A DNA stretch of 64,000 nt from Microbispora sp. H11081 (lineage in GTDB: Bacteria > Actinomycetota > Actinomycetes > Streptosporangiales > Streptosporangiaceae), in assembly GCF_012999535.1 (NCBI RefSeq), contig NZ_JABBWV010000001.1, positions 434,001 to 498,000 of the forward strand, written 5' to 3'. Position numbers and translations under genes: made by a program. Shown here piece by piece: positions 1 through 64,000 of the stretch. The notes beneath the pieces are model-generated. The model was given only the letters and a program-made list of their open reading frames with translations. It was not told the DNA's origin and did not search any database. The stretch's first letter is position 1, and each line of letters begins with the position of its first letter.

Positions 1-15
1 GCAGAGGGGCATCGA

Positions 16-2553
16 ATGGTGACCCTGCCGCGCCTGGTGATCGCCGCCCCCTCCACCGGACAGGGCAAGACCACCGTGGCGACCGGCCTGATGGCCGCGC
101 TGCGCGATCGCGGACTGCGGGTCTCCGGTCACAAGGTCGGCCCGGACTACATCGACCCCGGCTATCACGCCCTGGCCACCGGCCGGCCCGGTCGCAACCT
201 CGATCCGCACCTGGTCGGGGAGGAACGGATCGCCCCCCTGCTGCTGCACGGGGCCCGTGGCACGGACGTGGCCGTGATCGAGGGCGTGATGGGCCTGCAC
301 GACGGGCGGCTCGGCACCGACGGGTTCTCCTCCACCGCGCACGTCGCGCGCCTGACCCGTACGCCGGTGGTGCTGGTCGCCGACATCTCCCGGATGTCGC
401 GCTCGGCCGGCGCGGTGGTCGCCGGCATGGCGGCGTACGACCCGGCGGTGGACGTGGCCGGCGTGATCCTCAACCGGGCGGGGTCCGCGCGCAACGTCGC
501 CGAGGTCGAGCGCTCCCTGCGCCTGCCGGTGCTCGGCGTCGTCCCGCGCGACGACTCGATCTCCTCGCCGTCCCGCCACCTCGGCCTGGTGCCGGCGGCC
601 GAGCGCGACGGGTCAGCGGCCGCGGTGGCCCGGCTGGGCGAATGGATCGCCCGCCACGTCGATCTCGACGCTGTGCTGGAGACGGCCCGCACGGCGCCCG
701 GCCTGGACGCCGTGCCGTGGGACCCGGACGCCGAGGTGCTTCCCGTCGCCGGTGAGGCGCCCGTGGTCGCGGTCGCGGCGGGCCGGGCGTTCACGTTCGC
801 GTACACCGAGACGGAGGAACTCCTCACCGCCGCCGGGTGCCGCGTCGTGCCCTTCGACCCCCTGACCGACGGGTCGCTGCCGGCCGGCACCCGCGCGCTC
901 CTGCTCGGCGGCGGCTTCCCCGAGGTGTACGTCCGGCGGCTCGCCCGCAATGTCCCGCTGCTGACGCAGGTGCGCGACGCGGTCATGGCGGGGCTGCCGA
1001 CGGTGGCCGAGTGCGCCGGTCTGCTCTACCTGCTCGAAGCCCTCGACGGCACTCCCATGGCAGGGGTGATCGGCGCCCGCGCCACGATGACCGACCGCCT
1101 GACCCTGCGCTACCCGGTGGCCAAGGCCGTGGGCGACAACCTGCTGTCGCGAGCAGGGGAGGAGGTGCCCGGCCACGAGTTCCACCGCACCGCGCTGACC
1201 CGCCCGGCGGCCGGCTGGGCACCGGCGTGGGATATCGACGGCGAACTCGTCGGCGTCGCCTCGCCCACCCTGCACGCCTCCTACCTGCACCTGCACTGGG
1301 CGGGCCGGCCGTACATGGCCCAGCGGTTCGCCGAGGCGGCGGCCACGGCCAGCCCGGTGGCCGCGTCGCCGGTGGCCGTCTCCCCGGTGGTCGCGCCCCC
1401 GGTGGCAGTGTCGCAGTTGGCCGTGTCGGCGCGCATCGGCGACACGGCGCACGAGCCGGTTCCCGCCAAGCCCCTTCACCACCACGGCGACCGGGAGACC
1501 GGGCCGGGGCTGGTCGACTTCGCCGTCAACGTCCACCCGGGGCCACGACCGGCCTGGCTCACCTCCGCGCTGCTCGAAGGGGTGCGCGACTCGGTCTCCT
1601 ACCCGGACCCGGCGCCCGCGCGCGAGGCGATCGCCGAGCTGTACCGGCGTCGTACGGACGAGGTCCTGGTCACCGCGGGCGCGGCCGAGGCGTTCGAACT
1701 GGTCGCCCGGTGGAAGCAGTGGCGCCATGCCGTGGTGGTGCACCCGCAGTTCACCGAGCCGCACGCGGCCCTTGAACGCGCCGGGCACCGGGTCACCGTG
1801 GTCCAGTGCCGCCCGGAGGACGGCTACCGGCTGGACCCGGCCGCGGTGCCCGGCGACGCCGACCTCGTGGTGCTCGGCAACCCCACGAACCCGACAGGAG
1901 TCCTGCACCCGGCAGAGGACATCCTGCGGCTGCGCCGTCCCAAGCGGGTGGTGGTCGTGGACGAGGCGTTCATGGACACGGTCGAGGGGGAGACGGAGTC
2001 GCTCGCCGGTCACCGCCGCCGCGGGCTGCTGGTCGTCCGCAGCCTCACGAAGCACTGGTCGATCCCCGGGATACGCGCCGGATACGTGCTGGGCAGCGAC
2101 CGCAGCATCGCCGGTCTGGCGGCCAGGCAGGTCCCGTGGTCGGTGTCGACCCCGGCGATCGCGGCCGCCGTCGCGTGCACCTCCCCGGAGGCGGTCGCCG
2201 AGGCGGCACGTCGCGCCCGGCAGATCGCCGGATGGAGGGAGTCCCTGGTCACCGGCCTCGGCTCGCGCGGGATCGCGGTGCTGCCCTCGCGCGCCTCGTT
2301 CGTCCTGGCCCGCTTCGGCCGCGGCGTCCGCGAGGCGTTGCGGGAGCGCGGCGTCGCCGTGCGCAGGGCGGACACCTTTCCGGGGCTCGACGCCGAGTGG
2401 GTGAGCGTCGCGGTGCGTCCTCCCGAGACCTGCGCCCGGTTGTTCGCCGAACTCGACGCGCTCGAAACGCCCGGATGGCCTGCCGCCGGTACGGACCTTC
2501 CCGGTGGGCCGGCGACAGCGAACGCCGTGGAAGCCGGTGGGAATCCGGCCTAG
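16..2553 (+). CDS. cobB-cobC: Cobyrinate a,c-diamide synthase fused to CobC-like PLP aminotransferase
   Basis: This 845-residue protein joins two cobalamin enzymes. Residues about 1-435 are a CobB/CbiA-type amidotransferase. It has a P-loop (APSTGQGKTTVATG) for ATP-dependent amidation of side chains a and c, and a glutamine-amidotransferase nucleophile Cys near residue 333 in AECAGL. Residues about 487-830 resemble fold-type I PLP enzymes of the CobC/CobD group, which decarboxylate threonine phosphate or make the aminopropanol arm. The PLP lysine is probably K679 in SLTKHWSIPG. Between the domains lies a low-complexity linker of repeated SPVA units. The ATG is followed directly by GTG, so translation could start one codon later. 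An upstream cob gene probably ends just outside the window. Domain order and both active sites are intact. The exact reaction of the second domain is inferred from family and context. Confidence 0.92.
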   Translation: MVTLPRLVIAAPSTGQGKTTVATGLMAALRDRGLRVSGHKVGPDYIDPGYHALATGRPGRNLDPHLVGEERIAPLLLHGARGTDVAVIEGVMGLHDGRLGTDGFSSTAHVARLTRTPVVLVADISRMSRSAGAVVAGMAAYDPAVDVAGVILNRAGSARNVAEVERSLRLPVLGVVPRDDSISSPSRHLGLVPAAERDGSAAAVARLGEWIARHVDLDAVLETARTAPGLDAVPWDPDAEVLPVAGEAPVVAVAAGRAFTFAYTETEELLTAAGCRVVPFDPLTDGSLPAGTRALLLGGGFPEVYVRRLARNVPLLTQVRDAVMAGLPTVAECAGLLYLLEALDGTPMAGVIGARATMTDRLTLRYPVAKAVGDNLLSRAGEEVPGHEFHRTALTRPAAGWAPAWDIDGELVGVASPTLHASYLHLHWAGRPYMAQRFAEAAATASPVAASPVAVSPVVAPPVAVSQLAVSARIGDTAHEPVPAKPLHHHGDRETGPGLVDFAVNVHPGPRPAWLTSALLEGVRDSVSYPDPAPAREAIAELYRRRTDEVLVTAGAAEAFELVARWKQWRHAVVVHPQFTEPHAALERAGHRVTVVQCRPEDGYRLDPAAVPGDADLVVLGNPTNPTGVLHPAEDILRLRRPKRVVVVDEAFMDTVEGETESLAGHRRRGLLVVRSLTKHWSIPGIRAGYVLGSDRSIAGLAARQVPWSVSTPAIAAAVACTSPEAVAEAARRARQIAGWRESLVTGLGSRGIAVLPSRASFVLARFGRGVREALRERGVAVRRADTFPGLDAEWVSVAVRPPETCARLFAELDALETPGWPAAGTDLPGGPATANAVEAGGNPA

Positions 2554-2587
2554 TCGCGCCGCTGCGACACCACCTCAGCGGTGCGAC
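2553..2587. terminator. Hairpin between convergent cobB-cobC and cobK
   Basis: A 12-base inverted repeat with one mismatch (arms 2553-2564 and 2576-2587, loop about 11 bases) lies across the stop of cobK and just after the stop of cobB-cobC. It has no U-tract. Its position between converging genes fits a bidirectional intrinsic terminator of the GC-rich actinobacterial kind. Confidence 0.5.
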
Positions 2588-3300
2588 AGCACCCAGTCGA
2601 GGGCCGGGCCCACGGCGTCGACCACCGATGCCCGGGGGTCCGGCTCCGGCCGGGCGACCACCACGACCGGGAGGCCGAGCACGGCCGCGGCCTCCATCTT
2701 GGGCCACGTGTACGATCCGCCGGAATCCTTCGTGACCAGCACGTCCGAGCCGTGCCCGCGCATCACTTCGAGGTCGCCGTCCAGCGTGTACGGGCCGCGG
2801 CTGGTGATGACCCGCCAGTTCGGAGGCAGGTCGATGCCGGGGGAGTCGACCACCCGGGCCAGCACGGCGAGCCCGCCAAGGCACGGCACGAACCGGGCCA
2901 GCTCCTGCCGTCCGACGGTGAGGAAGGGGCGTTCTCCGAGCGAGGAGGCGAGCGCGGCGGCCTCGTCGTGGGTGGCGGCGTACCGCCAGGCCGGGTCGGG
3001 CTCCCAGCCCGGCCGCTCCAACCGGAGCAGCGGAACCCGCTCCGCGGCACAGGCCTCCAGCGCGTTGGCGCTCATCCCGCGGGCGAACGGGTGGGTGGCG
3101 TCGACGACGAGGTCGTAGTCCGCGAGGGCCGCGCGCAGGCCGTCCACGCCGCCGAAGCCGCCGACGCGCACCCGGCCCACCGGCAGCCGGGGGCGAGCCA
3201 CCCGCCCGGCGAGCGACGAGGTGACGTCGACGTCCGCGTCGACCAGGAGACGGGCGAGCTCACGCGCTTCGGCGGTGCCGCCCAGCAGCAGGACCTTCAT
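2575..3300 (-). CDS. cobK: Precorrin-6A reductase
   Basis: This 241-residue protein matches the CobK/CbiJ family in length and layout. That family uses NADPH to reduce the corrin macrocycle of precorrin-6A to precorrin-6B. The N-terminus carries a Rossmann-like nucleotide-binding start ([16 protein letters not shown]) and is followed by the expected alternating alpha/beta pattern. Its ATG overlaps the stop of cobQ as ATGA, so it is translationally coupled as the last gene of the leftward cobN-cobF-cobQ-cobK operon. With cobF and cobN it marks the aerobic branch of the pathway. It should be under the riboswitch upstream of cobN. Confidence 0.95.
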
Positions 3301-4778
3301 CGCGCGACTCCCACGGTCAGGGTGGGAAGGCCGGAGGGCGCTCCCGTACGGGCCAGCGCGAGCAGGGCGTCGACGTCGAGGTGCTCCTCGACGAGGTCGG
3401 CCAGCAGTTCCAGCCGGCGTTCACGAGCCGCAGGGAAACCGGCCCCCGAGGGCTCCAGCCCGGCGACCTCGGCGAGGAAGGCGGCCCGGAACTCGTCGCC
3501 CTCCAGGGCGCCGTGCCACATCGTGCCAAAGACGCGGCCGACCCGGGCGCCGCCGAGGAACTCGTCGACATCGTGGGCGCGCGTGATCCGCCCGTGGTGG
3601 ATCTCGTATCCGGCGGCGACGGCCCCCAGCGCTTCGCCGCGCGACAGGCGCAGCACCTTGCCGGGGCGGAACTCGGTCGTCACGGGAAGCAGCCCGAGCC
3701 CCGGAGCCCGCGCGCCCGCCGGGCCCTCCACGCCCTCGGGGTCGTGGATCTCGGTGCCGAGCATCTGGAAGCCGCCGCAGATTCCGAGCAGCGGCCGGCC
3801 CGCCCGCGCATGCGCCTCGATCGCGGCGTCCAGGCCGCGTGAGCGCAGCCACGCCAGGTCGGAGAGCGTGGCCCGGGTTCCCGGCAGCACCACCACGTCG
3901 GCGTCGGCCAGGTCGCGGGCGGAGGAGACGAAGACGACGTCGAGGCCGGGCTCCAGGCCGAGGGCGTCGACGTCGGTGAAGTTGCTGATCCGCGGCAGGC
4001 GGACGACCGCAGTCCGCACGCGGGCGCCGTCCCGGCCGCGCCGGCCTTCGAGGTCGAGAGCGTCCTCGGAGTCGAGCCACAGATCGGGGTGCCACGGCAG
4101 CACGCCGTGGACCGGACGTCCGGTCAGGGACTCCAGCTGTTCCAGGCCGGGGCGCAGGAGGGAGCGGTCGCCTCGGAACTTGTTGACGACGAAGCCCGCG
4201 ATCAGCGCCTGGTCGGCGGGCTCCAGCAGCGCGAGGGTGCCGTACAGGGAGGCGAACAGGCCGCCGCGGTCGATGTCGCCGACCACGACGACGGGAAGGC
4301 CGGCATGCCGGGCGAGTCCCATGTTCACGTAGTCGCCGGCCCGCAGGTTGATCTCAGCGGGACTGCCCGCTCCCTCGGCCACGATCACGTCGAAACGGGC
4401 GGCCAGGTCGTCGTACGCGGCGTGCGCGGCCCGCGCGAGGTGGCGGCGGCCGGTGACGAAGTCGTTCGCCGCCACCTCGCCCGCCGGCCGGCCCATCACC
4501 ACGACATGGCTTCTGCGGTCGGAGCCGGGCTTGAGCAGCACCGGGTTCATCGCGGGCTCCGGCGCCACCCGGGCGGCCAGAGCCTGCACCCACTGGGCGC
4601 GCCCGATCTCGGCGGCCGAGCCGTCGCGGTCGTGGCAGACCATCGAGTTGTTGGACATGTTCTGCGCCTTGTACGGCGCCACCGACACCCCACGGCGGGC
4701 GAACGCCCGGCACAGCCCGGTGGTGACGACCGACTTCCCGGCGTCGGAGGCGGTGCCGGCGACGAGCAGACCACTCAC
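3297..4778 (-). CDS. cobQ: Cobyric acid synthase
   Basis: CobQ amidates side chains b, d, e and g of adenosylcobyrinic a,c-diamide using ATP and glutamine. The product is about 493 residues. It opens with a P-loop ([18 protein letters not shown]) typical of the dethiobiotin-synthetase-like half. The C-terminal half is a class I glutamine amidotransferase with the nucleophile Cys in [13 protein letters not shown] chose the GTG at 4778 because it overlaps the cobF stop as GTGA and places the P-loop a few residues from the start. An upstream in-frame ATG at 4814 would add 12 residues lying inside cobF. The gene is fully intact and coupled on both sides. Confidence 0.96.
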
Positions 4779-5521
4779 GGCGCGGACGTCCTTTCCGAGG
4801 CGCGCAGCAGGCATGCCTCCATCACCCAGCCGGCCGCCTCACGCGCGGCCTCCCTGGCCGAGCGGAGGTCGGACAGCACGTCGCCCACCCGCCCGGCGAC
4901 CAATCGCTCACCGGCCGCGCCGAGGTTGGCACCCCACCAGATCCGCCAGTCCCGCAACTCCTGGAGGCTGCCCAGGTTCCGCTCGGAGCCGAGCATCACC
5001 ACGATGTTGCGCTGCCCGTCCGCGACCGCCTCGGGCAGCCGGCGAGCCGTGGTGATATGCACGGGCCGGCCCACCTCGTGCAGCACGATCCTGTGCCGCG
5101 CGGCCAGCACCTGCGGGGCGCTGATTCCCGGGATCACGTCCCAGGTCAGGTCCATCCGCTCACCGAGCCGGTCGAGGACGCGCAACGTCGAGTCGTAGAG
5201 CGAGGGATCTCCCCAGACCAGGAACGCCGCGGTTCCGCCGCGTGCCGCCAGCTCCCCGGCGTACGCGTCCACACGTGCGGCGTGCCACGCCTTCACCGCG
5301 CCGGGATAGTCGGCCGGGTCGTCGCGGTCGCGTTCGGGATCGGCGACCTCGACGAGTTCGAGGCCGTGCTCGGCGCAGATGCGGCGGCGCACCTCCAGCA
5401 GTTCGTCGTCGTCGCCCTTGCGTACGGCGAGCGCGTAGCCGGCCGCCGCCAGGGCCTTCGCGCCCTCACCCGTCAGATGGTGCGGGCCCATGCCGAAGCC
5501 CACCACGTGCACGTGCGTCAC
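4775..5521 (-). CDS. cobF: Precorrin-6A synthase (deacetylating)
   Basis: CobF is the SAM-dependent C1 methyltransferase of the aerobic pathway; it methylates precorrin-5 and releases acetate. The 248-residue product shows the tetrapyrrole methylase start (VHVVGFGMGPHHLTGEG) and an internal GDPSLYDS motif of the SAM pocket. Length agrees with the family. The frame stays open a further 81 codons upstream into cobN, but that extension reads as an out-of-frame shadow. The GTG at 5521, about 17 bases after the cobN stop, is therefore the better start. The stop overlaps the cobQ start. Specificity as CobF rather than another tetrapyrrole methylase rests on recognisable full-length similarity and on neighbours cobK, cobQ and cobN. 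Confidence 0.94.
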   Translation of the reverse strand: MTHVHVVGFGMGPHHLTGEGAKALAAAGYALAVRKGDDDELLEVRRRICAEHGLELVEVADPERDRDDPADYPGAVKAWHAARVDAYAGELAARGGTAAFLVWGDPSLYDSTLRVLDRLGERMDLTWDVIPGISAPQVLAARHRIVLHEVGRPVHITTARRLPEAVADGQRNIVVMLGSERNLGSLQELRDWRIWWGANLGAAGERLVAGRVGDVLSDLRSAREAAREAAGWVMEACLLRASERTSAP

Positions 5522-5537
5522 CGTCGTTCCCCGATCA

Positions 5538-8500
5538 TCACGCGCCGTCCTCGAGGTCACCCTCGACCTCCAGGTAGACCTTCCGCAGTGCCCGCAGGGT
5601 CTCGTCGTCCGGCTCCGCCCACAGGCCGCGCTCGGCGGCCTCATGCAGGCGCTCGACGATGCCGCGCAGCGCCCACGGGTTCGACCCGCGCAGGAACTCC
5701 TGGGTGGTCTCGTCGAGAACGTACGACCTCGCCAAGGACTCGTACATCCAGTCGTGGACGACACCGGCGGTGGCGTCGAAACCGAACAGGTAGTCGACCG
5801 TCGCGGCCAGTTCGAACGCGCCCTTGTAACCGTGGCGCCGCATCGCGCCGATCCACCGGGGGTTGACCACGCGCGCGCGGAAGACCCGGTTGGTCTCCTC
5901 CTGAAGCGTGCGGGTGCGCACCGCGTCGGGCGAGGTCGAGTCGCCGACGTAGGCCTTCGGGTCGGATCCGGTCAGCGCGCGCACGGTGGCGATCATGCCG
6001 CCGTGGTACTGGAAGTAGTCGTCGGAGTCCGCGATGTCGTGCTCGGTGCTGTCGACGTTCTTCGCGGCGACCTTGATCCGCCGGTACGCGGCGCGCATGT
6101 CGTCCGCGGCGGGGACGCCGTCGAGGCCGCGTCCGTACGCGAAACCGCCCCACACCGTGTAGACCTCGGCCAGGTCGTCGTCGTCGCGCCACGTGCCCGA
6201 CTCGACGGCCTGCAGGATCCCGGCGCCGTAGGAGCCCGGCTTGGAGCCGAAGATCCGGGTGGTCGCCCGGCGCTCGTCGCCGTGCTCGGCCAGATGGGCG
6301 CGGACGTGCGCGCGGACGAAGTTCATCTCGTCGGGCTCGTCCAGCTCGGCCACAAGCTTCACAGCGTCGTCCAGCATCGCCACGACGTGCGGGAACGCGT
6401 CGCGGAAGAAGCCGGAGATGCGGACGGTGACGTCGATGCGCGGGCGGCCCAGCTCGGCGAGGTCGATGACCTTGAGGTCGCTGACCCGTCGCGACATGTC
6501 ATCCCATTCGGGGCGCACACCCAGCAGGGCCAGCACCTCGGCGATGTCGTCGCCGGAGGTGCGCATCGCGCTGGTGCCCCACACCGACAGACCCACCGAG
6601 GCCGGGTGCTCACCCGTCTCGTCGAGGTAGCGCCGCACCAGCGACTCGGCCATCGCCTGGCCGGTCTGCCACGCCAGCCGGGACGGAATGGCACGCGGGT
6701 CGACGGTGTAGAAGTTGCGGCCGGTGGGCAGCACGTTGACCAGGCCGCGCAGCGGTGATCCCGACGGGCCCGCCGCGACGTAGCCGCCGTTCAGGGCGTG
6801 CAGCAGCGCGTCCATCTCGCCGGTGGTGCGGGCCAGGCGCGGCACCACCTCGGTGGCGGCGAAGGCCAGCACCTGACGGACCACCGGGTCGTCGTGCAGG
6901 TCGTCCACGGCCGAGACGTCCCAGCCGGCCGCCTCCATCGCCGTGACCAGGGAGCGGGCCTGCTCCTCGTACGCGTCCACGGTCGCCGTCGAGGCGTCTT
7001 CTGGCAGGCCGAGGGCGGCGCGCAGGCCGGGTATCGCGTTGCCCACGCCGCCCCACTCCTGGGACGCGCGCAGGATCGCGAGCACCAGGTTGACCCGGGC
7101 CTCACCGGTGGGCGCCTGGCCGAGCACGTGCAGGCCGTCGCGGATCTGCACGTCCTTGATCTCGCAGAGCCAGCCGTCGATGTGCAGCACGAAGTCGTCG
7201 AACTCGTCGTCCTCTGGGCGGTCCTCCATGCCGAGATCGCGGTGCATCTCCGCCGCCCGCATCAGGGACCAGATCTCGCCGCGTATCGCCGGCAGCTTCG
7301 CCGGGTCCATCGTGGCGATGTTGCCGTACTCGTCGAGCAACTGCTCCAGGCGGGCGATGTCGCCGTACGACTCGGCGCGTGCCATCGGCGGGACGAGGTG
7401 GTCGACGATGGTCGCGTGGGCCCGGCGCTTGGCCTGGGCGCCCTCGCCGGGGTCGTTGACGAGGAACGGGTAGAAGAGGGGCAGGCTTCCCAGCACCGCG
7501 TCGGTGCCGCATTCGGCGGAGAGCGCGGCGTTCTTGCCGGGCAGCCACTCCAGCGAACCGTGCTTCCCGACGTGGACCACCGCGTGTGCGCCGAAGCCGC
7601 CTTCGGTCTCCGGCGCCTCCAGCCAGCGGTAGGCGGCCAGGTAGTGGTGGGTCGGAGGCAGGCCGGGGTCGTGGTAGATCGCGACGGGGTTCTCGCCGAA
7701 GCCTCGGGGCGGCTGGATGAGCAGCGTCACGTTCCCGGCGACGAGCGTGGCCAGGACGATCTCGCCCGCGTCGTTGACGAACAGGCCGCCGGGCGCCTCA
7801 CCCCACGCCCCGGCCATCCTCGCGCGCAGTGCGGCGGGGAGATCCGCGGTCCAGCGGGCGTACCGCTCGGCGCTGATCCGCACATGGGCGTCGGTGAGGT
7901 GCCCCGAGGTCAGCCATTCCTCGTCCTGGCCGCCCGCCGCGATCATCGCGTGGATCAGCGCGTTCCCGGCCTCGGTGTCGTCGTCGAGGTCCAGGCCAGG
8001 CACCGCGCCCGGCGCCCCCAGGTCGTAGCCGGCGTCGCGCAGCCGGCGCAGGAGGCGGATCGTGGAGACCGGGGTGTCGAGGCCGACCGCGTTGCCGATC
8101 CGCGAGTGCTTGGTCGGGTACGCCGAGAGGACCAGCGCGACCTTCTTCTCACTGTTGGGCACATGACGCAGGCGGGCGTGGTTGACCGCGATCGCGGCGA
8201 CACGGCGGCAGCGCTCCGGGTCGGCGACGTAGCGCGGGAGACCGTCGGCGTCGATCTCCTTGAAGGAGAACGGGGCGGTGATGATGCGCCCGTCGAACTC
8301 CGGGATCGCGATCTGGTTGGCGGAGTCGAGCGGGGTGACGCCGTCGTCGTTCGCCTCCCACTCCGCCCGGCCGCTGGTCAGGCAGAGGCCCTGCAGCACC
8401 GGGATGTCGAGGGCGGCGATCCGCTCCACGTCCCAGGTCTCGTCGTCACCGCCCGCGCCCGCCGAGGCGGGAACGCTGCCCCCCGCGGCGAGCACGGTGA

Positions 8501-9146
8501 CGACCAGGGCGTCGAGGGTCCCGAGCGCCTCGAAGAGGTCGCCGGGCGCGCTGCGCAGCGAACCGGCGAAGATCGGCAACCCGACGGCCTCGCCGGTCGC
8601 GTCGACGGCGTCAGCCAGGGCGTGGGCGAAGGCCGTGTTGCCGCTGGCCTGGTGGGCTCGGTAGTAGAGGATGCCGATCCGTGGCAGGGCGGCGTCGACC
8701 GGCGCGGTGCGCTCGGCGAAGCCCCAGGAGGGGATCGCCGTGGGCGGCTCGAAGCCTTCGCCGGTCAGGAGCACCGTGTCCGAGAGGAAGGCGTGCAACT
8801 GGGCCAGGTTGACCGGGCCGCCCTCGGCCAGGTAGCGGTGGGCCTCGGCCGCGACCCCGATGGGGACGCTGGAGAGCTCCATAAGTTCGGCGTTCGGCTG
8901 CTGCTCCCCGCCGAGCACGACGACCGGCGTCCCGGCGGCGCGGACGGCCGCCAGCCCCGGCCACAGGTCGTTCGGCGAACCGAGCAGACGTACGACGACG
9001 AGGTCGGCGCCCGCCACGCAGGCCTCAAGGTCGGCATCGCCGTCTCGCGCTGGATTGGCGAGTGCGTACGCGGCCCCGCTGGCCCGCGCGGAGAGCAGAT
9101 CGGTGTCGGACGTCGACAACAGACATAAACGTGCGGACGTGGCCAT
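5538..9146 (-). CDS. cobN: Aerobic cobaltochelatase large subunit
   Basis: CobN is the large catalytic subunit that inserts cobalt into hydrogenobyrinic a,c-diamide, working with two AAA-type partner subunits that are not in this window. The 1202-residue product is the expected length for the CobN/ChlH family and runs without interruption. It contains the conserved HVGKHGSLEWLPGK stretch found in this family. It is the first gene of the leftward cobN-cobF-cobQ-cobK operon. An excellent ribosome-binding site (GGAGGAGG) lies about nine bases before the ATG. A cobalamin riboswitch sits directly upstream, so expression should fall when adenosylcobalamin is plentiful. Confidence 0.97.
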   Translation of the reverse strand: MATSARLCLLSTSDTDLLSARASGAAYALANPARDGDADLEACVAGADLVVVRLLGSPNDLWPGLAAVRAAGTPVVVLGGEQQPNAELMELSSVPIGVAAEAHRYLAEGGPVNLAQLHAFLSDTVLLTGEGFEPPTAIPSWGFAERTAPVDAALPRIGILYYRAHQASGNTAFAHALADAVDATGEAVGLPIFAGSLRSAPGDLFEALGTLDALVVTVLAAGGSVPASAGAGGDDETWDVERIAALDIPVLQGLCLTSGRAEWEANDDGVTPLDSANQIAIPEFDGRIITAPFSFKEIDADGLPRYVADPERCRRVAAIAVNHARLRHVPNSEKKVALVLSAYPTKHSRIGNAVGLDTPVSTIRLLRRLRDAGYDLGAPGAVPGLDLDDDTEAGNALIHAMIAAGGQDEEWLTSGHLTDAHVRISAERYARWTADLPAALRARMAGAWGEAPGGLFVNDAGEIVLATLVAGNVTLLIQPPRGFGENPVAIYHDPGLPPTHHYLAAYRWLEAPETEGGFGAHAVVHVGKHGSLEWLPGKNAALSAECGTDAVLGSLPLFYPFLVNDPGEGAQAKRRAHATIVDHLVPPMARAESYGDIARLEQLLDEYGNIATMDPAKLPAIRGEIWSLMRAAEMHRDLGMEDRPEDDEFDDFVLHIDGWLCEIKDVQIRDGLHVLGQAPTGEARVNLVLAILRASQEWGGVGNAIPGLRAALGLPEDASTATVDAYEEQARSLVTAMEAAGWDVSAVDDLHDDPVVRQVLAFAATEVVPRLARTTGEMDALLHALNGGYVAAGPSGSPLRGLVNVLPTGRNFYTVDPRAIPSRLAWQTGQAMAESLVRRYLDETGEHPASVGLSVWGTSAMRTSGDDIAEVLALLGVRPEWDDMSRRVSDLKVIDLAELGRPRIDVTVRISGFFRDAFPHVVAMLDDAVKLVAELDEPDEMNFVRAHVRAHLAEHGDERRATTRIFGSKPGSYGAGILQAVESGTWRDDDDLAEVYTVWGGFAYGRGLDGVPAADDMRAAYRRIKVAAKNVDSTEHDIADSDDYFQYHGGMIATVRALTGSDPKAYVGDSTSPDAVRTRTLQEETNRVFRARVVNPRWIGAMRRHGYKGAFELAATVDYLFGFDATAGVVHDWMYESLARSYVLDETTQEFLRGSNPWALRGIVERLHEAAERGLWAEPDDETLRALRKVYLEVEGDLEDGA

Positions 9147-9194
9147 GGCCGGGCTCCTCCTCCGGGGTTCTCGCCCCGTACAGCGGTCGGATCA

Positions 9195-9320
9195 CCCTCG
9201 GCCAGTATCTGGCTGCAGCCCCTCGCGGGCCTGATCACAGTGGCGGAACCGCCCCGGAATCTCACCGGGTTCCTGCACCGAAGGCGTCCTGGCAGCCTAC
9301 GGGAGAACGCCCGCCACACG
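9195..9320 (-). promoter_or_regulatory. Cobalamin riboswitch upstream of cobN
   Basis: Read leftward, the leader contains the hallmark core GGTGAGATTCC followed by GGCGGTTCCGCCACTGTG (B12 box region), then a GC-rich arm and a closing GCCAGATACTGGCC element. The core lies at about 9225-9275. Between it and cobN, a CGGGG/CCCCG hairpin abuts the GGAGGAGG ribosome-binding site. That suggests the ligand controls translation initiation by sequestering the site. The outer boundaries are approximate. Confidence 0.92.
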
Positions 9321-10202
9321 TGATCCGGTCCATCCCGTCCTCCATGGGAACGGCAAGGGTCTCAGCCTCGAATCCGTCTTCCCGCCCGACCAGATCCCCG
9401 TCGCGACCCGGGAGCCGCTGGATGTCCCTGCCGGGTTTAGACATGTCCAGGTGTGCGGCATGGCGCCGAGGACGACGAGGATCGGCTGGTCGGAATCGAT
9501 CAGGTGGTGCGAGTCGGTTCGGCCGAACGGCCGTCGATTTCGCGCGGCTCTGCCTCCGCGACCGCCGAGCAGCAAATGGTGATCAAAATGAATGCCGCCC
9601 TGTGCCTCGGTGTGCCGAGTGAAGTGGCGCGGCAGCTGGAGGCGGACGGCCGGGGCCTCGGAGATGACCGGGTGGTAGTTGAGGGACGACGCCGATGGGT
9701 TCGAGAGCGATAGAGAATGTTGCTCGAGCGTTGCTGTCCTGCATGAAGGCACCTGCTCGTCCCATACTGCGGGACAGATTCCGACCGGACTTCAACCGGC
9801 GAGCGACGATGAGCTACGAACCTCCAGATCAGCCGCTACATCGCAGCATCACCTCCGCTCTACCGGGCGCACGAGTCATCGAGGTTAATGCTGTTACCCG
9901 TGTTCGGACGTGGCTCAGCGCCTGTGAAACCACCGTCACCGAAGCGAGGTGGCAGCTACGCTGAAGATCGCAGCCCGCGTAGCGGGGAAGCAGGCCCATG
10001 TAGGGAGTATCAGCTGGTGAAACGCTGGTATGCGCGAATGGCCGATGTTCAAGGCATTGGTTTCGCCGGAAGCCCTGGCGTCAACAGAGATCATTTGCCG
10101 GGAACCCGGATCCGCCCGCGCGAGGAGTACGGCTCGCTCTTGTGGCCAACCGCCAGTGGCACCACCTCCGCCTCTCCAGCCCACAACCGGGCATTCGGCG
10201 AT
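9321..10202. other. Island left edge without a supportable gene
   Basis: About 880 bases lie between the cobN riboswitch and the first credible start of the defence-like cassette. Several short frames are open here, including a rightward one beginning at 9809 and ending at 9964. A further frame enters the small cassette gene from 9888. None shows a recognised family, a strong ribosome-binding site or convincing codon usage. GC falls compared with the cob genes, which fits the start of acquired DNA. It may contain the cassette promoter and decayed sequence. Confidence 0.45.
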
Positions 10203-10604
10203 ATGCGCACCCCGGATACCGACACCCTCATCCGCTGGGTATGGGAAGGGCTGGAATTGCCGGGCAGTGCATCGGACTACCATTTCTTGCTGCAGAACGC
10301 GGTCGAGCAGTTCTGGTCACGCCGCCGTACCGCTCCTGCTGGGCTGCACTTCGTGGAAGTCTTCGCTCACCTGGATCTTCTCTTGATCGAGGCAGTGCCT
10401 CAGACCGTACTGATCAATGAGAAAAAACCCTCGCTCGGCTTTGTCCGCATTTCCAGCATCGCGACGTGGATCAACCTGCTGCACGCAGAAGGCGCGCTGC
10501 GTGACGCGCTTTCTGTTAGCAAGCGGATTCAGCGCTTCGGTGACAACTACCTCGATGAAAGGCTGGAGGCGAAGGTAGCCGCGTTGGATGAGGAGTCCGC
10601 ATGA
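10203..10604 (+). CDS. Small unknown protein, first gene of helicase-nuclease cassette
   Basis: I do not recognise this protein of about 133 residues. It is predicted largely helical (for example IRWVWEGLELPG and ISSIATWINLLHAEG) and has no signal peptide or membrane segment. Its stop overlaps the start of the helicase gene as ATGA, so the two are translationally coupled. The start is uncertain. The frame is open back to 9888 and includes an ATG at 10038, but residues before 10203 look poorly protein-like, and no start has a clear ribosome-binding site. Base composition is lower in GC than in the cob genes. Being encoded first and coupled to a large enzyme fits a regulator, inhibitor or structural subunit, but that is inference only. 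Confidence 0.6.
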   Translation: MRTPDTDTLIRWVWEGLELPGSASDYHFLLQNAVEQFWSRRRTAPAGLHFVEVFAHLDLLLIEAVPQTVLINEKKPSLGFVRISSIATWINLLHAEGALRDALSVSKRIQRFGDNYLDERLEAKVAALDEESA

Positions 10605-12649
10605 GCGGCACCCGGCTCGTTGACAAGGTGTCCAGTACGTCATATCTGGAAAGCGCCTTCGTCAAGTGGGTGCTGAGCGCCGCTGCTGGCGTAGGGATCT
10701 CCCGCCATGTGGCCGGGCAGTACCCGGTCGTGGTCGAGGACCGCACTTACCGGCTGGACTATCTGTTGATCGGATCGAGCCTTCGGGTGGTGGTTGAGCT
10801 CGACGGTTTCGAGTTTCACAGCAGCAGGACCGCCTTCGTTCATGATCGGATCCGGCAGAACGACCTCGTTGGCCTGAATTATGTCGTCCTTCGATTTTCC
10901 TATGCCGCGATTCGTGAGCACACTGCCCGTTGCGTGGCGCAGCTGCAAAGGGTGCTACTGCAAGATCCGGTCCTGGCCGCGTACGTCATCCCCGATCCCA
11001 TCGTCCCTGTCCCCGACGATATGGATCCCAACCCGTTTGGTCTGGTCACACCACCTCCGCCCCAGCCCGCGAACGACAGAGACTATTTCGATCGCGCTCG
11101 TAAGTGCATTGACCTGGGTCCGCTGCGTACATGCCAGCGAGATGCGTTGATCGCGCTGGCGAACTACTATCGCCGCGGCGAGGTCAACGCCGCATGCGTG
11201 ATGTCAGTGGGAGCAGGCAAGACCGCGCTGGGGGTCGCTGCCGCGCTCGCCTTCACGCGGCGCCGCGCGTTGATTGTGACACCTGGCCGTGTCATTCGCG
11301 GAACGTTCGACACAGCGCTCGACCCATCGTTGGCTGGCAACGTCCTATACACGCTTCGCGGAGGTCCGCTGATCGCCGGCTTGCGCGCCCCCGCTACCCA
11401 GGTACTCGACGGCGAAGACGGCGCGATCAGGGCGGTGAGCCGCGAGGCGCTGCTGAGCACCGATATAATCGTGACGAACTTCCACTCGCTCGGCAACGCC
11501 GCGACAAACGATGGGCTGCTAGCCAAGCTCGAGCCCGACGATATCGATTTCATCGTGATCGACGAGGCGCACATCGCTGCCGCAGACTCCTACCAGCGGC
11601 TATTCGCGCGTTTCCCGAGTGCGCGACGCTTGTTGATGTCAGCCTGTTTCAGCCGCGCCGACGGTAGGTCTGTAGCTGCGGACGTGGTCTACCGGTATAG
11701 GCTCATCGACTCGATCACTGATGGCCACGCCAAGCACTTGCGAGCGCACCGGTTCAGCCCGGACGTCGAGCAGACCGAATATGAAATCGCCTGGCCGGAC
11801 GGCATCCGTGAGTCGATCGTCGGCAAAGACGCCCTGCTGGCGGTGCTCGAGGATGAGCGCAAGGTCGCGCGAATCACCGCCACCTCCGAAGAGCCGATTC
11901 GAAGAATCATGACGATCGTGCGCGACCGCCTCGCGATACAAACCAACTCATTGGCACCGGTAAGGCCGCGCGTGCTGTTCGCCGCGCTTGGGCAACTCCA
12001 TGCCGAACAGATCTCGCGTATCGCCAACGAGTACGGCATCGCCAGCGCGACTCTGCACCATTCGATGACCGACTCCGACATCGCTGCCACACGCAAGAGA
12101 TTCGAAGCGGACTCGGGCAACCTTCAGGCGATCGTCCAGCTGAAGATGCTTGGCCAGGGCTATGACCTGCCTGCGATCACCGTCGTGGTGCCGATGCGGC
12201 CCTTCGGCACTTTTGGGGAGTTCTACCAGCTTGTGGGCCGAGGCATCCGCGTCGTCCACCATCCTCAGCTCAACGCCCGCCAAGAACAGCATCTGGACCT
12301 CGTCTACCACGGCGAACTGGGCCTCGACTCTCACCTAGAGACGCTCCGTGTCGAAAACGACATGGATCCACACCCCGCGGACGCTGACGCCTTCGGGGAC
12401 GCCCCACTCCCCGACCGGGCGACCAGACCCGGTACGCGGTCGAGTGTGCCAATGCCCAGCGTGAGCGTCCTTGCCGAACAGGGCGACACCCGTCAGCAGT
12501 TCCTGCACACCCTCGACCAGGTTCAGGCACGTCGGCAGGAGCGAGAACTGCACGCTTTGGCCAACAGTTATGCCAGATACGCAGCCACGACCCCCAACCC
12601 CAAACCATTCGAGGAGTTCGTCGCCGTGATCAGGAGCACCCATGGGTGA
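10601..12649 (+). CDS. DUF559-like nuclease fused to DEAH superfamily 2 helicase
   Basis: This 682-residue protein has two visible parts. Residues about 14-115 match the very-short-patch/DUF559 style of PD-(D/E)xK nuclease: E17 in SYLESAF, D53, E66 with D68 in VVVELDGFEFH, then D82, R85 and a closing VVLRFSY. Residues about 170-580 are a superfamily 2 helicase of the type III restriction Res style. Visible motifs are Walker A (VMSVGAGKTALG, near 200), DEAH in IDEAHIAA (near 321), a degenerate motif III (LMSACFS) and motif VI (QLVGRGIRV, near 543). The last 100 residues are charged and unassigned. It should translocate on or remodel DNA and could cut it. It overlaps both neighbours, so the three probably form one complex. 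Function in phage or plasmid defence is inferred from architecture and context. Confidence 0.9.
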   Translation: MSGTRLVDKVSSTSYLESAFVKWVLSAAAGVGISRHVAGQYPVVVEDRTYRLDYLLIGSSLRVVVELDGFEFHSSRTAFVHDRIRQNDLVGLNYVVLRFSYAAIREHTARCVAQLQRVLLQDPVLAAYVIPDPIVPVPDDMDPNPFGLVTPPPPQPANDRDYFDRARKCIDLGPLRTCQRDALIALANYYRRGEVNAACVMSVGAGKTALGVAAALAFTRRRALIVTPGRVIRGTFDTALDPSLAGNVLYTLRGGPLIAGLRAPATQVLDGEDGAIRAVSREALLSTDIIVTNFHSLGNAATNDGLLAKLEPDDIDFIVIDEAHIAAADSYQRLFARFPSARRLLMSACFSRADGRSVAADVVYRYRLIDSITDGHAKHLRAHRFSPDVEQTEYEIAWPDGIRESIVGKDALLAVLEDERKVARITATSEEPIRRIMTIVRDRLAIQTNSLAPVRPRVLFAALGQLHAEQISRIANEYGIASATLHHSMTDSDIAATRKRFEADSGNLQAIVQLKMLGQGYDLPAITVVVPMRPFGTFGEFYQLVGRGIRVVHHPQLNARQEQHLDLVYHGELGLDSHLETLRVENDMDPHPADADAFGDAPLPDRATRPGTRSSVPMPSVSVLAEQGDTRQQFLHTLDQVQARRQERELHALANSYARYAATTPNPKPFEEFVAVIRSTHG

Positions 12650-14804
12650 GTACGGTCTGGCCGACGCGCTCGCCGTCGCCGACCCCGACCAATTCCTGCG
12701 CCTGGAACGAGACGCAGGCCGCAACGGACGCTTCGCCTGGATCGACCAACTGGCTGCGAACCTGCTCACCATGGCCCTGTCCGGCCGGAATCTGGTGGAC
12801 ATAACACCAGGAGAACGCGGCCAGAAGAACCGCGACATCATCACGGTGACCTTCCTGACCCCGCAAGATCGCGCTCTCGTCGGCGAGACATTCTCCTTGT
12901 CGGCTCAGCAAGCCCGAGGCGCCTGGTTCCTGCCCGAACAGGCCACACTCAAAGCCGGCACACTCAACCTGTCCGCCCACGCTCGCCACTACCCGTGGCA
13001 GGCCGTCACTATCGCGGGCGAAGACGTCGCCCGCGTCCACATGGGCTCGACGGCAGATGCCTTGCTAGCGTGGTCTTTGCTCATCCCGCTGTTTGATGCG
13101 CTGATGGCACCGATCACGATCCGGGCGTCCGGATCGGCGCAGTCAGCCGATGAGCAGCACAAAGCGTGGACGGCGATCCTGCAGTCATACACCGATTTGG
13201 GCATCGCGCCCACCCCCGAGGTGATGGTCTTCGCCTACCGCGGCGGGTGGAGCCAACTCGATCGCGCCGGTCAAGTGCAAGCGAGAATCGCACTGCTGGA
13301 CTTGCTGGCCCGTCACGATCTCCTCCAGATCGCGGCGCGCTTTCGCGCCTCGCGCCTGCAGAAACTGATCGCCGCGACGATGAAGAAGACGGGCCAAGGC
13401 TCGCCTCTCGCCCGCCGAGTGCTCACCAAGGTGCTGCAGCCGACTCTCAGCGCATATTTCGCCGGCGACTGGCTGGCGTTCCTGGACCACATTGAGGTGC
13501 CGCCGAACTCAGGCGAAGAGCTCGTTACGGCACTACCGGAGCCCAAACTCTATGTCGGTGGATCGGCCAAGGCCGAGTCCGCAGCCGCCCAGCACGGCCT
13601 CAACCCAGATGACGTCCACGCGATGCTGGCGGCCTTTCTCGGTCAGGACAGCTCCGTCTCACCCGTTGAGCAACGCGTCGATGTCCTGAAACGCTGGTGG
13701 CAGCAGTTCGATGCGATTCACGCCCGGCAGACGGCAAACATGCCGTCCTTGTGGGGACTGGTGGAAGAAGGGTTCTACTCGATCGGCTACGGGGAAGGGC
13801 CACAACGACAGCTCTACCGCACTCTCCTTAGCACGGACCTCGTCGAGGACGTCAACCGGCTCTGGGACGGAACCACGCTGGCCCGCTGGCCGCAGGTCAT
13901 CGTCAGTGAGCCCTACCCGCACAGGCTCATGGCCGAGACCCTCGGTCCGGCCGTCACCTTCTGGCACAGCGTCGCCCTGACCACCTGGTACGTCTGTGAG
14001 GGCCCCACCTCACGGACCTCGCTGACCGGGCTGCGCGCGTACCACAAAGCGCACCTCACCCAACTCGCCGACGCCGAGACCCCCATTCATCCGAGCCTTT
14101 TCGACGAGCTGGAGAATGCCGAGCGTTACCTCGGGCCGCCTCAAGAACTGCCCTCGTATGAGCACCAATTGAAGTTGGCCGACGGACACATCGGTTTCCG
14201 CGTCACTGGAGGAGGCCAGCGCCGCGACGGATTCGCAATTCTGCGTGACATCGTCACACGCCACCGGCAGGGGTGGACCCAGCGCTACCTGACGCACTAT
14301 CTCCAGCATCGATGGACGAGCGAACTTACCCACGTTGCGCGTGAACTCCACAAGTTCATCGCGGTCAACGGCAAAAGCCCAACATTTCGCCAGTTCGCCC
14401 GCGTGGCCGCCACCGCCGCCAACCATTGGTTCAACGGTGACCTGGCCGGCCTCTACACCGCCATCGGCGAGAAGGCTCCAGCCACACCTCGGCGCGTCGA
14501 CCTCCTTCCCATCGCCGCGCACGACTTCGTCGACGCTGTCTACGCCCGTCTCGGAGGGCGGCCCTATGAGGAGCTTCTGCGCGTCACGAACTTCCCACTG
14601 GCCGACGAGTACCGGCAGAAAGCCAGGTTGGCGGCCGCCAGTGTGCTCTACCTGCAGATAGCCGAGGCTCTCGGCCGCGCCCCCGACCCCAAGGAGTTCG
14701 GTGCAGCCCGCCACGAATGGTCTTGGGCGGGAAGCGTTGATGAGGGATGGCTCATCTATCAGAAAGCCATCGACGAAGTACTGGCACACAGCCAGCACCG
14801 GTGA
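12642..14804 (+). CDS. Large unknown protein coupled to the helicase-nuclease
   Basis: This 720-residue soluble protein has no motif I can assign to a known family. It starts eight bases inside the end of the helicase gene, so the pair is translationally coupled. It reads as a mixed, mostly helical protein rich in Trp and Leu, with no signal peptide or membrane segment. Two C-terminal stretches, near residues 570-600 (VNGKSPTFRQFARVA) and 675-700 (EALGRAPDPKEFGAA), vaguely resemble the short helical repeats that accompany HNH homing nucleases. I see no HNH motif. Codon and base composition match the two preceding genes. It could be a recognition, adaptor or effector subunit of the helicase, but nothing in the sequence decides which. 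Confidence 0.87.
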   Translation: MGEYGLADALAVADPDQFLRLERDAGRNGRFAWIDQLAANLLTMALSGRNLVDITPGERGQKNRDIITVTFLTPQDRALVGETFSLSAQQARGAWFLPEQATLKAGTLNLSAHARHYPWQAVTIAGEDVARVHMGSTADALLAWSLLIPLFDALMAPITIRASGSAQSADEQHKAWTAILQSYTDLGIAPTPEVMVFAYRGGWSQLDRAGQVQARIALLDLLARHDLLQIAARFRASRLQKLIAATMKKTGQGSPLARRVLTKVLQPTLSAYFAGDWLAFLDHIEVPPNSGEELVTALPEPKLYVGGSAKAESAAAQHGLNPDDVHAMLAAFLGQDSSVSPVEQRVDVLKRWWQQFDAIHARQTANMPSLWGLVEEGFYSIGYGEGPQRQLYRTLLSTDLVEDVNRLWDGTTLARWPQVIVSEPYPHRLMAETLGPAVTFWHSVALTTWYVCEGPTSRTSLTGLRAYHKAHLTQLADAETPIHPSLFDELENAERYLGPPQELPSYEHQLKLADGHIGFRVTGGGQRRDGFAILRDIVTRHRQGWTQRYLTHYLQHRWTSELTHVARELHKFIAVNGKSPTFRQFARVAATAANHWFNGDLAGLYTAIGEKAPATPRRVDLLPIAAHDFVDAVYARLGGRPYEELLRVTNFPLADEYRQKARLAAASVLYLQIAEALGRAPDPKEFGAARHEWSWAGSVDEGWLIYQKAIDEVLAHSQHR

Positions 14805-14976
14805 GGTACGGCGATCTCGGCTTGTCAGGGGAGCAATGCTTGAGCCCAATAAGGTCGCATGGCACCGAATGGCTCCTAAGAAACTGGTCCAGTTCTTGAC
14901 ATTGTGGGTGTTCAAATTTCGGCCGTTGGTGCTGAAATGGGGTCTGGGATTCAGGTCTGGCGGGGTGATCGCTGTC

Positions 14977-15180
14977 ATGGCGTTGCGGCTGGTTTTATAT
15001 AATCTTTGCCCGGATTGCGGCTTGGATGGTGCTTCTGGGTCGTTCGCAGCGGTCGAAGAACGCGGACATTCTGGTCCTGCGCCATCGGATCGCGGTGTTA
15101 CGTCGACAGGCGGCAAGACCTCAGCCCTGGGCAGGCTGCCGACCTTGTCCCGCCGTCCGACCGGGACGAGCTGATCGCGT
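14977..15180 (+). pseudogene. Transposase (integrase-core type) N-terminal remnant
   Basis: The translation contains RSKNADILVLRHRIAVLRRQ followed by ARPQPW. This is the conserved N-terminal segment of a common actinobacterial DDE transposase/integrase family. The usual beginning (MALRL...) is present at 14977 but in a different frame from the conserved segment, so at least one frameshift has occurred. The catalytic core is entirely missing. It runs into unrelated YciI-family debris near 15150. This is a relic of an insertion sequence next to the acquired cassette. Confidence 0.62.
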
Positions 15181-15332
15181 ATGGGCCGCTGCTCTCCGAC
15201 GACGGCACCACCTGGCTGGGCACGGCGCTGCTGGCTCGGGCGCCGGACCCAGATGCGGCAGGCGCCGTTCTGACCCTGGACCGGTACGCCGACATCGAGG
15301 TCCACAACTAGGAGTTCGGCGGGCGCCGGTAA
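15156..15332 (+). pseudogene. YciI-family protein C-terminal remnant with nonsense TAG
   Basis: The frame encodes IAYGPLLSDDGTTWLGTALL and later DRYADIEVHN, the C-terminal half of a YCII-related dimeric alpha-beta protein. The next codon is TAG at 15309. The frame then continues EFGGRR to a TAA at 15330-15332, which is the usual family ending after a Trp codon. TGG to TAG is therefore the likely inactivating change. The N-terminal half is missing where the transposase debris joins. No start codon or ribosome-binding site is left. Confidence 0.65.
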
Positions 15333-15425
15333 CAAGCACTTGGTCGTCGCCAGCTAGGGCCAGAACTACCCGCGTCGGAGATCGACCAGTGAGGGCCGGG
15401 TGAGGCAGGCTGCAACCGATCCAGT

Positions 15426-15459
15426 CGAAGGACCCCGGGACAACTCTTGGGGTCCTTCG
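15426..15459. terminator. Perfect 11-base inverted repeat, probable terminator
   Basis: Arms CGAAGGACCCC (15426-15436) and GGGGTCCTTCG (15449-15459) flank a 12-base loop. The hairpin lies downstream of the leftward tRNA gene and downstream of the rightward YciI relic. It could end transcription of the tRNA or be a remnant of a mobile-element end. There is no U-tract. Confidence 0.5.
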
Positions 15460-15652
15460 GGCGTATAGGCGTGGAATCGTTCCGCGAGGCGCCAAATCGC
15501 CGGGATCACCTGGAGAAACGAGGCCGCGAGCATTCCGCGTATGTTCCGCGACCGGTGGCATACGACTGCTTCCGGCGGCTGTCGGCTGCATGTCCGGACA
15601 AGCATGATCGACCACGAAGCCGCAGGTGAGACCGCGGATGGCTGGTCGTACG

Positions 15653-15729
15653 TGGTAGGGCGGGTGGGACTTGAACCCACGACCCACGGATTATGAGTCC
15701 GATGCTCTGACCGGCTGAGCTACCGCCCC
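15653..15729 (-). tRNA. tRNA with CAT anticodon (Met elongator or Ile2)
   Basis: Read leftward, the 77-base gene begins GGGGCGGTAGCTCAGCCGG and folds as a complete cloverleaf. The anticodon loop is CTCATAA (anticodon CAT), the T-arm is GTGGGTTCAAGTCCCAC, and the acceptor arm closes with CCGCCCT, discriminator A and an encoded CCA. Sequence alone does not firmly separate elongator Met from lysidine-modified Ile2. Its 3' end points toward the acquired cassette, a typical arrangement for integration at tRNA genes. Confidence 0.95.
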
Positions 15730-15957
15730 GCAATGGTGGAGTCTCTCACAACTTGGCCGCCGAGGGGATCGGGGATCCGCGGCCTTCGGCCCTGGGCGTA
15801 ATCTCCGCCGATCATGGTGTCCTGATCGTCCTCGCTGGTCAGCGCTGTCCCTGCTGGGAGTTATGCGGCTTATGTCAGGGTATGTGACTAGTGAGGTGAG
15901 ATCGCTCCACAAGACGGCTCTGCGAAACGTGGCTACGCAACGACTCGGGGGTGTCCG

Positions 15958-16971
15958 GTGGGGAGACGACTGGCGGGCGTCTGGGTGCTGCTTCTGATGT
16001 CCCTTCCCGCCTGCGGCCCGGGTGGGCAGGAGCGGGGAGCGGAGCTCGGAGCGGTCGGAGACGCGCGGGACGGCTTCACCGTCGGCCTGCTGCTCCCCGG
16101 AGACGGACCGGACCGGCTTCTGTTCACCCGGTCACTGGCCTCCCTCTGCCCGAGCTGCGACGTCCGGTACGCGAACGCCGCAGGCGACCAGGCCAGGCAG
16201 GGGCGGCAGGTTGGGCAGATGCTCGCCGACGGTGTGCGGGTGCTGGTGCTCGGCCCGGTGGATCCCGGGGCCGCCGCTCCCTTGGTGGCCAGGGCCAAGC
16301 TGGCCGGGGCGAAGGTGGTCGCGTACGACCGGCTGGCCAACGGACCGGTGGACGCCTACGTGGCGACGGATCCGGCGCGCGTCGGACGGGCGCAGGCGCT
16401 GGCCCTGCTCGACGCCATGAAGGTGGCGGGCCCGGTGCTGCTCGTCAACGGGCCTGCCGCGGATCCGTACGCGGCGGCGGTGAAGCGGGGTCTGCACGCC
16501 GTGCTCGACGGCCGGGTGACGATCGGCTGGGAGCGGGATCTGACGCGGCCAGGCGATGTCCGGGGCGAGGTGGCTGCGGCCGTCGCCGCGCTCGGCGGGG
16601 CGGCGGCGAAGGTGGCGGGCGTGTGCTCCACGAGTGAGGGGACGGCGGAGTACGTCGCGGCCGAGATGGCGAAGGCGGGGTTGGCGGGGGTGCCGCTGAT
16701 CGGCTACGAGGCCCGTCCGGGACGCGCCGGGCCGCGGACCGTGACCGTGCGCACCGACGTCGCGGCTCAGGCGGCGGCCGCCGCGAGGCTGGCGGTGGAG
16801 GTCGCGGGCGGCAGGACCGTGTACGGCACGGCCGTCGTGTCCAACGGGACCACGGTCTCGATCCCGGCGGTGCTGGTCCCGCCCGCCGTGGTCACGAGGC
16901 CGGAGGCCGCCGGGCCCCCCGCCCCCACTCCTCCCGGAACGGCCCCCCGCCAGGGCGTACGACCGCACTGA
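15958..16971 (+). CDS. Sugar-binding-like lipoprotein (periplasmic binding protein 1 fold)
   Basis: This 337-residue protein resembles the ribose/xylose-binding periplasmic proteins (Peripla_BP_4). It begins with a lipoprotein signal: GVWVLLLMSLPAC has a lipobox with Cys near residue 19, so it should be anchored outside the membrane. The body keeps the family pattern of VLVLGPVDPGAAAPLV, VVAYDRLANG and a C-terminal DVAAQAAAAARLAVEVAGG. The tail is Pro-rich. No ABC permease or ATPase is next to it. Instead a sensor kinase and response regulator lie convergently just downstream. It may present a ligand to that sensor rather than serve transport, which is inference. GTG start with a GGGGGT ribosome-binding site. 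Confidence 0.87.
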   Translation: MGRRLAGVWVLLLMSLPACGPGGQERGAELGAVGDARDGFTVGLLLPGDGPDRLLFTRSLASLCPSCDVRYANAAGDQARQGRQVGQMLADGVRVLVLGPVDPGAAAPLVARAKLAGAKVVAYDRLANGPVDAYVATDPARVGRAQALALLDAMKVAGPVLLVNGPAADPYAAAVKRGLHAVLDGRVTIGWERDLTRPGDVRGEVAAAVAALGGAAAKVAGVCSTSEGTAEYVAAEMAKAGLAGVPLIGYEARPGRAGPRTVTVRTDVAAQAAAAARLAVEVAGGRTVYGTAVVSNGTTVSIPAVLVPPAVVTRPEAAGPPAPTPPGTAPRQGVRPH

Positions 16972-16991
16972 CGACAGCGCTGAAGAAGTCG

Positions 16992-18446
16992 CTACGGCCG
17001 GTCCGCTCGCCAGGACGAGCCCGCCTGCGGTGCGGCCGGTACGGCGTGGCGGGGCAACCGGACCTCGACGCGGGTGCCGGTGCCCGCATGGGGGTCGGTG
17101 ACACGGAGGGATCCGCCGTGGAGGAGCACGTGCTGGCGGACGACGGTGAGGCCGAGTCCGGAGCCTGGGCTGCCCACGCGCCGGTGGAAGCGGGCGAATA
17201 CGGATTCGCGGTCGGCGGGCGGGATGCCGGGCCCGGAGTCCCGCACGGTGAGGAGAGCGGCGGCGCCGTCCTCGCGCACGCCCACCGAGATCTCGCAGGC
17301 GCCCCCGCCGTCCGTGCCGTGGACGGCGGCGTTGTCGAGCAGGTTGTCGAGGATTCCCCGCACACCCTCGGCCCAGCCCGTCAGCACCAGGCGATCCGGG
17401 AGCGAGACGGTGATCGCGGCGTGTGGGTGGCGCCTCCTGGCGTCCTCGACGGCGTCGCCGACGATCTCCACCACGTCGATCTCGGTGAAAGCCTCCTGGC
17501 CGAGGAGTTCGCCGCGCGCGAGTTGCCGCAGGGCCGTGATGAGCCGCTGCATCCGCCCCTGCTCGGCCCTCAGGTCGGCGAGGATCTCGGCCCGTTCCGT
17601 GGCGTCCACGTCCGGATGGTCGAGCAGCCCGAGGTTGGCGGTCATGCTGGTGAGAGGGGTGCGCAGTTCGTGAGCGGCGGTCGCGGCGAAGGCGCGGGCC
17701 GTCTCCAGCGCCTCGCCGGTGCGGGCCACCGCCGCGTCCCGCCGGTCGAGCGACGTGTTGAGCATGCCGGCGAGTTCGTCGATCTCGCTGACCCCCGACG
17801 TGGTCGCCAGCCGGGCGCCGGGCCGGGAGGGCGCGCCGATCAGCCTGGCCTGCCGGTGGAGGACCTCGAGCGGCCGTACGGCGAACCGGCCGAGGGCGAG
17901 ACCCGCCAGGGCGCCGACCCCCGCCGAGACGAGCGCGGTGAGCCCGACCCGGCGGCGGAGCAGGCCGAGTTGCGCGTCGAGACGCGTCTGGGGGTCGAAG
18001 ACCCACAGGCGGGCGTGGTTCTCGCGGGCACCGAGGTCTTCGGCCACGAACCGCCACGTGCGCCCTGCCTCGGCGAGGTCGGCGAGGTCTACGAAGTCGG
18101 CGGGGCCGGCCGTGCCGGCCGGTGGCAGGGTGTGCGGCACGTCTCCGATCACGAGGGGTTCGGCCCCGGCGATCTCGAGGTACATGCCGCCCGCGCCGCC
18201 GTCGCCCGCCGTGGCCTCCGACAGCCGCCGCTGGAGGAAGTCCGGCGGGATCCCGGGCGTCGCCCGCGCTCGCCAGGCGTACACCGAGGCCATGGGCGCG
18301 AGCGCGCGCAGCCGTACGGTCAGCTGCCTGTCCCTTTCCGTACGCAGGTCGTGGGACACCAGAGCGTGCACGAGCAGTCCGGCGAGCAGGACGAGGAGCG
18401 GCACGGCGACGGCGAGGCAGATCGCGAAACGGGTGGACAGCCTCAT
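16992..18446 (-). CDS. Sensor histidine kinase (HAMP-HisKA-HATPase)
   Basis: This 484-residue membrane kinase has one transmembrane helix near residues 7-30 and another near 160-180. They bracket an extracytoplasmic sensor domain of about 130 residues. A HAMP segment follows, then HisKA with the phospho-acceptor His in TAAHELRTPLTSM (near 257). The C-terminal ATPase shows an N-box (ILDNLLDNAAVHG) and DSGPGIPP and GLGLTVV glycine motifs. It lies 19 bases after the response regulator and is transcribed with it leftward. The lipoprotein gene ends about 20 bases away and converges. The stimulus is unknown; proximity makes the sugar-binding-like lipoprotein a candidate partner. Confidence 0.94.
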   Translation of the reverse strand: MRLSTRFAICLAVAVPLLVLLAGLLVHALVSHDLRTERDRQLTVRLRALAPMASVYAWRARATPGIPPDFLQRRLSEATAGDGGAGGMYLEIAGAEPLVIGDVPHTLPPAGTAGPADFVDLADLAEAGRTWRFVAEDLGARENHARLWVFDPQTRLDAQLGLLRRRVGLTALVSAGVGALAGLALGRFAVRPLEVLHRQARLIGAPSRPGARLATTSGVSEIDELAGMLNTSLDRRDAAVARTGEALETARAFAATAAHELRTPLTSMTANLGLLDHPDVDATERAEILADLRAEQGRMQRLITALRQLARGELLGQEAFTEIDVVEIVGDAVEDARRRHPHAAITVSLPDRLVLTGWAEGVRGILDNLLDNAAVHGTDGGGACEISVGVREDGAAALLTVRDSGPGIPPADRESVFARFHRRVGSPGSGLGLTVVRQHVLLHGGSLRVTDPHAGTGTRVEVRLPRHAVPAAPQAGSSWRADRP

Positions 18447-18465
18447 GGGGCGGCCTGCGGAGCAC

Positions 18466-19152
18466 TCACTGGGCCGTCTCCCTGAGCACGAATCCCACTC
18501 CGCGTACGGTGTGCAGGAGGCGCGGCTCGCCCCCTGCCTCGAGCTTGCGCCTGAGGTAGCCGACGAACGTGTCCACGGCGTTGCCGGTCACCTCGAAGTC
18601 GTATCCCCAGACGCGTTCGAGCAGCACGTCTCGGGTCAGCACGATCCCGGCGTTGTGGGCGAGCACCTCCAGCAGGTCGAACTCCCGCCGGCTCAGCTCG
18701 ACCGGCCGGCCGTCGATCGTGACCCGCCGCCCGGCCGGGTCCACGGTGAGGCGGCCGACCCGGACGACGGTGCCCGGAGGACGGCCCGCCCGGCGCAGCA
18801 GGGCGTGCAACCGCAGGACCACCTCGCGCAGTTCGAACGGCTTCACTACGTAGTCGTCGGCCCCGGCGGCGAGGCCGGCGACCCGGTCGGACACCTCGTC
18901 CATGGCCGACAGCATCAGCACCGGAACCTCCGGCCGGTCCGACCGCAGGCGCTCGCACACCTCGATCCCCGACAGGCCGGGCATCGACACGTCGAGGACG
19001 ACCGCGTCGGGTGCGGCGCGGTGGACGAGTTCCAGTGCCTCGCGTCCCGAGGCGGTCACGTCCACGTCGAATCCCTCCACGCGCAGACCACGTCGCAACG
19101 CGCGCAGGATGGCCGGATCGTCGTCGACGACGAGAACCCGGAATCTCGTCAT
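18466..19152 (-). CDS. OmpR-family response regulator
   Basis: A 228-residue two-domain regulator. The receiver domain has the acidic pocket VVDDDP, phospho-acceptor D54 in VVLDVSMPG, a conserved Ser in LMLSAMD and Lys in DYVVKPF. The C-terminal winged helix resembles MprA/PhoP regulators (SRREFDLLEVLAHN, then VWGYDF and a C-terminal VRGVGFVL). I start it at the ATG at 19152 because the receiver fold begins immediately there. The longer open frame upstream is GC-driven. It is the first gene of the pair with the downstream kinase. Confidence 0.95.
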   Translation of the reverse strand: MTRFRVLVVDDDPAILRALRRGLRVEGFDVDVTASGREALELVHRAAPDAVVLDVSMPGLSGIEVCERLRSDRPEVPVLMLSAMDEVSDRVAGLAAGADDYVVKPFELREVVLRLHALLRRAGRPPGTVVRVGRLTVDPAGRRVTIDGRPVELSRREFDLLEVLAHNAGIVLTRDVLLERVWGYDFEVTGNAVDTFVGYLRRKLEAGGEPRLLHTVRGVGFVLRETAQ

Positions 19153-19499
19153 GGCAGGGCTCCCGCTGCTTTCGAGGGCGACCGGCAGGAGGGTGACCGC
19201 CCGCCTTCGTGATCTTCTCGGAGGTCGGGAGCGGGCGGGGGCGGACCAGGCGCCGACGGTGGAAGTCGATCTCCAATCTACGGCACGGCTCGCCCACTGG
19301 GACCTCGCGCGCGGCAGAGACCGGTCGCGGGGCCCATCGCCCAGAGCCTGGCGCCCAGAGCCCATCACCCGGAGCCATCGGTGACGACTAGCGACGGCTT
19401 GCCAGAGATATGCCAGAAATCTTCGCCATCATCCCCGCCGAACGGCCCGCGTCCGGCGTGGCCGTCTCCGGTATCCCGAGATCAGTGCGGAGAAACTCG
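19153..19499. other. Divergent intergenic region
   Basis: About 350 bases separate the leftward response regulator from the rightward serine hydrolase. It must hold both promoters. I see short repeats of a GCCCAGAGCC-like unit near 19335-19375, but no convincing -35/-10 pair, regulator palindrome or structured RNA. Confidence 0.4.
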
Positions 19500-20660
19500 A
19501 TGCGATCACGATTCCTCCCGGTCGCCGCGGCGGCGGCCCTGGCGACTCTGGCGGCGGGCACGACCCCCGCGCAGGCCACGGCCAGGACCGGGGGCCCGCC
19601 CACCGGCTCCACGGCCGTCGCGGCTCCATCCCCCTCCACGGCCCCCTCCCCGGCCCCTTCCACGGCGTCGAAGCTCGACCCGAAGTCGTTCGCCGTGGTG
19701 CGCCCGTCCGCCCGGCCCGTCCCGCTGCGGAGCGCTCCGCGCTCCCTGTCGGTGACGTACACGTTCCAGGGCAAGAAGTACACGCTCGACGACTACCTCG
19801 CCAGGTCGAAGGCGAACGGCTTCGTCGTGCTCGACGGCCAGAAGATCGTGTACGAGCGCTACCGCGCCGCCGGGCCGAACACCCGCTTCCAGTCCTGGTC
19901 CATGGCGAAGTCCTTCACCTCGGCGGCGGTCGGCATCGCCCTGCACGAGGGCCGCATCCGCTCCATCGACGACCCGGTGACGCGGTACCTCCCCGAACTG
20001 CGCTCCTCCGGCTACGACGGCGTCTCCATCCGGAACCTGCTGCGGATGTCGTCAGGGATCGACTGGGACGAGAAGTCCGACGTGCCGAAGACGCAACTGG
20101 CCGCCCATCGCGGTTTCCCGGTCGAACGGCTCGCGCGGCGGCAGGTACGTGGCTGGGAGCCGGGCAGCAGGTTCGAGTACACCAGCATGAACTCGTTCGT
20201 CCTCGCCCGGCTGGTGAGCGAGGTGACGGGCATGCCCTACCACCGCTACGTCGAGGAGAAGATCTGGAAGCCGGCCGGCATGGCCTCCACGGCCCGCATC
20301 GGCGGCGACTCCCACGACGACCTCGGCTATTGCTGCTACTACGCGACCGACCGCGACTACGCGCGGTTCGGCCTGCTGTACCTCGACAAGGGCCGCGCCG
20401 GCGGACGCCAGGTGGTGCCGCGGGCGTGGGTGGAGGAGTCCACCAGGCCCTCCGCCTCCTTCAACGCCGATTACGGCCTGCACTGGTGGCTGGGTGGCGG
20501 GGGCGACTTCATGGCCGCGGGATTCGGCGGCCAGTACATCTACGTCTCACCCGAGCACCGGGTCGTGATCGTCAAGTCGGCCGTCTCCTCCTCGCAGGAC
20601 CGCGAAGAGGCGCTGTCCGCCTTCCGCGCGGTGGCGGCCGAGGTGGCGAGAACGCGCTGA
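19500..20660 (+). CDS. Secreted serine hydrolase, class C beta-lactamase fold
   Basis: A 386-residue exported protein of the beta-lactamase/DD-peptidase/6-aminohexanoate-dimer hydrolase superfamily. The signal peptide ends at a typical AQA site (ATLAAGTTPAQA), followed by a Ser/Pro/Ala-rich spacer. The nucleophile motif S-x-x-K is in SWSMAKSFTSAA. The conserved Tyr motif is EYTSMNSFVLARL, and the C-terminal glycine-rich strand is AAGFGGQYIYVSP in place of KTG. I use the ATG at 19500 because it begins the signal peptide; an upstream ATG at 19410 adds 30 unlikely residues. The substrate is not predictable; esterase or amidase activity is as likely as peptidase. Confidence 0.9.
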   Translation: MRSRFLPVAAAAALATLAAGTTPAQATARTGGPPTGSTAVAAPSPSTAPSPAPSTASKLDPKSFAVVRPSARPVPLRSAPRSLSVTYTFQGKKYTLDDYLARSKANGFVVLDGQKIVYERYRAAGPNTRFQSWSMAKSFTSAAVGIALHEGRIRSIDDPVTRYLPELRSSGYDGVSIRNLLRMSSGIDWDEKSDVPKTQLAAHRGFPVERLARRQVRGWEPGSRFEYTSMNSFVLARLVSEVTGMPYHRYVEEKIWKPAGMASTARIGGDSHDDLGYCCYYATDRDYARFGLLYLDKGRAGGRQVVPRAWVEESTRPSASFNADYGLHWWLGGGGDFMAAGFGGQYIYVSPEHRVVIVKSAVSSSQDREEALSAFRAVAAEVARTR

Positions 20661-20713
20661 CGGGGGCCCGGCTCCCCGTCGTGGGCGGGGCGGCGACCAC
20701 CCGATGACGCTCA

Positions 20714-20750
20714 GGCGGGCGGTGGCGGAGACACTCCGCGCCGTCCGCCC
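20714..20750. terminator. Bulged GC hairpin between convergent genes
   Basis: GGCGGGCGGTGGCGGAG pairs imperfectly with CTCCGCGCCGTCCGCCC around a short loop. It sits in the 165-base gap between the convergent serine hydrolase and symporter operon, where a bidirectional terminator is expected. Confidence 0.4.
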
Positions 20751-20825
20751 GGCGCGATGCCGTGCACCATCACGGCTCACCGCGTTGTCGGGGACGCCGG
20801 TCCACCGCGGCGGGCGAGGGCGGGC

Positions 20826-21062
20826 TCACTCCTCGTCGGAGGGGGCGGGGGAGTCGGACGGGCGCAGCCGCTCCCACAGCAGGAAGGCGGCCCCGATGAC
20901 CAGCATCCCGATGCCCGTCCACAGGTTGATGCGGATGCCCTCCGCCTTCTGGATCTCCTGGGCGCTGTCGAACAGCCCGGTGACCGCGAGGATCAGTCCG
21001 TACGCCAGGAACAGGCCGCCGATCACGCGGCGGATGTCGAAGAGCCGTTGCGGGGCCGCCAT
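20826..21062 (-). CDS. Small two-helix membrane protein, probable symporter partner
   Basis: A 78-residue protein with two clear hydrophobic helices (IGGLFLAYGLILAVTGLF and LWTGIGMLVIGAAFLLW) and an acidic Ser/Pro tail. The start is backed by a strong ribosome-binding site (AGGAGG). It begins nine bases after the symporter gene ends and is certainly co-transcribed. Some solute:sodium symporters have small membrane partners encoded alongside, as in YhdT-PanF. By position this may be a subunit or stabiliser of the transporter. I cannot name the family. Confidence 0.8.
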   Translation of the reverse strand: MAAPQRLFDIRRVIGGLFLAYGLILAVTGLFDSAQEIQKAEGIRINLWTGIGMLVIGAAFLLWERLRPSDSPAPSDEE

Positions 21063-21071
21063 GGGAACCTC

Positions 21072-22745
21072 CTACAGGAAGGGCAGGTAGAACGCCGCGG
21101 CGAGGGCCACCGCCCCGGCGCCGAGGATCACGGGGGAGCGGTACCACGCGCGGTCTCCCGCCAGCGCGTCGTCGGCGACGGACGCGTCGCTGAGGCCGTA
21201 CACGAGCCCGCGCAGTTCGCTCTCCGGCTTGGGGGTGGTGACGAGCGTGACCACGACGGAGACGATCGCGTCGACCACGAAGGCGATGCCGGCGCCCCAG
21301 AAGCTCGCGTTCAGTTCGGTGCCGAAGTCGACCACGCCCGCCTTGTAGAGCATGTACGAGCCGAAGGCGCACACGGTGCCGCTCAGCAGGCCCCAGAAGC
21401 CCGCCCAGGCGGTCATCCTGCGCCAGAACAGACCGATGATGAACGTCGCGAAAAGCGGGGCGTTGAAGAACGAGAACAGCGACTGAAGGTAGTTCATGAT
21501 GTTCCCGAACCCGGCGGCGATGAAGGCGGTGCCGATTCCGGCGACGACGCCGACGACGGTGGAGATGCGGCCGAGCCGCACGTACCACTCGTCGGGGTGG
21601 TCGCCGTTGATGTGCGCCTTCCAGATGTCCTGGGTGAAGACCGTGTTGAAGCCGCTGATGTTGGCGGCCATGCCGGCCATGAACGAGGCGAGCAGGCCTG
21701 TCACCGCGACGCCGAGCACGCCGTTGGGCAGGAACTCGTCCATGAGCAGCGGGATCGCCTCGTTGTACGTCGGTCCGCCGTCCTTGCCGAGGTCGCCGAA
21801 CAGCACGACCGCGACGAGACCGGGGATCACGGTGACGATCGGGATCACGAGCTTCGGGTAGGCCGCGATGATCGGGGTCAGCCGGGCCGCGGTGGTGTTG
21901 CGGGCCGACAGCGCGCGCTGCACCTCGGCGAAGTTCGTGGTCCAGTAGCCGAAGGACAGCACGAAGCCGAGGCCGAACACCAGGCCGATCCAGTTGGCGT
22001 TGAGCGGGTTGCCGGTGCCCGCGGTGTGCGCCCAGGTGTGCAGGCCGCCCTCGCCGAGCACGCTCTGCTTGACCTTCTCGCCGAGGCCGGAGAAGCCGCC
22101 GACCCGGGTCAGGCCGATGATCACCACGGGCACGAGCCCGGCGACGATCACGAAGAACTGCATGACCTCGTTGTAGATCGCCGAGGACAGGCCGCCGAGG
22201 GTGATGTACGCCAGCACGATCGCGGCCGACACGAGGATGGACAGCCACAGCGGCCAGCCGAGCATGGCGTCCATGATGAGCGCCAGCGCGTACAGGTTGA
22301 TGCCGGCGATGAGGATCTGCGCGACGGCGAAGGTCCCTGCGTTGAGCAACTGGGTCGCGCCGTTGAAGCGGCGGCGCATGAACTCCGGGACGCTGTGCAC
22401 CTTGGACCGGTAGTAGAACGGCATCATCACCAGGCCGAGGAACACCATGGCCGGGACCGCGCCGATCCAGTAGTAGTGCAGGGTCATCGCGCCGTACTGC
22501 GCGCCGTTCGCCGCCATGCCGAGGACTTCGGTGGCGCCGAGGTTGGCGGACATGAAGGCCAGGCCGGTGATCCAGGCGGGGAGCGCGCGGCCCGAGAGGA
22601 AGAAGTCCAGACTCGTCCGTACGGTCCGCCTGGCGGCGAAGCCGATTCCAAGGACCACGAGGAAGTACAGGGCGAGGATCGCGTAATCCAGGACGTTGAC
22701 GTCGAGCCGCAGATCCTGTGCGGCCATTAATTGGGCATCAGGCAC
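21072..22745 (-). CDS. Sodium:solute symporter (SSS/SGLT-like)
   Basis: A 557-residue polytopic membrane protein of the SSS family, with about 13-14 hydrophobic helices. It has the family's early GRALPAWITGLAFMSANLGA region and the GGLSSAIYNEVMQFFVI stretch of the SGLT subgroup, so a sugar or similar solute is likely. Length agrees with the family. The first codon is GTG at 22745; ATG at 22727 (MAAQDLRLD) is an equally good start and neither has a clear ribosome-binding site. It is followed immediately by the small two-helix protein. The substrate cannot be read from sequence. Confidence 0.93.
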   Translation of the reverse strand: MPDAQLMAAQDLRLDVNVLDYAILALYFLVVLGIGFAARRTVRTSLDFFLSGRALPAWITGLAFMSANLGATEVLGMAANGAQYGAMTLHYYWIGAVPAMVFLGLVMMPFYYRSKVHSVPEFMRRRFNGATQLLNAGTFAVAQILIAGINLYALALIMDAMLGWPLWLSILVSAAIVLAYITLGGLSSAIYNEVMQFFVIVAGLVPVVIIGLTRVGGFSGLGEKVKQSVLGEGGLHTWAHTAGTGNPLNANWIGLVFGLGFVLSFGYWTTNFAEVQRALSARNTTAARLTPIIAAYPKLVIPIVTVIPGLVAVVLFGDLGKDGGPTYNEAIPLLMDEFLPNGVLGVAVTGLLASFMAGMAANISGFNTVFTQDIWKAHINGDHPDEWYVRLGRISTVVGVVAGIGTAFIAAGFGNIMNYLQSLFSFFNAPLFATFIIGLFWRRMTAWAGFWGLLSGTVCAFGSYMLYKAGVVDFGTELNASFWGAGIAFVVDAIVSVVVTLVTTPKPESELRGLVYGLSDASVADDALAGDRAWYRSPVILGAGAVALAAAFYLPFL

Positions 22746-22907
22746 GCAACGCCAGCTACCCCCGCGCCCCCTCGTTTCACCAACCAGGCCGGGCTATACT
22801 CAATCGTGACAAAACCCGAGGTCACGGGCGTGTCACGCGCGGTTTGGGGCGCGCTCCCGGAGGCCAGGAGCGCGCCATCCGACGCCGATCGGCCCGTGCG
22901 GGGAGGG

Positions 22908-23732
22908 TCAGGACCAGACGGCGGCGACGGGCTCCGCGAGGGTGGCGGCCTGGTCGAGCCCCGCCCTGAACGCCGGTCCCCACAGGCGGGGGTCGAGGAC
23001 GTTCTCGCCGAACACCGCGACCGACGCCGTGTCGGGGTGGACGACGTACGAGGTCGCCGGGCCCGCCTTCGCCATCTCGGCGTCGAGGACGGCCCGGGGA
23101 GTGAGGTTGCCGAGCGGTTCGAGCACCACGAGGGCGCGGGCGCCCGCCGCGAGGTCGGCGTTGGTCGCCGAGCGGACCCCGCCGTCCACGTACCTGCGGC
23201 CGTTGATCTCCACGGGCGGGAAGACCATGGGCACGGCGCAACTCGACGCGACGGCGAGCACCAGCGGCGCGCCCGAGGAGCGGTCCCACACGACGAACTC
23301 GCCGGTGGCCGCGTCGACGCTGGTGATGAGCAGGTCGCGCTCCGGCCACTCCTTCACGGGCAGTCGCGCGCCGACCGCGGCGAGCCGTTCCGCCGCGTGG
23401 TCCACGTTGGCCCCCAGGGCCATCTGGCCGACCCTGCGCCTGGCCTCCCGAGGGTCCAGGTCCGGGTCGGCCATGACGGCGAACGCCCGCATGACCTCGT
23501 TCAGGTCGACGGCGGGGGGCGGGCCGGTGTCGGCCTTGACCTGGTGGGCGACGGCCTCCTCCAGGTCGGCGCCCGTGGCCACGAGCGTGCCGACGACCGA
23601 GCCGGCCGAGGTGCCGATGATCCGGTCCGCCGTCCCGAGGTCGACGCCGAGGCGGCGCAGGCCGGTGACGATCCCCGCCTCCCACGCGATGCCCGCGACT
23701 CCTCCGCCGCCGAGCACGAGAGCAGTAGTCAT
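22908..23732 (-). CDS. Patatin-like phospholipase
   Basis: A 274-residue acyl hydrolase with all patatin hallmarks. These are the oxyanion loop LVLGGGGVAGIAWEAG at the N-terminus, the nucleophile elbow GTSAGS (Ser near residue 42) and the catalytic Asp in YVDGGVRSATNADLA. No signal peptide is visible, so it is probably cytoplasmic or surface-released by another route. The Ser-Asp dyad predicts lipid acyl hydrolase activity. It is transcribed leftward alone, divergent from the xyloglucanase gene with about 200 bases between them. Confidence 0.94.
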   Translation of the reverse strand: MTTALVLGGGGVAGIAWEAGIVTGLRRLGVDLGTADRIIGTSAGSVVGTLVATGADLEEAVAHQVKADTGPPPAVDLNEVMRAFAVMADPDLDPREARRRVGQMALGANVDHAAERLAAVGARLPVKEWPERDLLITSVDAATGEFVVWDRSSGAPLVLAVASSCAVPMVFPPVEINGRRYVDGGVRSATNADLAAGARALVVLEPLGNLTPRAVLDAEMAKAGPATSYVVHPDTASVAVFGENVLDPRLWGPAFRAGLDQAATLAEPVAAVWS

Positions 23733-23935
23733 GCCCAGAATTATGTTCCACGGAGCCGGATGATCCGGCCGCGATCGAGCCTGTGGCGATTTTGTCTGGA
23801 CGCCAAACTATTGACGACACTGCGTGGATTGTGTGAATCTTCGTTCCAGATTTTCCATGCACGTGGGAGAAGGACGGTCAGGGTCCCCGCCTGGTCGTGC
23901 ATGGCCGGTTGTCCGTGCTCGGAGGGAAACCGTCC

Positions 23936-26704
<2,769 letters not shown>

Positions 26705-26719
26705 GATAGCACGACAGCG

Positions 26720-26759
26720 GCCGTACGGACGCGCCACCTCGGCGGCGCGTCCGTACGGC
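26720..26759 (+). terminator. Perfect 16-base hairpin after xyloglucanase
   Basis: GCCGTACGGACGCGCC (26720-26735) pairs perfectly with GGCGCGTCCGTACGGC (26744-26759) around an eight-base loop, 16 bases after the stop codon. A strong GC-rich intrinsic terminator of the U-less actinobacterial type. Confidence 0.85.
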
Positions 26760-26863
26760 ATCTTCCCTCTCTCTGCGACAATGGCTTCGCTCTCCGCCGG
26801 GGTCCCGTCCCGTCCTCCGATTCATGACGCGGACACCAGGAGGTCAACGTAAAGTAACGGTTC

Positions 26864-27433
26864 ATGTGCAGCGAGTCACGTGCGTATGTGGACGAGTCCA
26901 TGCGTCTCGAAGAGGGTCTTTACGTGCTGGCCGCTGTCGCCGTCCCTGTCGATCGTGCCGCTGAATACCGCACGGTTCTGCGTGGCCTCCTGCTGACCAA
27001 GCAGCCGCGGCTCCACTGGCGAGACGAAGGCCAGAAGCGGCGCCTGGCGATCGCGCGTGCCGTCGCGGCGCTGGCGCCGACCTTGAGCATCGTGATCGGC
27101 GCCGGGCTCCTGCCTGCGAAACAGAGGCGCGCTCGGCGTAAGTGTCTGGAGCGGCTGCTGTGGCAATTGGCGTCCAATGACATACGGCACGTGGTCATGG
27201 AACGTAGGAACGCCGCAGGCGACAAAGAGGACCTTGACCTGGTCAACGCCCTTCGCGCTCGGCAAGCGCTACCGCACGACATGCATGTTCAGTGGGGCGA
27301 TCCTCTCGCCGAAGAACTCCTCTGGCTGCCCGATGTGGTCGCGGGAATAGTCGCCAGAGCGGAGGCGGGGGATGACTCCTTGTGGCGTCTGCTGTGCGGC
27401 GAGCGCATGGCCGAGCGCGTGATCTGCGAATGA
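26864..27433 (+). CDS. DUF3800-like protein, copy 1
   Basis: A 189-residue soluble protein. It begins AYVDESMRLEEGLYVLAAVA and ends with LLWLPDVVAGIVARAE, the two acidic signatures of DUF3800-like proteins (an early D-E-S and a late D-x2-AG that may form a nuclease-like acidic site). A second, clearly related copy lies at 37446-38021 and a third, decayed one at 38019-38337. The function of this family is not established. An AGGAGG lies about 20 bases upstream of the ATG, farther than usual, so a downstream start or altered leader is possible. The gene stands alone. Confidence 0.82.
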   Translation: MCSESRAYVDESMRLEEGLYVLAAVAVPVDRAAEYRTVLRGLLLTKQPRLHWRDEGQKRRLAIARAVAALAPTLSIVIGAGLLPAKQRRARRKCLERLLWQLASNDIRHVVMERRNAAGDKEDLDLVNALRARQALPHDMHVQWGDPLAEELLWLPDVVAGIVARAEAGDDSLWRLLCGERMAERVICE

Positions 27434-27681
27434 TCGCGCATAACCGGGAATGATCCCGAGGACGCGAAGCCCGGGTTCCCGTCAATTCCGGCGGTAAGCC
27501 CGGGCTCACTTCCTCTCCCCCTCGCAGGGGGCGGCATCTGGAAGCATACCTGGGAAGACGGCTCCGCGCATCACCGTAAGTGACGTTCGCATGACCTGAC
27601 GCAATGATCGAACCATCCGCGAGCGCCCCGGCCGTTCTCAGCGCGAAATTCGCGTGCGCCCCGAGGGCGGCCGGGTGTTGC

Positions 27682-28308
27682 ATGAATCCGGTGATCGACG
27701 AACCGCTGGAACGGCTGCGCGCCGCCGCCCGGCGCACGCGTGAACTCGCCCTCAAGCGGGCGGGCACCGGCCTGGGCCACGAGGACGCCGACGCCGACGC
27801 CGACGACGACGTCGGCACGATCGGCACGGACGGCGCCCTCGGATTCGACCCGTTTCCCGTGCTCGAAGCCCTCCACCGCCATGGCGTCCGGGCCGTGGTG
27901 ATCGGGCAGGTCGCCGGCATCATGCACGGATCCGCCGAGCTGACCGGCGATCTGGATCTGCTCTGGGACGGCGAACCGGTCCACGCCCCGGCCCTGGCGG
28001 CCGCCTTCACGTCCGTCAACGCCCGGCTCTCCGGCGAGACGGGCACCCCCATGGCGACTCATCCGGATGCTCTGCTCCGCCCCAAAGTGCAGTTCACCGC
28101 GCCCGGAGCGAGCGGCGACTGCTGCACCCCCGCGCTCCCTTGGGGCGACCTGCGGCTCCGGGAGATCCTCGACAGGGCGGTCACGGCACACGGCCCGGGC
28201 GGCCTGGAAGTCCACTACGTGTCCCGGGAGGACCTCATCCGGATGCGGCGGGCCATGGGCCGTCCCAAGGACCTCCGGCGAGCAGCCGAGCTCGACGGTT
28301 TCGCGTGA
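27682..28308 (+). CDS. Nucleotidyltransferase-like protein
   Basis: A protein of about 208 residues with the core of an AbiEii/MNT-like nucleotidyltransferase: VVIGQVAGIMHGSAELTGDLDLLWDG gives the G-S motif followed by D-x-D. The later DLIRMRRAMGRPKDLRRAAEL resembles the C-terminal helix seen in many single-domain family members. The frame is open to an ATG at 27604. The added 26 residues use atypical codons, so I prefer 27682, although neither start has a strong ribosome-binding site. The gene ends 15 bases before the HAD gene and is probably co-transcribed. Whether it modifies a small molecule, RNA or protein cannot be said. I see no antitoxin-like regulator next to it. Confidence 0.75.
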   Translation: MNPVIDEPLERLRAAARRTRELALKRAGTGLGHEDADADADDDVGTIGTDGALGFDPFPVLEALHRHGVRAVVIGQVAGIMHGSAELTGDLDLLWDGEPVHAPALAAAFTSVNARLSGETGTPMATHPDALLRPKVQFTAPGASGDCCTPALPWGDLRLREILDRAVTAHGPGGLEVHYVSREDLIRMRRAMGRPKDLRRAAELDGFA

Positions 28309-28323
28309 GCGAGGTGAGACAGC

Positions 28324-28926
28324 ATGACTGATCACGCCGGTCGTCCGCTGCTCTTCCTCGACGTCGACGGACCGCTTCTTCCCTTCGGCGAGGATCCGCA
28401 ACGCGCAGCGCCGGGTGCTTCACCAGGCTCGCGCCTGGCGCTGCTCACCTCCGAGGTGGGGAGCCGGCTGGCAGCGCTGCGCTGCGAACTCGTCTGGGCG
28501 ACCACCTGGGAAGAGGAGGCGAATGCCGAGATAGCGCCCCGGATCGGGTTGCCACGGCTGCCTGTGGTGAGCTGGCCGGAGCCGACCGACCACCACACAC
28601 GTGAGGACCAGTGGTTCGGGCTCTGCTGGAAAGACCGGACCCTGGTGAACTGGGCGGGCGGACGCCCGTTCGCCTGGGTAGACGACGAGATCACCGACGC
28701 CGACAGGGACTGGGTCTCCGCGCGCCATAGCGGTCGGGCTCTCCTTCGCCGCGTGGAGTCATACAGGGGGCTCACCGACGAAGACTTCGCAGCCCTCGAT
28801 CGATGGCTTCGAGACTTGCGAATCGCCCGGGATGCGTTCGTTCCACCTGTCCGCGCCCGGCCCCGAAACCAGGGCCGGAAAAGGGTTGGGCTGGGGAGGC
28901 ACGCAGGTGATCTATTGGAGCGGTGA
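28324..28926 (+). CDS. HAD-superfamily hydrolase-like protein
   Basis: A 200-residue protein with a HAD-type first motif (LLFLDVDGPLLPF, two Asp), a conserved W-x-T-T-W segment (LVWATTWEEEAN) and an acidic motif IV (FAWVDDEITDADRDW). This is the short 'HAD domain-containing' type common in actinomycetes. The reaction is presumably phosphoryl transfer or hydrolysis; the substrate is unknown. A GAGGTGAG ribosome-binding site precedes the ATG. The stop overlaps the next start as GTGA, coupling it to the aminoglycoside-phosphotransferase-like gene. The C-terminal 35 residues are basic and outside the HAD fold. Confidence 0.85.
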   Translation: MTDHAGRPLLFLDVDGPLLPFGEDPQRAAPGASPGSRLALLTSEVGSRLAALRCELVWATTWEEEANAEIAPRIGLPRLPVVSWPEPTDHHTREDQWFGLCWKDRTLVNWAGGRPFAWVDDEITDADRDWVSARHSGRALLRRVESYRGLTDEDFAALDRWLRDLRIARDAFVPPVRARPRNQGRKRVGLGRHAGDLLER

Positions 28927-29702
28927 CGGCACTGTCGGATGAGTGGGGCGGGGCGGGATGGGACAGCCAGGCGCGGTTGGTCCGGGGGCGATGGGTGGAA
29001 CGCCGTCCCAGGAGGCCGGAGGTGGCTGCGCGGCTGCTCATGGAGACCCGCCTTATGCCGTGGCTCGCGCAGCGGCTGCCGCTGCCCGTCCCGATCCCTC
29101 ATGTCCTGCGGCAGGAGCCCTTGGTCGTACGGCACGAGATGGTCGCAGGTGAGCCGCTCGGGACTTTCGAAGCCACGGGCGGCCGGACGCTGGGCGCGTT
29201 CCTGCGCGCCCTGCACGCGGTAGATCCCGCGGAAGCCGCACGGCGCGGTGCGCCGCCGCCGCGGGACGTGCTGAGGGAGCGGGCGGCGACGGTGAAGGAC
29301 TTCGGCACCCGCGTCATACCGCTCCTGCCGGACGATCGGCGAGACGTCGCTTCGACGTTGCTGGACGCCGTGGCCGCGCTGCCCGCCCACGCTCTGGTCC
29401 ATGGCGACCTGGGGCCCGAGCATGTGCTGATGCTGGACGGCGCGGTGAGCGGCGTCATCGACTTCAGCGACGCGCACGTCGGTGACCCGGCGCTCGACCT
29501 GGCATGGGCGCTCCACTGCGCCTCGCCGGCGTTCGCCCGGGCCGTGGCGGCGGAGTACGGTGCCGCCCCGGAGCTCGCAGAACGGGCACTGCTGTGGCAC
29601 CGGCTCGGCCCGTGGCACGAGGTCACGCACGGCCTCGACACCGGCGACCCGGACACGGTGCGCAGCGGTCTGGAGGGCGTCCTCGCCCGCCTCCCGGCCT
29701 GA
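28923..29702 (+). CDS. Aminoglycoside phosphotransferase-family kinase
   Basis: A 259-residue kinase-like protein of the APH/choline kinase superfamily. The catalytic loop is ALVHGDLGPEHVLM (H-G-D) and the metal-binding Asp lies in GVIDFSDAHVGDPALDL. The N-lobe is present but lacks an obvious Gly-rich loop, as is usual in this family. It starts with GTG overlapping the HAD gene stop. Small-molecule phosphorylation is likely; resistance to a drug is only one possibility and cannot be concluded from sequence. The stop lies about 155 bases before the pta start. Confidence 0.87.
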   Translation: MTALSDEWGGAGWDSQARLVRGRWVERRPRRPEVAARLLMETRLMPWLAQRLPLPVPIPHVLRQEPLVVRHEMVAGEPLGTFEATGGRTLGAFLRALHAVDPAEAARRGAPPPRDVLRERAATVKDFGTRVIPLLPDDRRDVASTLLDAVAALPAHALVHGDLGPEHVLMLDGAVSGVIDFSDAHVGDPALDLAWALHCASPAFARAVAAEYGAAPELAERALLWHRLGPWHEVTHGLDTGDPDTVRSGLEGVLARLPA

Positions 29703-29858
29703 GCAGGCGGGCCGTGGGCACTCGCGCGCCTTGGGATGGTGCGACCGGTGGGAAAAGGCCCTACGGATGTGACGTTCGACTGGTATCTCCGTACGACCGT
29801 TCGCGTAGCCTTTCTGGGGCGGGCCGTCGGGCCGCGCCTGGACAGGGGTGACTGCGCG

Positions 29859-31916
29859 ATGGCGATCGGGGTTTACGTCGCGGCCGGCGACGCGAGGAGC
29901 AGCAAGGGCGCGATCGCCCTCGGCATGATCGAACTGCTGACCCGCCAGGTGGGCACGGTGGGGGTGTTCCGCCCGGTCGTCCGGTCAGGCCGCGAGGACA
30001 GCCTCGTCAACGCCGCGCGCAGCCGTTTCGCGATCAACCTGCCCTACGCGATGTGCACGGGCGTCACCTACGAGGAGGTGCACGCCGACGAGGAGCGCGC
30101 GGCCGGGGAGATCCTGGCCCGCTACCGGGCGCTCGCCGGGCGGTGCGACGCCGTCGTAGTGATCGGCACCGACTACACCGACGTGGGCGCCCCCACCGAG
30201 TTCGTGTTCAACGCCGAACTCGCCGCCAACCTCGGCACGCCGGTGATGAACGTGGTGACCGGGCTCGACCGCACCTCGGACGAGATCGCCGCGGCCGTCG
30301 AGATGTCGCGCAAGGAGCTGGCCGAGCGGCACGTCACCGAGCTGGCCACCGTCGTCACCCGGGTCGCGCCCGACCTGGTGGACGAGGTCGCGGCCCGCGT
30401 GCCCGCGTACGTCCTGCCGGAGGTGCGGCGCCTGTCCGCGCCCACGGTCAGCGACCTCATGGCCGCCTGCGACGGCGAGCTGTTCATGGGCGACGCCGAC
30501 CAGCTCGGCCGGGAGACGGGCGGGCTGATGATCGGCGCGATGTCGCTGCCGAACATCCTGGAGCGCCTCACCGAGGGCCTGGCGGTCGTCGTCCCCGCCG
30601 ACCGGGCCGCCGCGCTGGTGCCGGGGCTGCTGGCCGCGCACAAGGCCCCCACGTTCCCGGCCCTGTCGGCGATCATCCTCAACGGCGGTCTTGAGCTGCC
30701 CGACGCGGTCGTCCGCCTGCTCGAGGGCATGGACATCCGGCTGCCGATCATCACGACCGGCGGCGGCACGTTCGAGACCGCGACCAAGCTGTCGAGGGCG
30801 GAGGGCCGGTTCAGCCCGGACGCCAAGGGCAAGATCGACACCGCGCTCGGGGTCTTCGCCGAGCACGTCGACGCGGGGGCGCTGCTGCGCAGCCTGCGGG
30901 TCACCAAGGCCGCCGCGATCACGCCGCTCATGTTCGAGTACGACCTGCTTGACCGGGCCCGCGCCGACCGCAGGCACATCGTGCTGCCGGAGGGCGCAGA
31001 GCCGAGGATCCTGCGCGCGGCCGACAGCCTGCTGCGCCGGGGCGTCGCCGAGCTGACCCTGCTGGGCGACGAGCGCGAGATCCGGCTGGCGGCGGCCACG
31101 ATGGGCCTGGCCGTCGACGACGCCCGCGTGGTCAGCCCGTTCGACCCGGAGCTGCGCGAGCTGTTCGCCGAAGAGTACGCCCGGCTGCGCGCGCACAAGG
31201 GCGTGACCGTCGGGCAGGCCCGCGACATCGTCAGCGACGTCTCCTACTTCGGCACGATGATGGTCCATCTCGGGCTGGCGGACGGCATGGTCTCGGGCGC
31301 CGCCCACACCACCGCCCACACGATCAGGCCGTCGTTCGAGGTGATCAAGACCTCGCCGGGCGTCGGCGTCGTGTCCAGCGTCTTCTTCATGTGCCTGGCC
31401 GACCGCGTGCTCGTCTACGGCGACTGCGCCGTCGTGCCCGACCCCACGGCCGCCCAGCTCGCCGACATCGCGATCTCCTCGGCCGCCACGGCCGCGAGGT
31501 TCGGGGTCGAGCCGCGTGTGGCCATGCTGTCGTACTCGACCGGTGAGTCCGGCGCGGGGCCCGAGGTGGACAAGGTGCGCGAGGCCACCGCGCGGGTCCG
31601 CGAGCTGCGGCCGGACCTGCCGGTCGAGGGACCCATCCAGTACGACGCGGCGGCCGAGCCGAGCGTGGCGCGGACCAAGATGCCCGGCAGCGCGGTGGCG
31701 GGGCGGGCGACGGTGTTCGTGGTGCCCGACCTCAACACGGGCAACAACCTCTACAAGGCCGTGCAGCGCAGCGCGGGCGCGGTCGCGATCGGGCCGGTCC
31801 TGCAGGGGCTGCGCAAGCCGGTCAACGACCTGTCCCGCGGCGCGACCGTGGGCGACATCGTGAACACGGTCGCGATCACGGCCATCCAGGCGCAGGCGCG
31901 GGAAGACGGACAGTGA
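29859..31916 (+). CDS. pta: Phosphate acetyltransferase
   Basis: A 685-residue long-form Pta, which interconverts acetyl-CoA and acetyl phosphate. The N-terminal BioD-like P-loop-type domain starts VYVAAGDARSSKGAIALG. A DRTGG domain follows, then the catalytic PTA domain with SGAAHTTAHTIRPSFEVI and SYSTGESGAGPEVDKV. I start at the ATG at 29859, preceded by AGGGG; an upstream ATG at 29736 would add 41 residues unlike the family. It is followed after 25 bases by ackA, so the two form the acetate overflow/assimilation operon. Confidence 0.96.
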   Translation: MAIGVYVAAGDARSSKGAIALGMIELLTRQVGTVGVFRPVVRSGREDSLVNAARSRFAINLPYAMCTGVTYEEVHADEERAAGEILARYRALAGRCDAVVVIGTDYTDVGAPTEFVFNAELAANLGTPVMNVVTGLDRTSDEIAAAVEMSRKELAERHVTELATVVTRVAPDLVDEVAARVPAYVLPEVRRLSAPTVSDLMAACDGELFMGDADQLGRETGGLMIGAMSLPNILERLTEGLAVVVPADRAAALVPGLLAAHKAPTFPALSAIILNGGLELPDAVVRLLEGMDIRLPIITTGGGTFETATKLSRAEGRFSPDAKGKIDTALGVFAEHVDAGALLRSLRVTKAAAITPLMFEYDLLDRARADRRHIVLPEGAEPRILRAADSLLRRGVAELTLLGDEREIRLAAATMGLAVDDARVVSPFDPELRELFAEEYARLRAHKGVTVGQARDIVSDVSYFGTMMVHLGLADGMVSGAAHTTAHTIRPSFEVIKTSPGVGVVSSVFFMCLADRVLVYGDCAVVPDPTAAQLADIAISSAATAARFGVEPRVAMLSYSTGESGAGPEVDKVREATARVRELRPDLPVEGPIQYDAAAEPSVARTKMPGSAVAGRATVFVVPDLNTGNNLYKAVQRSAGAVAIGPVLQGLRKPVNDLSRGATVGDIVNTVAITAIQAQAREDGQ

Positions 31917-31941
31917 GCGCGCGGGCGCGGGAGGAGTCGTA

Positions 31942-33120
<1,179 letters not shown>

Positions 33121-33168
33121 ACGCCCAGAGCGCCGTCTGCGTCCTCACCTGGCTATTGTGGGCACCGA

Positions 33169-33606
33169 ATGGGGGTGAGCCGTGTGGCGACGGCTGAGGA
33201 CAGTCGTTTCGGCGGAGAGCGCAGGGCATCCGGCCCGCGGGGCCTGCTCGACCGGATCCGTGCGACTCCGGCGGGCCGGCTGACGCTGCGGATCGTCATC
33301 GGGGTGATCGGCACCGCGCTCGTCATCACCGGCCTGATCATGGTGCCCTTCCCGGGGCCCGGCTGGCTGGTGGTCTTCGCCGGGCTCGCCGTGCTGGCGA
33401 CCGAGTTCACTTGGGCGTCCAGGCTCCTGGAGTTCGCCAAGGACAAGGTCAGGGCGGCGACCGACTGGCTCAAGCGGCAGAACTGGTTCGTCCGCATCGT
33501 CGCGAGCGCGCTCACCCTGCTCTGCGCGGGCGCCATCGTCTGGGTGTCGGTCCGGCTGACGCTCGGCGTCGACCTGATCCAGGAGGCCCGCGAACTGCTG
33601 AGCTGA
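33169..33606 (+). CDS. PGPGW-motif membrane protein
   Basis: A 145-residue membrane protein of the actinobacterial PGPGW (TIGR02611-like) family. The diagnostic MVPFPGPGWLVVFAGLAVL stretch lies between two helices, after an Arg-rich N-terminus and a first helix LRIVIGVIGTALVITGLIM. A last helix (IVASALTLLCAGAIVWVSV) closes the protein. The function of the family is unknown. The ATG at 33169 and in-frame GTGs at 33175 and 33184 are all possible starts; the last is best placed after GGGGGTGAG. It converges with the M20 gene. Confidence 0.85.
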   Translation: MGVSRVATAEDSRFGGERRASGPRGLLDRIRATPAGRLTLRIVIGVIGTALVITGLIMVPFPGPGWLVVFAGLAVLATEFTWASRLLEFAKDKVRAATDWLKRQNWFVRIVASALTLLCAGAIVWVSVRLTLGVDLIQEARELLS

Positions 33607-33624
33607 CCGTCAGGCGGGTGACCG

Positions 33625-34797
33625 TCAGGCGAGTGCCAGCCTGCGGATCGCCAGTTCGGTCAGCAGCGTCGCGCCGTCGGACAGGATGGCGTCGTCGAAC
33701 TCCGCCTCGGCCGAGTGGTTGGCCGGGGCCGTGGCGGCGTCCCGGCCGGGCGGGCAGGCGCCGACCACGAGGAACGCCCCTGGCACCCGCTCCAGCACGT
33801 ACGAGAAGTCCTCGGAGCCGGTCGCCGGGGTGGGCAGCGGGAAGTAGCGGTCCTCGCCGAGGGCCTCCCGCACCGTGCGGGCGGCGAACTCCGCCTCGGC
33901 GTCGTCGTTCACCGTGACGGGATAGCCGAGGCCGAACGCGCAGTCGACGGTGAGTCCGTGCGCCTCCCCGATGCCGCGGGCGAGCCGGACCAGGCCCTCC
34001 CTGATGCGGTCGCGCGAGCCGGCCGAGAACGTGCGCACGGTGGCTTCGAAGACGGCCTCGTCCGGGATCACGTTGTCGGTGGTGCCGGAGTGGAAGCTGC
34101 CGACGGTCACCACGACGGGGTCGAACACGTCGTACCCGCGGGTGACGTGGGTCTGCAGGGCCGTCACGATCTCGCAGGCCGCGGGGATCGGGTCGAGGGC
34201 GCGGTGCGGGGACGACCCGTGGCCGCCCCTGCCGCGCACGGTCACGGTCAGCGTGTCGCACGCGGCCAGCACGGGCCCGCCCCTGGTCAGGAACAGCCCG
34301 CGCGGGATCGTCGTCGAGAAGACGTGCATGCCGTACGCCGCGACGGCCCTCGCGCCCGCGGCGTCGAGCACGCCCTCCTCGATCATCAGCCGGGCGCCCT
34401 CCTGGCCCTCCTCGCCGGGCTGGAACATCAGCACCACGTCTCCGGCGAGGTCGGCGCGCCGCTCGCTGAGCAGGCGGGCGGCTCCCACCAGCATGGCGGT
34501 GTGCAGGTCGTGGCCGCAGGCGTGCATGCGGCCGTCGAAGCGCGACCGGTAGGACACGCCGGTCTTCTCGTGCACCGGCAGCGCGTCCATGTCGGCGCGC
34601 AGCAGCACGGCGGGGCCCGGGCGGCCGCCGCGCAGCACGGCGGTCACCGACGACAGGCGCTCGCCGGTGGCGATCTCCAGGGGGAGGCCGTCGAGCGCTG
34701 CGAGCACCTTCTCCTGCGTGCGGGGCAGGTCGAGGCCGATCTCGGGCTCCCGGTGCAGCGCGCGGCGCAACTCGACGAGGTCGTCCTGGAGGGTCAT
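33625..34797 (-). CDS. M20-family amidohydrolase
   Basis: A 390-residue metallopeptidase of the M20D type, which hydrolyses N-acyl or amide bonds of amino acid derivatives. Metal ligands are in LLRADMDALPV, MHACGHDLHTAML and FQPGEEGQEGA; a C-terminal GSEDFSYVLE completes the site. A dimerisation domain lies between. The ATG at 34797 matches the family start (LQDDLVELRRALHREPE); the longer open frame covers the GroES-like gene and is a shadow. It follows that gene by 37 bases. The natural substrate (hippurate-like, indole-amino acid or other) is not predictable. Confidence 0.94.
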   Translation of the reverse strand: MTLQDDLVELRRALHREPEIGLDLPRTQEKVLAALDGLPLEIATGERLSSVTAVLRGGRPGPAVLLRADMDALPVHEKTGVSYRSRFDGRMHACGHDLHTAMLVGAARLLSERRADLAGDVVLMFQPGEEGQEGARLMIEEGVLDAAGARAVAAYGMHVFSTTIPRGLFLTRGGPVLAACDTLTVTVRGRGGHGSSPHRALDPIPAACEIVTALQTHVTRGYDVFDPVVVTVGSFHSGTTDNVIPDEAVFEATVRTFSAGSRDRIREGLVRLARGIGEAHGLTVDCAFGLGYPVTVNDDAEAEFAARTVREALGEDRYFPLPTPATGSEDFSYVLERVPGAFLVVGACPPGRDAATAPANHSAEAEFDDAILSDGATLLTELAIRRLALA

Positions 34798-34834
34798 GGT
34801 CCACCTTCGCCGCGAGGTCGGGAGGCCGGGAGGT

Positions 34835-35155
34835 TCAGAGGTAGAGGCCGGTGCCGTGATCGGTCTGCTGCGTCGCCACGGCGTGCAGGTCGCGCTCGCG
34901 CAGCACCAGGTAGAGCTGGCCCTGGACCTCCACCTCGTACTGGTCGTCGGGGTTGAACAGGACCTTGTCGCCGGGCTTGACCGACCTGGCGTTGGCGCCG
35001 GCGCCGCTGACCTCGCCCCAGACGAGCCGGTTGGCCATCTTGACCGTGGCCGGGATGACGATGCCCGCGCTGCTGCGCCGTTCCTCAAGCTCCCGCTCGA
35101 CCTTGACCATCACGCGATCATGGAGCATCTGGATCTCGAACTTCGGGTCAGCCAC
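34835..35155 (-). CDS. GroES-like co-chaperonin paralogue
   Basis: A 106-residue single-domain protein of the Cpn10 beta-barrel type. It has an early ILHDRV-like core (IQMLHDRVMVKVERE), a mobile-loop-like stretch (ERRSSAGIVIPAT) and VKPGDKVLFNPDD matching the GroES roof and body. It has no groEL next to it and diverges enough that it is probably an accessory paralogue rather than the housekeeping groES. It starts with GTG and lies just upstream of the M20 gene, so the two are probably co-transcribed. Whether it still binds a chaperonin is unknown. Confidence 0.85.
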   Translation of the reverse strand: MADPKFEIQMLHDRVMVKVERELEERRSSAGIVIPATVKMANRLVWGEVSGAGANARSVKPGDKVLFNPDDQYEVEVQGQLYLVLRERDLHAVATQQTDHGTGLYL

Positions 35156-35218
35156 GTTCGAAGTGTACGCGGAGCGGCCCCGGGCGCCGTCATCGGGAGT
35201 TTCGGCGGCGGCGCCGTC

Positions 35219-35845
35219 TCAGCGGCGGCCCATGGCCAGGTCGTAGCCCGTGCCCGAGCGGCGGAAGACGCGGCCCTTGCCCCACTCCAGCACCTCGAAC
35301 CGCACGCGGACGGTGTTGGAGGCGACGCCCGTCAGGTCGGCCATCATCTTCTCGGACAGGTCCACGATCGCCGGGACGGCGTGCTGGGCCACGGCCCACT
35401 CGGCCGGGCCGAAGTCGTCCACGACGCCGATCGCGCTCTTCCCCTTGTGGGTGATCCGCACCTTGGTGCCGAGCGGCCAGTAGGGGCTGGCGAGCGTCCG
35501 GTAGCGCATCGGCTTGCCGGACGCCGTCTGGGCGTCCCAGAAGGACGTCGCGGTGGCGACGCCGGAGGGCAGGGACTTGGCCTTCTTCATGTCCTTGTAC
35601 GCCGTGCGCAGCGCCGCGTGGAACGCCTCGACTAGGGAGGCGAGGTCAGGGGAGGCGGACTCGGCAGGGGCCGGACGACCGGCGGGCGCCTCAGGGGAGA
35701 GAGGTGCGGAGGAGAGCGGTGCGGAGGAGAGCGTCGCTGAGGGAGCCGGCGGGACCGCGGAGGCCTGTGCGGAGGTGCTCGCGCCGGTGACGAGCGTGGT
35801 GGCGGCCAGCGCCATGGTGATCGCCTGACGGGCTCGTTTCTGCAT
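35219..35845 (-). CDS. Secreted RlpA-like double-psi beta-barrel protein
   Basis: A 208-residue exported protein. The signal peptide (MALAATTLVTGASTSAQA) is followed by an Ala/Pro/Ser spacer with repeated LSSAPLS units, then a domain of about 120 residues resembling RlpA/expansin barrels: GVATATSFWD, LASPYWPLGTKVRITHKG and GVVDDFGPAEW in place of the usual NDRGP turn. Such domains bind or cut peptidoglycan. A good AAAGGAAG ribosome-binding site precedes the ATG. The catalytic Asp of lytic transglycosylases is possibly one of the paired Asp in VVDDFG, but activity is unproven. Confidence 0.84.
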   Translation of the reverse strand: MQKRARQAITMALAATTLVTGASTSAQASAVPPAPSATLSSAPLSSAPLSPEAPAGRPAPAESASPDLASLVEAFHAALRTAYKDMKKAKSLPSGVATATSFWDAQTASGKPMRYRTLASPYWPLGTKVRITHKGKSAIGVVDDFGPAEWAVAQHAVPAIVDLSEKMMADLTGVASNTVRVRFEVLEWGKGRVFRRSGTGYDLAMGRR

Positions 35846-36182
35846 GGGCTTCCTTTCATCTCACTCGCGCAGGGCGCCCTGCGGGGGAGCGGGGCCCGGG
35901 TCGGCGAGGAGTCCTGGCTGGCGGGGCGTCCTTACGCGCCCGCGGGGGACGGGCGCGCGATGCCCGGCTGGGGCTGGGGATGCTCCCGATGCCGGAGGGG
36001 ACGCGATGCTTCGTACGGACGTAGGGGACGACTGGGAATAAAAGCGATGTGAGGCACGAGTATATGAAAAGAGGGAGTAAAGCGGACAAACTACGGCAAA
36101 CAGGAGGTAGATCGTCCTTGACGGAAGGCTCCTGAAAGCGCTCTCATGGCACGATCGGTCAAAGCGGAGGCAAGGAGGCGGC
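35846..36182. other. Divergent intergenic region with AT-rich core
   Basis: This 337-base gap separates the leftward RlpA-like gene from the rightward DUF1349 gene. Bases about 36030-36130 are markedly AT-richer than the flanks. RlpA and Rpf genes in actinobacteria are often under a c-di-AMP riboswitch, so I looked for that core and did not find it. A LacI-type palindrome lies at 36133-36146. Confidence 0.5.
36133..36146 (+). promoter_or_regulatory. LacI-family-type operator upstream of DUF1349 gene
   Basis: TGAAAGCGCTCTCA is a near-perfect palindrome around the central CG typical of LacI/GalR regulators (consensus-like TGAAAGCGCTTTCA). A TTGACG hexamer lies 10 bases upstream at 36118-36123, so a bound repressor would cover the -10 region. 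The gene start is 37 bases downstream. The regulator itself is not in this window. Confidence 0.55.
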
Positions 36183-36743
36183 ATGACGCTCGAGGGCTTC
36201 ACGTGGGTGAACGAGCCCGCGGAATGGGCGCCCACCGGGGACGGCCTGCGGGCCGTCGCGGGCGCCCAGACCGACCTGTGGCAGCGGACGCACTACGGCT
36301 ACTCCTACGACACCGCGCACATGTTCGGCCGCCAGGTCGCCGGTGACGCCCGGCTGACCGTGACGTTCGAGGCCGGCTACGCCGAGCAGTACGACCAGGC
36401 CGGGGCGGTGCTGCGGATCGACGAGGAGAACTGGATCAAGGCGGGAGTCGAGTTCGTCGACGGCGGCCACCAGCTCAGCGTCGTCGTCACCCGGGGCTTC
36501 TCCGACTGGTCCGTCACGCCCGCCCCCGGCGGCCTCGTCTCGGCGACCTTCGACCTCGAACGGGCCGGCGACTCCGTGACCGTCCGCTACGGCGCGAACG
36601 GCGCGGAGCCCGAGCACCTGCTGCGCCTGGCCTACTTCCCGCCCGGAGCGCCCGCCCTCGCCGGGGTGATGTGCGCCGCCCCGGTGGGCAAGGGCTTCGA
36701 GACCCGCTTCACCCGCGTGTCGCTGACTTCGGATCGTGTCTGA
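36183..36743 (+). CDS. DUF1349 (concanavalin A-like fold) protein
   Basis: A 186-residue protein of the DUF1349 family, which adopts a jelly-roll lectin/glucanase fold and occurs near sugar-metabolism genes. Recognisable features are WVNEPAEWAPTGDGL at the start, QYDQAGAVLRIDEENWIKAG and FLRLAYFPPG-like text near the end. No signal peptide, so cytoplasmic. A perfect AGGAGG ribosome-binding site precedes the ATG, and a LacI-type operator lies upstream, consistent with carbohydrate control. Biochemical role unknown; sugar binding is inferred from the fold. Confidence 0.9.
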   Translation: MTLEGFTWVNEPAEWAPTGDGLRAVAGAQTDLWQRTHYGYSYDTAHMFGRQVAGDARLTVTFEAGYAEQYDQAGAVLRIDEENWIKAGVEFVDGGHQLSVVVTRGFSDWSVTPAPGGLVSATFDLERAGDSVTVRYGANGAEPEHLLRLAYFPPGAPALAGVMCAAPVGKGFETRFTRVSLTSDRV

Positions 36744-37015
36744 CCCTGGCCGCATGCCAGCCCTACCGGGACGAGATCTTCCTGATCGTCAATGAAACTG
36801 GCGAGAACGTCGTGGTCACCTGGAGCGGTGGCGTGTACGCCTGACTTCCTCCCGGCGGATCCATCGAGAAGATTCCGCCGCCAAACCGCTGCCGGGTCAC
36901 TCCACTGCCCGACGACCGGTTCACGGCGACGACCGAGACCGGAAAGCGCTACACCTACGGGCGGCCCATGTGCCCCGGAGAGACGTGGCACATCCGCAAG
37001 CCTCTTCCATCCTGA
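36731..37015 (+). pseudogene. Decayed small lipoprotein gene with in-frame TGA
   Basis: One frame reads as a coherent small lipoprotein tail: CLTLAACQPYRDEIFLIVNE with a lipobox-like LAAC, then VVVTWSGGVYA and a TGA at 36842-36844. The same frame then continues LPPGGSIEKIPPPNRC, TETGKRYTYGRPMCPGETW and HIRKPLPS to a TGA at 37013-37015. The N-terminal signal peptide is truncated where it meets the end of the DUF1349 gene, in another frame. There is therefore no start codon and there is an internal nonsense codon. I know no named family for it. Confidence 0.6.
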
Positions 37016-37106
37016 AATTTCAGCTCACAGCCGGTGAGCCCAGCGATCGTCATGGCCTGGTCGCGCCGACGGCAAGCAGTTCGTTACCTCTTGCGATGCT
37101 GGAGTC

Positions 37107-37388
37107 ATGACCGATCTCGAGCCCGTGGATCCGGAGTTACTCGCTGGGTTCGCCGCGAAGATTGATCCGTTCATGCAGGGCGTCCTCGTCAGCGGGGATG
37201 TGGAGCAGATACGCGGCTTCCTCCTCGAAGCAGCGTGGAACTGTACGGAGCGGCCGTACTTCGAGCAAATGTGGGGGGTAGGCGGGCTCTACCGAGGCCT
37301 CCGGCTGAGTTGCTGCGCTTCCGGTGACATAGTCACCCGAGGTAGTCTGTCGGTGACGCCGGGAACCGCGGGTTCCTGGAAGCCGTGA
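37107..37388 (+). CDS. Short hypothetical protein, possibly a fragment
   Basis: A 93-residue frame beginning MTDLEPVDPELLAGFAAKID, with an amphipathic N-terminal half and a C-terminal part (from about residue 68) that looks random. The N-terminus looks like real protein; the abrupt change suggests the true C-terminus has been lost. A weak GGAG precedes the ATG. It lies among decayed genes. I do not recognise the family and consider it as likely a remnant as a gene. Confidence 0.35.
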   Translation: MTDLEPVDPELLAGFAAKIDPFMQGVLVSGDVEQIRGFLLEAAWNCTERPYFEQMWGVGGLYRGLRLSCCASGDIVTRGSLSVTPGTAGSWKP

Positions 37389-37445
37389 GGCCAGGTGACC
37401 TGGGGCATGACCGGGAGCCTGGCCTGGCGCGTTTCAGGGTTCGGA

Positions 37446-38021
37446 TCAGAGCACCCTCACGGGGAAGTCGATCACCCTGTCGCCGAGAATCTCCCGGTAG
37501 CGAGGGTCGCCCAGCTTCTCGGCGCGGACGGCGCCGGCCACGATGTCGGCGACCCACAGCAGGGCCTCGCCCGCGCCGGGCAGATGATCGACACGGAAGC
37601 GGGTGCCCTTGGGCAGGGTGTATCGAGCGTGCTTCACAGTGGTGACGTCTCGAGTGTTGAGCGTTGGCTGGCGGGCCTCCATGAACAGTTGCTCGACTCC
37701 GAACCCGTGCAGCTCGAGCACCAGCTGGTGAAGGCAGTAGGCGCGGGCGCGCTCTTGTCTGCGCTGGTGGACGGGGGACCCAACCGCAACGACATGCAAC
37801 CCCTCGATCTCGGCCACCGTGTAGGCCAGCTCCAACCGCTCCTTGTCATCGCGGGCGACCCAGTGCAGCTTGGCCGGGGCGTGCCGGGCCTGCGCCTGCA
37901 GCATCTGCGCACGGGCCGACTCCTGCGCGGAAGTAGGAATGATCACGGCAGCGATGATGTAGAAGCCGGTCGTGTCGTGCTCCTGGAAGGACTCATCCGC
38001 CCAAGCGACGCTCGCCCTCAC
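37446..38021 (-). CDS. DUF3800-like protein, copy 2
   Basis: A 191-residue paralogue of the gene at 26864-27433. Shared landmarks are the early acidic motif (VAWADESFQEHD against AYVDESMRLEEG), a central LHW, an ERARAYCLHQL region and the late LLWVADIVAGAVRAE. Its GTG start overlaps, as GTGA, the stop of a decayed upstream member of the same family. The two probably began as a coupled pair, of which only this one survives. No strong ribosome-binding site of its own is visible, consistent with former coupling. Function unknown; the two acidic motifs suggest a metal-dependent nuclease-like fold. Confidence 0.83.
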   Translation of the reverse strand: MRASVAWADESFQEHDTTGFYIIAAVIIPTSAQESARAQMLQAQARHAPAKLHWVARDDKERLELAYTVAEIEGLHVVAVGSPVHQRRQERARAYCLHQLVLELHGFGVEQLFMEARQPTLNTRDVTTVKHARYTLPKGTRFRVDHLPGAGEALLWVADIVAGAVRAEKLGDPRYREILGDRVIDFPVRVL

Positions 38022-38337
38022 GCGGCATCGTCCCCCGGGGACCTCCTCGGGATCAGGCCCGTAGCCGCCTTGTAGTCGGCGCTAGCCAGGAACGCCGCGT
38101 GGCAGACCCCGATTACCACCCGCGGCATCTTCACCATCGGCTCCCAGCCGCGGTTGCCGTGCAACAGGTCCGTGCCATGCAACTGCGCCGGCGGGACACC
38201 ACGTACGCCTTCCCGGCCCCGGCCACGACCTCGCCCAGGGTGCGCGTCAGGGAGATCGCCTGGACGTGCGAGACCAGCAGCGCAACCAAGGAGTAACGGT
38301 CGCGGGTGTAGCTCTCGTTCACGTACGCCAACAGCAC
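38019..38337 (-). pseudogene. Frameshifted DUF3800-like remnant, copy 3
   Basis: Read leftward from 38337, the frame gives MLLAYVNESYTRDRYSLVAL, a typical start of another DUF3800 subgroup. It then loses the frame near AGAGKAY. The adjacent frame picks up with VPPAQLHGTDLLHGNRGW and MPRVVIGVCHAAFLASADYK, the expected continuation, and runs to a TGA overlapping the start of copy 2. One frameshift and loss of the C-terminal half with the second acidic motif make it non-functional. Confidence 0.68.
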
Positions 38338-38419
38338 GTCACACAGCGTGACAGAATGCCGACGGCCTCGGGCGGAATCCAGCGGTCACTCGGCGAACAC
38401 ACCTCGGCGTGATCTGGGA

Positions 38420-38700
38420 TGAAACGGCCACGATCACTGCGAACCGGACTGGGATTGCGGACCACCCGGATCCGGTGACGCGGCCGTCGACGACCTCGAA
38501 CGAGGCCACGGTCGTGACAACGCCGCCATGCTCGGCCACCAGGCCCGGCACCCCGTTGACCGAGCGCTCCAGGAGTTCGAGCCCCGGAGTCTTGCCGACG
38601 ATGGCGACCATGTACTGGGCGATGCGCGCGCCGCCCTCGATCGGGTGCAGGACCGTGCCGACCGTGCCGCCGCCGTCGGCGGTCATCACTCGCCCCGGCC
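38420..38700 (-). pseudogene. SigJ-type ECF sigma factor C-terminal remnant
   Basis: The leftward frame reads VMTADGGGTVGTVLHPIEGG, then LLERSVNGVPGLVAEHGG and FEVVDGRVT, the SnoaL-like C-terminal domain of SigJ-type ECF sigma factors. The end of that domain (IRVVRNPSPVRSD) lies in a neighbouring frame, so there is a frameshift near 38476. Sigma regions 2 and 4 are missing. The piece abuts the DUF3800 relic. Confidence 0.65.
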
Positions 38701-38860
38701 GTCTGGCACGCGTCCGGATTCCTCGTCCTCGCCTCCGTCCAGGTCGTACTCGGCATCGCACACGTACCGTCGGTCCATCTTCCCCCTGTGGGTCCTGATG
38801 TTCGGGCTGAGCGTGCTGGCGTTGGCGCGGCGCTGAAGTCCGATACGGGGCACAGTGGGA

Positions 38861-39901
38861 TCAGCCGGAAGGCGCGGCGGAGGGCAGGACCAGCTCGGCG
38901 AAGATCGCCCGGTGGTCGGTCGCGGGCAGCCGGTGGACGCCGAACCCGCGGACGGCGACGCGCGGGTCCACCAGGATGTGGTCGATCGTGACGGGCGGCA
39001 CCGGCAGGCCCCCGAAGTCCGACGACCTCCGGTAAGGCCAGGTGCCGGCCAGGCCGTTGCCGGTCGCGTCGGCCGCGTCCCGGTAGCCCGCGTCGAGCAG
39101 GCGGCGCACCCTGGCGTGGTCGAGCGTCGCGTTGAAGTCCCCGGACAGGATCCGCACCCGCTCGCCGGGGCCCGGCAGCGCGGCGAGCGACCTCGACCAG
39201 CATCTGAACCGGAACGCGTAGCGCGGCGCGCACGGGTGCACGGACACGACGGCGACGGGCCCCGCGCCGGGGACCTCGACGATGCCCGCCGCCTGCCTGC
39301 GGCCGTCGAAGGCCTGGAGGTCCTCCGGCCGGATGGGGAACCGGGTGAACAGCCCGGAACCGCTCGAACCCTCCTGGGCCCGGTCGTCCGCGTACGGCAG
39401 GAACGTGGCCAGGCCGGCCGCGCGCAGGCCGTCCGAGGCCCGCGGGGTCAGTTCCTGCAGCGTCAGGACGTCGGGGCGCAGCCGCCGCACCAGATCCACC
39501 AGCGCGGCGGGCGGCACGGAGCCGTAGAGCAGGTTGACCGACAGGACCCGCAGGGCCGGGCCGGCGTCGCCGGCCGCCCGCACGCCGGGGCCGGCCGAGG
39601 CGCTCGGGGACCCGTCGGACAGCGCGCGCGGCAGCACGCAGGCCGCCAGCGTCACGGTGACCGCCAGCCCCGCCGCCAGCGCCGCCCGCCGCCGCACGAG
39701 CAGCGCGACCAGCGGCGCGACGACCGAGGCGAGGGCGACGTACGGCGTGAAGGCGACCAGTTGCACCCACCGGAAGTGGACGTCGCCGGGCACCAGCCGC
39801 AGCAGCGCCCACAGCGCGAAAGGGGCGACCGCCGGCCACGCGAGCAGCCCGCGCCAGATTCCCGGGCGGCCCACCCAGCCCGCCGTCAGTCTCGCCATCA
39901 T
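38861..39901 (-). CDS. Membrane-anchored endonuclease/exonuclease/phosphatase family protein
   Basis: A 346-residue protein with three N-terminal membrane helices and an external EEP-fold domain from about residue 115. Conserved EEP motifs are present: VLSVNLLYGSV, LTLQELTPRAS (metal-binding Glu), VSVHPCAP, LSGDFNATLDH (Asp/Asn) and the final ATDHRAIFAEL. It could hydrolyse phosphodiesters of nucleic acids, lipids or sugar phosphates outside the cell. I start at the first of two tandem ATGs (39901), preceded by GGGAG. It diverges from the M20 deacylase. Confidence 0.9.
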   Translation of the reverse strand: MMARLTAGWVGRPGIWRGLLAWPAVAPFALWALLRLVPGDVHFRWVQLVAFTPYVALASVVAPLVALLVRRRAALAAGLAVTVTLAACVLPRALSDGSPSASAGPGVRAAGDAGPALRVLSVNLLYGSVPPAALVDLVRRLRPDVLTLQELTPRASDGLRAAGLATFLPYADDRAQEGSSGSGLFTRFPIRPEDLQAFDGRRQAAGIVEVPGAGPVAVVSVHPCAPRYAFRFRCWSRSLAALPGPGERVRILSGDFNATLDHARVRRLLDAGYRDAADATGNGLAGTWPYRRSSDFGGLPVPPVTIDHILVDPRVAVRGFGVHRLPATDHRAIFAELVLPSAAPSG

Positions 39902-39993
39902 CGGACTCCCTCGTGAGAGATCCACCGTACGACGGAATGCACGTGCATTCCGGGGCTCCACGCCGGTCGGGGGCAGGCCGTACAGTCTCCGGC

Positions 39994-41244
39994 ATGGATG
40001 TCGAAGCGAGAGTCCTGGACGCCCTCGACGAGGCGGGGACCGTGAACCTGCTGGCCGATCTGGTCCGGGTGCCGAGCGTCACGGGCACCGACGCGGAGTC
40101 GGACCTGCAGGACAGGTGCGCCCGCATGCTCACCGAATGGGACCTCGACGTCGACATGTGGAAGCTCGACCTCGACGACCTGCGCTCGCGCGAGGGGTTC
40201 CCCGGCACGGAGGCGGAGCGCGCCGAGGGATACGGCGTCGTCGGTGTCACCGAGGGCGAGGGCACGCCCGCGCTGATCCTCCAGGGACACGCGGACGTCG
40301 TGCCGATCGGCGACCCCGGCAAGTGGGAGGGGCAGGACCCCTTCGGCGCCCGCGTCACCGCGACCACCCTGTTCGGCAGGGGCGCCTGCGACATGAAGGC
40401 CGGCCTCGCCGCCAACCTCGCCGTCGTGCGGGCGCTGCGCACGGCCGGCGTACGGCTGGCGCGGCCCCTGGCGGTGCACTGCGTGGTCAGCGAGGAGGAC
40501 GGCGGGCTCGGCGCGTTCGCCACCCTGGTCAGGGGCCACACCGGGGAGGCGGCCGTGATCACCGAGCCGACGAGCGGCAGGCTGATCACCGCCAACGCCG
40601 GTGCGCTGACCTTCCGCCTGGAGGTCGCCGGCCGGGCCGCGCACGGCGCCACCCGCTACGAGGGGGTCAACGCCGTCGAGGTGTTCATGCCGGTGCTCCA
40701 GGCCGTCCGGCGGCTCGAAGGCGAGCGCAACGCCGCCCCCGGCCCGCTCTTCGAGGGCAACCCGATGCCGTACCCGATCGAGATCGGCACCGTGCGGGCG
40801 GGCGACTGGGCGAGCACCGTGCCCGACCTGCTCGTGGCCGAGGGGCGGCTCGGCGTGCGGCTCGGCGAGGACCCGGCCGACGCCCGCGCCGCGCTGGAGA
40901 ACGCACTCGCCGGGCTCGACGACCCCTGGCTGCGGGACAACCCGGTGCGCGTCACCTGGCCGGGCGGGCAGTTCGCCAGCGGACGTCTGCCCGAGGGGCA
41001 CCCGCTGGCGGAGGAGGCGGCCCGGGCCGTGGCCGACGTGACCGGCGCCCGGCCGGGCCGCGCCGCCGCGCCGTACGGGAGCGACCTGCGCCTCTACGCG
41101 GCGGCGGGCGTGCCGACCCTGCACTACGGCCCCGGCGACGTCCGCTTCGCCCACGCCCCGCGCGAGCAGGTCGATCTGCGGGAGGTCCGCGATGTCACCC
41201 GGGCCCTGGCCCTGCTCGTCCTGCGCCGCTGCGGCGTCCGCTGA
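39994..41244 (+). CDS. M20-family ArgE/DapE-type deacylase
   Basis: A 416-residue zinc deacylase of the ArgE/DapE/ACY1 group. Metal-binding motifs: LQGHADVVPIG, GRGACDMKAGLAA and VVSEEDGGLGAF, with a dimerisation domain after ITANAGALTFRLEVAGRAAH. The C-terminal metal His is probably in APREQVDL or the preceding FAHAP. I use the ATG at 39994; an upstream ATG at 39913 overlaps the divergent promoter. It has no argB/argC or lysine neighbours, so it is not assignable to ArgE or DapE; a broader N-acyl amino acid deacylase is likely. Confidence 0.92.
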   Translation: MDVEARVLDALDEAGTVNLLADLVRVPSVTGTDAESDLQDRCARMLTEWDLDVDMWKLDLDDLRSREGFPGTEAERAEGYGVVGVTEGEGTPALILQGHADVVPIGDPGKWEGQDPFGARVTATTLFGRGACDMKAGLAANLAVVRALRTAGVRLARPLAVHCVVSEEDGGLGAFATLVRGHTGEAAVITEPTSGRLITANAGALTFRLEVAGRAAHGATRYEGVNAVEVFMPVLQAVRRLEGERNAAPGPLFEGNPMPYPIEIGTVRAGDWASTVPDLLVAEGRLGVRLGEDPADARAALENALAGLDDPWLRDNPVRVTWPGGQFASGRLPEGHPLAEEAARAVADVTGARPGRAAAPYGSDLRLYAAAGVPTLHYGPGDVRFAHAPREQVDLREVRDVTRALALLVLRRCGVR

Positions 41245-41272
41245 GACCGCTGAGGCGTCCCCTTGAGGAGCG

Positions 41273-43660
41273 TCAGCAGTCGGCGGTGACCGAGGCGATC
41301 TCGTTGAGCGGGAACTCCAGGTAGTCGCCGGCCTCCTCGCACCAGGCGTCCAGTACGCCGCTGCGCAGTTCGCCGTGGCTGACCGTCGCGGTGACCCCGT
41401 CGGCCAGCGTGATCATCGCGCGGACGTCGCGGTCCACGACGAAGCCCAGCAGCGACTGCTGCGCCACGGGGAGCCTGGTCGCCATGCGCCCGATGACGGC
41501 CCACGTCTGGCGGGGCTGCGCCGCGGCGGCCACCGGCCCGCCGCTGACCAGCAGCCGCCGGGCGTGCTCGCGCGGGTCAGGCGGGGGCTCCAGCAGCGGG
41601 CCTGGGGGTTCGAGCTCGGCCACCCGCCCGCCGGGCAGGAGGATCAGCCGGCCGCCCTGCGGCTCGCGCCGGATGGTGATCTCCCCGGTGTCGTCCACCG
41701 GCACCGGGGCGTAGCCCGCCTCCCTGAGGGCCGCCAGCGTCGTCGTGGCGGGAGCCGCGCCGGCGAGCACGGTCGGCGCCAGCAGCCGTAGGCCCAGCTT
41801 GGCCAGTTTCCGGTGCGCGGCGATCTCGGCGAGCAGCGCGGGGTCCGAGCCCTGCACGATGCAGCCGACCGACGACACCGTGACCTCGCCGTGCCGCCGC
41901 GCCACGTCCCTGATCAGGTAGGTCAGCGGCTGGGGGAGCGTGCCCGCCTCCGACAGGTCGGCGACGAGCGTGTCGGCCGTGTCCCCGCCGTCCAGGGCCC
42001 GCCGTACGCTCGCGGGGCTGAACCGCCACACCGACGCCGCGCCCTGCGACTCGCGGTCGGCGGCGCGGTCCAGGAGCGCGGCGAGCTCGACCGACGGCGG
42101 GCCGGTCACCACCGCGGTGAGGTCGGCGCCGAACAGGGCCGTGCGCCGCGCGCTCGCCATGGCGTGCGTGGTGGCCTTCGCCAGCGCGGGGTCGTGCTCG
42201 ATCTCGGGCACGCACTCGCGGCTCTCGTCCCCGGCCGCGCCCGACAGCGGGGCGAGCGCCCGGCCGAGGCCGGTGAGCGCGTCGCAGGCCACGAGCCCGA
42301 GCAGGCGGGCCTCCTCCAGCACGGCCGCCGCGCAGCCGTCCAGCAGTTCTGGGTCGAGCAGGGGGGCGCGCCAGCGCACCCGCTGCACCAGCTCGGGCAG
42401 TGTCGCGAAGCCCCTGTCCTCGGGGATCTCGGCGAGCGCGGCGAACAGTGCCCACCGGATCCTGGCGATCGTCTCGCCTGCCGGGTCGTCGCCGAGCGCG
42501 GCGGGGTGGCGGCCCTCCACCCGCCGCAGCGACGAGCGCTCCATGCGCCACCACGCGGCCAGCAGGACGCGCAGCCGCATGGGCGCCTCCTCCAGCCGCC
42601 AGGCGTCGTACCGGCCCGCTGGGATGAGCCCGCCGGCCTCCTCGTGGATCGCGATCAGCCGGGCGACCGCGCAGATCTCCAGCAGCAGCCGGATCTCGTC
42701 CTCCGTGCAGCCGGTCTCCCTGGCCAGCCGCTTGACCTCCCGCACCCCGACCCCGCCGTTCTTGAGCAACGGCAGCGGCGCCTTGTCGAGGTTCTCAAGC
42801 AGCGCCGTGGCCCGGTCGAGCACGTGCGGCGCGGCCAGGGACATCGCGTGCTCGGCGGCGTCGGGGTCCACCGCCTTCGTGGCGAGGTCGGGGGGATAGG
42901 GCGTGAAAGGCCCGCGGTAGTCGGGGCCGCGCAGCGCCAGCGCGACCTCGCGGGGCATCTCGGCCAGGTCCCACTGGCTGCGGAAGAGCAGGCCGCGGTC
43001 GAGGGCCCACTTCTCCGGCGTCCCCGGCGTGACGAAGCGGTTGCCGTCCACGCTGCGGACCGGGCCGTCCCACGCGAAGTCGTCGAGCATGCCGAGCGTG
43101 CCGTCGGGGGCGTCGTCGAGCAGCGTCCCGAGGCGCTCGCAGTCGCCGAGCAGCGCGGTGATCCTGGCGACCACCTGCCGCCTGCCGCCGCTGGAGGGCA
43201 GGTCGAGCACGTGGCACATCCGGCGCAGCGCCTCCGTGCTGAGCTTCCAGGAGTCGAGGTACGCGCCGAGCGGCTCGCCCAGGCCGCAGGGCGCGGTCCA
43301 CCAGCGGGCGACGGCCTCGGTCACCGTGATCCTGCCGTCGCGGCAGGGCCAGGCGACGGCGTGCTCGTAGAGGTGGTCGAGCCAGGGGATCACCGCGGAG
43401 GTGCTCACGCCCAGGAAGCGGGCCAGCTCGTCCTCCGTCGGACGGCCGCCCATGACCAGGCACGCCTGCAGGAGTTCCAGCGGAGGGAGGGGGAGGCCGC
43501 GCATGACCTCCATGACGGCGAACGTGTCGGTGAGCCGCTGGGCCAGGGCGTCAAGGCGCCGGGGCCACGGCGCGGCGATCGCGTCCGGCCTGTTGGCCAG
43601 CACGCGGGCCAGCCTGTCTTCGTCGAGTCCGGTGAGCCAGCCGATTAGGTGATCGTCCAT
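41273..43660 (-). CDS. XPB/Ssl2-like helicase-associated domain protein
   Basis: A 795-residue actinobacterial protein with the helicase-associated (XPB/Ssl2-like, Helicase_C_3) domain in its C-terminal half. It lacks the helicase ATPase motifs itself. The N-terminal part has winged-helix-like segments (LLQACLVMGGRPTEDELARF and an SAP-like LDLPSSGGRRQVVARIT). It probably partners a separate XPB-type helicase encoded elsewhere, in DNA repair or transcription-related work. I start at the ATG at 43660 (MDDHLIGWLTGLDEDRLARV), the usual N-terminus; the longer open frame reads into the non-coding leader. Confidence 0.9.
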   Translation of the reverse strand: MDDHLIGWLTGLDEDRLARVLANRPDAIAAPWPRRLDALAQRLTDTFAVMEVMRGLPLPPLELLQACLVMGGRPTEDELARFLGVSTSAVIPWLDHLYEHAVAWPCRDGRITVTEAVARWWTAPCGLGEPLGAYLDSWKLSTEALRRMCHVLDLPSSGGRRQVVARITALLGDCERLGTLLDDAPDGTLGMLDDFAWDGPVRSVDGNRFVTPGTPEKWALDRGLLFRSQWDLAEMPREVALALRGPDYRGPFTPYPPDLATKAVDPDAAEHAMSLAAPHVLDRATALLENLDKAPLPLLKNGGVGVREVKRLARETGCTEDEIRLLLEICAVARLIAIHEEAGGLIPAGRYDAWRLEEAPMRLRVLLAAWWRMERSSLRRVEGRHPAALGDDPAGETIARIRWALFAALAEIPEDRGFATLPELVQRVRWRAPLLDPELLDGCAAAVLEEARLLGLVACDALTGLGRALAPLSGAAGDESRECVPEIEHDPALAKATTHAMASARRTALFGADLTAVVTGPPSVELAALLDRAADRESQGAASVWRFSPASVRRALDGGDTADTLVADLSEAGTLPQPLTYLIRDVARRHGEVTVSSVGCIVQGSDPALLAEIAAHRKLAKLGLRLLAPTVLAGAAPATTTLAALREAGYAPVPVDDTGEITIRREPQGGRLILLPGGRVAELEPPGPLLEPPPDPREHARRLLVSGGPVAAAAQPRQTWAVIGRMATRLPVAQQSLLGFVVDRDVRAMITLADGVTATVSHGELRSGVLDAWCEEAGDYLEFPLNEIASVTADC

Positions 43661-44081
43661 CGCGGGTCTCTCGGGAGTCCAAGGAAGCCACCGTAGTGCG
43701 GTTCGGAGTCTCGGCGGCGTCCGTGGGCGGACAGGGAGCGCAAAGTCACGGATCCCGAGATCACGATATTTCTCCGCCGATCGTTGGGGAACGAGCACGC
43801 CGCCGGGCCGGCACGGCCCGATCTCAGCACATCATCGCCTGTCCGGCCCGCATTCGGGGGGTGTTCCGGGGAATCCGGGCCGCCGCCCGGAGGACGCCCC
43901 CCTGCAGTCCGGGCTGCAGGGGGGCGCCCTCCGGCCGGTGGCCCGTGATCGGGGACAGGAAGATCTGGCGATCGGGTTAGGTTTTCCGGCAGCGCCGACG
44001 GGAGAACGGCCGTCCCCTCGCGGAGGCGGGGCGGGATCCCGGCGAAGCGCGTGGCCCCGCCGTCCGCCCGCCGGGCGGTGC
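43661..44081. other. Intergenic region with strong hairpin
   Basis: This 421-base gap between two leftward genes holds the hairpin listed at 43887-43934. Otherwise I see no gene or structured RNA; a promoter for the XPB-like gene is expected near 43670-43760. Confidence 0.45.
43887..43934. terminator. 21-base-pair hairpin downstream of HATPase gene
   Basis: Arms 43887-43907 and 43914-43934 pair over 21 bases with a single mismatch around a six-base loop (core CGCCCCCCTGCAG / CTGCAGGGGGGCG). It lies about 150 bases beyond the stop of the leftward HATPase gene. An intrinsic terminator is the simplest reading; the unusual strength also allows a cruciform or protein site. Confidence 0.65.
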
Positions 44082-44621
44082 TCAGGCCGCCAGTACGGCC
44101 CACACCGCCTTGCCCTGCGGGACGAGCGGGCACCATCCCCATCGCACGCTCAGTGACTCCACGATGTGCAGTCCGAGGCCGCCCGGCTCGAAGGGGCTGG
44201 GGTCCCGCAGCACCGGCGCGCACGTCCCGGGGTCGGTGACCGCGCAGGTCACGTGGGCGCCACGCCGGATCAGAGACAGCCGCATGGCCTCCCGCGCGCG
44301 GCTGTCGGCGAGCGTCATGCCGTGCCGCAGGGCGTTGGTGACCAGTTCCGAGACGACCAGTTCCATCCCGTCGAGCAGGTCCGCAAGGCGCCAGCCCGCG
44401 AGCGTCCCCGCGGCGAACGCGCGCGCCGAGTGGACCGACTCCGCGCGGGGCGACAGGACGTAGGTGGCGCTGGCTGAGGCAGACCCGGCGTCGAAGAGAT
44501 CGCGGGCGGGTTCCGGCCACCAGCCGTTCGGCGGCCACCAATCGAGCGCCGACCACTGGTTCTGGCCACGAGTCAGGTTCGTGGACTGCACGAGATCATG
44601 ATGAGGGACACTCCTGTGCAT
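44082..44621 (-). CDS. HATPase anti-sigma-like regulatory kinase
   Basis: A 179-residue single-domain GHKL ATPase of the RsbW/SpoIIAB-like type. The N-box is in ELVVSELVTNALRHG and the glycine motifs are in VTDPGTCAP and GGLGLHIVESLSVRWG. Proteins of this class act as serine kinases or anti-sigma factors. It stands back to back with the Scr1-type regulator and DUF397 pair, an arrangement typical of WhiJ/AbaA loci of streptomycetes, where it is thought to join the same regulatory circuit. Start choice is uncertain; ATG at 44621 lies within clustered repeats, and a downstream GTG is possible. Confidence 0.88.
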   Translation of the reverse strand: MHRSVPHHDLVQSTNLTRGQNQWSALDWWPPNGWWPEPARDLFDAGSASASATYVLSPRAESVHSARAFAAGTLAGWRLADLLDGMELVVSELVTNALRHGMTLADSRAREAMRLSLIRRGAHVTCAVTDPGTCAPVLRDPSPFEPGGLGLHIVESLSVRWGWCPLVPQGKAVWAVLAA

Positions 44622-44659
44622 GTGCAAGAGCGAATGCACGTGCAAGCGTCTTGTGCACG
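44617..44659. promoter_or_regulatory. Clustered operator-like repeats in the divergent WhiJ-type promoter
   Basis: Two direct repeats TGCATGTGCAAG (44617-44628) and TGCACGTGCAAG (44635-44646), 18 bases apart, are followed by an inverted copy CTTGTGCACG (44650-44659). They straddle the start of the HATPase gene and precede the regulator gene by about 90 bases. The regulator at 44746-45612 is the natural candidate to bind them. Confidence 0.55.
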
Positions 44660-44745
44660 CGCTACGGTTACCCCCGACACCACTGGGACGAAGGGGGCGA
44701 TCTTTGACAGACTGTGAACCAGTCCACAAAGCGGAGGAATAGCAC

Positions 44746-45612
44746 GTGTCCATAGATCCGCCCGGATCCGGTTCCACCGTTCGGCGCATCATGCTCGGCG
44801 CGAGTCTTCGCCGGCTGCGCGAGCTGCGGGGTCTGACCCGCGAGGTCGCCGGATTCCACATCCGGGCCTCTGAGTCGAAGATCAGCCGGATGGAGCTCGG
44901 CCGGGTCGGGTTCAAGACACGTGACGTCGAAGACCTCCTCACGCTGTACGGCGTCCACGACGACGACGCGCGGCGTGGCCTGCTGGAGATGGTCCGCGAG
45001 GCGAACACGCCCGGGTGGTGGCACAAGTTCGGCGAGGTGCTGCCGAACTGGTTCGTCACCTACGTCGGGCTGGAGGAGGCCGCCAGCGTGATCCGCACCT
45101 ACGAGGTGCAGTTCGTGCCCGGCCTGCTGCAGACGGCGCGGTACGCCCGGTCGGTGATCAGCCTCGGTCATCCGGACGCGTCGGAGGACGAGCTCGAACA
45201 GCGCGTCCATCTGCGGATGCAGCGGCAGGAACGGCTCACACGCAAGGACGGTCCCCGGTTGTGGGCCGTCATCGACGAGGCCGCGCTCCAGCGGCCCATC
45301 GGAGGGAGTGCGACGATGCGCGAACAGCTCCAGCACCTGCTGGAGGTGTCCACGCTGCCCAACATCACCCTGCAGGTGATGCCCCTTCGCTACGGGATGC
45401 ACGCGGCCGAGGGAGGCGCGTTCACCATCCTCCGCTTCCCGGAGTCCGACCTTTCGGACGTGGTCTACGTCGAGCAGCTCTGGGGTGCGCTCTACCTGGA
45501 CAAACGTGAGGACATCGATCCCTACCTCACGGCCATGGAGCAGCTGTGCGTGGAGAGCACCACGCCCGGCGGCACTGCCGAGATCCTCGGCGAACTTCTC
45601 AGAGAGACATGA
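44746..45612 (+). CDS. Scr1/WhiJ-type XRE regulator with DUF5753
   Basis: A 288-residue DNA-binding protein. Residues about 15-70 form an XRE helix-turn-helix (LGASLRRLRELRGLTREVAG, then SKISRMELGR). The remainder is the DUF5753 domain (TYEVQFVPGLLQTARYAR, LPNITLQVMPLRYGMHAAEG), the hallmark of this very common actinomycete family, sometimes called antitoxin-like. GTG start with GGAGGAA ribosome-binding site. The stop directly abuts the ATG of the DUF397 gene, so the two are coupled. In streptomycetes such pairs influence development and antibiotic production; that role is by analogy. Confidence 0.95.
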   Translation: MSIDPPGSGSTVRRIMLGASLRRLRELRGLTREVAGFHIRASESKISRMELGRVGFKTRDVEDLLTLYGVHDDDARRGLLEMVREANTPGWWHKFGEVLPNWFVTYVGLEEAASVIRTYEVQFVPGLLQTARYARSVISLGHPDASEDELEQRVHLRMQRQERLTRKDGPRLWAVIDEAALQRPIGGSATMREQLQHLLEVSTLPNITLQVMPLRYGMHAAEGGAFTILRFPESDLSDVVYVEQLWGALYLDKREDIDPYLTAMEQLCVESTTPGGTAEILGELLRET

Positions 45613-45846
45613 ATGCAGACATATAACGGGATGCCCGCTACCGAGATCGCCGGGGTGACCTGGCGCAAGAGTGCCTACAGCAACTCGACCGGCAACTGCG
45701 TGGAGCTGGCCGAGCTCCCCGACGGCAGCGTGGCAGTCAGGAACTCCCGATATCCCGACGGGCCGGCGCTCATCTACACCCGCGACGAGATCCGGGCCCT
45801 GGTGCTCGGCGTCAAGGACGGCGAGTTCGACGGCCTCCTGGTGTGA
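45613..45846 (+). CDS. DUF397 protein (Scr2/AbaA-orfD type)
   Basis: A 77-residue DUF397 protein. The family pattern is complete: WRKSAYSNSTGNCVELAEL, VAVRNSRYPDGPALIYT and a C-terminal EIRALVLGVKDGEFDG. The start follows the regulator stop with no gap. In described pairs the DUF397 partner counteracts or tunes the XRE regulator. Some workers view the pair as toxin-antitoxin-like. Confidence 0.94.
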   Translation: MQTYNGMPATEIAGVTWRKSAYSNSTGNCVELAELPDGSVAVRNSRYPDGPALIYTRDEIRALVLGVKDGEFDGLLV

Positions 45847-45943
45847 ACGAACCTCCGGTGTGAGCGGACCTCTCGTCTGAGCGGAGGGGTTCGACCGGGC
45901 ATGGGCCGTTCTCCGGCGCGACCGTGTTCACCTCTGTCTCACG

Positions 45944-45975
45944 GGCGTAACACCGCGACGCGGGAGGCGTAACAC
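45944..45975 (+). repeat. Tandem GGCGTAACAC direct repeats, two helical turns apart
   Basis: GGCGTAACAC occurs at 45944-45953 and again at 45966-45975, a 22-base period that places both on one face of the helix. They lie 45-75 bases upstream of the small gene at 46020. An operator or activator site is likely; the protein is unknown. Confidence 0.45.
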
Positions 45976-46019
45976 GGATACGGCACAGTGAGTCCCAGCG
46001 AAGCTCATGAGGGGGACCC

Positions 46020-46295
46020 GTGCTCGACCAGATGACTCTCTACCCCGTGGCCGACGACGAGTTGTTCGCGCCGGGAGGCCGAGTGGTGATCCGCACCTAC
46101 GGCGTCGCCTCGCCGGTGGACCCGGCGGACGGGCGGCCAAGGGCGGTGGCGTACCGGACGTGGGTCACCGGGGTGCGGGAGCAGCCCAGGTACTGGCGGT
46201 GGGGGCATTTCGAGGACGCCCGGCGCGGCCACCGCAAGGTCCTGGAGTGGCTGACCGGCCGAGGGCCGCAACCCCAGCCGGTCGCCCAGGCGTGA
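46020..46295 (+). CDS. Small hypothetical protein
   Basis: A 91-residue basic, Trp-rich protein with no signal peptide. The second half (YWRWGHFEDARRGHRKVLEW) looks well structured. It starts with GTG after a good GGGGGA ribosome-binding site. Codon usage is normal for the genome. It is downstream of the DUF397 gene, with a gap of about 170 bases that contains direct repeats, so it probably has its own promoter. I cannot assign a family. Confidence 0.62.
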   Translation: MLDQMTLYPVADDELFAPGGRVVIRTYGVASPVDPADGRPRAVAYRTWVTGVREQPRYWRWGHFEDARRGHRKVLEWLTGRGPQPQPVAQA

Positions 46296-46342
46296 GACCC
46301 CGGCCTGATCGCTCGGGCGTGATCGTTCAGGCAGGGGGGTGT

Positions 46343-46924
46343 TCAGGCGGGGGCGTTCCAGCGCAGCAGCACGGGCTCGTCGCCGTGTTCGTATCCGAGT
46401 ACGGAGTACGTCCCGGTGTCCAGGCGGAAGTACCTGCCGTGGGCGGCGGGCAGTCCCAGCCAGCGGGCCGCGAGCACGCGCAGCATGTGGGCGTGCGCGA
46501 CGACCAGGACGTCCCCGTCCGCCGAGCGGATCCTGGCGAGGACCTTGTCGGCCCGCCGTCCCACGTCTTCGACGGTCTCACCCGGGTGCGGCTCGTCCCC
46601 CGGGACGATCCCGTCCCGCCAGGCGTACCAGCCGGGCCGTGACCGCTGGATCTCGGCGGTCTTGAGGCCCTCGTAGCCGCCGTAGTCCCACTCCCACAGG
46701 TCCGCGTCCACCTCGTAGCGCCCCGCGCCGGCCAGCTCCGCCGTACGGCGGGCGCGCTCCGCGGGACTGACGAGGACCAGCGCGAACGGCCGGTCGGCCA
46801 CCAGGCGGGACAGGGCGCGCGCCTGGTCCTCGCCGTGCGGGGTCAGCGGCAGGTCGGTGCGGCCCGTGTGCCGCCTCGCCCTGCTCCATTCGGTCTCGCC
46901 GTGCCTCAGCAGGATGACGTCCAT
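46343..46924 (-). CDS. Histidine phosphatase family protein
   Basis: A 193-residue phosphoglycerate-mutase-like phosphatase. The active-site RHG is in ILLRHGETEWSRARRHTGRT. The second His lies in VLVVAHAHMLRVLAARWLG, and the conserved Glu in WEWDYGGYEG. Length and motif order match cofactor-independent bacterial acid phosphatases of the SixA/CobC-like class. CobC phosphatases of cobalamin synthesis belong here too, but this gene is far from the cob operons, so no specific substrate is claimed. Confidence 0.92.
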   Translation of the reverse strand: MDVILLRHGETEWSRARRHTGRTDLPLTPHGEDQARALSRLVADRPFALVLVSPAERARRTAELAGAGRYEVDADLWEWDYGGYEGLKTAEIQRSRPGWYAWRDGIVPGDEPHPGETVEDVGRRADKVLARIRSADGDVLVVAHAHMLRVLAARWLGLPAAHGRYFRLDTGTYSVLGYEHGDEPVLLRWNAPA

Positions 46925-47025
46925 AGGGGCTCCATCTTGCCCGTGCGGCGGTTCTCACGCGTGCCGGGTCCCCTTGACCTCGTGTCCGCGGCCTGCAGTA
47001 GGGTCCCCCGCGGAGAGGGGGCCGT

Positions 47026-47898
47026 ATGGAGCCGGTGCGGGTGGGACTCGTCGGTGCGGGGCCGTGGGCGGAGATGGTCCACGCGCCCGCCCTCGCGGCG
47101 GGGCCGCACACGACGCTCGCCGGGGTGTGGGCGCGAAGGCCCGCGGCGGCGCGAGAGCTGGCGGGCGCCCACGGCGCGCCCTCCTTCGAGCGGCTGGAGG
47201 ACCTGTTCGCGGCGTCGGAGGCGGTCGCCTTCTGCGTGCCGCCCGCCGTGCAGGCCGAGCTGGGCGTGCTCGCGGCCAGGGCGGGCAGGGCGCTGCTGCT
47301 GGAGAAGCCGCTCGCGGCCGACCTCGACGGCGCCCGGAGGCTCGCCGGGGCGATCGAGGACGCGGGAGTGGCGTCCCAGATGCTCTTCACGTTCCGCTAC
47401 TCGGCGGCGACCGTCGACTTCCTGGACCGCGCCCGCCTCGTCGAGCCCTTCGGCGGGCACGCCGCCAACATCTCCGGCAGCCTGCGGGGCGGCCCTTTCG
47501 CCACTCCCTGGCGGCTGGAGCGCGGGGCGGTGCTCGACGTGGGACCGCACACGATCGACCTGCTCGACGCCGCGCTCGGCCGGGTGGTCGCGGTGCGGGC
47601 GCACGGCGACCCGCTCGGGTGGGTCGGCCTGCTGCTGGAGCACGAGGGGGGCGCGGTCAGCGAGGCGTCGCTGTGCATGGCCGCCGAGGGCGAGACGCCG
47701 CCCAGCCGGATCGAGGTGTACGGCCGGCGCGGCAGCGCCTCGCTGCTCGGCTCCGAGATCGGCGACGTCGTCCCCGAGGTGGTCAGGCAGTTCGCGCAGA
47801 CGGTGCGCGACGGCGGCGGGCATCCGCTCGACGCCCGCCACGGCCTGCGCCTGCAGGAGATCATCGACGACGTTGAGCGGCAGTTGAGGGCCGGCTGA
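47026..47898 (+). CDS. Gfo/Idh/MocA family oxidoreductase
   Basis: A 290-residue NAD(P)-dependent dehydrogenase, slightly shorter than the usual 330-350. The Rossmann start is VGLVGAGPWAEMVHAPALAA, the catalytic-region motif EKPLAAD is present, and the C-terminal domain (QMLFTFRYSAAT onward) is complete but compact. Substrates of this family are usually sugars or inositols. A GGAGAGGGGG stretch precedes the ATG. The 3' end overlaps the convergent acyltransferase gene by 38 bases. Confidence 0.91.
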   Translation: MEPVRVGLVGAGPWAEMVHAPALAAGPHTTLAGVWARRPAAARELAGAHGAPSFERLEDLFAASEAVAFCVPPAVQAELGVLAARAGRALLLEKPLAADLDGARRLAGAIEDAGVASQMLFTFRYSAATVDFLDRARLVEPFGGHAANISGSLRGGPFATPWRLERGAVLDVGPHTIDLLDAALGRVVAVRAHGDPLGWVGLLLEHEGGAVSEASLCMAAEGETPPSRIEVYGRRGSASLLGSEIGDVVPEVVRQFAQTVRDGGGHPLDARHGLRLQEIIDDVERQLRAG

Positions 47899-49156
47899 CC
47901 AGGGCGAGACCCGCGACCAGGGCGGCGGAGGCGGCCACCGGCGCGGGGCCGGGCGCGAAGCCGGTGATCGTGAGGGTGAGCAGCGCGCCGCCGACGAGCG
48001 GGGCGGCCAGGGCCACGTGCCGGGGGGCGGCGGCCCCCATGGGCTCCTCGAACCTGCCGAGCAGCGTGGTCAGCGCCACCAGGACCAGCGCCAGGGCGGC
48101 CAGCCAGAGGGGCACGACGCTCCACCAGGACGCCGAGCCCGCGCTGGGGGCCCGCAGCCCGAGCCCGACGACGGCCGTGCCCGCGACGGCGGCGAGCGCG
48201 GTCATGTGCCACAGGTAGACGGTCATCATGCGCGGCGCGAGCGCGGTGAGCACCGCCGCGGCCCTCCGCCGCGCGGCCAGCGCGTTCAGCGCGGGGCGCA
48301 GCAGCATCGCCAGGCCGAGCTGGCCGGCGAACAGCGCGAGCAGGCAGGCGCTTGGCGGCGCCATGTTCGAGACCGTCCCGGGCATCCCGATCATGCTCGT
48401 GGGGTAGGGCCCGGTCGCCACGAGCGCGGCCAGCATGGCGAACCCGGCCACCGAGAGAGCGGCGGCCCGCCGCCCGGTGAGCCACTCCAGGCCGCCTTCG
48501 GCGTACCGGAACCCCACCTGGTGGACCGCCAGCCAGACGAACGCGACGTTGAGGTAGCCGGCGGCCTCCAGGCCGGAGAACCGGACCACGTCCGTCAGCA
48601 CCGCGCCGCCCGCGAGCACCGGCAGGGCAACGCCCGCCCGCACCCGCAGCAGGTGCGGCGTGGCCACCACCGCCAGCAGGTAGACCGCCAGGAACCAGAG
48701 CAACTGGCCGACCGTCCGCGCGGCCACCTCCACCGGCTGCGCGGGCATCCCGAGCGCCACCAGGAGATGGGGGAGCGGCAGCCACACGACCACCAGCGGC
48801 GCCACCGGCCAGGCCAGGCGGCGCACCCGCCGTGCCGTCCACGTCCGCGCCACGTCCGACCACGCCTCAGGACGCCCCGCGCGGCGCGTCGCGGACCGGT
48901 AGCTGATGGCGTTGGCCGCGCCCCCGGCGAAGAAGACCAGCGGCATGACCTGCGAGATCCAGGTGACGTACGGCACCGCCGCCAGGGCGTTGCCCGTGGT
49001 GAGCCGTCCCTGGGCGTACGACAGGACGGGCATCGTCCAGTGCTGGACGACCACGAGGACCATTCCGAACACGCGCAGGACGTCGATGAAGCGGTCCCGG
49101 GGCGCGGGCGCGGCCGGGGCCCTCCCGGGTGCGGGGGGAAGCATGGTCAGGGACAT
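47861..49156 (-). CDS. Acyltransferase-3 family membrane protein
   Basis: A 431-residue polytopic membrane protein of the acyltransferase 3 (OafA-like) family, with about ten helices. The N-terminal catalytic-region motif is RDRFIDVLRVFGMVLVVVQH (Arg and His conserved). A WISQVMPLVFFAGGAANAIS segment follows, and YLWHMTALAAV fits the late family motif. It probably O-acylates a cell-surface sugar or lipid. Starts at 49156 and 49144 are both possible; neither has a clear ribosome-binding site. Confidence 0.88.
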   Translation of the reverse strand: MSLTMLPPAPGRAPAAPAPRDRFIDVLRVFGMVLVVVQHWTMPVLSYAQGRLTTGNALAAVPYVTWISQVMPLVFFAGGAANAISYRSATRRAGRPEAWSDVARTWTARRVRRLAWPVAPLVVVWLPLPHLLVALGMPAQPVEVAARTVGQLLWFLAVYLLAVVATPHLLRVRAGVALPVLAGGAVLTDVVRFSGLEAAGYLNVAFVWLAVHQVGFRYAEGGLEWLTGRRAAALSVAGFAMLAALVATGPYPTSMIGMPGTVSNMAPPSACLLALFAGQLGLAMLLRPALNALAARRRAAAVLTALAPRMMTVYLWHMTALAAVAGTAVVGLGLRAPSAGSASWWSVVPLWLAALALVLVALTTLLGRFEEPMGAAAPRHVALAAPLVGGALLTLTITGFAPGPAPVAASAALVAGLALVSRPSTAAQRRR

Positions 49157-49646
49157 GGGGGACGCCTTCGCTGTGTCGGGCCGCCGTGCGAGGTGCGTCC
49201 GCGGGCGGCGGGGGGTCGAGCACGTCAAGCGTCCCGCCGCGGCCCCGCCCGGCGCAGCGACGCGGTCCCTACTCCCGATCATGGGCGACCCCCTACCGCC
49301 GGGGTAGGGCCTGCCCTACCATCCCCGCGAACGCCCAGGTGGACGGAGCGCGCGACCGGCCACCCGGGCCCGGCAGCACGCCCCGGCCCTCCCGTCGTTT
49401 ATGGCGCACCTCGCCTTCTCGCAGCATGAATGGCAGGTTCGCTTTACGGGGTCATACGTCGGCCGGAGGCGCGATCGCCGCGAATGCGCAATTCGGTCGC
49501 CCGTCGAAATCCTCTGATATCCCGAGATGGTTATGGGGTGCGCGATCTCGATTGGTGGATTAGTCTGACCTGGTTTCCGGCGCTTCGCCGTTCGAGCATC
49601 ATCCGAGGCAGGCGGGTCAATCGAAACGGGCGACAGCGAGGAAAGA
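49157..49646. other. Divergent intergenic region with repeated CCCTACC boxes
   Basis: Nearly 490 bases lie between the leftward acyltransferase and the rightward array. Three CCCTACC/GGTAGGG boxes occur at 49291-49297, 49303-49309 (inverted) and 49314-49320. The first two form a palindrome. Bases about 49430-49640 are AT-richer than normal, a likely promoter region for the array. No gene is supported. Confidence 0.5.
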
Positions 49647-51773
49647 ATGGATGTCGAACCGCTCGCGAGCGCGACGACGCGATCCGGTATCCGGCCAGCG
49701 GATCCTTTTGCGCGAATGACCCTCGGTAACAGCTTTTCGGTCATTTTCGGCACGACCCGCTGCCTTTATCGGCACCTGCTGACGATATGCGCCATGACCC
49801 TCGTCCCGGGCCTTGTGGCGCCGTTGGCTGTGCTCGTCGCCGCGGGCGATCGGGTCGCGGTCGTCGGCGGAATCCCGCGGTTCGTCGAGTTCCCACGGGT
49901 CTTCGGCGTGGTCCTCGCCGTGTCCGCGGTGACCGCGATCGCGTCGGGCCTCGCCGCCCTGGCCGGCGGCGCCCGTCTCGCGCTGGACTTCACCGACGGC
50001 CGTCCGTTGTCGGCCCGGCTCGCGGTGACGGCCGTCCTGCGCCGGGCGCCGACGTTCGCCATGCTCGTCGTCCTGTTCGTGCCGGCCGTCCTCGTGGTGG
50101 CGGCCATCGGTGCGGCGCTGGCGGCCTCGGCGCAGTCCGTCGTCCCGGCGGTGATCGTGGTGACGGTGGTCGGCGTCACGACGCTGCCGCTGATGATCGC
50201 ATGGGCCGCGCTGGCCGACGGGGCTCCTCCGCTGCGCACGACGTGGCGGCTGATCTCCCGTGGCTACGGCCGGGCCATCTGGATTCTGGCGCCGGGATAC
50301 CTCGCCGTTCCCGTCCTGCTCCAACTGGGCCTGTTCGCACTGGGCGGGCTGCTTCCCGACCCCACCGACGGGCTGTTCCGCGACGCGGCGCGGCCGGCCG
50401 CGGCCGTCTTGCAGACGCCGCTCCAGGCCGTCGCCGTCGGCTGCTGCTACGCCTACCTGCGCCGGCTGGGGCCGGCCACCGTCGATGACCTCGACCGGGA
50501 GAAGGGCCAAGAGCGCGGCCGTGAGCGCGCCGGATGGCGGTGGCCGCCGATCATCGCGTGGCCGGCCGTACTGCTGGTCACCATGCTGCCCGGCCTGCTG
50601 TACGGCGGGTACGCGGCCGAACCGCTCTCCTGGGCCCGCATGGTCGACAACGAGATCGGCGTCAAGGAAAGGGACGTGTTTTACCCGTCGCGCACCGAGA
50701 TCATGCTCGGCCCCGGCGGGAAGCCCGTCGTCTTCCGCGACGAGCACCGCCCGGTGATGGTGTTCTGCGACGACGACACGTGTGGCGAGCATGTCAGCGT
50801 CACGCTGGACCAGTACTTCTCCACCCATCCGGCGACGGCGGTCGCGCCCGACGGCTCGCTGGTCGTCGCGGGCTGGACGCGTGAGATCGGTGCCTCCCAG
50901 ATGGAGCTGGTCATGTTCTCCTGCCGGCCCGGCGGCTGCGTCCGGCGGCCGGGCAAGCCGCTGAAGGCCACCAAGGAGACGTCGGACGCGCGGGCCGCCG
51001 CCGTGACGACACCGCACGGCCTCGCCATCGCCTGGAGCGTCCGCCTTCCCGGCCATGACAAGAAGCCCCTCTCCCGCGTCGAGCTCGCGCTGTGCGACGA
51101 CGTCGCCTGTGCCCGGCGTCGCGTCGTCCCGGTGGGCGACATCGTCGACAGCTTCACGATCCATGACATGGACGCCCGTGTCCTGGCCGTCGCCGTCTCA
51201 CCGGACGGGCGGCCGGTCGTCGCCTACACCGACCGGGGCACCCACAAGCTCACCGTGGCGAGCTGCGAGTCCGCGTCGTGCGCACACCCGTCGATCCATG
51301 CGTTCGACCTGCCCGCGCTGACGAGGTACACCTGGCTGACCAGCACCCTGCGCACACAGGTGGCGGTGCGGCCGGACGGGCGGCCGGTCATCGTGTACAG
51401 CGACCCCGGCGACGGCCACACCTCGACGATCCTGCTCTGCTCCGATCCGGCCTGTTCGGGCCCGCCTCGTTTCGTGCCGGTGCCCGAGGTCGTCGCGGTG
51501 AGCGCGCCCGGCCTCGCCCTGGACGCCCATGGCCTCCCTCTGCTGGCCGGTTACCGCTGGAAGGGCGCGCTGATCGATCTGGTCGCGTGCGGGGACCAGA
51601 ACTGCGCCCGCCGCTCCGCCTCCCCTCTGCTGCCCGCCGGCGGGGTCGGGCAGTTCGACCTCGTCATCGGCTCCGACCAGCGGCCGCGCATTCTGTGGTA
51701 CGGCACGGCCGATCCGGCCGGTGGCAACGCATATCACCTGCTCACCTGCGCCGACCCGCACTGCGCCCCATGA
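49647..51773 (+). CDS. Membrane protein with seven C-x4-C modules, array copy 1
   Basis: A 708-residue protein in two halves. Residues about 30-330 contain roughly six or seven membrane helices, beginning after a cytoplasmic segment (FGTTRCLYRHLLTICAMTLV). The last helix (LLVTMLPGLLYGGYAA) leads to an external domain of about 370 residues. There, seven C-x4-C pairs recur about every 50 residues (FCDDDTCGE, FSCRPGGCV, LCDDVACAR, SCESASCAH, LCSDPACSG, ACGDQNCAR, TCADPHCAP). Each follows a strand like VSPDGRPVVAYTD. This suggests a seven-bladed propeller with a disulphide per blade. Paralogues follow at 51847 and 52683. Function unknown; I know no name for the combination. Confidence 0.88.
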   Translation: MDVEPLASATTRSGIRPADPFARMTLGNSFSVIFGTTRCLYRHLLTICAMTLVPGLVAPLAVLVAAGDRVAVVGGIPRFVEFPRVFGVVLAVSAVTAIASGLAALAGGARLALDFTDGRPLSARLAVTAVLRRAPTFAMLVVLFVPAVLVVAAIGAALAASAQSVVPAVIVVTVVGVTTLPLMIAWAALADGAPPLRTTWRLISRGYGRAIWILAPGYLAVPVLLQLGLFALGGLLPDPTDGLFRDAARPAAAVLQTPLQAVAVGCCYAYLRRLGPATVDDLDREKGQERGRERAGWRWPPIIAWPAVLLVTMLPGLLYGGYAAEPLSWARMVDNEIGVKERDVFYPSRTEIMLGPGGKPVVFRDEHRPVMVFCDDDTCGEHVSVTLDQYFSTHPATAVAPDGSLVVAGWTREIGASQMELVMFSCRPGGCVRRPGKPLKATKETSDARAAAVTTPHGLAIAWSVRLPGHDKKPLSRVELALCDDVACARRRVVPVGDIVDSFTIHDMDARVLAVAVSPDGRPVVAYTDRGTHKLTVASCESASCAHPSIHAFDLPALTRYTWLTSTLRTQVAVRPDGRPVIVYSDPGDGHTSTILLCSDPACSGPPRFVPVPEVVAVSAPGLALDAHGLPLLAGYRWKGALIDLVACGDQNCARRSASPLLPAGGVGQFDLVIGSDQRPRILWYGTADPAGGNAYHLLTCADPHCAP

Positions 51774-51846
51774 GGAACGGGGACCGGGGCGCTGATCTGC
51801 CCGCGGCCCGTCTTCGCGCGACCGGGCCGCCACCACGAGGGGGGAA

Positions 51847-52652
51847 ATGAGTCGCGAATCGTCCACCAGCCCGGCGGCCCGATCGGAAGCGTGGTCGCGG
51901 GATACGCTCGCCCAGGTGTGGGGCGAGCGCGACCTCGAGATCGTGTACGGCACCGCGCGCCGCCTCTACCGGCCACTGCTGGCCGTGTGCGCCATGACGA
52001 TCGTGCCGGCCCTCGTGGCGACGGCGGCCGTGGTCGTGGCCCTGGGCGACCGGATCGCCATCGTCAACGGGGCCCCGCTGCTCCTGACCTCGTCGCCGGG
52101 CGTCCTGTGGGCGTACGCCGGGGTGCTGCCATCATGATCATCGCCGAGCTCGCCTGTTCGGCCGCGGGCAGCCGCCTCGTCGTCGATCACATCGACGGCC
52201 GCCCGTCGTCGCCGGCGCGTGTCGTCCTGGCCGTCCTGCGCCGCCCGCACGCCTTCCTGCTGCTCGCCGCCGAGTTCACGCTGGCGGCCGGAGCGCTGAT
52301 CGTCCTGGTCGTCGTCGTGGCGGAGCTGGTGGAGTCGATAGTCATGGCGCTGATCCTGGTCGCGGTGGCCGGCCTCTTCACGCTGCCCGCCCTGCTCGGC
52401 TCCGGGCCCCCGCGGTCCGTGACGGTGTCCGAGATCGCCGTGAGGAGCGCCCCCGGCCTGGCCCTTGACGCCGCCGGCCGTCCGATCCTGGCCGGCTACG
52501 ACACGGAGGACCTCCGGGTGACCGTCCTGGCGTGCGAGGACGTCGGCTGCGCCCGCCGCCCGCGCATCGTCTGGTACGGCACGCCCGATCGCGGGGGGAC
52601 GCCCACGTATCACGTCCTCACCTGCGCCGACCCGTACTGCCGGAAGTCCTAG
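51847..52652 (+). pseudogene. Broken middle copy of the C-x4-C membrane array
   Basis: The N-terminal half (SRESSTSPAARSEAWSRDTL, then YGTARRLYRPLLAVCAMTIV) matches its neighbours but stops after WAYAGVLPS near 52135. The adjacent frame resumes at once with AELACSAAGSRLVVDHIDGR, so a base has been lost. Further on, about 350 residues are missing between LFTLPALLG and VRSAPGLALDAAGRPILAGY. A second short deletion lies between VGCARR and PRIVWYG. Only two C-x4-C pairs remain. It cannot encode the full protein. Confidence 0.9.
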
Positions 52653-52682
52653 ACGAAGCGCCCGGACATCCCGAGGAGGGAC

Positions 52683-54881
52683 ATGAGTCTCGGAACGCCG
52701 GTGAGCGCGGCGGGGTCGCCCGCCGCCTGGCCGGATGACGCGTTCGACCAGTTGAAGGGCCTTCGCGGCCTGCGCATCATGTACGGCACGGCGGTCCGTC
52801 TCTACCGGGACCTGCTGGCGGTGTGCGCCCTGGTCCTCGTTCCGCCGTTCGTGGCGCCGGTGGCCGTGCTGGTGGCGCTGAGCCACCGGGTTTCCTTTGT
52901 CAACGGAGCTCCTGTGCTCCTCGTGCCCTCGCCGGCCGTCCTTTGGACCTTCGCCGGACTCGCGCTGACGGCCGTCGTGGCAGGATTCGCCTGCCTGGCC
53001 GCGGGCAGTCACCTCGTGGTGGGCCACATCGAGGGCCGCCCCCTGTCGGCGGGGCGTGCCGTCCTGGCCGTTCTCCGGCGCCCGCACGCCGTGCTGCTGC
53101 TCACCGTCAATCTCGTGTTGATCATCGCCGTGCAGGCAGGGGTCATCGCCGTGGTGGCCCATGCGACGGGATCGATCGTCGCGGTGGTGATCCTGGGCGT
53201 GCTGCTCGTCCTCCTGACGCTCCCGGCCGTACTCGCCTGGGCGGCGCTGCCCGAGCGAATTCCGCCGCTGACGGCGGCGTACCACCTGGTGGCCTACGAC
53301 TACTGGTGGACGATCCGGACGATCGTGGTGGCCTTGGCCGCCGTTCCGGTCCTGGCGCAGCTCGGTCTGCGCCTCCTCTGCGCGGCCCTCCCCGTCCCGG
53401 CCGGCGTGCGGATCGGAGACGTCCTGGGGATGACGGTGGCCGTCCTGCTGGTGCCCTTCCAGGCCGCGGTGCTCGGCTGCTGCTACGCGCGGCTCCATCG
53501 GGAGAACCAGGCGCGCTGGGGAGCCCTGGTGATCCGGGGAGACAAGGGCGGGCGTGGACGGGCCGCGACCGCGACCGGCGGCGCACCCGGCGGGCGGCGC
53601 ACCCGCTGGTGGCCGGTCGGGCTGGTGCTTCTGCCCGGCCTGCTGTACGGCGGCTACGCGGTGGCCGGTCCGCTCAGCGACGTGATCGACAACGAGATCG
53701 CGGGCGAGGATCGCGGTGATCTGGGCTGGAATCGCGGCGAGGACGGTCCAGGACCGGTCCAGATCGCCTTGAGCCCTCGCGGGTTCCCGATCGTCATCCG
53801 CGACCGGGGGTTCCACGAGGTGACGTTCTGCGGCGACGACACCTGTGGCGCGCAGACCACCGTCATCCTGGACGCCTCCATCGAGGAGCAGGCCGGGGCG
53901 GCGGTCACCCTCGACGGCTCGGTGGTGCTCGCGGGCTGGGTGAGGGGGGACGATGAGATCGAACGGCGGGAGCTCCAGCTGTTCTCCTGCCGGCCCGACG
54001 GCTGCACGTGGCGTACCGGCCCGCCGTTGCGGACGGTGCCCGGCGACGTGCTCCGGCTGGACGTGGCCCCGGTGAACGCCACCGCGGTCGCGACGCGAGA
54101 CGGGATCGCCGTCGCCTCGATCGCCCCCGTCTCCGCGGACCGGCACCCGGCTCGCGCACGTGTGACACTGACGCGGTGCCCGGACGTCGCCTGCGCCCAC
54201 CCCCGGACGATCACGGTGGGAGACCTCACCGTCGCGGACTTCTTCGAGTACCGGAAGCCCAGCAATCTCGCCGTCGCGGCGTCTCCGGACGGGCGCCCGG
54301 TGATCGCGTACGCGGACCTGATCACGCGGAAGGCCACCATCGTGATCTGCGACACCGTGGCGTGCGGGCATCCGGCCACTCGCACGTTCGACATGCGCGA
54401 CAGGTCGTCGCCGCGGTACGACCCCAGGAGGTCGTCCGGCGGCCTGCGACTCCAGGTCGCCGTCAGGCCGGACGGCAGACCGGTGATCGTCCACAACGGC
54501 GGCGGCACCGGGGACACATCGATCCTGCTCTGCCGCGATCCGTCCTGCTCCGGGACCCCGCGGACGGTGTCGGCGTCCGGACTGGTCACGCGGAGCGCCC
54601 CCGGCCTGGCCCTGGATCCGGCCGGCCGTCCTGTTCTGGCCGGATACGACCCCGTCGACCCACCGGTAGCCGTCATGTTCTGCCGCGACGACGGCTGCGT
54701 GGGGAGAGACGTCACCCACCTGGTCCCCACGTCCCACGTGGGCGAGGTGGACGTCGCCATCGGTCCCGACCGGCGCCCGCGCATCGTCTGGTACGGCACG
54801 CTCGACGGCAGGAGACCTCCCACCTATCACCTGCTCACCTGCGCCGACGCCTGGTGCGGCAGGCGGCCGTCGCCGTCCTGA
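52683..54881 (+). CDS. Membrane protein with seven C-x4-C modules, array copy 3
   Basis: A 732-residue paralogue of the gene at 49647. The membrane half begins YGTAVRLYRDLLAVCALVLV and ends with LVLLPGLLYGGYAVAGPLSD. The external half again has exactly seven C-x4-C pairs (FCGDDTCGA, FSCRPDGCT, RCPDVACAH, ICDTVACGH, LCRDPSCSG, FCRDDGCVG, TCADAWCGR). Conservation of all seven while the sequence between them drifts argues they are structural disulphides. The ATG has a strong GAGGAGGG ribosome-binding site. The gene ends 60-70 bases before the second cobalamin riboswitch, but nothing links it to B12. Confidence 0.9.
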   Translation: MSLGTPVSAAGSPAAWPDDAFDQLKGLRGLRIMYGTAVRLYRDLLAVCALVLVPPFVAPVAVLVALSHRVSFVNGAPVLLVPSPAVLWTFAGLALTAVVAGFACLAAGSHLVVGHIEGRPLSAGRAVLAVLRRPHAVLLLTVNLVLIIAVQAGVIAVVAHATGSIVAVVILGVLLVLLTLPAVLAWAALPERIPPLTAAYHLVAYDYWWTIRTIVVALAAVPVLAQLGLRLLCAALPVPAGVRIGDVLGMTVAVLLVPFQAAVLGCCYARLHRENQARWGALVIRGDKGGRGRAATATGGAPGGRRTRWWPVGLVLLPGLLYGGYAVAGPLSDVIDNEIAGEDRGDLGWNRGEDGPGPVQIALSPRGFPIVIRDRGFHEVTFCGDDTCGAQTTVILDASIEEQAGAAVTLDGSVVLAGWVRGDDEIERRELQLFSCRPDGCTWRTGPPLRTVPGDVLRLDVAPVNATAVATRDGIAVASIAPVSADRHPARARVTLTRCPDVACAHPRTITVGDLTVADFFEYRKPSNLAVAASPDGRPVIAYADLITRKATIVICDTVACGHPATRTFDMRDRSSPRYDPRRSSGGLRLQVAVRPDGRPVIVHNGGGTGDTSILLCRDPSCSGTPRTVSASGLVTRSAPGLALDPAGRPVLAGYDPVDPPVAVMFCRDDGCVGRDVTHLVPTSHVGEVDVAIGPDRRPRIVWYGTLDGRRPPTYHLLTCADAWCGRRPSPS

Positions 54882-54944
54882 CGGGCGGCCGTCGCAGACG
54901 GACGGAGCCCGGCGGGGGCGGGGGCTGGACGCCGGGTGAGGGAT

Positions 54945-55050
54945 TGGTACCGTTGCGTCCGACGCGCGCCGTGCAGCGAAATCCGGTGAGAATCCGGTGC
55001 TGTCCCGCAACTGTGGTTCCCCGCCCCCGGGGACGAGCCAGGTCGCCTGC
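54945..55050 (+). promoter_or_regulatory. Cobalamin riboswitch upstream of btuF
   Basis: The leader has the conserved core GCAGCGAAATCCGGTGAGAA followed by TCCGGTGCTGTCCCGCAACTG and a closing GAGCCAGGTCGCCTGC arm. About 90 bases of possible expression platform follow before the GTG start, which has a GGAGGA ribosome-binding site. It should repress the btuFCD-cbiZ operon when cobalamin is abundant. Confidence 0.93.
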
Positions 55051-55148
55051 GCTGCGCGCCGACGTCATCGACCCTCGTGGAAAAGGGTGATCCGTCGCTT
55101 TCCAGCGGGTCTCTCGATTCCCGGCATGCCCCCTGATGGAGGACCCTC

Positions 55149-56111
55149 GTGAGGCCCGTACGCACGGCCGTCGCGGGCGTGATGCTGGGTGTGCTCGGAC
55201 TGGCCGGCTGCGGCCAGACCGGCGGCTCCGCCACGTCCGCCACCCCCACTCCCGCCGCATCGGACACCGCCACCACCAGCGAGGGGCAGGGCACCTTCCC
55301 TGTGACCGTGCAGGCGGGCAACGGCGCGGTGACCCTCTCCCAGCGCCCCGAGCGCATCGTGTCGCTCTCGCCCACCGCCACCGAGATCCTCTTCGCGATC
55401 GGCGCGGGCGCGCAGGTGACGGCGGTGGACGACCAGTCGGACTACCCGCCGGAGGCGCCGAAGACCGCGCTGTCGGGGTTCAAGCCCAACGTCGAGGCGA
55501 TCGTGGCCGCCAAGCCCGACCTCGTCGTGGTCGCCAACGACCTGGAAGGCGTCGTGGCCGGTCTGGGCAAGGTCGGCGTGCCGGTGCTGCTCGAACCCGC
55601 CGCGACCAAGCTGGACGACACCTACGACCAGATCAGGGACCTCGGCGCGGCCACCGGCAACACGGCCAAGGCCGAGGAGGTGGCCAACGACGTCGAGCGG
55701 AAGCTCGACGCGCTCGCGGCGGCGGCGCCGAAGGGCAAGGGCCTGACGTACTACCACGAGCTGGACAGCACGCCCTACGCGGCGACGTCGACCACCTTCC
55801 TCGGGCAGGTCTACAACCTGTTCGGGCTGAAGAACATCGCCGACGAGGCGCCCGACGCGGCCGGCGGCTACCCCAAGCTGTCGGCGGAGTTCATCGCCGA
55901 GGCCGACCCCGACCTGATCTTCCTGGGCGACACCAAGTGCTGCGGCCAGAACGCCGCCACGCTGGCGAAGCGGCCCGGCTGGTCCGGCCTGTCCGCCCTG
56001 AAGAAGGACCATGTGGTGGAACTGGACGACGACATCGCCTCCCGCTGGGGGCCGCGGGTCGTCGATCTCGCCCAGGCCGTCGCCGACGCCGTCCAGAAGG
56101 CCGCGGGCTGA
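55149..56111 (+). CDS. btuF: Corrinoid ABC transporter binding lipoprotein
   Basis: A 320-residue lipoprotein with signal GVMLGVLGLAGC (lipobox Cys near residue 22) and a class III periplasmic binding fold: PERIVSLSPTATEILFAIGA and KPDLVVVANDLEGVVAG. It is the first gene of an operon under a cobalamin riboswitch, followed by FecCD-type permease, ATPase and CbiZ. This makes B12 or cobinamide the probable ligand rather than siderophore iron. GTG start with GGAGGA upstream. Confidence 0.94.
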   Translation: MRPVRTAVAGVMLGVLGLAGCGQTGGSATSATPTPAASDTATTSEGQGTFPVTVQAGNGAVTLSQRPERIVSLSPTATEILFAIGAGAQVTAVDDQSDYPPEAPKTALSGFKPNVEAIVAAKPDLVVVANDLEGVVAGLGKVGVPVLLEPAATKLDDTYDQIRDLGAATGNTAKAEEVANDVERKLDALAAAAPKGKGLTYYHELDSTPYAATSTTFLGQVYNLFGLKNIADEAPDAAGGYPKLSAEFIAEADPDLIFLGDTKCCGQNAATLAKRPGWSGLSALKKDHVVELDDDIASRWGPRVVDLAQAVADAVQKAAG

Positions 56112-56159
56112 CCCGCGTCGTGGTGAGAGGCGTGGCGTGGTGACAGGTGTGGTGACGCC

Positions 56160-57185
56160 GTGACGGCGGCCAGGCGCGGACGGGCGCTGCTCGTCGCGTC
56201 CGCCGTGCTGGCGGCCTGCCTCGCCGTCGGCCTGATGGCGGGCGCGGCGGGCATCTCGCCCCGCGCCATCGCGCTCGCGTTGCTCGACCGGCTGCCGATG
56301 GTGTCTGTGCACTCGGGGCTCGCGCCGGTCGAGGAGGGACTGCTGTTCCAGCTCCGGGTGCCGCGGGTGCTGCTCGCCGCCGTCGTGGGCGGGCTGCTCG
56401 CCACGGCGGGCGCGGGCTACCAGGGCGTGTTCCGCAACCCGCTTGCCGATCCCTACCTGCTCGGCGCGGCGGCCGGCGCCGGCCTCACGGTCACGCTCGT
56501 CGTGGTCTTCATGGGCGGCGAAGCCGGGGTGACCCTGGTGCCGGTCGCCGCCTTCGCCGGGGCCGTCGGCGGGGTGTTCCTCGCGTACGCGCTGGGCCAC
56601 ACGGCGGGCCGGGGCGGCGGCACCTCGACGCTCGTGCTCGCAGGCGTGGCGGTGGCCTCGTTTCTCACCGCCATCCAGACCTTCGTGCAGCAGTTGAAGG
56701 TGGAGGAGCTGCAGCGGATCTACTCCTGGATCCTCGGCGACGTCGGCGGCGGCTGGGACCAGCTCGGCATGATCGCGCCGTACGCCGTGGTGTCGACCGT
56801 CGTCATGCTGCTGCACGGGCGGCTGCTCGACGTGCTGTCGGTCGGCGACGAGGAGGCGGTGAGCCTGGGCCTGCGCGCGGCGCGGGTGCGCTTCGCCGTG
56901 CTGCTGGCCGCCTCGCTCGCGACCGCCGCGGCGGTGGCGGTCAGCGGCCTGATCGCGTTCGTCGGGATCGTCGTGCCGCACGTGGTCAGGCGGCTCGCCG
57001 GCTGGTCGTACCGGATCGTGCTGCCGGTGTCGTTCCTCGGCGGCGCGGCGTTCCTGGTGCTGGCCGACACGATCGCGCGTACGGTGCTCGCGCCGGCCGA
57101 ACTGCCCATCGGGGTGGTCACGGCGTTCGTCGGCGCGCCCTTCTTCGTCACCGTCCTGCGCGTGACCCGGCGGGTGGAGACGTGA
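56160..57185 (+). CDS. btuC: Corrinoid ABC transporter permease (FecCD family)
   Basis: A 341-residue permease with about ten membrane helices. It carries the FecCD family stretch RVPRVLLAAVVGGLLATAGA followed by YQGVFRNPLADPYLLGAAAG and, near the end, GLIAFVGIVVPHVVRRLAG, which contacts the ATPase. GTG start about 48 bases after btuF. Its stop overlaps the ATPase start as GTGA. It should form the homodimeric channel of the uptake system. Confidence 0.95.
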   Translation: MTAARRGRALLVASAVLAACLAVGLMAGAAGISPRAIALALLDRLPMVSVHSGLAPVEEGLLFQLRVPRVLLAAVVGGLLATAGAGYQGVFRNPLADPYLLGAAAGAGLTVTLVVVFMGGEAGVTLVPVAAFAGAVGGVFLAYALGHTAGRGGGTSTLVLAGVAVASFLTAIQTFVQQLKVEELQRIYSWILGDVGGGWDQLGMIAPYAVVSTVVMLLHGRLLDVLSVGDEEAVSLGLRAARVRFAVLLAASLATAAAVAVSGLIAFVGIVVPHVVRRLAGWSYRIVLPVSFLGGAAFLVLADTIARTVLAPAELPIGVVTAFVGAPFFVTVLRVTRRVET

Positions 57186-58003
57186 ACGGCGACGGGCACC
57201 CGGCGATCGAGGCGCGCGGCGTGGGCGTCACCCTCGGGGGCCGGCGGGTGCTCACGGATGTCACGTTGTCGGCCGCCCGTGGCGGGTGGCTGGCCGTCAT
57301 CGGGCCGAACGGCGCGGGCAAGTCCACGCTCCTGCGGGCCGTCGGCGGGCTGGTCCCGAGGGAGGGCGAGGTGCTCGTCGGCGGGACCGCCGTGGACGAC
57401 CTGCGCCCGCGCAAACGGGCCCGGCTGATCGCCTACGCCCCGCAGAACCCCGCGCTGCCCCCGGACATGAAGGTGTACGACTACGCGCTGCTCGGCCGCA
57501 CGCCGTACATCTCCTATCTCGGCAGCGAGAGCGCGCGGGACCGGCAGGTGACGCGGTCGGTGCTGGAACGGCTCGACCTGGACGGCCTGGCGTCCCGGCC
57601 GCTCGGGCACCTGTCGGGCGGCGAGCGGCAGCGGGTCGTGCTCGCCAGGGCGCTGGTGCAGCAGGCTCCCGTGCTCCTGCTCGACGAGCCGACGACGGCG
57701 CTCGACCTGGGCCACCAGCAGCAGGTGCTCGAACTCGTCGACCGGCTGCGCCTGGCCGACGGGCTCACCGTCGTGACGACGCTGCACGACCTCAGCCTCG
57801 CCGGGCAGTACGCCGACGCGCTCGTGCTGCTCGCCGCCGGGCGCGCGGTCGCGGCGGGGCCGCCGGAGCGGGTGCTGGCCGAGCCGCTGCTGGCCGAGCA
57901 CTTCGGCGCCAGCGTGCGGGTGGAGCCGGGCCCCGACGGGCGCCCGATCGTCCACCTGGTCCGGCCACTGGCCTCCCGGATGACTCCCGCGGAGGAGACG
58001 TGA
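57182..58003 (+). CDS. btuD: Corrinoid ABC transporter ATPase
   Basis: A 273-residue ABC ATPase. Walker A is GPNGAGKSTLLRAVGG, the signature LSGGERQRVVLARAL, Walker B VLLLDEPTTALD, and the switch His in TTLHDLSLAGQ. It overlaps btuC at its start and cbiZ at its stop, both as GTGA. With btuF and btuC it makes a complete importer. Confidence 0.95.
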   Translation: MNGDGHPAIEARGVGVTLGGRRVLTDVTLSAARGGWLAVIGPNGAGKSTLLRAVGGLVPREGEVLVGGTAVDDLRPRKRARLIAYAPQNPALPPDMKVYDYALLGRTPYISYLGSESARDRQVTRSVLERLDLDGLASRPLGHLSGGERQRVVLARALVQQAPVLLLDEPTTALDLGHQQQVLELVDRLRLADGLTVVTTLHDLSLAGQYADALVLLAAGRAVAAGPPERVLAEPLLAEHFGASVRVEPGPDGRPIVHLVRPLASRMTPAEET

Positions 58004-58725
58004 CGGGCCTGCCGCGGCCGACCCTGACCTACCGCGAGGAGGACGGCCTGCGGCTCGGCACGCTGCTGTGGCGGTTCGGGCCCGGGTGGCGGATGATCTC
58101 CTCCGGGATGCTGGGCGGCGGCGTCGGCCGTCGTGAGTGGGTGCTGAACGCGCAGGTGGCGGCCGGCTACTCGCGCATGGACCCGGTGGAGCACATGGAG
58201 GCGCTCGGCCCCGGCGGCCCGGGGGTCGGCATGATGACGGCGGCGCTGGTTGAGCGCTACACCGTCGCGGCGGACGGGGGAGCGGAGGCCGTCGCCACGG
58301 TGGGCCTCGGCGTGCCGACCTGGGCGGCCAGGCCCGAGGGCGTGCCCGACCCCGGGGCGCCGGCCGTGCCGGAACCCGCGCGGGAACCTGCAGGGGAGGC
58401 GGTCGCACCGCGCCCAGGGACGATCAACATCCTGGTGGCCGTGCCGGTCGCGCTCTCCGACCCGGCGCTGGTCAACGCCGTCATGACGGTGACGGAAGCG
58501 AAGACGCAGGCGCTGCTGGAGGCGGGTTTCCCCTGCACGGGCACCGCGTCGGACGCCGTCTGCGTCGCCGTACGGGAGGACGGCCCGGTGGAGGCGTTCG
58601 GCGGCCCGCGCTCCGTCTGGGGCGCGCGGATCGCCCGTGCCGTCCACCGGGCCGTCCTCGACGGCGCGCGGGACTGGCGAGCCTGGCGGGCCACCGGGGT
58701 CGGCTCACAGCGCTCCGGCCTCTGA
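58000..58725 (+). CDS. cbiZ: Adenosylcobinamide amidohydrolase
   Basis: A 241-residue CbiZ-family protein. CbiZ cleaves the aminopropanol side chain of adenosylcobinamide or of adenosyl-pseudocobalamin to give adenosylcobyric acid, allowing salvaged corrinoids to be rebuilt with the preferred lower ligand. The family pattern is visible (LLWRFGPGWRMISSGMLGGG, then REWVLNAQV, GMMTAALVERYTV, NILVAVPVALSDPALVNAV and GTASDAVCVA). The GTG start overlaps the btuD stop. Being last in a riboswitch-controlled importer operon fits corrinoid remodelling. Confidence 0.94.
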   Translation: MTGLPRPTLTYREEDGLRLGTLLWRFGPGWRMISSGMLGGGVGRREWVLNAQVAAGYSRMDPVEHMEALGPGGPGVGMMTAALVERYTVAADGGAEAVATVGLGVPTWAARPEGVPDPGAPAVPEPAREPAGEAVAPRPGTINILVAVPVALSDPALVNAVMTVTEAKTQALLEAGFPCTGTASDAVCVAVREDGPVEAFGGPRSVWGARIARAVHRAVLDGARDWRAWRATGVGSQRSGL

Positions 58726-58806
58726 GCCGACGAGTCCTCCAGGCCGAAAAGTCCCATTCCTCGCAACCCTCGGGCGCCTCGATCCGGGCGGGCCTACACT
58801 CCTCCC

Positions 58807-59238
58807 GTGTTGGGACACCTGTTGGAGCACCCCCTCCTCGCGCTGGTCCCCATCGGCGTGGTCCTCACCCTGACAGGGGTAGGGGGCATGATCAGTGCCC
58901 GGAACTTCCAGAGACGGGGGCAGCGCACCCAGGGCCAGGTCGTACGCCTGCGGCAGGGCAGGCGCACGCGCACCAGCGGCATTGTCCTTCACTACCCGAT
59001 CGTCCGCTTCACCACCGCGCACGGCCGGGAGGTCGAGGCCGAGACCCCTTTCGGCAGCTACCCGCCGCCCGCACTGCGCGGCGCGCTGGTGCCCCTGCTG
59101 TACGACCCGGCCAGGCCCACCCGGGTCCGCATCGACGACGCGGTGGGACGGGGAACGGTGCGCGGCCTGATCTGGCTCATGGTCGGCATCGTCGTCCTCG
59201 CCATCGGAGCCGGGGTCGCCGTCACGCAGGTGCTGTGA
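58807..59238 (+). CDS. DUF3592 membrane protein
   Basis: A 143-residue protein with one membrane helix at each end (PLLALVPIGVVLTLTGVGG and IWLMVGIVVLAIGAGVAV). Between them is an external beta-rich domain typical of DUF3592: TQGQVVRLRQG, YPIVRFTTAHGREVEAETPF and LYDPARPTRVRIDD. Function unknown. GTG start. Six bases separate its stop from the convergent kinase stop. Confidence 0.87.
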   Translation: MLGHLLEHPLLALVPIGVVLTLTGVGGMISARNFQRRGQRTQGQVVRLRQGRRTRTSGIVLHYPIVRFTTAHGREVEAETPFGSYPPPALRGALVPLLYDPARPTRVRIDDAVGRGTVRGLIWLMVGIVVLAIGAGVAVTQVL

Positions 59239-59244
59239 ACGCCG

Positions 59245-61029
<1,785 letters not shown>

Positions 61030-61073
61030 GCGGCATCATCCCCCTTGAACGTCCTGTGGCTACGAGCCAATGA

Positions 61074-62714
61074 TCACGAATCCGTCGGGTTCCCGCAAAA
61101 GCCGCAGAACCGGTGTCCCTGCCCCAGGCGCATGCCGCACTGCGTGCAGAACTTCAGCTGCGCCTGTCCCTGCGGCGGCGACGGGTTCGGCGGGTAAGAA
61201 GGCCCGCGCGGCGGTGCGGGATCGCCCGGATACGCGTGCCCGTGCGGCGGCGACAGGTCCGCGGGGTACGACTGCCCGCCGGGCGGGGACGGGTCGGCGG
61301 ACGCCGCCCCGGCGGGCACGGGAGTCGCCGGAGCGGGCGCCATGACCTCCGGGGACCGGGCGGCATCGGCGCCGAAGACCCGCGTGACGGCGTACGGCGG
61401 CCAGGAGGTCTCCCCGGAGTGCGCGGCCGGCGCCTCGCCCGCCCCCGGGTCGGGGTGGACGCCGCCGAGGTAGACGTCACCGGCCTGGCCGTCGCCGTCC
61501 TGCGGTCCCGCCGCGTTCCTGCGGCGCAGCAGCACGACGCCCCCGGCCAGCAGGGCGAGGAGCACGACGCCGCCCGCCACCCACACGTACGGCGGCACCG
61601 GGGACTCCTGCCGCTCCGCGGGCGCGGGGCTGGCCGCGGGCCGTCCGCCCGCGTCGGCGGCCGTGCCGGCCTTGGCCCGGGAGTCCCGCAGGTGGCCGGC
61701 CGCGACCACGTGGTCGGGCCGCAGGTTGAGCACCTGCTGCAGCGCGGGGATCGCGCCGGTGTAGAGCTTGTTGTGGTAGGACGCGAGCGCGTTCTCGTAC
61801 ACGACGTCGACGGGGCCGCGGCGCGGGGTGACGCCGGCGGCGACCAGCGCGCTGCGGATCTCGTCGGCGGGGGTGATGGTCATGGGCTCGGCACCGCCGC
61901 CGGAGATGAACCCGATCACCTCGCTCTTGGCGTCGTCGACGATGGCCGCGCCGGACGCGCCGTCGTCGAGCAGTTTGCGCACCTTGTCGCGTTCCTTGAA
62001 CGTCCGGCTGCCCGGGGGGTCGAGGTGCGCGGTGTCGAGCTTGGGCCCCTGCTTCGCGGAGGGCCTGCCGGTCAGCGTCATGACGTCGACCGACTCGACG
62101 GCGCCGCCGATCACGGTGCCCAGCGGGACCGTGGGCAGCGTCTGCTTCTCGCCGCCCTTGGTCACCTTCAGGACGGCCGGGGAGGCGGGGGACGCCCCGG
62201 TGGTCAGGATCTGCGCGGGCAGCCCCCCGGGCGGCGGCGGGTCGAGGTAGGGGTGCACGGTGACGTTCGTCGTGACGTCCGCGAGGCAGGTCGAGTCCGT
62301 CTGCCTCGGGGGATAGCACGCCTTGAGCCGCCGGTCGAGGTCGGGGTCGTCGAGCGAGTGCCGCTTGAAGTCGGCGGGGATCTTCACCTTGAAGTACTCG
62401 GCGAAGATCCGGTTGGCGGCGTACACCCTGGGGTCCTCGGCGGCCTGCACGATCTGGGTCGCGGTGACGACCACGCCGTCGGGCGTCACCGTGAAGCCGC
62501 TGCCCTTCGCCAGGTCGACGTCGTAGTCCCTGGCCATCTGCTTGATCACGCCGCGGTCGTCCAGCAGCGTGATGCGGACGTGCGAGGACGACTCCACGCG
62601 TACGCCGCCGGGAGTGACGCGGTCGGTGGAACCGCTCGGGTGCGGGTGGAGCATGGATGGCGCGAGCGCGGCGAACACGCCGAGCCCCGCGATGAGGGAG
62701 TGCAGGCGGGGCAT
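61074..62714 (-). CDS. Trypsin-like membrane protein with zinc ribbon, probable pseudo-protease
   Basis: A 546-residue protein with a signal peptide, an external domain of about 300 residues, one membrane helix (near 375-397, VWVAGGVVLLALLAGGVVLL), a Pro/Gly/Ser-rich cytoplasmic tail and a C-terminal zinc ribbon (FCTQCGMRLGQGHRFCGFCG). The external part has trypsin-like landmarks: GSGFTVTPDGVVVTATQIVQ corresponds to the His loop of Deg/trypsin proteins, but the His is replaced by Gln (Q87). The Ser loop is DDGASGAAIVDD with Ser254 kept. Loss of His suggests no proteolysis. It is co-transcribed with the downstream Ser/Thr kinase. AGGAGA ribosome-binding site. Confidence 0.88.
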   Translation of the reverse strand: MPRLHSLIAGLGVFAALAPSMLHPHPSGSTDRVTPGGVRVESSSHVRITLLDDRGVIKQMARDYDVDLAKGSGFTVTPDGVVVTATQIVQAAEDPRVYAANRIFAEYFKVKIPADFKRHSLDDPDLDRRLKACYPPRQTDSTCLADVTTNVTVHPYLDPPPPGGLPAQILTTGASPASPAVLKVTKGGEKQTLPTVPLGTVIGGAVESVDVMTLTGRPSAKQGPKLDTAHLDPPGSRTFKERDKVRKLLDDGASGAAIVDDAKSEVIGFISGGGAEPMTITPADEIRSALVAAGVTPRRGPVDVVYENALASYHNKLYTGAIPALQQVLNLRPDHVVAAGHLRDSRAKAGTAADAGGRPAASPAPAERQESPVPPYVWVAGGVVLLALLAGGVVLLRRRNAAGPQDGDGQAGDVYLGGVHPDPGAGEAPAAHSGETSWPPYAVTRVFGADAARSPEVMAPAPATPVPAGAASADPSPPGGQSYPADLSPPHGHAYPGDPAPPRGPSYPPNPSPPQGQAQLKFCTQCGMRLGQGHRFCGFCGNPTDS

Positions 62715-62909
62715 CTGCGTCTCCTAGGCCTGTTCGGATCGCTTCAAGCGTCTCAGTGCGGTCAGTGCTCGACAAGATGAGTACCGTGACCGACACCCAC
62801 TTGATACAGGGTGATGATCGCGTAGCCGCTTGACGCTGACTTGCAGGCCAGTTGCGGGGCGTCTGTTACCTGCTGCGCTCTGTGCCGGATACGGGTTACT
62901 CTGCGCGTC

Positions 62910-64000
62910 ATGCACGTATCCCCCCTCCGCTCGGTGCCCCGCGTCGACCTCCTGATCGGGCTGGCCATCATGGGGCTGGGCGCCCTCGAGGCGTTCACGG
63001 TCGCCACGCGGTACGGCGCGGCCCAGAACCCGCAGCTGTGGTGGGTGGGGCAGGCGCTGGTCACCGGAGTCCTGGTGTGGTACCGCCGCAGGGCGCCGGT
63101 GGTGGTGTTCATCCTGATGATCCTCGCGCAGTACGCCTGGCACCGCCAGGGCCACGAGCAGTGCCCGGTCTGGCAGCTCGCCGCGCTGCTCATCGTCTTC
63201 CACACGATCGGCGCCCACCTGCCCGTGAGAAACGGCGGCACCTGGGCGCTCGCGGGCATCCTCGTCTTCGACTCGGGGGCGGTCGACCACCGGTTCCTGC
63301 CGTTCGAAGAGGTCATCTTCCTCACGGTCATGTTCGGCTCGGCGTACGCCACGGGACTGGCCCTGCGCGGCTACCTGCTGCGCGCGCACCGGATGAGCGA
63401 ACGGGCGGCGCGGCTGGAGATGGAACGGGAACGCCGGGCCGCCGAGGCCGTCGCCGCGGAACGCAACCGCATCGCCAGGGAACTGCACGACGTGGTGGCA
63501 CACAGCGTGAGCATGATGGTCATGCAGGCGGGCGCGCTGCGCCGCCGGATGGGCGCGTCCCAGGACGGCGGGGACTCCCCGGACGCCGCGATTCTGTCCG
63601 GCATCGAGCAGGCGGGCAGGGACGCGGTCGACGAGCTGCGGATCATGCTCGGCGCCCTGCGGATGCCGCAGGACGAGGCGCTGCCCCAGCCGGGGCTCGA
63701 CATGGTGCCCAACCTCATCTCCACGGTCAGGTCCTCGGGGCTGCGCGTCACGCTGGAGACGGAGGGCGAGCCCGTTCACCTCGCGCCCGGCCTCGACCTG
63801 TCGGCCTACCGGATCGTGCAGGAGGCCCTGACCAACGCGGTGAAGTACGCGGGGGAGGCCGACGTGCGGATCCGGCTCGTCTACCGCCCCGACCGTCTGG
63901 AGCTGGAGGTCTCCGACAACGGCGGTGGCGCGGCGTACGCGCTGTCCACCGGCAACGGGCTCATCGGCATGCGCGAGCGGGCCGAGCTGTTCGGCGGCTC
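62910..64000 (+). CDS. NarL-type sensor histidine kinase (truncated by window end)
   Basis: At least 363 residues are encoded before the window ends. The N-terminal region has about four to five membrane helices (LLIGLAIMGLGALEAFTV, VVVFILMILAQYAWH, GTWALAGILVF, EVIFLTVMFGSAYATG). A coiled linker follows, then HisKA_3 dimerisation with the phospho-acceptor His in RIARELHDVVAHSVSMMVM. The HATPase N-box is YRIVQEALTNAVKYA, with DNGGGA and NGLIGMRERAELFGG. A LuxR/NarL-type response regulator is expected just outside. A TACTCT-like -10 lies only nine bases before the ATG, suggesting a leaderless transcript. Confidence 0.94.
   Translation, partial: MHVSPLRSVPRVDLLIGLAIMGLGALEAFTVATRYGAAQNPQLWWVGQALVTGVLVWYRRRAPVVVFILMILAQYAWHRQGHEQCPVWQLAALLIVFHTIGAHLPVRNGGTWALAGILVFDSGAVDHRFLPFEEVIFLTVMFGSAYATGLALRGYLLRAHRMSERAARLEMERERRAAEAVAAERNRIARELHDVVAHSVSMMVMQAGALRRRMGASQDGGDSPDAAILSGIEQAGRDAVDELRIMLGALRMPQDEALPQPGLDMVPNLISTVRSSGLRVTLETEGEPVHLAPGLDLSAYRIVQEALTNAVKYAGEADVRIRLVYRPDRLELEVSDNGGGAAYALSTGNGLIGMRERAELFGG

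Follow-up and report, generated by a model that had tools for sequence, protein, structure and literature searches.

We investigated a cassette of three consecutive, overlapping genes, all on the forward strand, in a stretch of 64,000 nucleotides of the Microbispora sp. H11081 genome (hereafter the window). The features are collected in table 1. Genes 1 and 2 overlap by the ATGA at 10601-10604, and genes 2 and 3 overlap by eight bases (12642-12649). The first-pass annotation had described three rightward genes coupled by overlaps at 10601 and 12642, and both the frames and the overlaps were reproduced. Its remark that the cassette is lower in GC than its neighbors also held: in 1-kb steps, GC was 0.60-0.66 across 9-16 kb versus 0.71-0.76 to the left of 9 kb, and it was 0.71-0.76 at 16-21 kb and 0.68-0.71 at 21-29 kb. 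The distance from the cassette to the tRNA-Met gene on its right was 0.85 kb.

Table 1. Features of the cassette and its borders (positions in the window).
Feature	Position	Strand	Remarks
Upstream stretch	9729..10016	+	also present in the M. siamensis copy (89%); presumed to carry promoter and ribosome site
Gene 1	10017..10604	+	195 aa; GTG start; mostly helical; C-terminal part tentatively TPR-like
Gene 2	10601..12649	+	682 aa; Pfam, PADLOC, NCBIfam, and PHROG matches; invariant motif residues
Vsr/DUF559/MTES_1575-type PD-(D/E)xK nuclease domain of gene 2	10640..10957	+	approximately residues 14-119; left edge set from conservation alone
SF2 motor of gene 2	11123..12256	+	residues 175-552; GAGKT, DEAH, QxxGRGxR; SACF replaces motif III
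Gene 3	12642..14804	+	720 aa; no known domain in the family; TerD at the end of Streptomyces homologs
tRNA-Met (cat)	15653..15729	-	right border; edges a variable region in the genus

The start of gene 1 had been placed at 10203, and we moved it 186 bases upstream to the in-frame GTG at 10017 for three reasons. About 60 residues ahead of the Met at 10203 were common to all 10 aligned relatives (11 rows with the window; the shortest row covers these residues only from its annotated start on), DNA similarity to the loci L003, L005, L006, L045, and L046 started at 10004-10026, and a GGGAG lies 9 bases ahead of the GTG. No Pfam family was found for the short 133-aa form or for the corrected 195-aa form, which was searched in Pfam; at E ≤ 1, the short form matched nothing in any of the libraries Pfam, PADLOC, NCBIfam, and PHROGs. 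The structure predicted for the 133-aa form was of low confidence (mean pLDDT 64.5), and its best PDB matches were mostly TPR proteins, none of them at E ≤ 0.001. Because the model was built on the short form and had this low pLDDT, gene 1 is only tentatively called TPR-like toward its C end.

Gene 2 had been said to join a PD-(D/E)xK core to a DEAH helicase, and its motifs were confirmed. The D-x(12)-E-x-D core is a signature of the PD-(D/E)xK fold. Residues E17, D53, E66, and D68 of the nuclease were identical in all nine aligned rows, the window included, as were the motor residues of Walker A (K207/T208), DEAH (321-324), and motif VI (Q543/G546/R547/R550). In Pfam, the gene matched ResIII (3.5e-13), Helicase_C (1.6e-7), and, at residues 57-119, DUF559 (8.8e-5; 22.8 bits, above the cut-off of 20.6), while the match to MTES_1575 at residues 46-117 (2.7e-6; 27.8 bits) was below the Pfam cut-off of 38.2. 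The DUF559 score and the invariant core identify a DUF559/Vsr-like nuclease. Gene 2 matched 12 PADLOC families; that to mREase_IV (8.4e-12) covered residues 306-552 of the motor only, and that to DinG was marginal (2.1e-4). Moreover, the motor matched the NCBIfam EcoAI family (1.4e-10; 40 bits, with a curated cut-off of 550), the solved structures 7clg and 3h1t (about 1e-6), and the repair helicases RadD (2.7e-7) and XPB (4.1e-5) of NCBIfam. Distant motors found in other plasmids, about 24-29% identical over the motor part only, were left out of the homolog counts.

Searches of Pfam, PADLOC, NCBIfam, and PHROGs gave nothing for gene 3 at E ≤ 1, and it matched no target-recognition domain in the libraries searched. 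Its predicted structure was poor (mean pLDDT 49.6); the model had no PDB match at E ≤ 0.001, a result without weight because the model is too poor. HNH_repeat matched 2 of 11 members of the family (0.011 and 0.013, both below the cut-off), which is a weak lead and too weak for a claim of DNA binding; no HNH_repeat proteins were found in the 21 genomes searched. In Streptomyces, gene 3 homologs terminate in a TerD domain (1.1e-23 and 5.1e-24), which was seen only on the Streptomyces gene 3 and is absent from the window copy. TerD has been proposed to bind nucleotide-like signals (PMC7159879; PMC7824862). Its presence in the Streptomyces form suggests a sensing role for gene 3.

The full open triad was found in the same order and with overlaps at eight loci (the window, L001, L003, L004, L005, L044, L045, and L013). 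Genes 1 and 2 overlap in all eight, by 4 bases in seven and by 19 in L005, and the overlap of genes 2 and 3 is exactly 8 bases in the seven loci outside Streptomyces. Since the arrangement was kept in eight loci whose flanking DNA is unshared (the sister species excepted), it is beyond chance. The dN/dS values against L001 (Microbispora siamensis) were 0.22, 0.13, and 0.19. Thus, the open triads, the unshared flanks, the invariant catalytic residues, and these dN/dS values show that the cassette is a selected unit. Full-length gene 2 was present at nine distinct loci, namely the eight open triads and the Streptomyces group L011/L012, which has a frameshift in gene 3, and genes 1 and 3 adjoined it in all nine. 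Helicase homologs lacking both partners, which according to the first-pass annotation would speak against its reading, were not seen among these nine loci; gene 2 without gene 3 was encountered only as fragments. At L006 and L046, genes 1 and 3 are open and the motor-nuclease is gone; they may have a role of their own there, or decay may be underway. Remnants of the cassette (L047, L048, L049, L007, L008, and L020) indicated frequent decay. Gene 2 matches G313, G153, and G151 are fragments and were counted as remnants; gene 3 matches G260, G286, and G107 (2.9e-4 to 9.1e-4) were discarded as chance, and G148 (L020) was retained as a remnant. Near-identical records, recognized by equal match statistics or equal place, were counted once (three Streptomyces plasmids H1-H3; L005 = L014, L006 = L015, L003 = L016, L001 = L010, L017 = L046, L048 = L037).

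The distribution of the cassette is patchy and mobile. It was present in 2 of 15 Microbispora genomes, and gene 3 was detected at E ≤ 0.001 in 12 of 345 genomes of the order, with 8 strong matches. In an even draw of the class, gene 3 (E ≤ 0.001) and gene 2 (E ≤ 1e-40) were each detected in 2 of 394 genomes. Copies were located on linear Streptomyces plasmids, and phage-type integrases were found near the cassette in L044 and L045, the latter adjoining tRNA-Val. Outside the sister species, the DNA that cassette loci have in common with the window is the three genes alone, barring four matches of about 110 bases (L047 and L049), and no recombination, replication, or transfer genes co-travel with the cassette at these loci. 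The M. siamensis cassette was 94% identical, and parts of the right flank were also shared (82.5% and 94.5%); because of these flank parts, shared inheritance is as likely as transfer, and a recent transfer from M. siamensis is not claimed. An empty-site comparison from the cobN side was abandoned and run from the right flank, because in the six genomes compared the right flank of the window does not follow cobN. No gene 3 relatives were found in 50,697 phage records, in which gene 2 had motor-region matches only (2 records, E ≤ 1e-10), and neither gene was found in viral contigs by peptide patterns. A phage or viral origin of the cassette was rejected on the absence of gene 3 from phage records and the restriction of gene 2 matches to the motor region.

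The neighborhoods of the homologs, whose analysis the first-pass annotation had proposed, showed a defence-island setting at 6 of 12 loci, with a known defence gene within 10 kb; two of the six were attributed by inspection. The neighbors were GajA (2.9e-221) and GajB (2.8e-163) in L005, DruE (1.9e-97) in L006, pPIWI-RE (7.6e-63; 2.7 kb away) in L004, and DUF262/HEC-06 (3.5e-37) in L012. QatC (2.9e-56) and GajB (5.5e-41) each matched one of 70 neighbors scanned jointly; BLAST and phmmer attributed neither match, and by inspection of sequence motifs their owners appear to be neighbors of L002 and L013. Other matches among the 70, not assigned to a locus, were mREase_IV, ShosA, PDC-M19B, PsyrA, REase_MTase_IIG (one, 5.4e-15), and REase_MTase_I (one, 4e-11). 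Among the neighbors scanned, no defence gene was assignable to the surroundings of the window copy, L001, L003, L045, or L046. Two of the neighboring families are rare in the order, with GajA in 4 of 81 genomes and pPIWI-RE in 13 of 81; because this background was counted for two families only, picked post hoc, the enrichment does not amount to a formal test.

In our reading, which we give a probability of about 0.62, the three genes form a system that defends against phages and plasmids. The cassette probably represents an as yet undescribed means of defence against foreign DNA, because the triad travels together between actinobacteria, often beside known anti-virus systems. This supports the undescribed defence or anti-plasmid module of the first-pass annotation, as far as function can be judged from sequence: neither full-length helicases without their partners nor, for genes 1 and 3, a match to a described system was seen, and 6 of 12 loci have a defence-island setting. 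In such a system, gene 2 would act as the effector, its Vsr/DUF559-type nuclease sitting N-terminal to an SF2 motor driven by ATP. Gene 3, large and mainly helical, would most likely recognize the invader or its signal, and gene 1 may be a small adaptor working with it. Together they would load or unleash the motor-nuclease, which would track along DNA and cut it, with protection of the host as the presumed outcome.

HsdR, the subunit of type I restriction systems that combines motor and nuclease, begins with the nuclease and continues with two motor domains, and gene 2 has the same order, with an N-terminal nuclease before the motor. This order and the type I/IV motors among the best matches of gene 2 (mREase_IV, the EcoAI family, 7clg, and 3h1t) are consistent with restriction without modification, near type I R or type IV, in which gene 3 would read a modified or particular sequence and gene 2 would cut there. 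Such a reading is rather unlikely, as neither a methyltransferase nor an HsdS-like gene belongs to the cassette and gene 3 matches no target-recognition domain; it is also a subcase of the defence explanation, differing only in what gene 3 reads. It is quite unlikely that the cassette is a signal-gated restriction machine, in which gene 3, joined in Streptomyces to the ligand-binding domain TerD, would sense a nucleotide-like alarm or infection cue and, via gene 1, license a gene 2 product lacking specificity and methylation of its own. If true, this would be a DNA-tracking nuclease under Ter-type signal control, and we know of no such mode of self/non-self control. A module for DNA repair or stress response, combining helicase-nuclease processing with a Ter-linked sensor and having no part in defence, would agree with the resemblance of the motor to RadD and XPB, with TerD in the Streptomyces form, and with L006 and L046, which retain genes 1 and 3 but not the nuclease. 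Nevertheless, we regard it as distinctly improbable, because the scattered occurrence (2 of 15 Microbispora genomes), the repeated decay, and the defence neighborhoods fit defence better than core repair. Finally, the tRNA-Met border in Microbispora, the integrases of L044 and L045 (the latter at tRNA-Val), and the linear plasmids could point to cargo serving the maintenance of a mobile element or the exclusion of its rivals, with phage defence as a side effect, but this is very improbable given that only the three genes are shared outside the sister species, barring the short matches in L047 and L049, and that no mobility genes accompany them.

If protective, the cassette would be a new actinobacterial defence system in which two protein families match none in the searched libraries. 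The natural TerD fusion would point to the sensing subunit, and through the cassette the suggested connection of Ter domains with nucleic-acid defence could be tested. Moreover, it would provide a marker family for the defence islands of actinomycetes, a group in which phage research bears on antibiotic producers.

The earlier statement that the gene set differs from the antiphage systems familiar to the first-pass annotation stood, genes 1 (in its short form) and 3 being matchless at E ≤ 1 in the four libraries. Type I and IV restriction motors resemble gene 2 in carrying nuclease and motor in one chain; however, the matches are confined to the motor and far below the NCBIfam cut-off, and neither an HsdM methyltransferase nor an HsdS specificity subunit of type I systems was found in the cassette with the four libraries. 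SauUSI-like type IV enzymes combine a PLD-type nuclease, a helicase, and a modified-base reader in one chain, whereas the mREase_IV match lies in the motor and the nuclease is of the DUF559/MTES_1575 type. Druantia and Gabija are likewise helicase-based defence systems and adjoin the cassette in L006 and L005, respectively, but in PADLOC gene 2 matched neither DruE nor GajB. Gabija, made up of the OLD-type nuclease GajA and the UvrD helicase GajB, is a neighbor in L005 and not part of the cassette. The pPIWI-RE module, as described in PMC3702460, comprises three genes that overlap or lie close together, encodes an REase and a helicase, and was proposed to restrict invading DNA. The cassette resembles it in this layout; however, the helicase of that module is of the DinG type, to which gene 2 has only the marginal match, and PIWI had no match in the cassette in Pfam or PADLOC.

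In the open literature searched, no description of the triad was found; the work on Ter systems (Anantharaman et al. 2012) could hold a related operon. Shango (SngABC) is described as an anti-phage system that combines domains of the TerB, helicase, and ATPase types (PMC10250203). Like the cassette, it has three genes including a DEAD/DEAH helicase and a Ter link, TerB in Shango versus TerD in the Streptomyces form of the cassette. In contrast, genes 1 and 3 have no TerB domain or ATPase family, and the cassette fuses its nuclease to the helicase. TerB, TerB_N, and TerB_C had no match in genes 1 and 3 or the scanned relatives, and hhalign against three TerB_N proteins gave probabilities of 0.27% for the gene 3 family and 0.26% for the gene 1 family. 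SngC, which is present in PADLOC and matched a neighbor, was not among the families matched by gene 2. Membership in Shango was excluded, as both a TerB-like protein and an SngC-type helicase are lacking; the window copy has no TerD or TerB component of a Ter-dependent system. Shango-like operons occur in other Microbispora, of which 4 further genomes have TerB_N, the gene order being read from frames; the best BLASTP E value between gene 2 and the helicase frame of such an operon was 1.1. PADLOC includes models of HamA and HamB, neither of which matched the cassette at E ≤ 1, which sets it apart from Hachiman. Hachiman (HamAB) is described as a sensor helicase controlling a nuclease (PMC12278908) and shares with the cassette the pairing of nuclease and helicase; there the two are separate genes, whereas the cassette fuses them and adds two partners.

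The three genes of the cassette are one unit. Relatives were gathered by tblastn-based and profile searches, with duplicates merged before counting, and we found all three genes open in eight loci: the window, M. siamensis (L001; L-numbers denote fetched loci of relatives or comparison genomes), Nonomuraea zeae (L003), Paractinoplanes (L004), Nonomuraea cavernae (L005), two members of the same family (L044 and L045) and a Streptomyces plasmid (L013). The closest copy was that of M. siamensis (94% in gene 3), and dN/dS between it and the window was 0.22, 0.13 and 0.19 for the three genes. The overlapping rightward arrangement claimed in the first-pass annotation was borne out, and each of the seven non-Streptomyces open triads preserves the eight bases shared by genes 2 and 3. 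An overlap between genes 1 and 2 was present in all eight, measuring 4 bases in seven and 19 in L005. Outside the sister species, the DNA in common with the window was limited to the three genes, the only exceptions being four ~110-base matches in L047 and L049. Helicases without partners, which the first-pass annotation had named as a refuting result, were absent among the nine full-length copies of gene 2. The start that this annotation gave for gene 1 (10203) was too late: about 60 further N-terminal residues are conserved in the 10 aligned relatives of the family alignment, DNA likeness of the window to five other loci starts at 10004-10026, and GGGAG precedes the GTG at 10017, so gene 1 encodes 195 aa.

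Coordinates of the cassette and of features around it and in related loci
Feature	Sequence	Coordinates	Strand	Remark
cobN-like gene	window	5538-9146		
Cobalamin riboswitch	window	9183-9297	-	Rfam RF00174, 47.1 bits; immediately upstream of cobN-like gene
Stretch of ~106 bases	window	9783-9888		upstream of cassette
Similar stretch	L047	14949-15055		80% alike
Similar stretch	L049	12230-12335		80% alike
Gene 1	window	10017-10604	+	corrected start
Gene 2	window	10601-12649	+	
Gene 3	window	12642-14804	+	720 aa
Short frames	window	15006-15403		between gene 3 and tRNA
tRNA-Met	window	15653-15729		
Partial copies of tRNA-Met end	L060	5968-6028, 8770-8830		
Gene 2 remnant	L006	3536-3680		two frames
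Overlap of genes 1 and 3	L046	8559-8562		gene 2 absent
Frameshift in gene 3	L011/L012	about 12828-12834		
1686-aa protein	L003	329-5389		2 kb upstream of cassette

Other copies were incomplete. The cassette of L002 was cut off by the contig end, and in a Streptomyces group of three near-identical plasmids (L011/L012) gene 3 was split by a frameshift, its downstream part with TerD being annotated separately as a TerD family protein. Genes 1 and 3 were open in L006 and L046, and remnants of the cassette occurred in six sets (L047, L048/L037, L049, L007, L008 and L020).

Gene 2 joins a Vsr-type nuclease (DUF559/MTES_1575) to a ResIII/Helicase_C motor (Pfam); the MTES_1575 domain is described in PMC3710099 as a Vsr-fold nuclease. 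The nuclease residues E17, D53, E66 and D68 picked out in the first-pass annotation were identical in all nine aligned rows, as were the motor residues K207, T208, D321-H324, Q543, R547 and R550, and SACF occupied the motif III position in each row. The nearest profiles in PADLOC, NCBIfam, PHROGs and PDB were restriction motors, XPB/RadD-type repair helicases and a phage helicase family (PHROG 16, 1.7e-27), and all these matches outside Pfam were confined to the motor. Gene 3 and the short form of gene 1 had zero matches in Pfam, PADLOC, NCBIfam and PHROGs at E <= 1; corrected gene 1 had no Pfam match, four full-length relatives had sub-threshold Pfam matches (0.16-0.18) or none, and the gene 3 profile had no PDB match at E <= 1. 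The Streptomyces homologue of gene 3, 45-46% identical, extends into a TerD domain (1.1e-23 and 5.1e-24), and TerD has been proposed from comparative genomics, in PMC7159879 and PMC7824862, to bind nucleotide-like signals.

We infer that genes 1, 2 and 3 serve as adaptor, effector and recognizer. Considering that all recognizable enzymatic parts sit in gene 2, its product should act as the effector, combining a nuclease with a DNA motor driven by ATP. No modification partner exists in the cassette, so self and non-self would have to be distinguished by other means; since gene 3 is the part that gains the TerD domain in Streptomyces, it would be the leading candidate for recognition, and gene 1 may be an adaptor. 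L006 and L046, which retain genes 1 and 3 but no full gene 2, count against this simple picture. Gene 3 gave pairwise dN/dS values of 0.18-0.26 among L003, L006 and L046, and thus either gene 3 is still constrained or the losses of gene 2 are recent.

The cassette occupies a tRNA-bordered variable region. A tRNA-Met gene lies 0.85 kb from gene 3 and was likewise found in the right flank of all nine further Microbispora loci fetched (L001 and L056-L063). Six loci included both a DUF4232 gene and the tRNA side in the sequence; the gap between the two was about 0.1 (L061), 3.8 (L059), 4.6 (L057), 8.1 (L001), 9.6 (L060) and 10.5 kb (L058), and only L001 contained the cassette; the left neighbour in the window is the cob region instead of the DUF4232 gene. 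The partial tRNA ends of L060 suggest repeated integration at tRNA-Met within the genus. Constant tRNA, variable gap and partial ends together place the cassette in this region. An integrase adjoining tRNA-Val lies 0.8 kb upstream in L045, and another integrase lies upstream in L044. The lower GC reported earlier for the cassette region was confirmed (60-66% per 1-kb step over 9-16 kb, vs 71-76% on the left). The short frames beyond gene 3 resemble a transposase start by eye (ILVLRHRIAVLRRQ) and are possibly an insertion-sequence remnant, and the ~106-base stretch, which in L047 and L049 lies 2-5 kb from cassette remnants, is possibly an element end.

The distribution was sparse. Within the genus, 2 of 15 genomes had the cassette. 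In the order, searches at E <= 0.001 found gene 3 in 12 of 345 genomes, eight of them with strong matches, and searches at E <= 1e-15 found gene 2 in 9 of 342, six of them with full-length copies. When genomes were drawn evenly across the class, each of these two genes turned up in 2 of 394, all belonging to the genus. Four plasmid records, all Streptomyces, contained gene 3, and the same four were those with gene 2 coverage >= 80% among 52 matching plasmid records. Phage records contained no relative of gene 3, and neither did viral contigs when searched with peptide patterns.

Flanks were usable in 12 loci (the window, L001-L006, L012, L013 and L044-L046), and known defence genes lay <= 10 kb away in six of them: pPIWI-RE in L004, GajA and GajB in L005, DruE in L006 and DUF262/HEC-06 in L012, with QatC attributed to L002 and a GajB-like helicase to L013 by inspection. 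L044 had a sub-threshold NACHT match. Among the matches listed, none was assignable as a defence gene to the window, L001, L003, L045 or L046; the joint neighbour scan covered 70 of 101 listed frames and the best 25 of 34 matched families, and several of its matches had no assigned locus. Among 81 genomes of the order, 4 had GajA and 13 had pPIWI-RE, so the chance of lying <= 10 kb from a random place is about 1 in 7,000 and 1 in 2,000, respectively, for genomes of ~7 Mb and families picked post hoc. The 1686-aa protein of N. zeae has laminin-G-like domains and, at its C-terminus, a weak, sub-threshold NucA/NucB DNase match.

The triad was not found described in the open literature searched, and a 2012 Ter paper might treat something related. 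The nearest lead among known systems was Shango, a helicase/TerB/ATPase anti-phage system that likewise has three genes, a helicase and a Ter link. Membership was rejected: the cassette has no TerB and no ATPase family, and neither its profiles nor its helicase resemble those of Shango. Shango-like operons do occur in other Microbispora (L064 and L065), where a TerB_N protein precedes two further frames (450 and 753 aa). The cassette also lacks a defining part of every other system compared: Hachiman, Gabija, Druantia, pPIWI-RE, and type I and type IV restriction. It joins an effector of known kind to two partners of unknown family, an undescribed combination.
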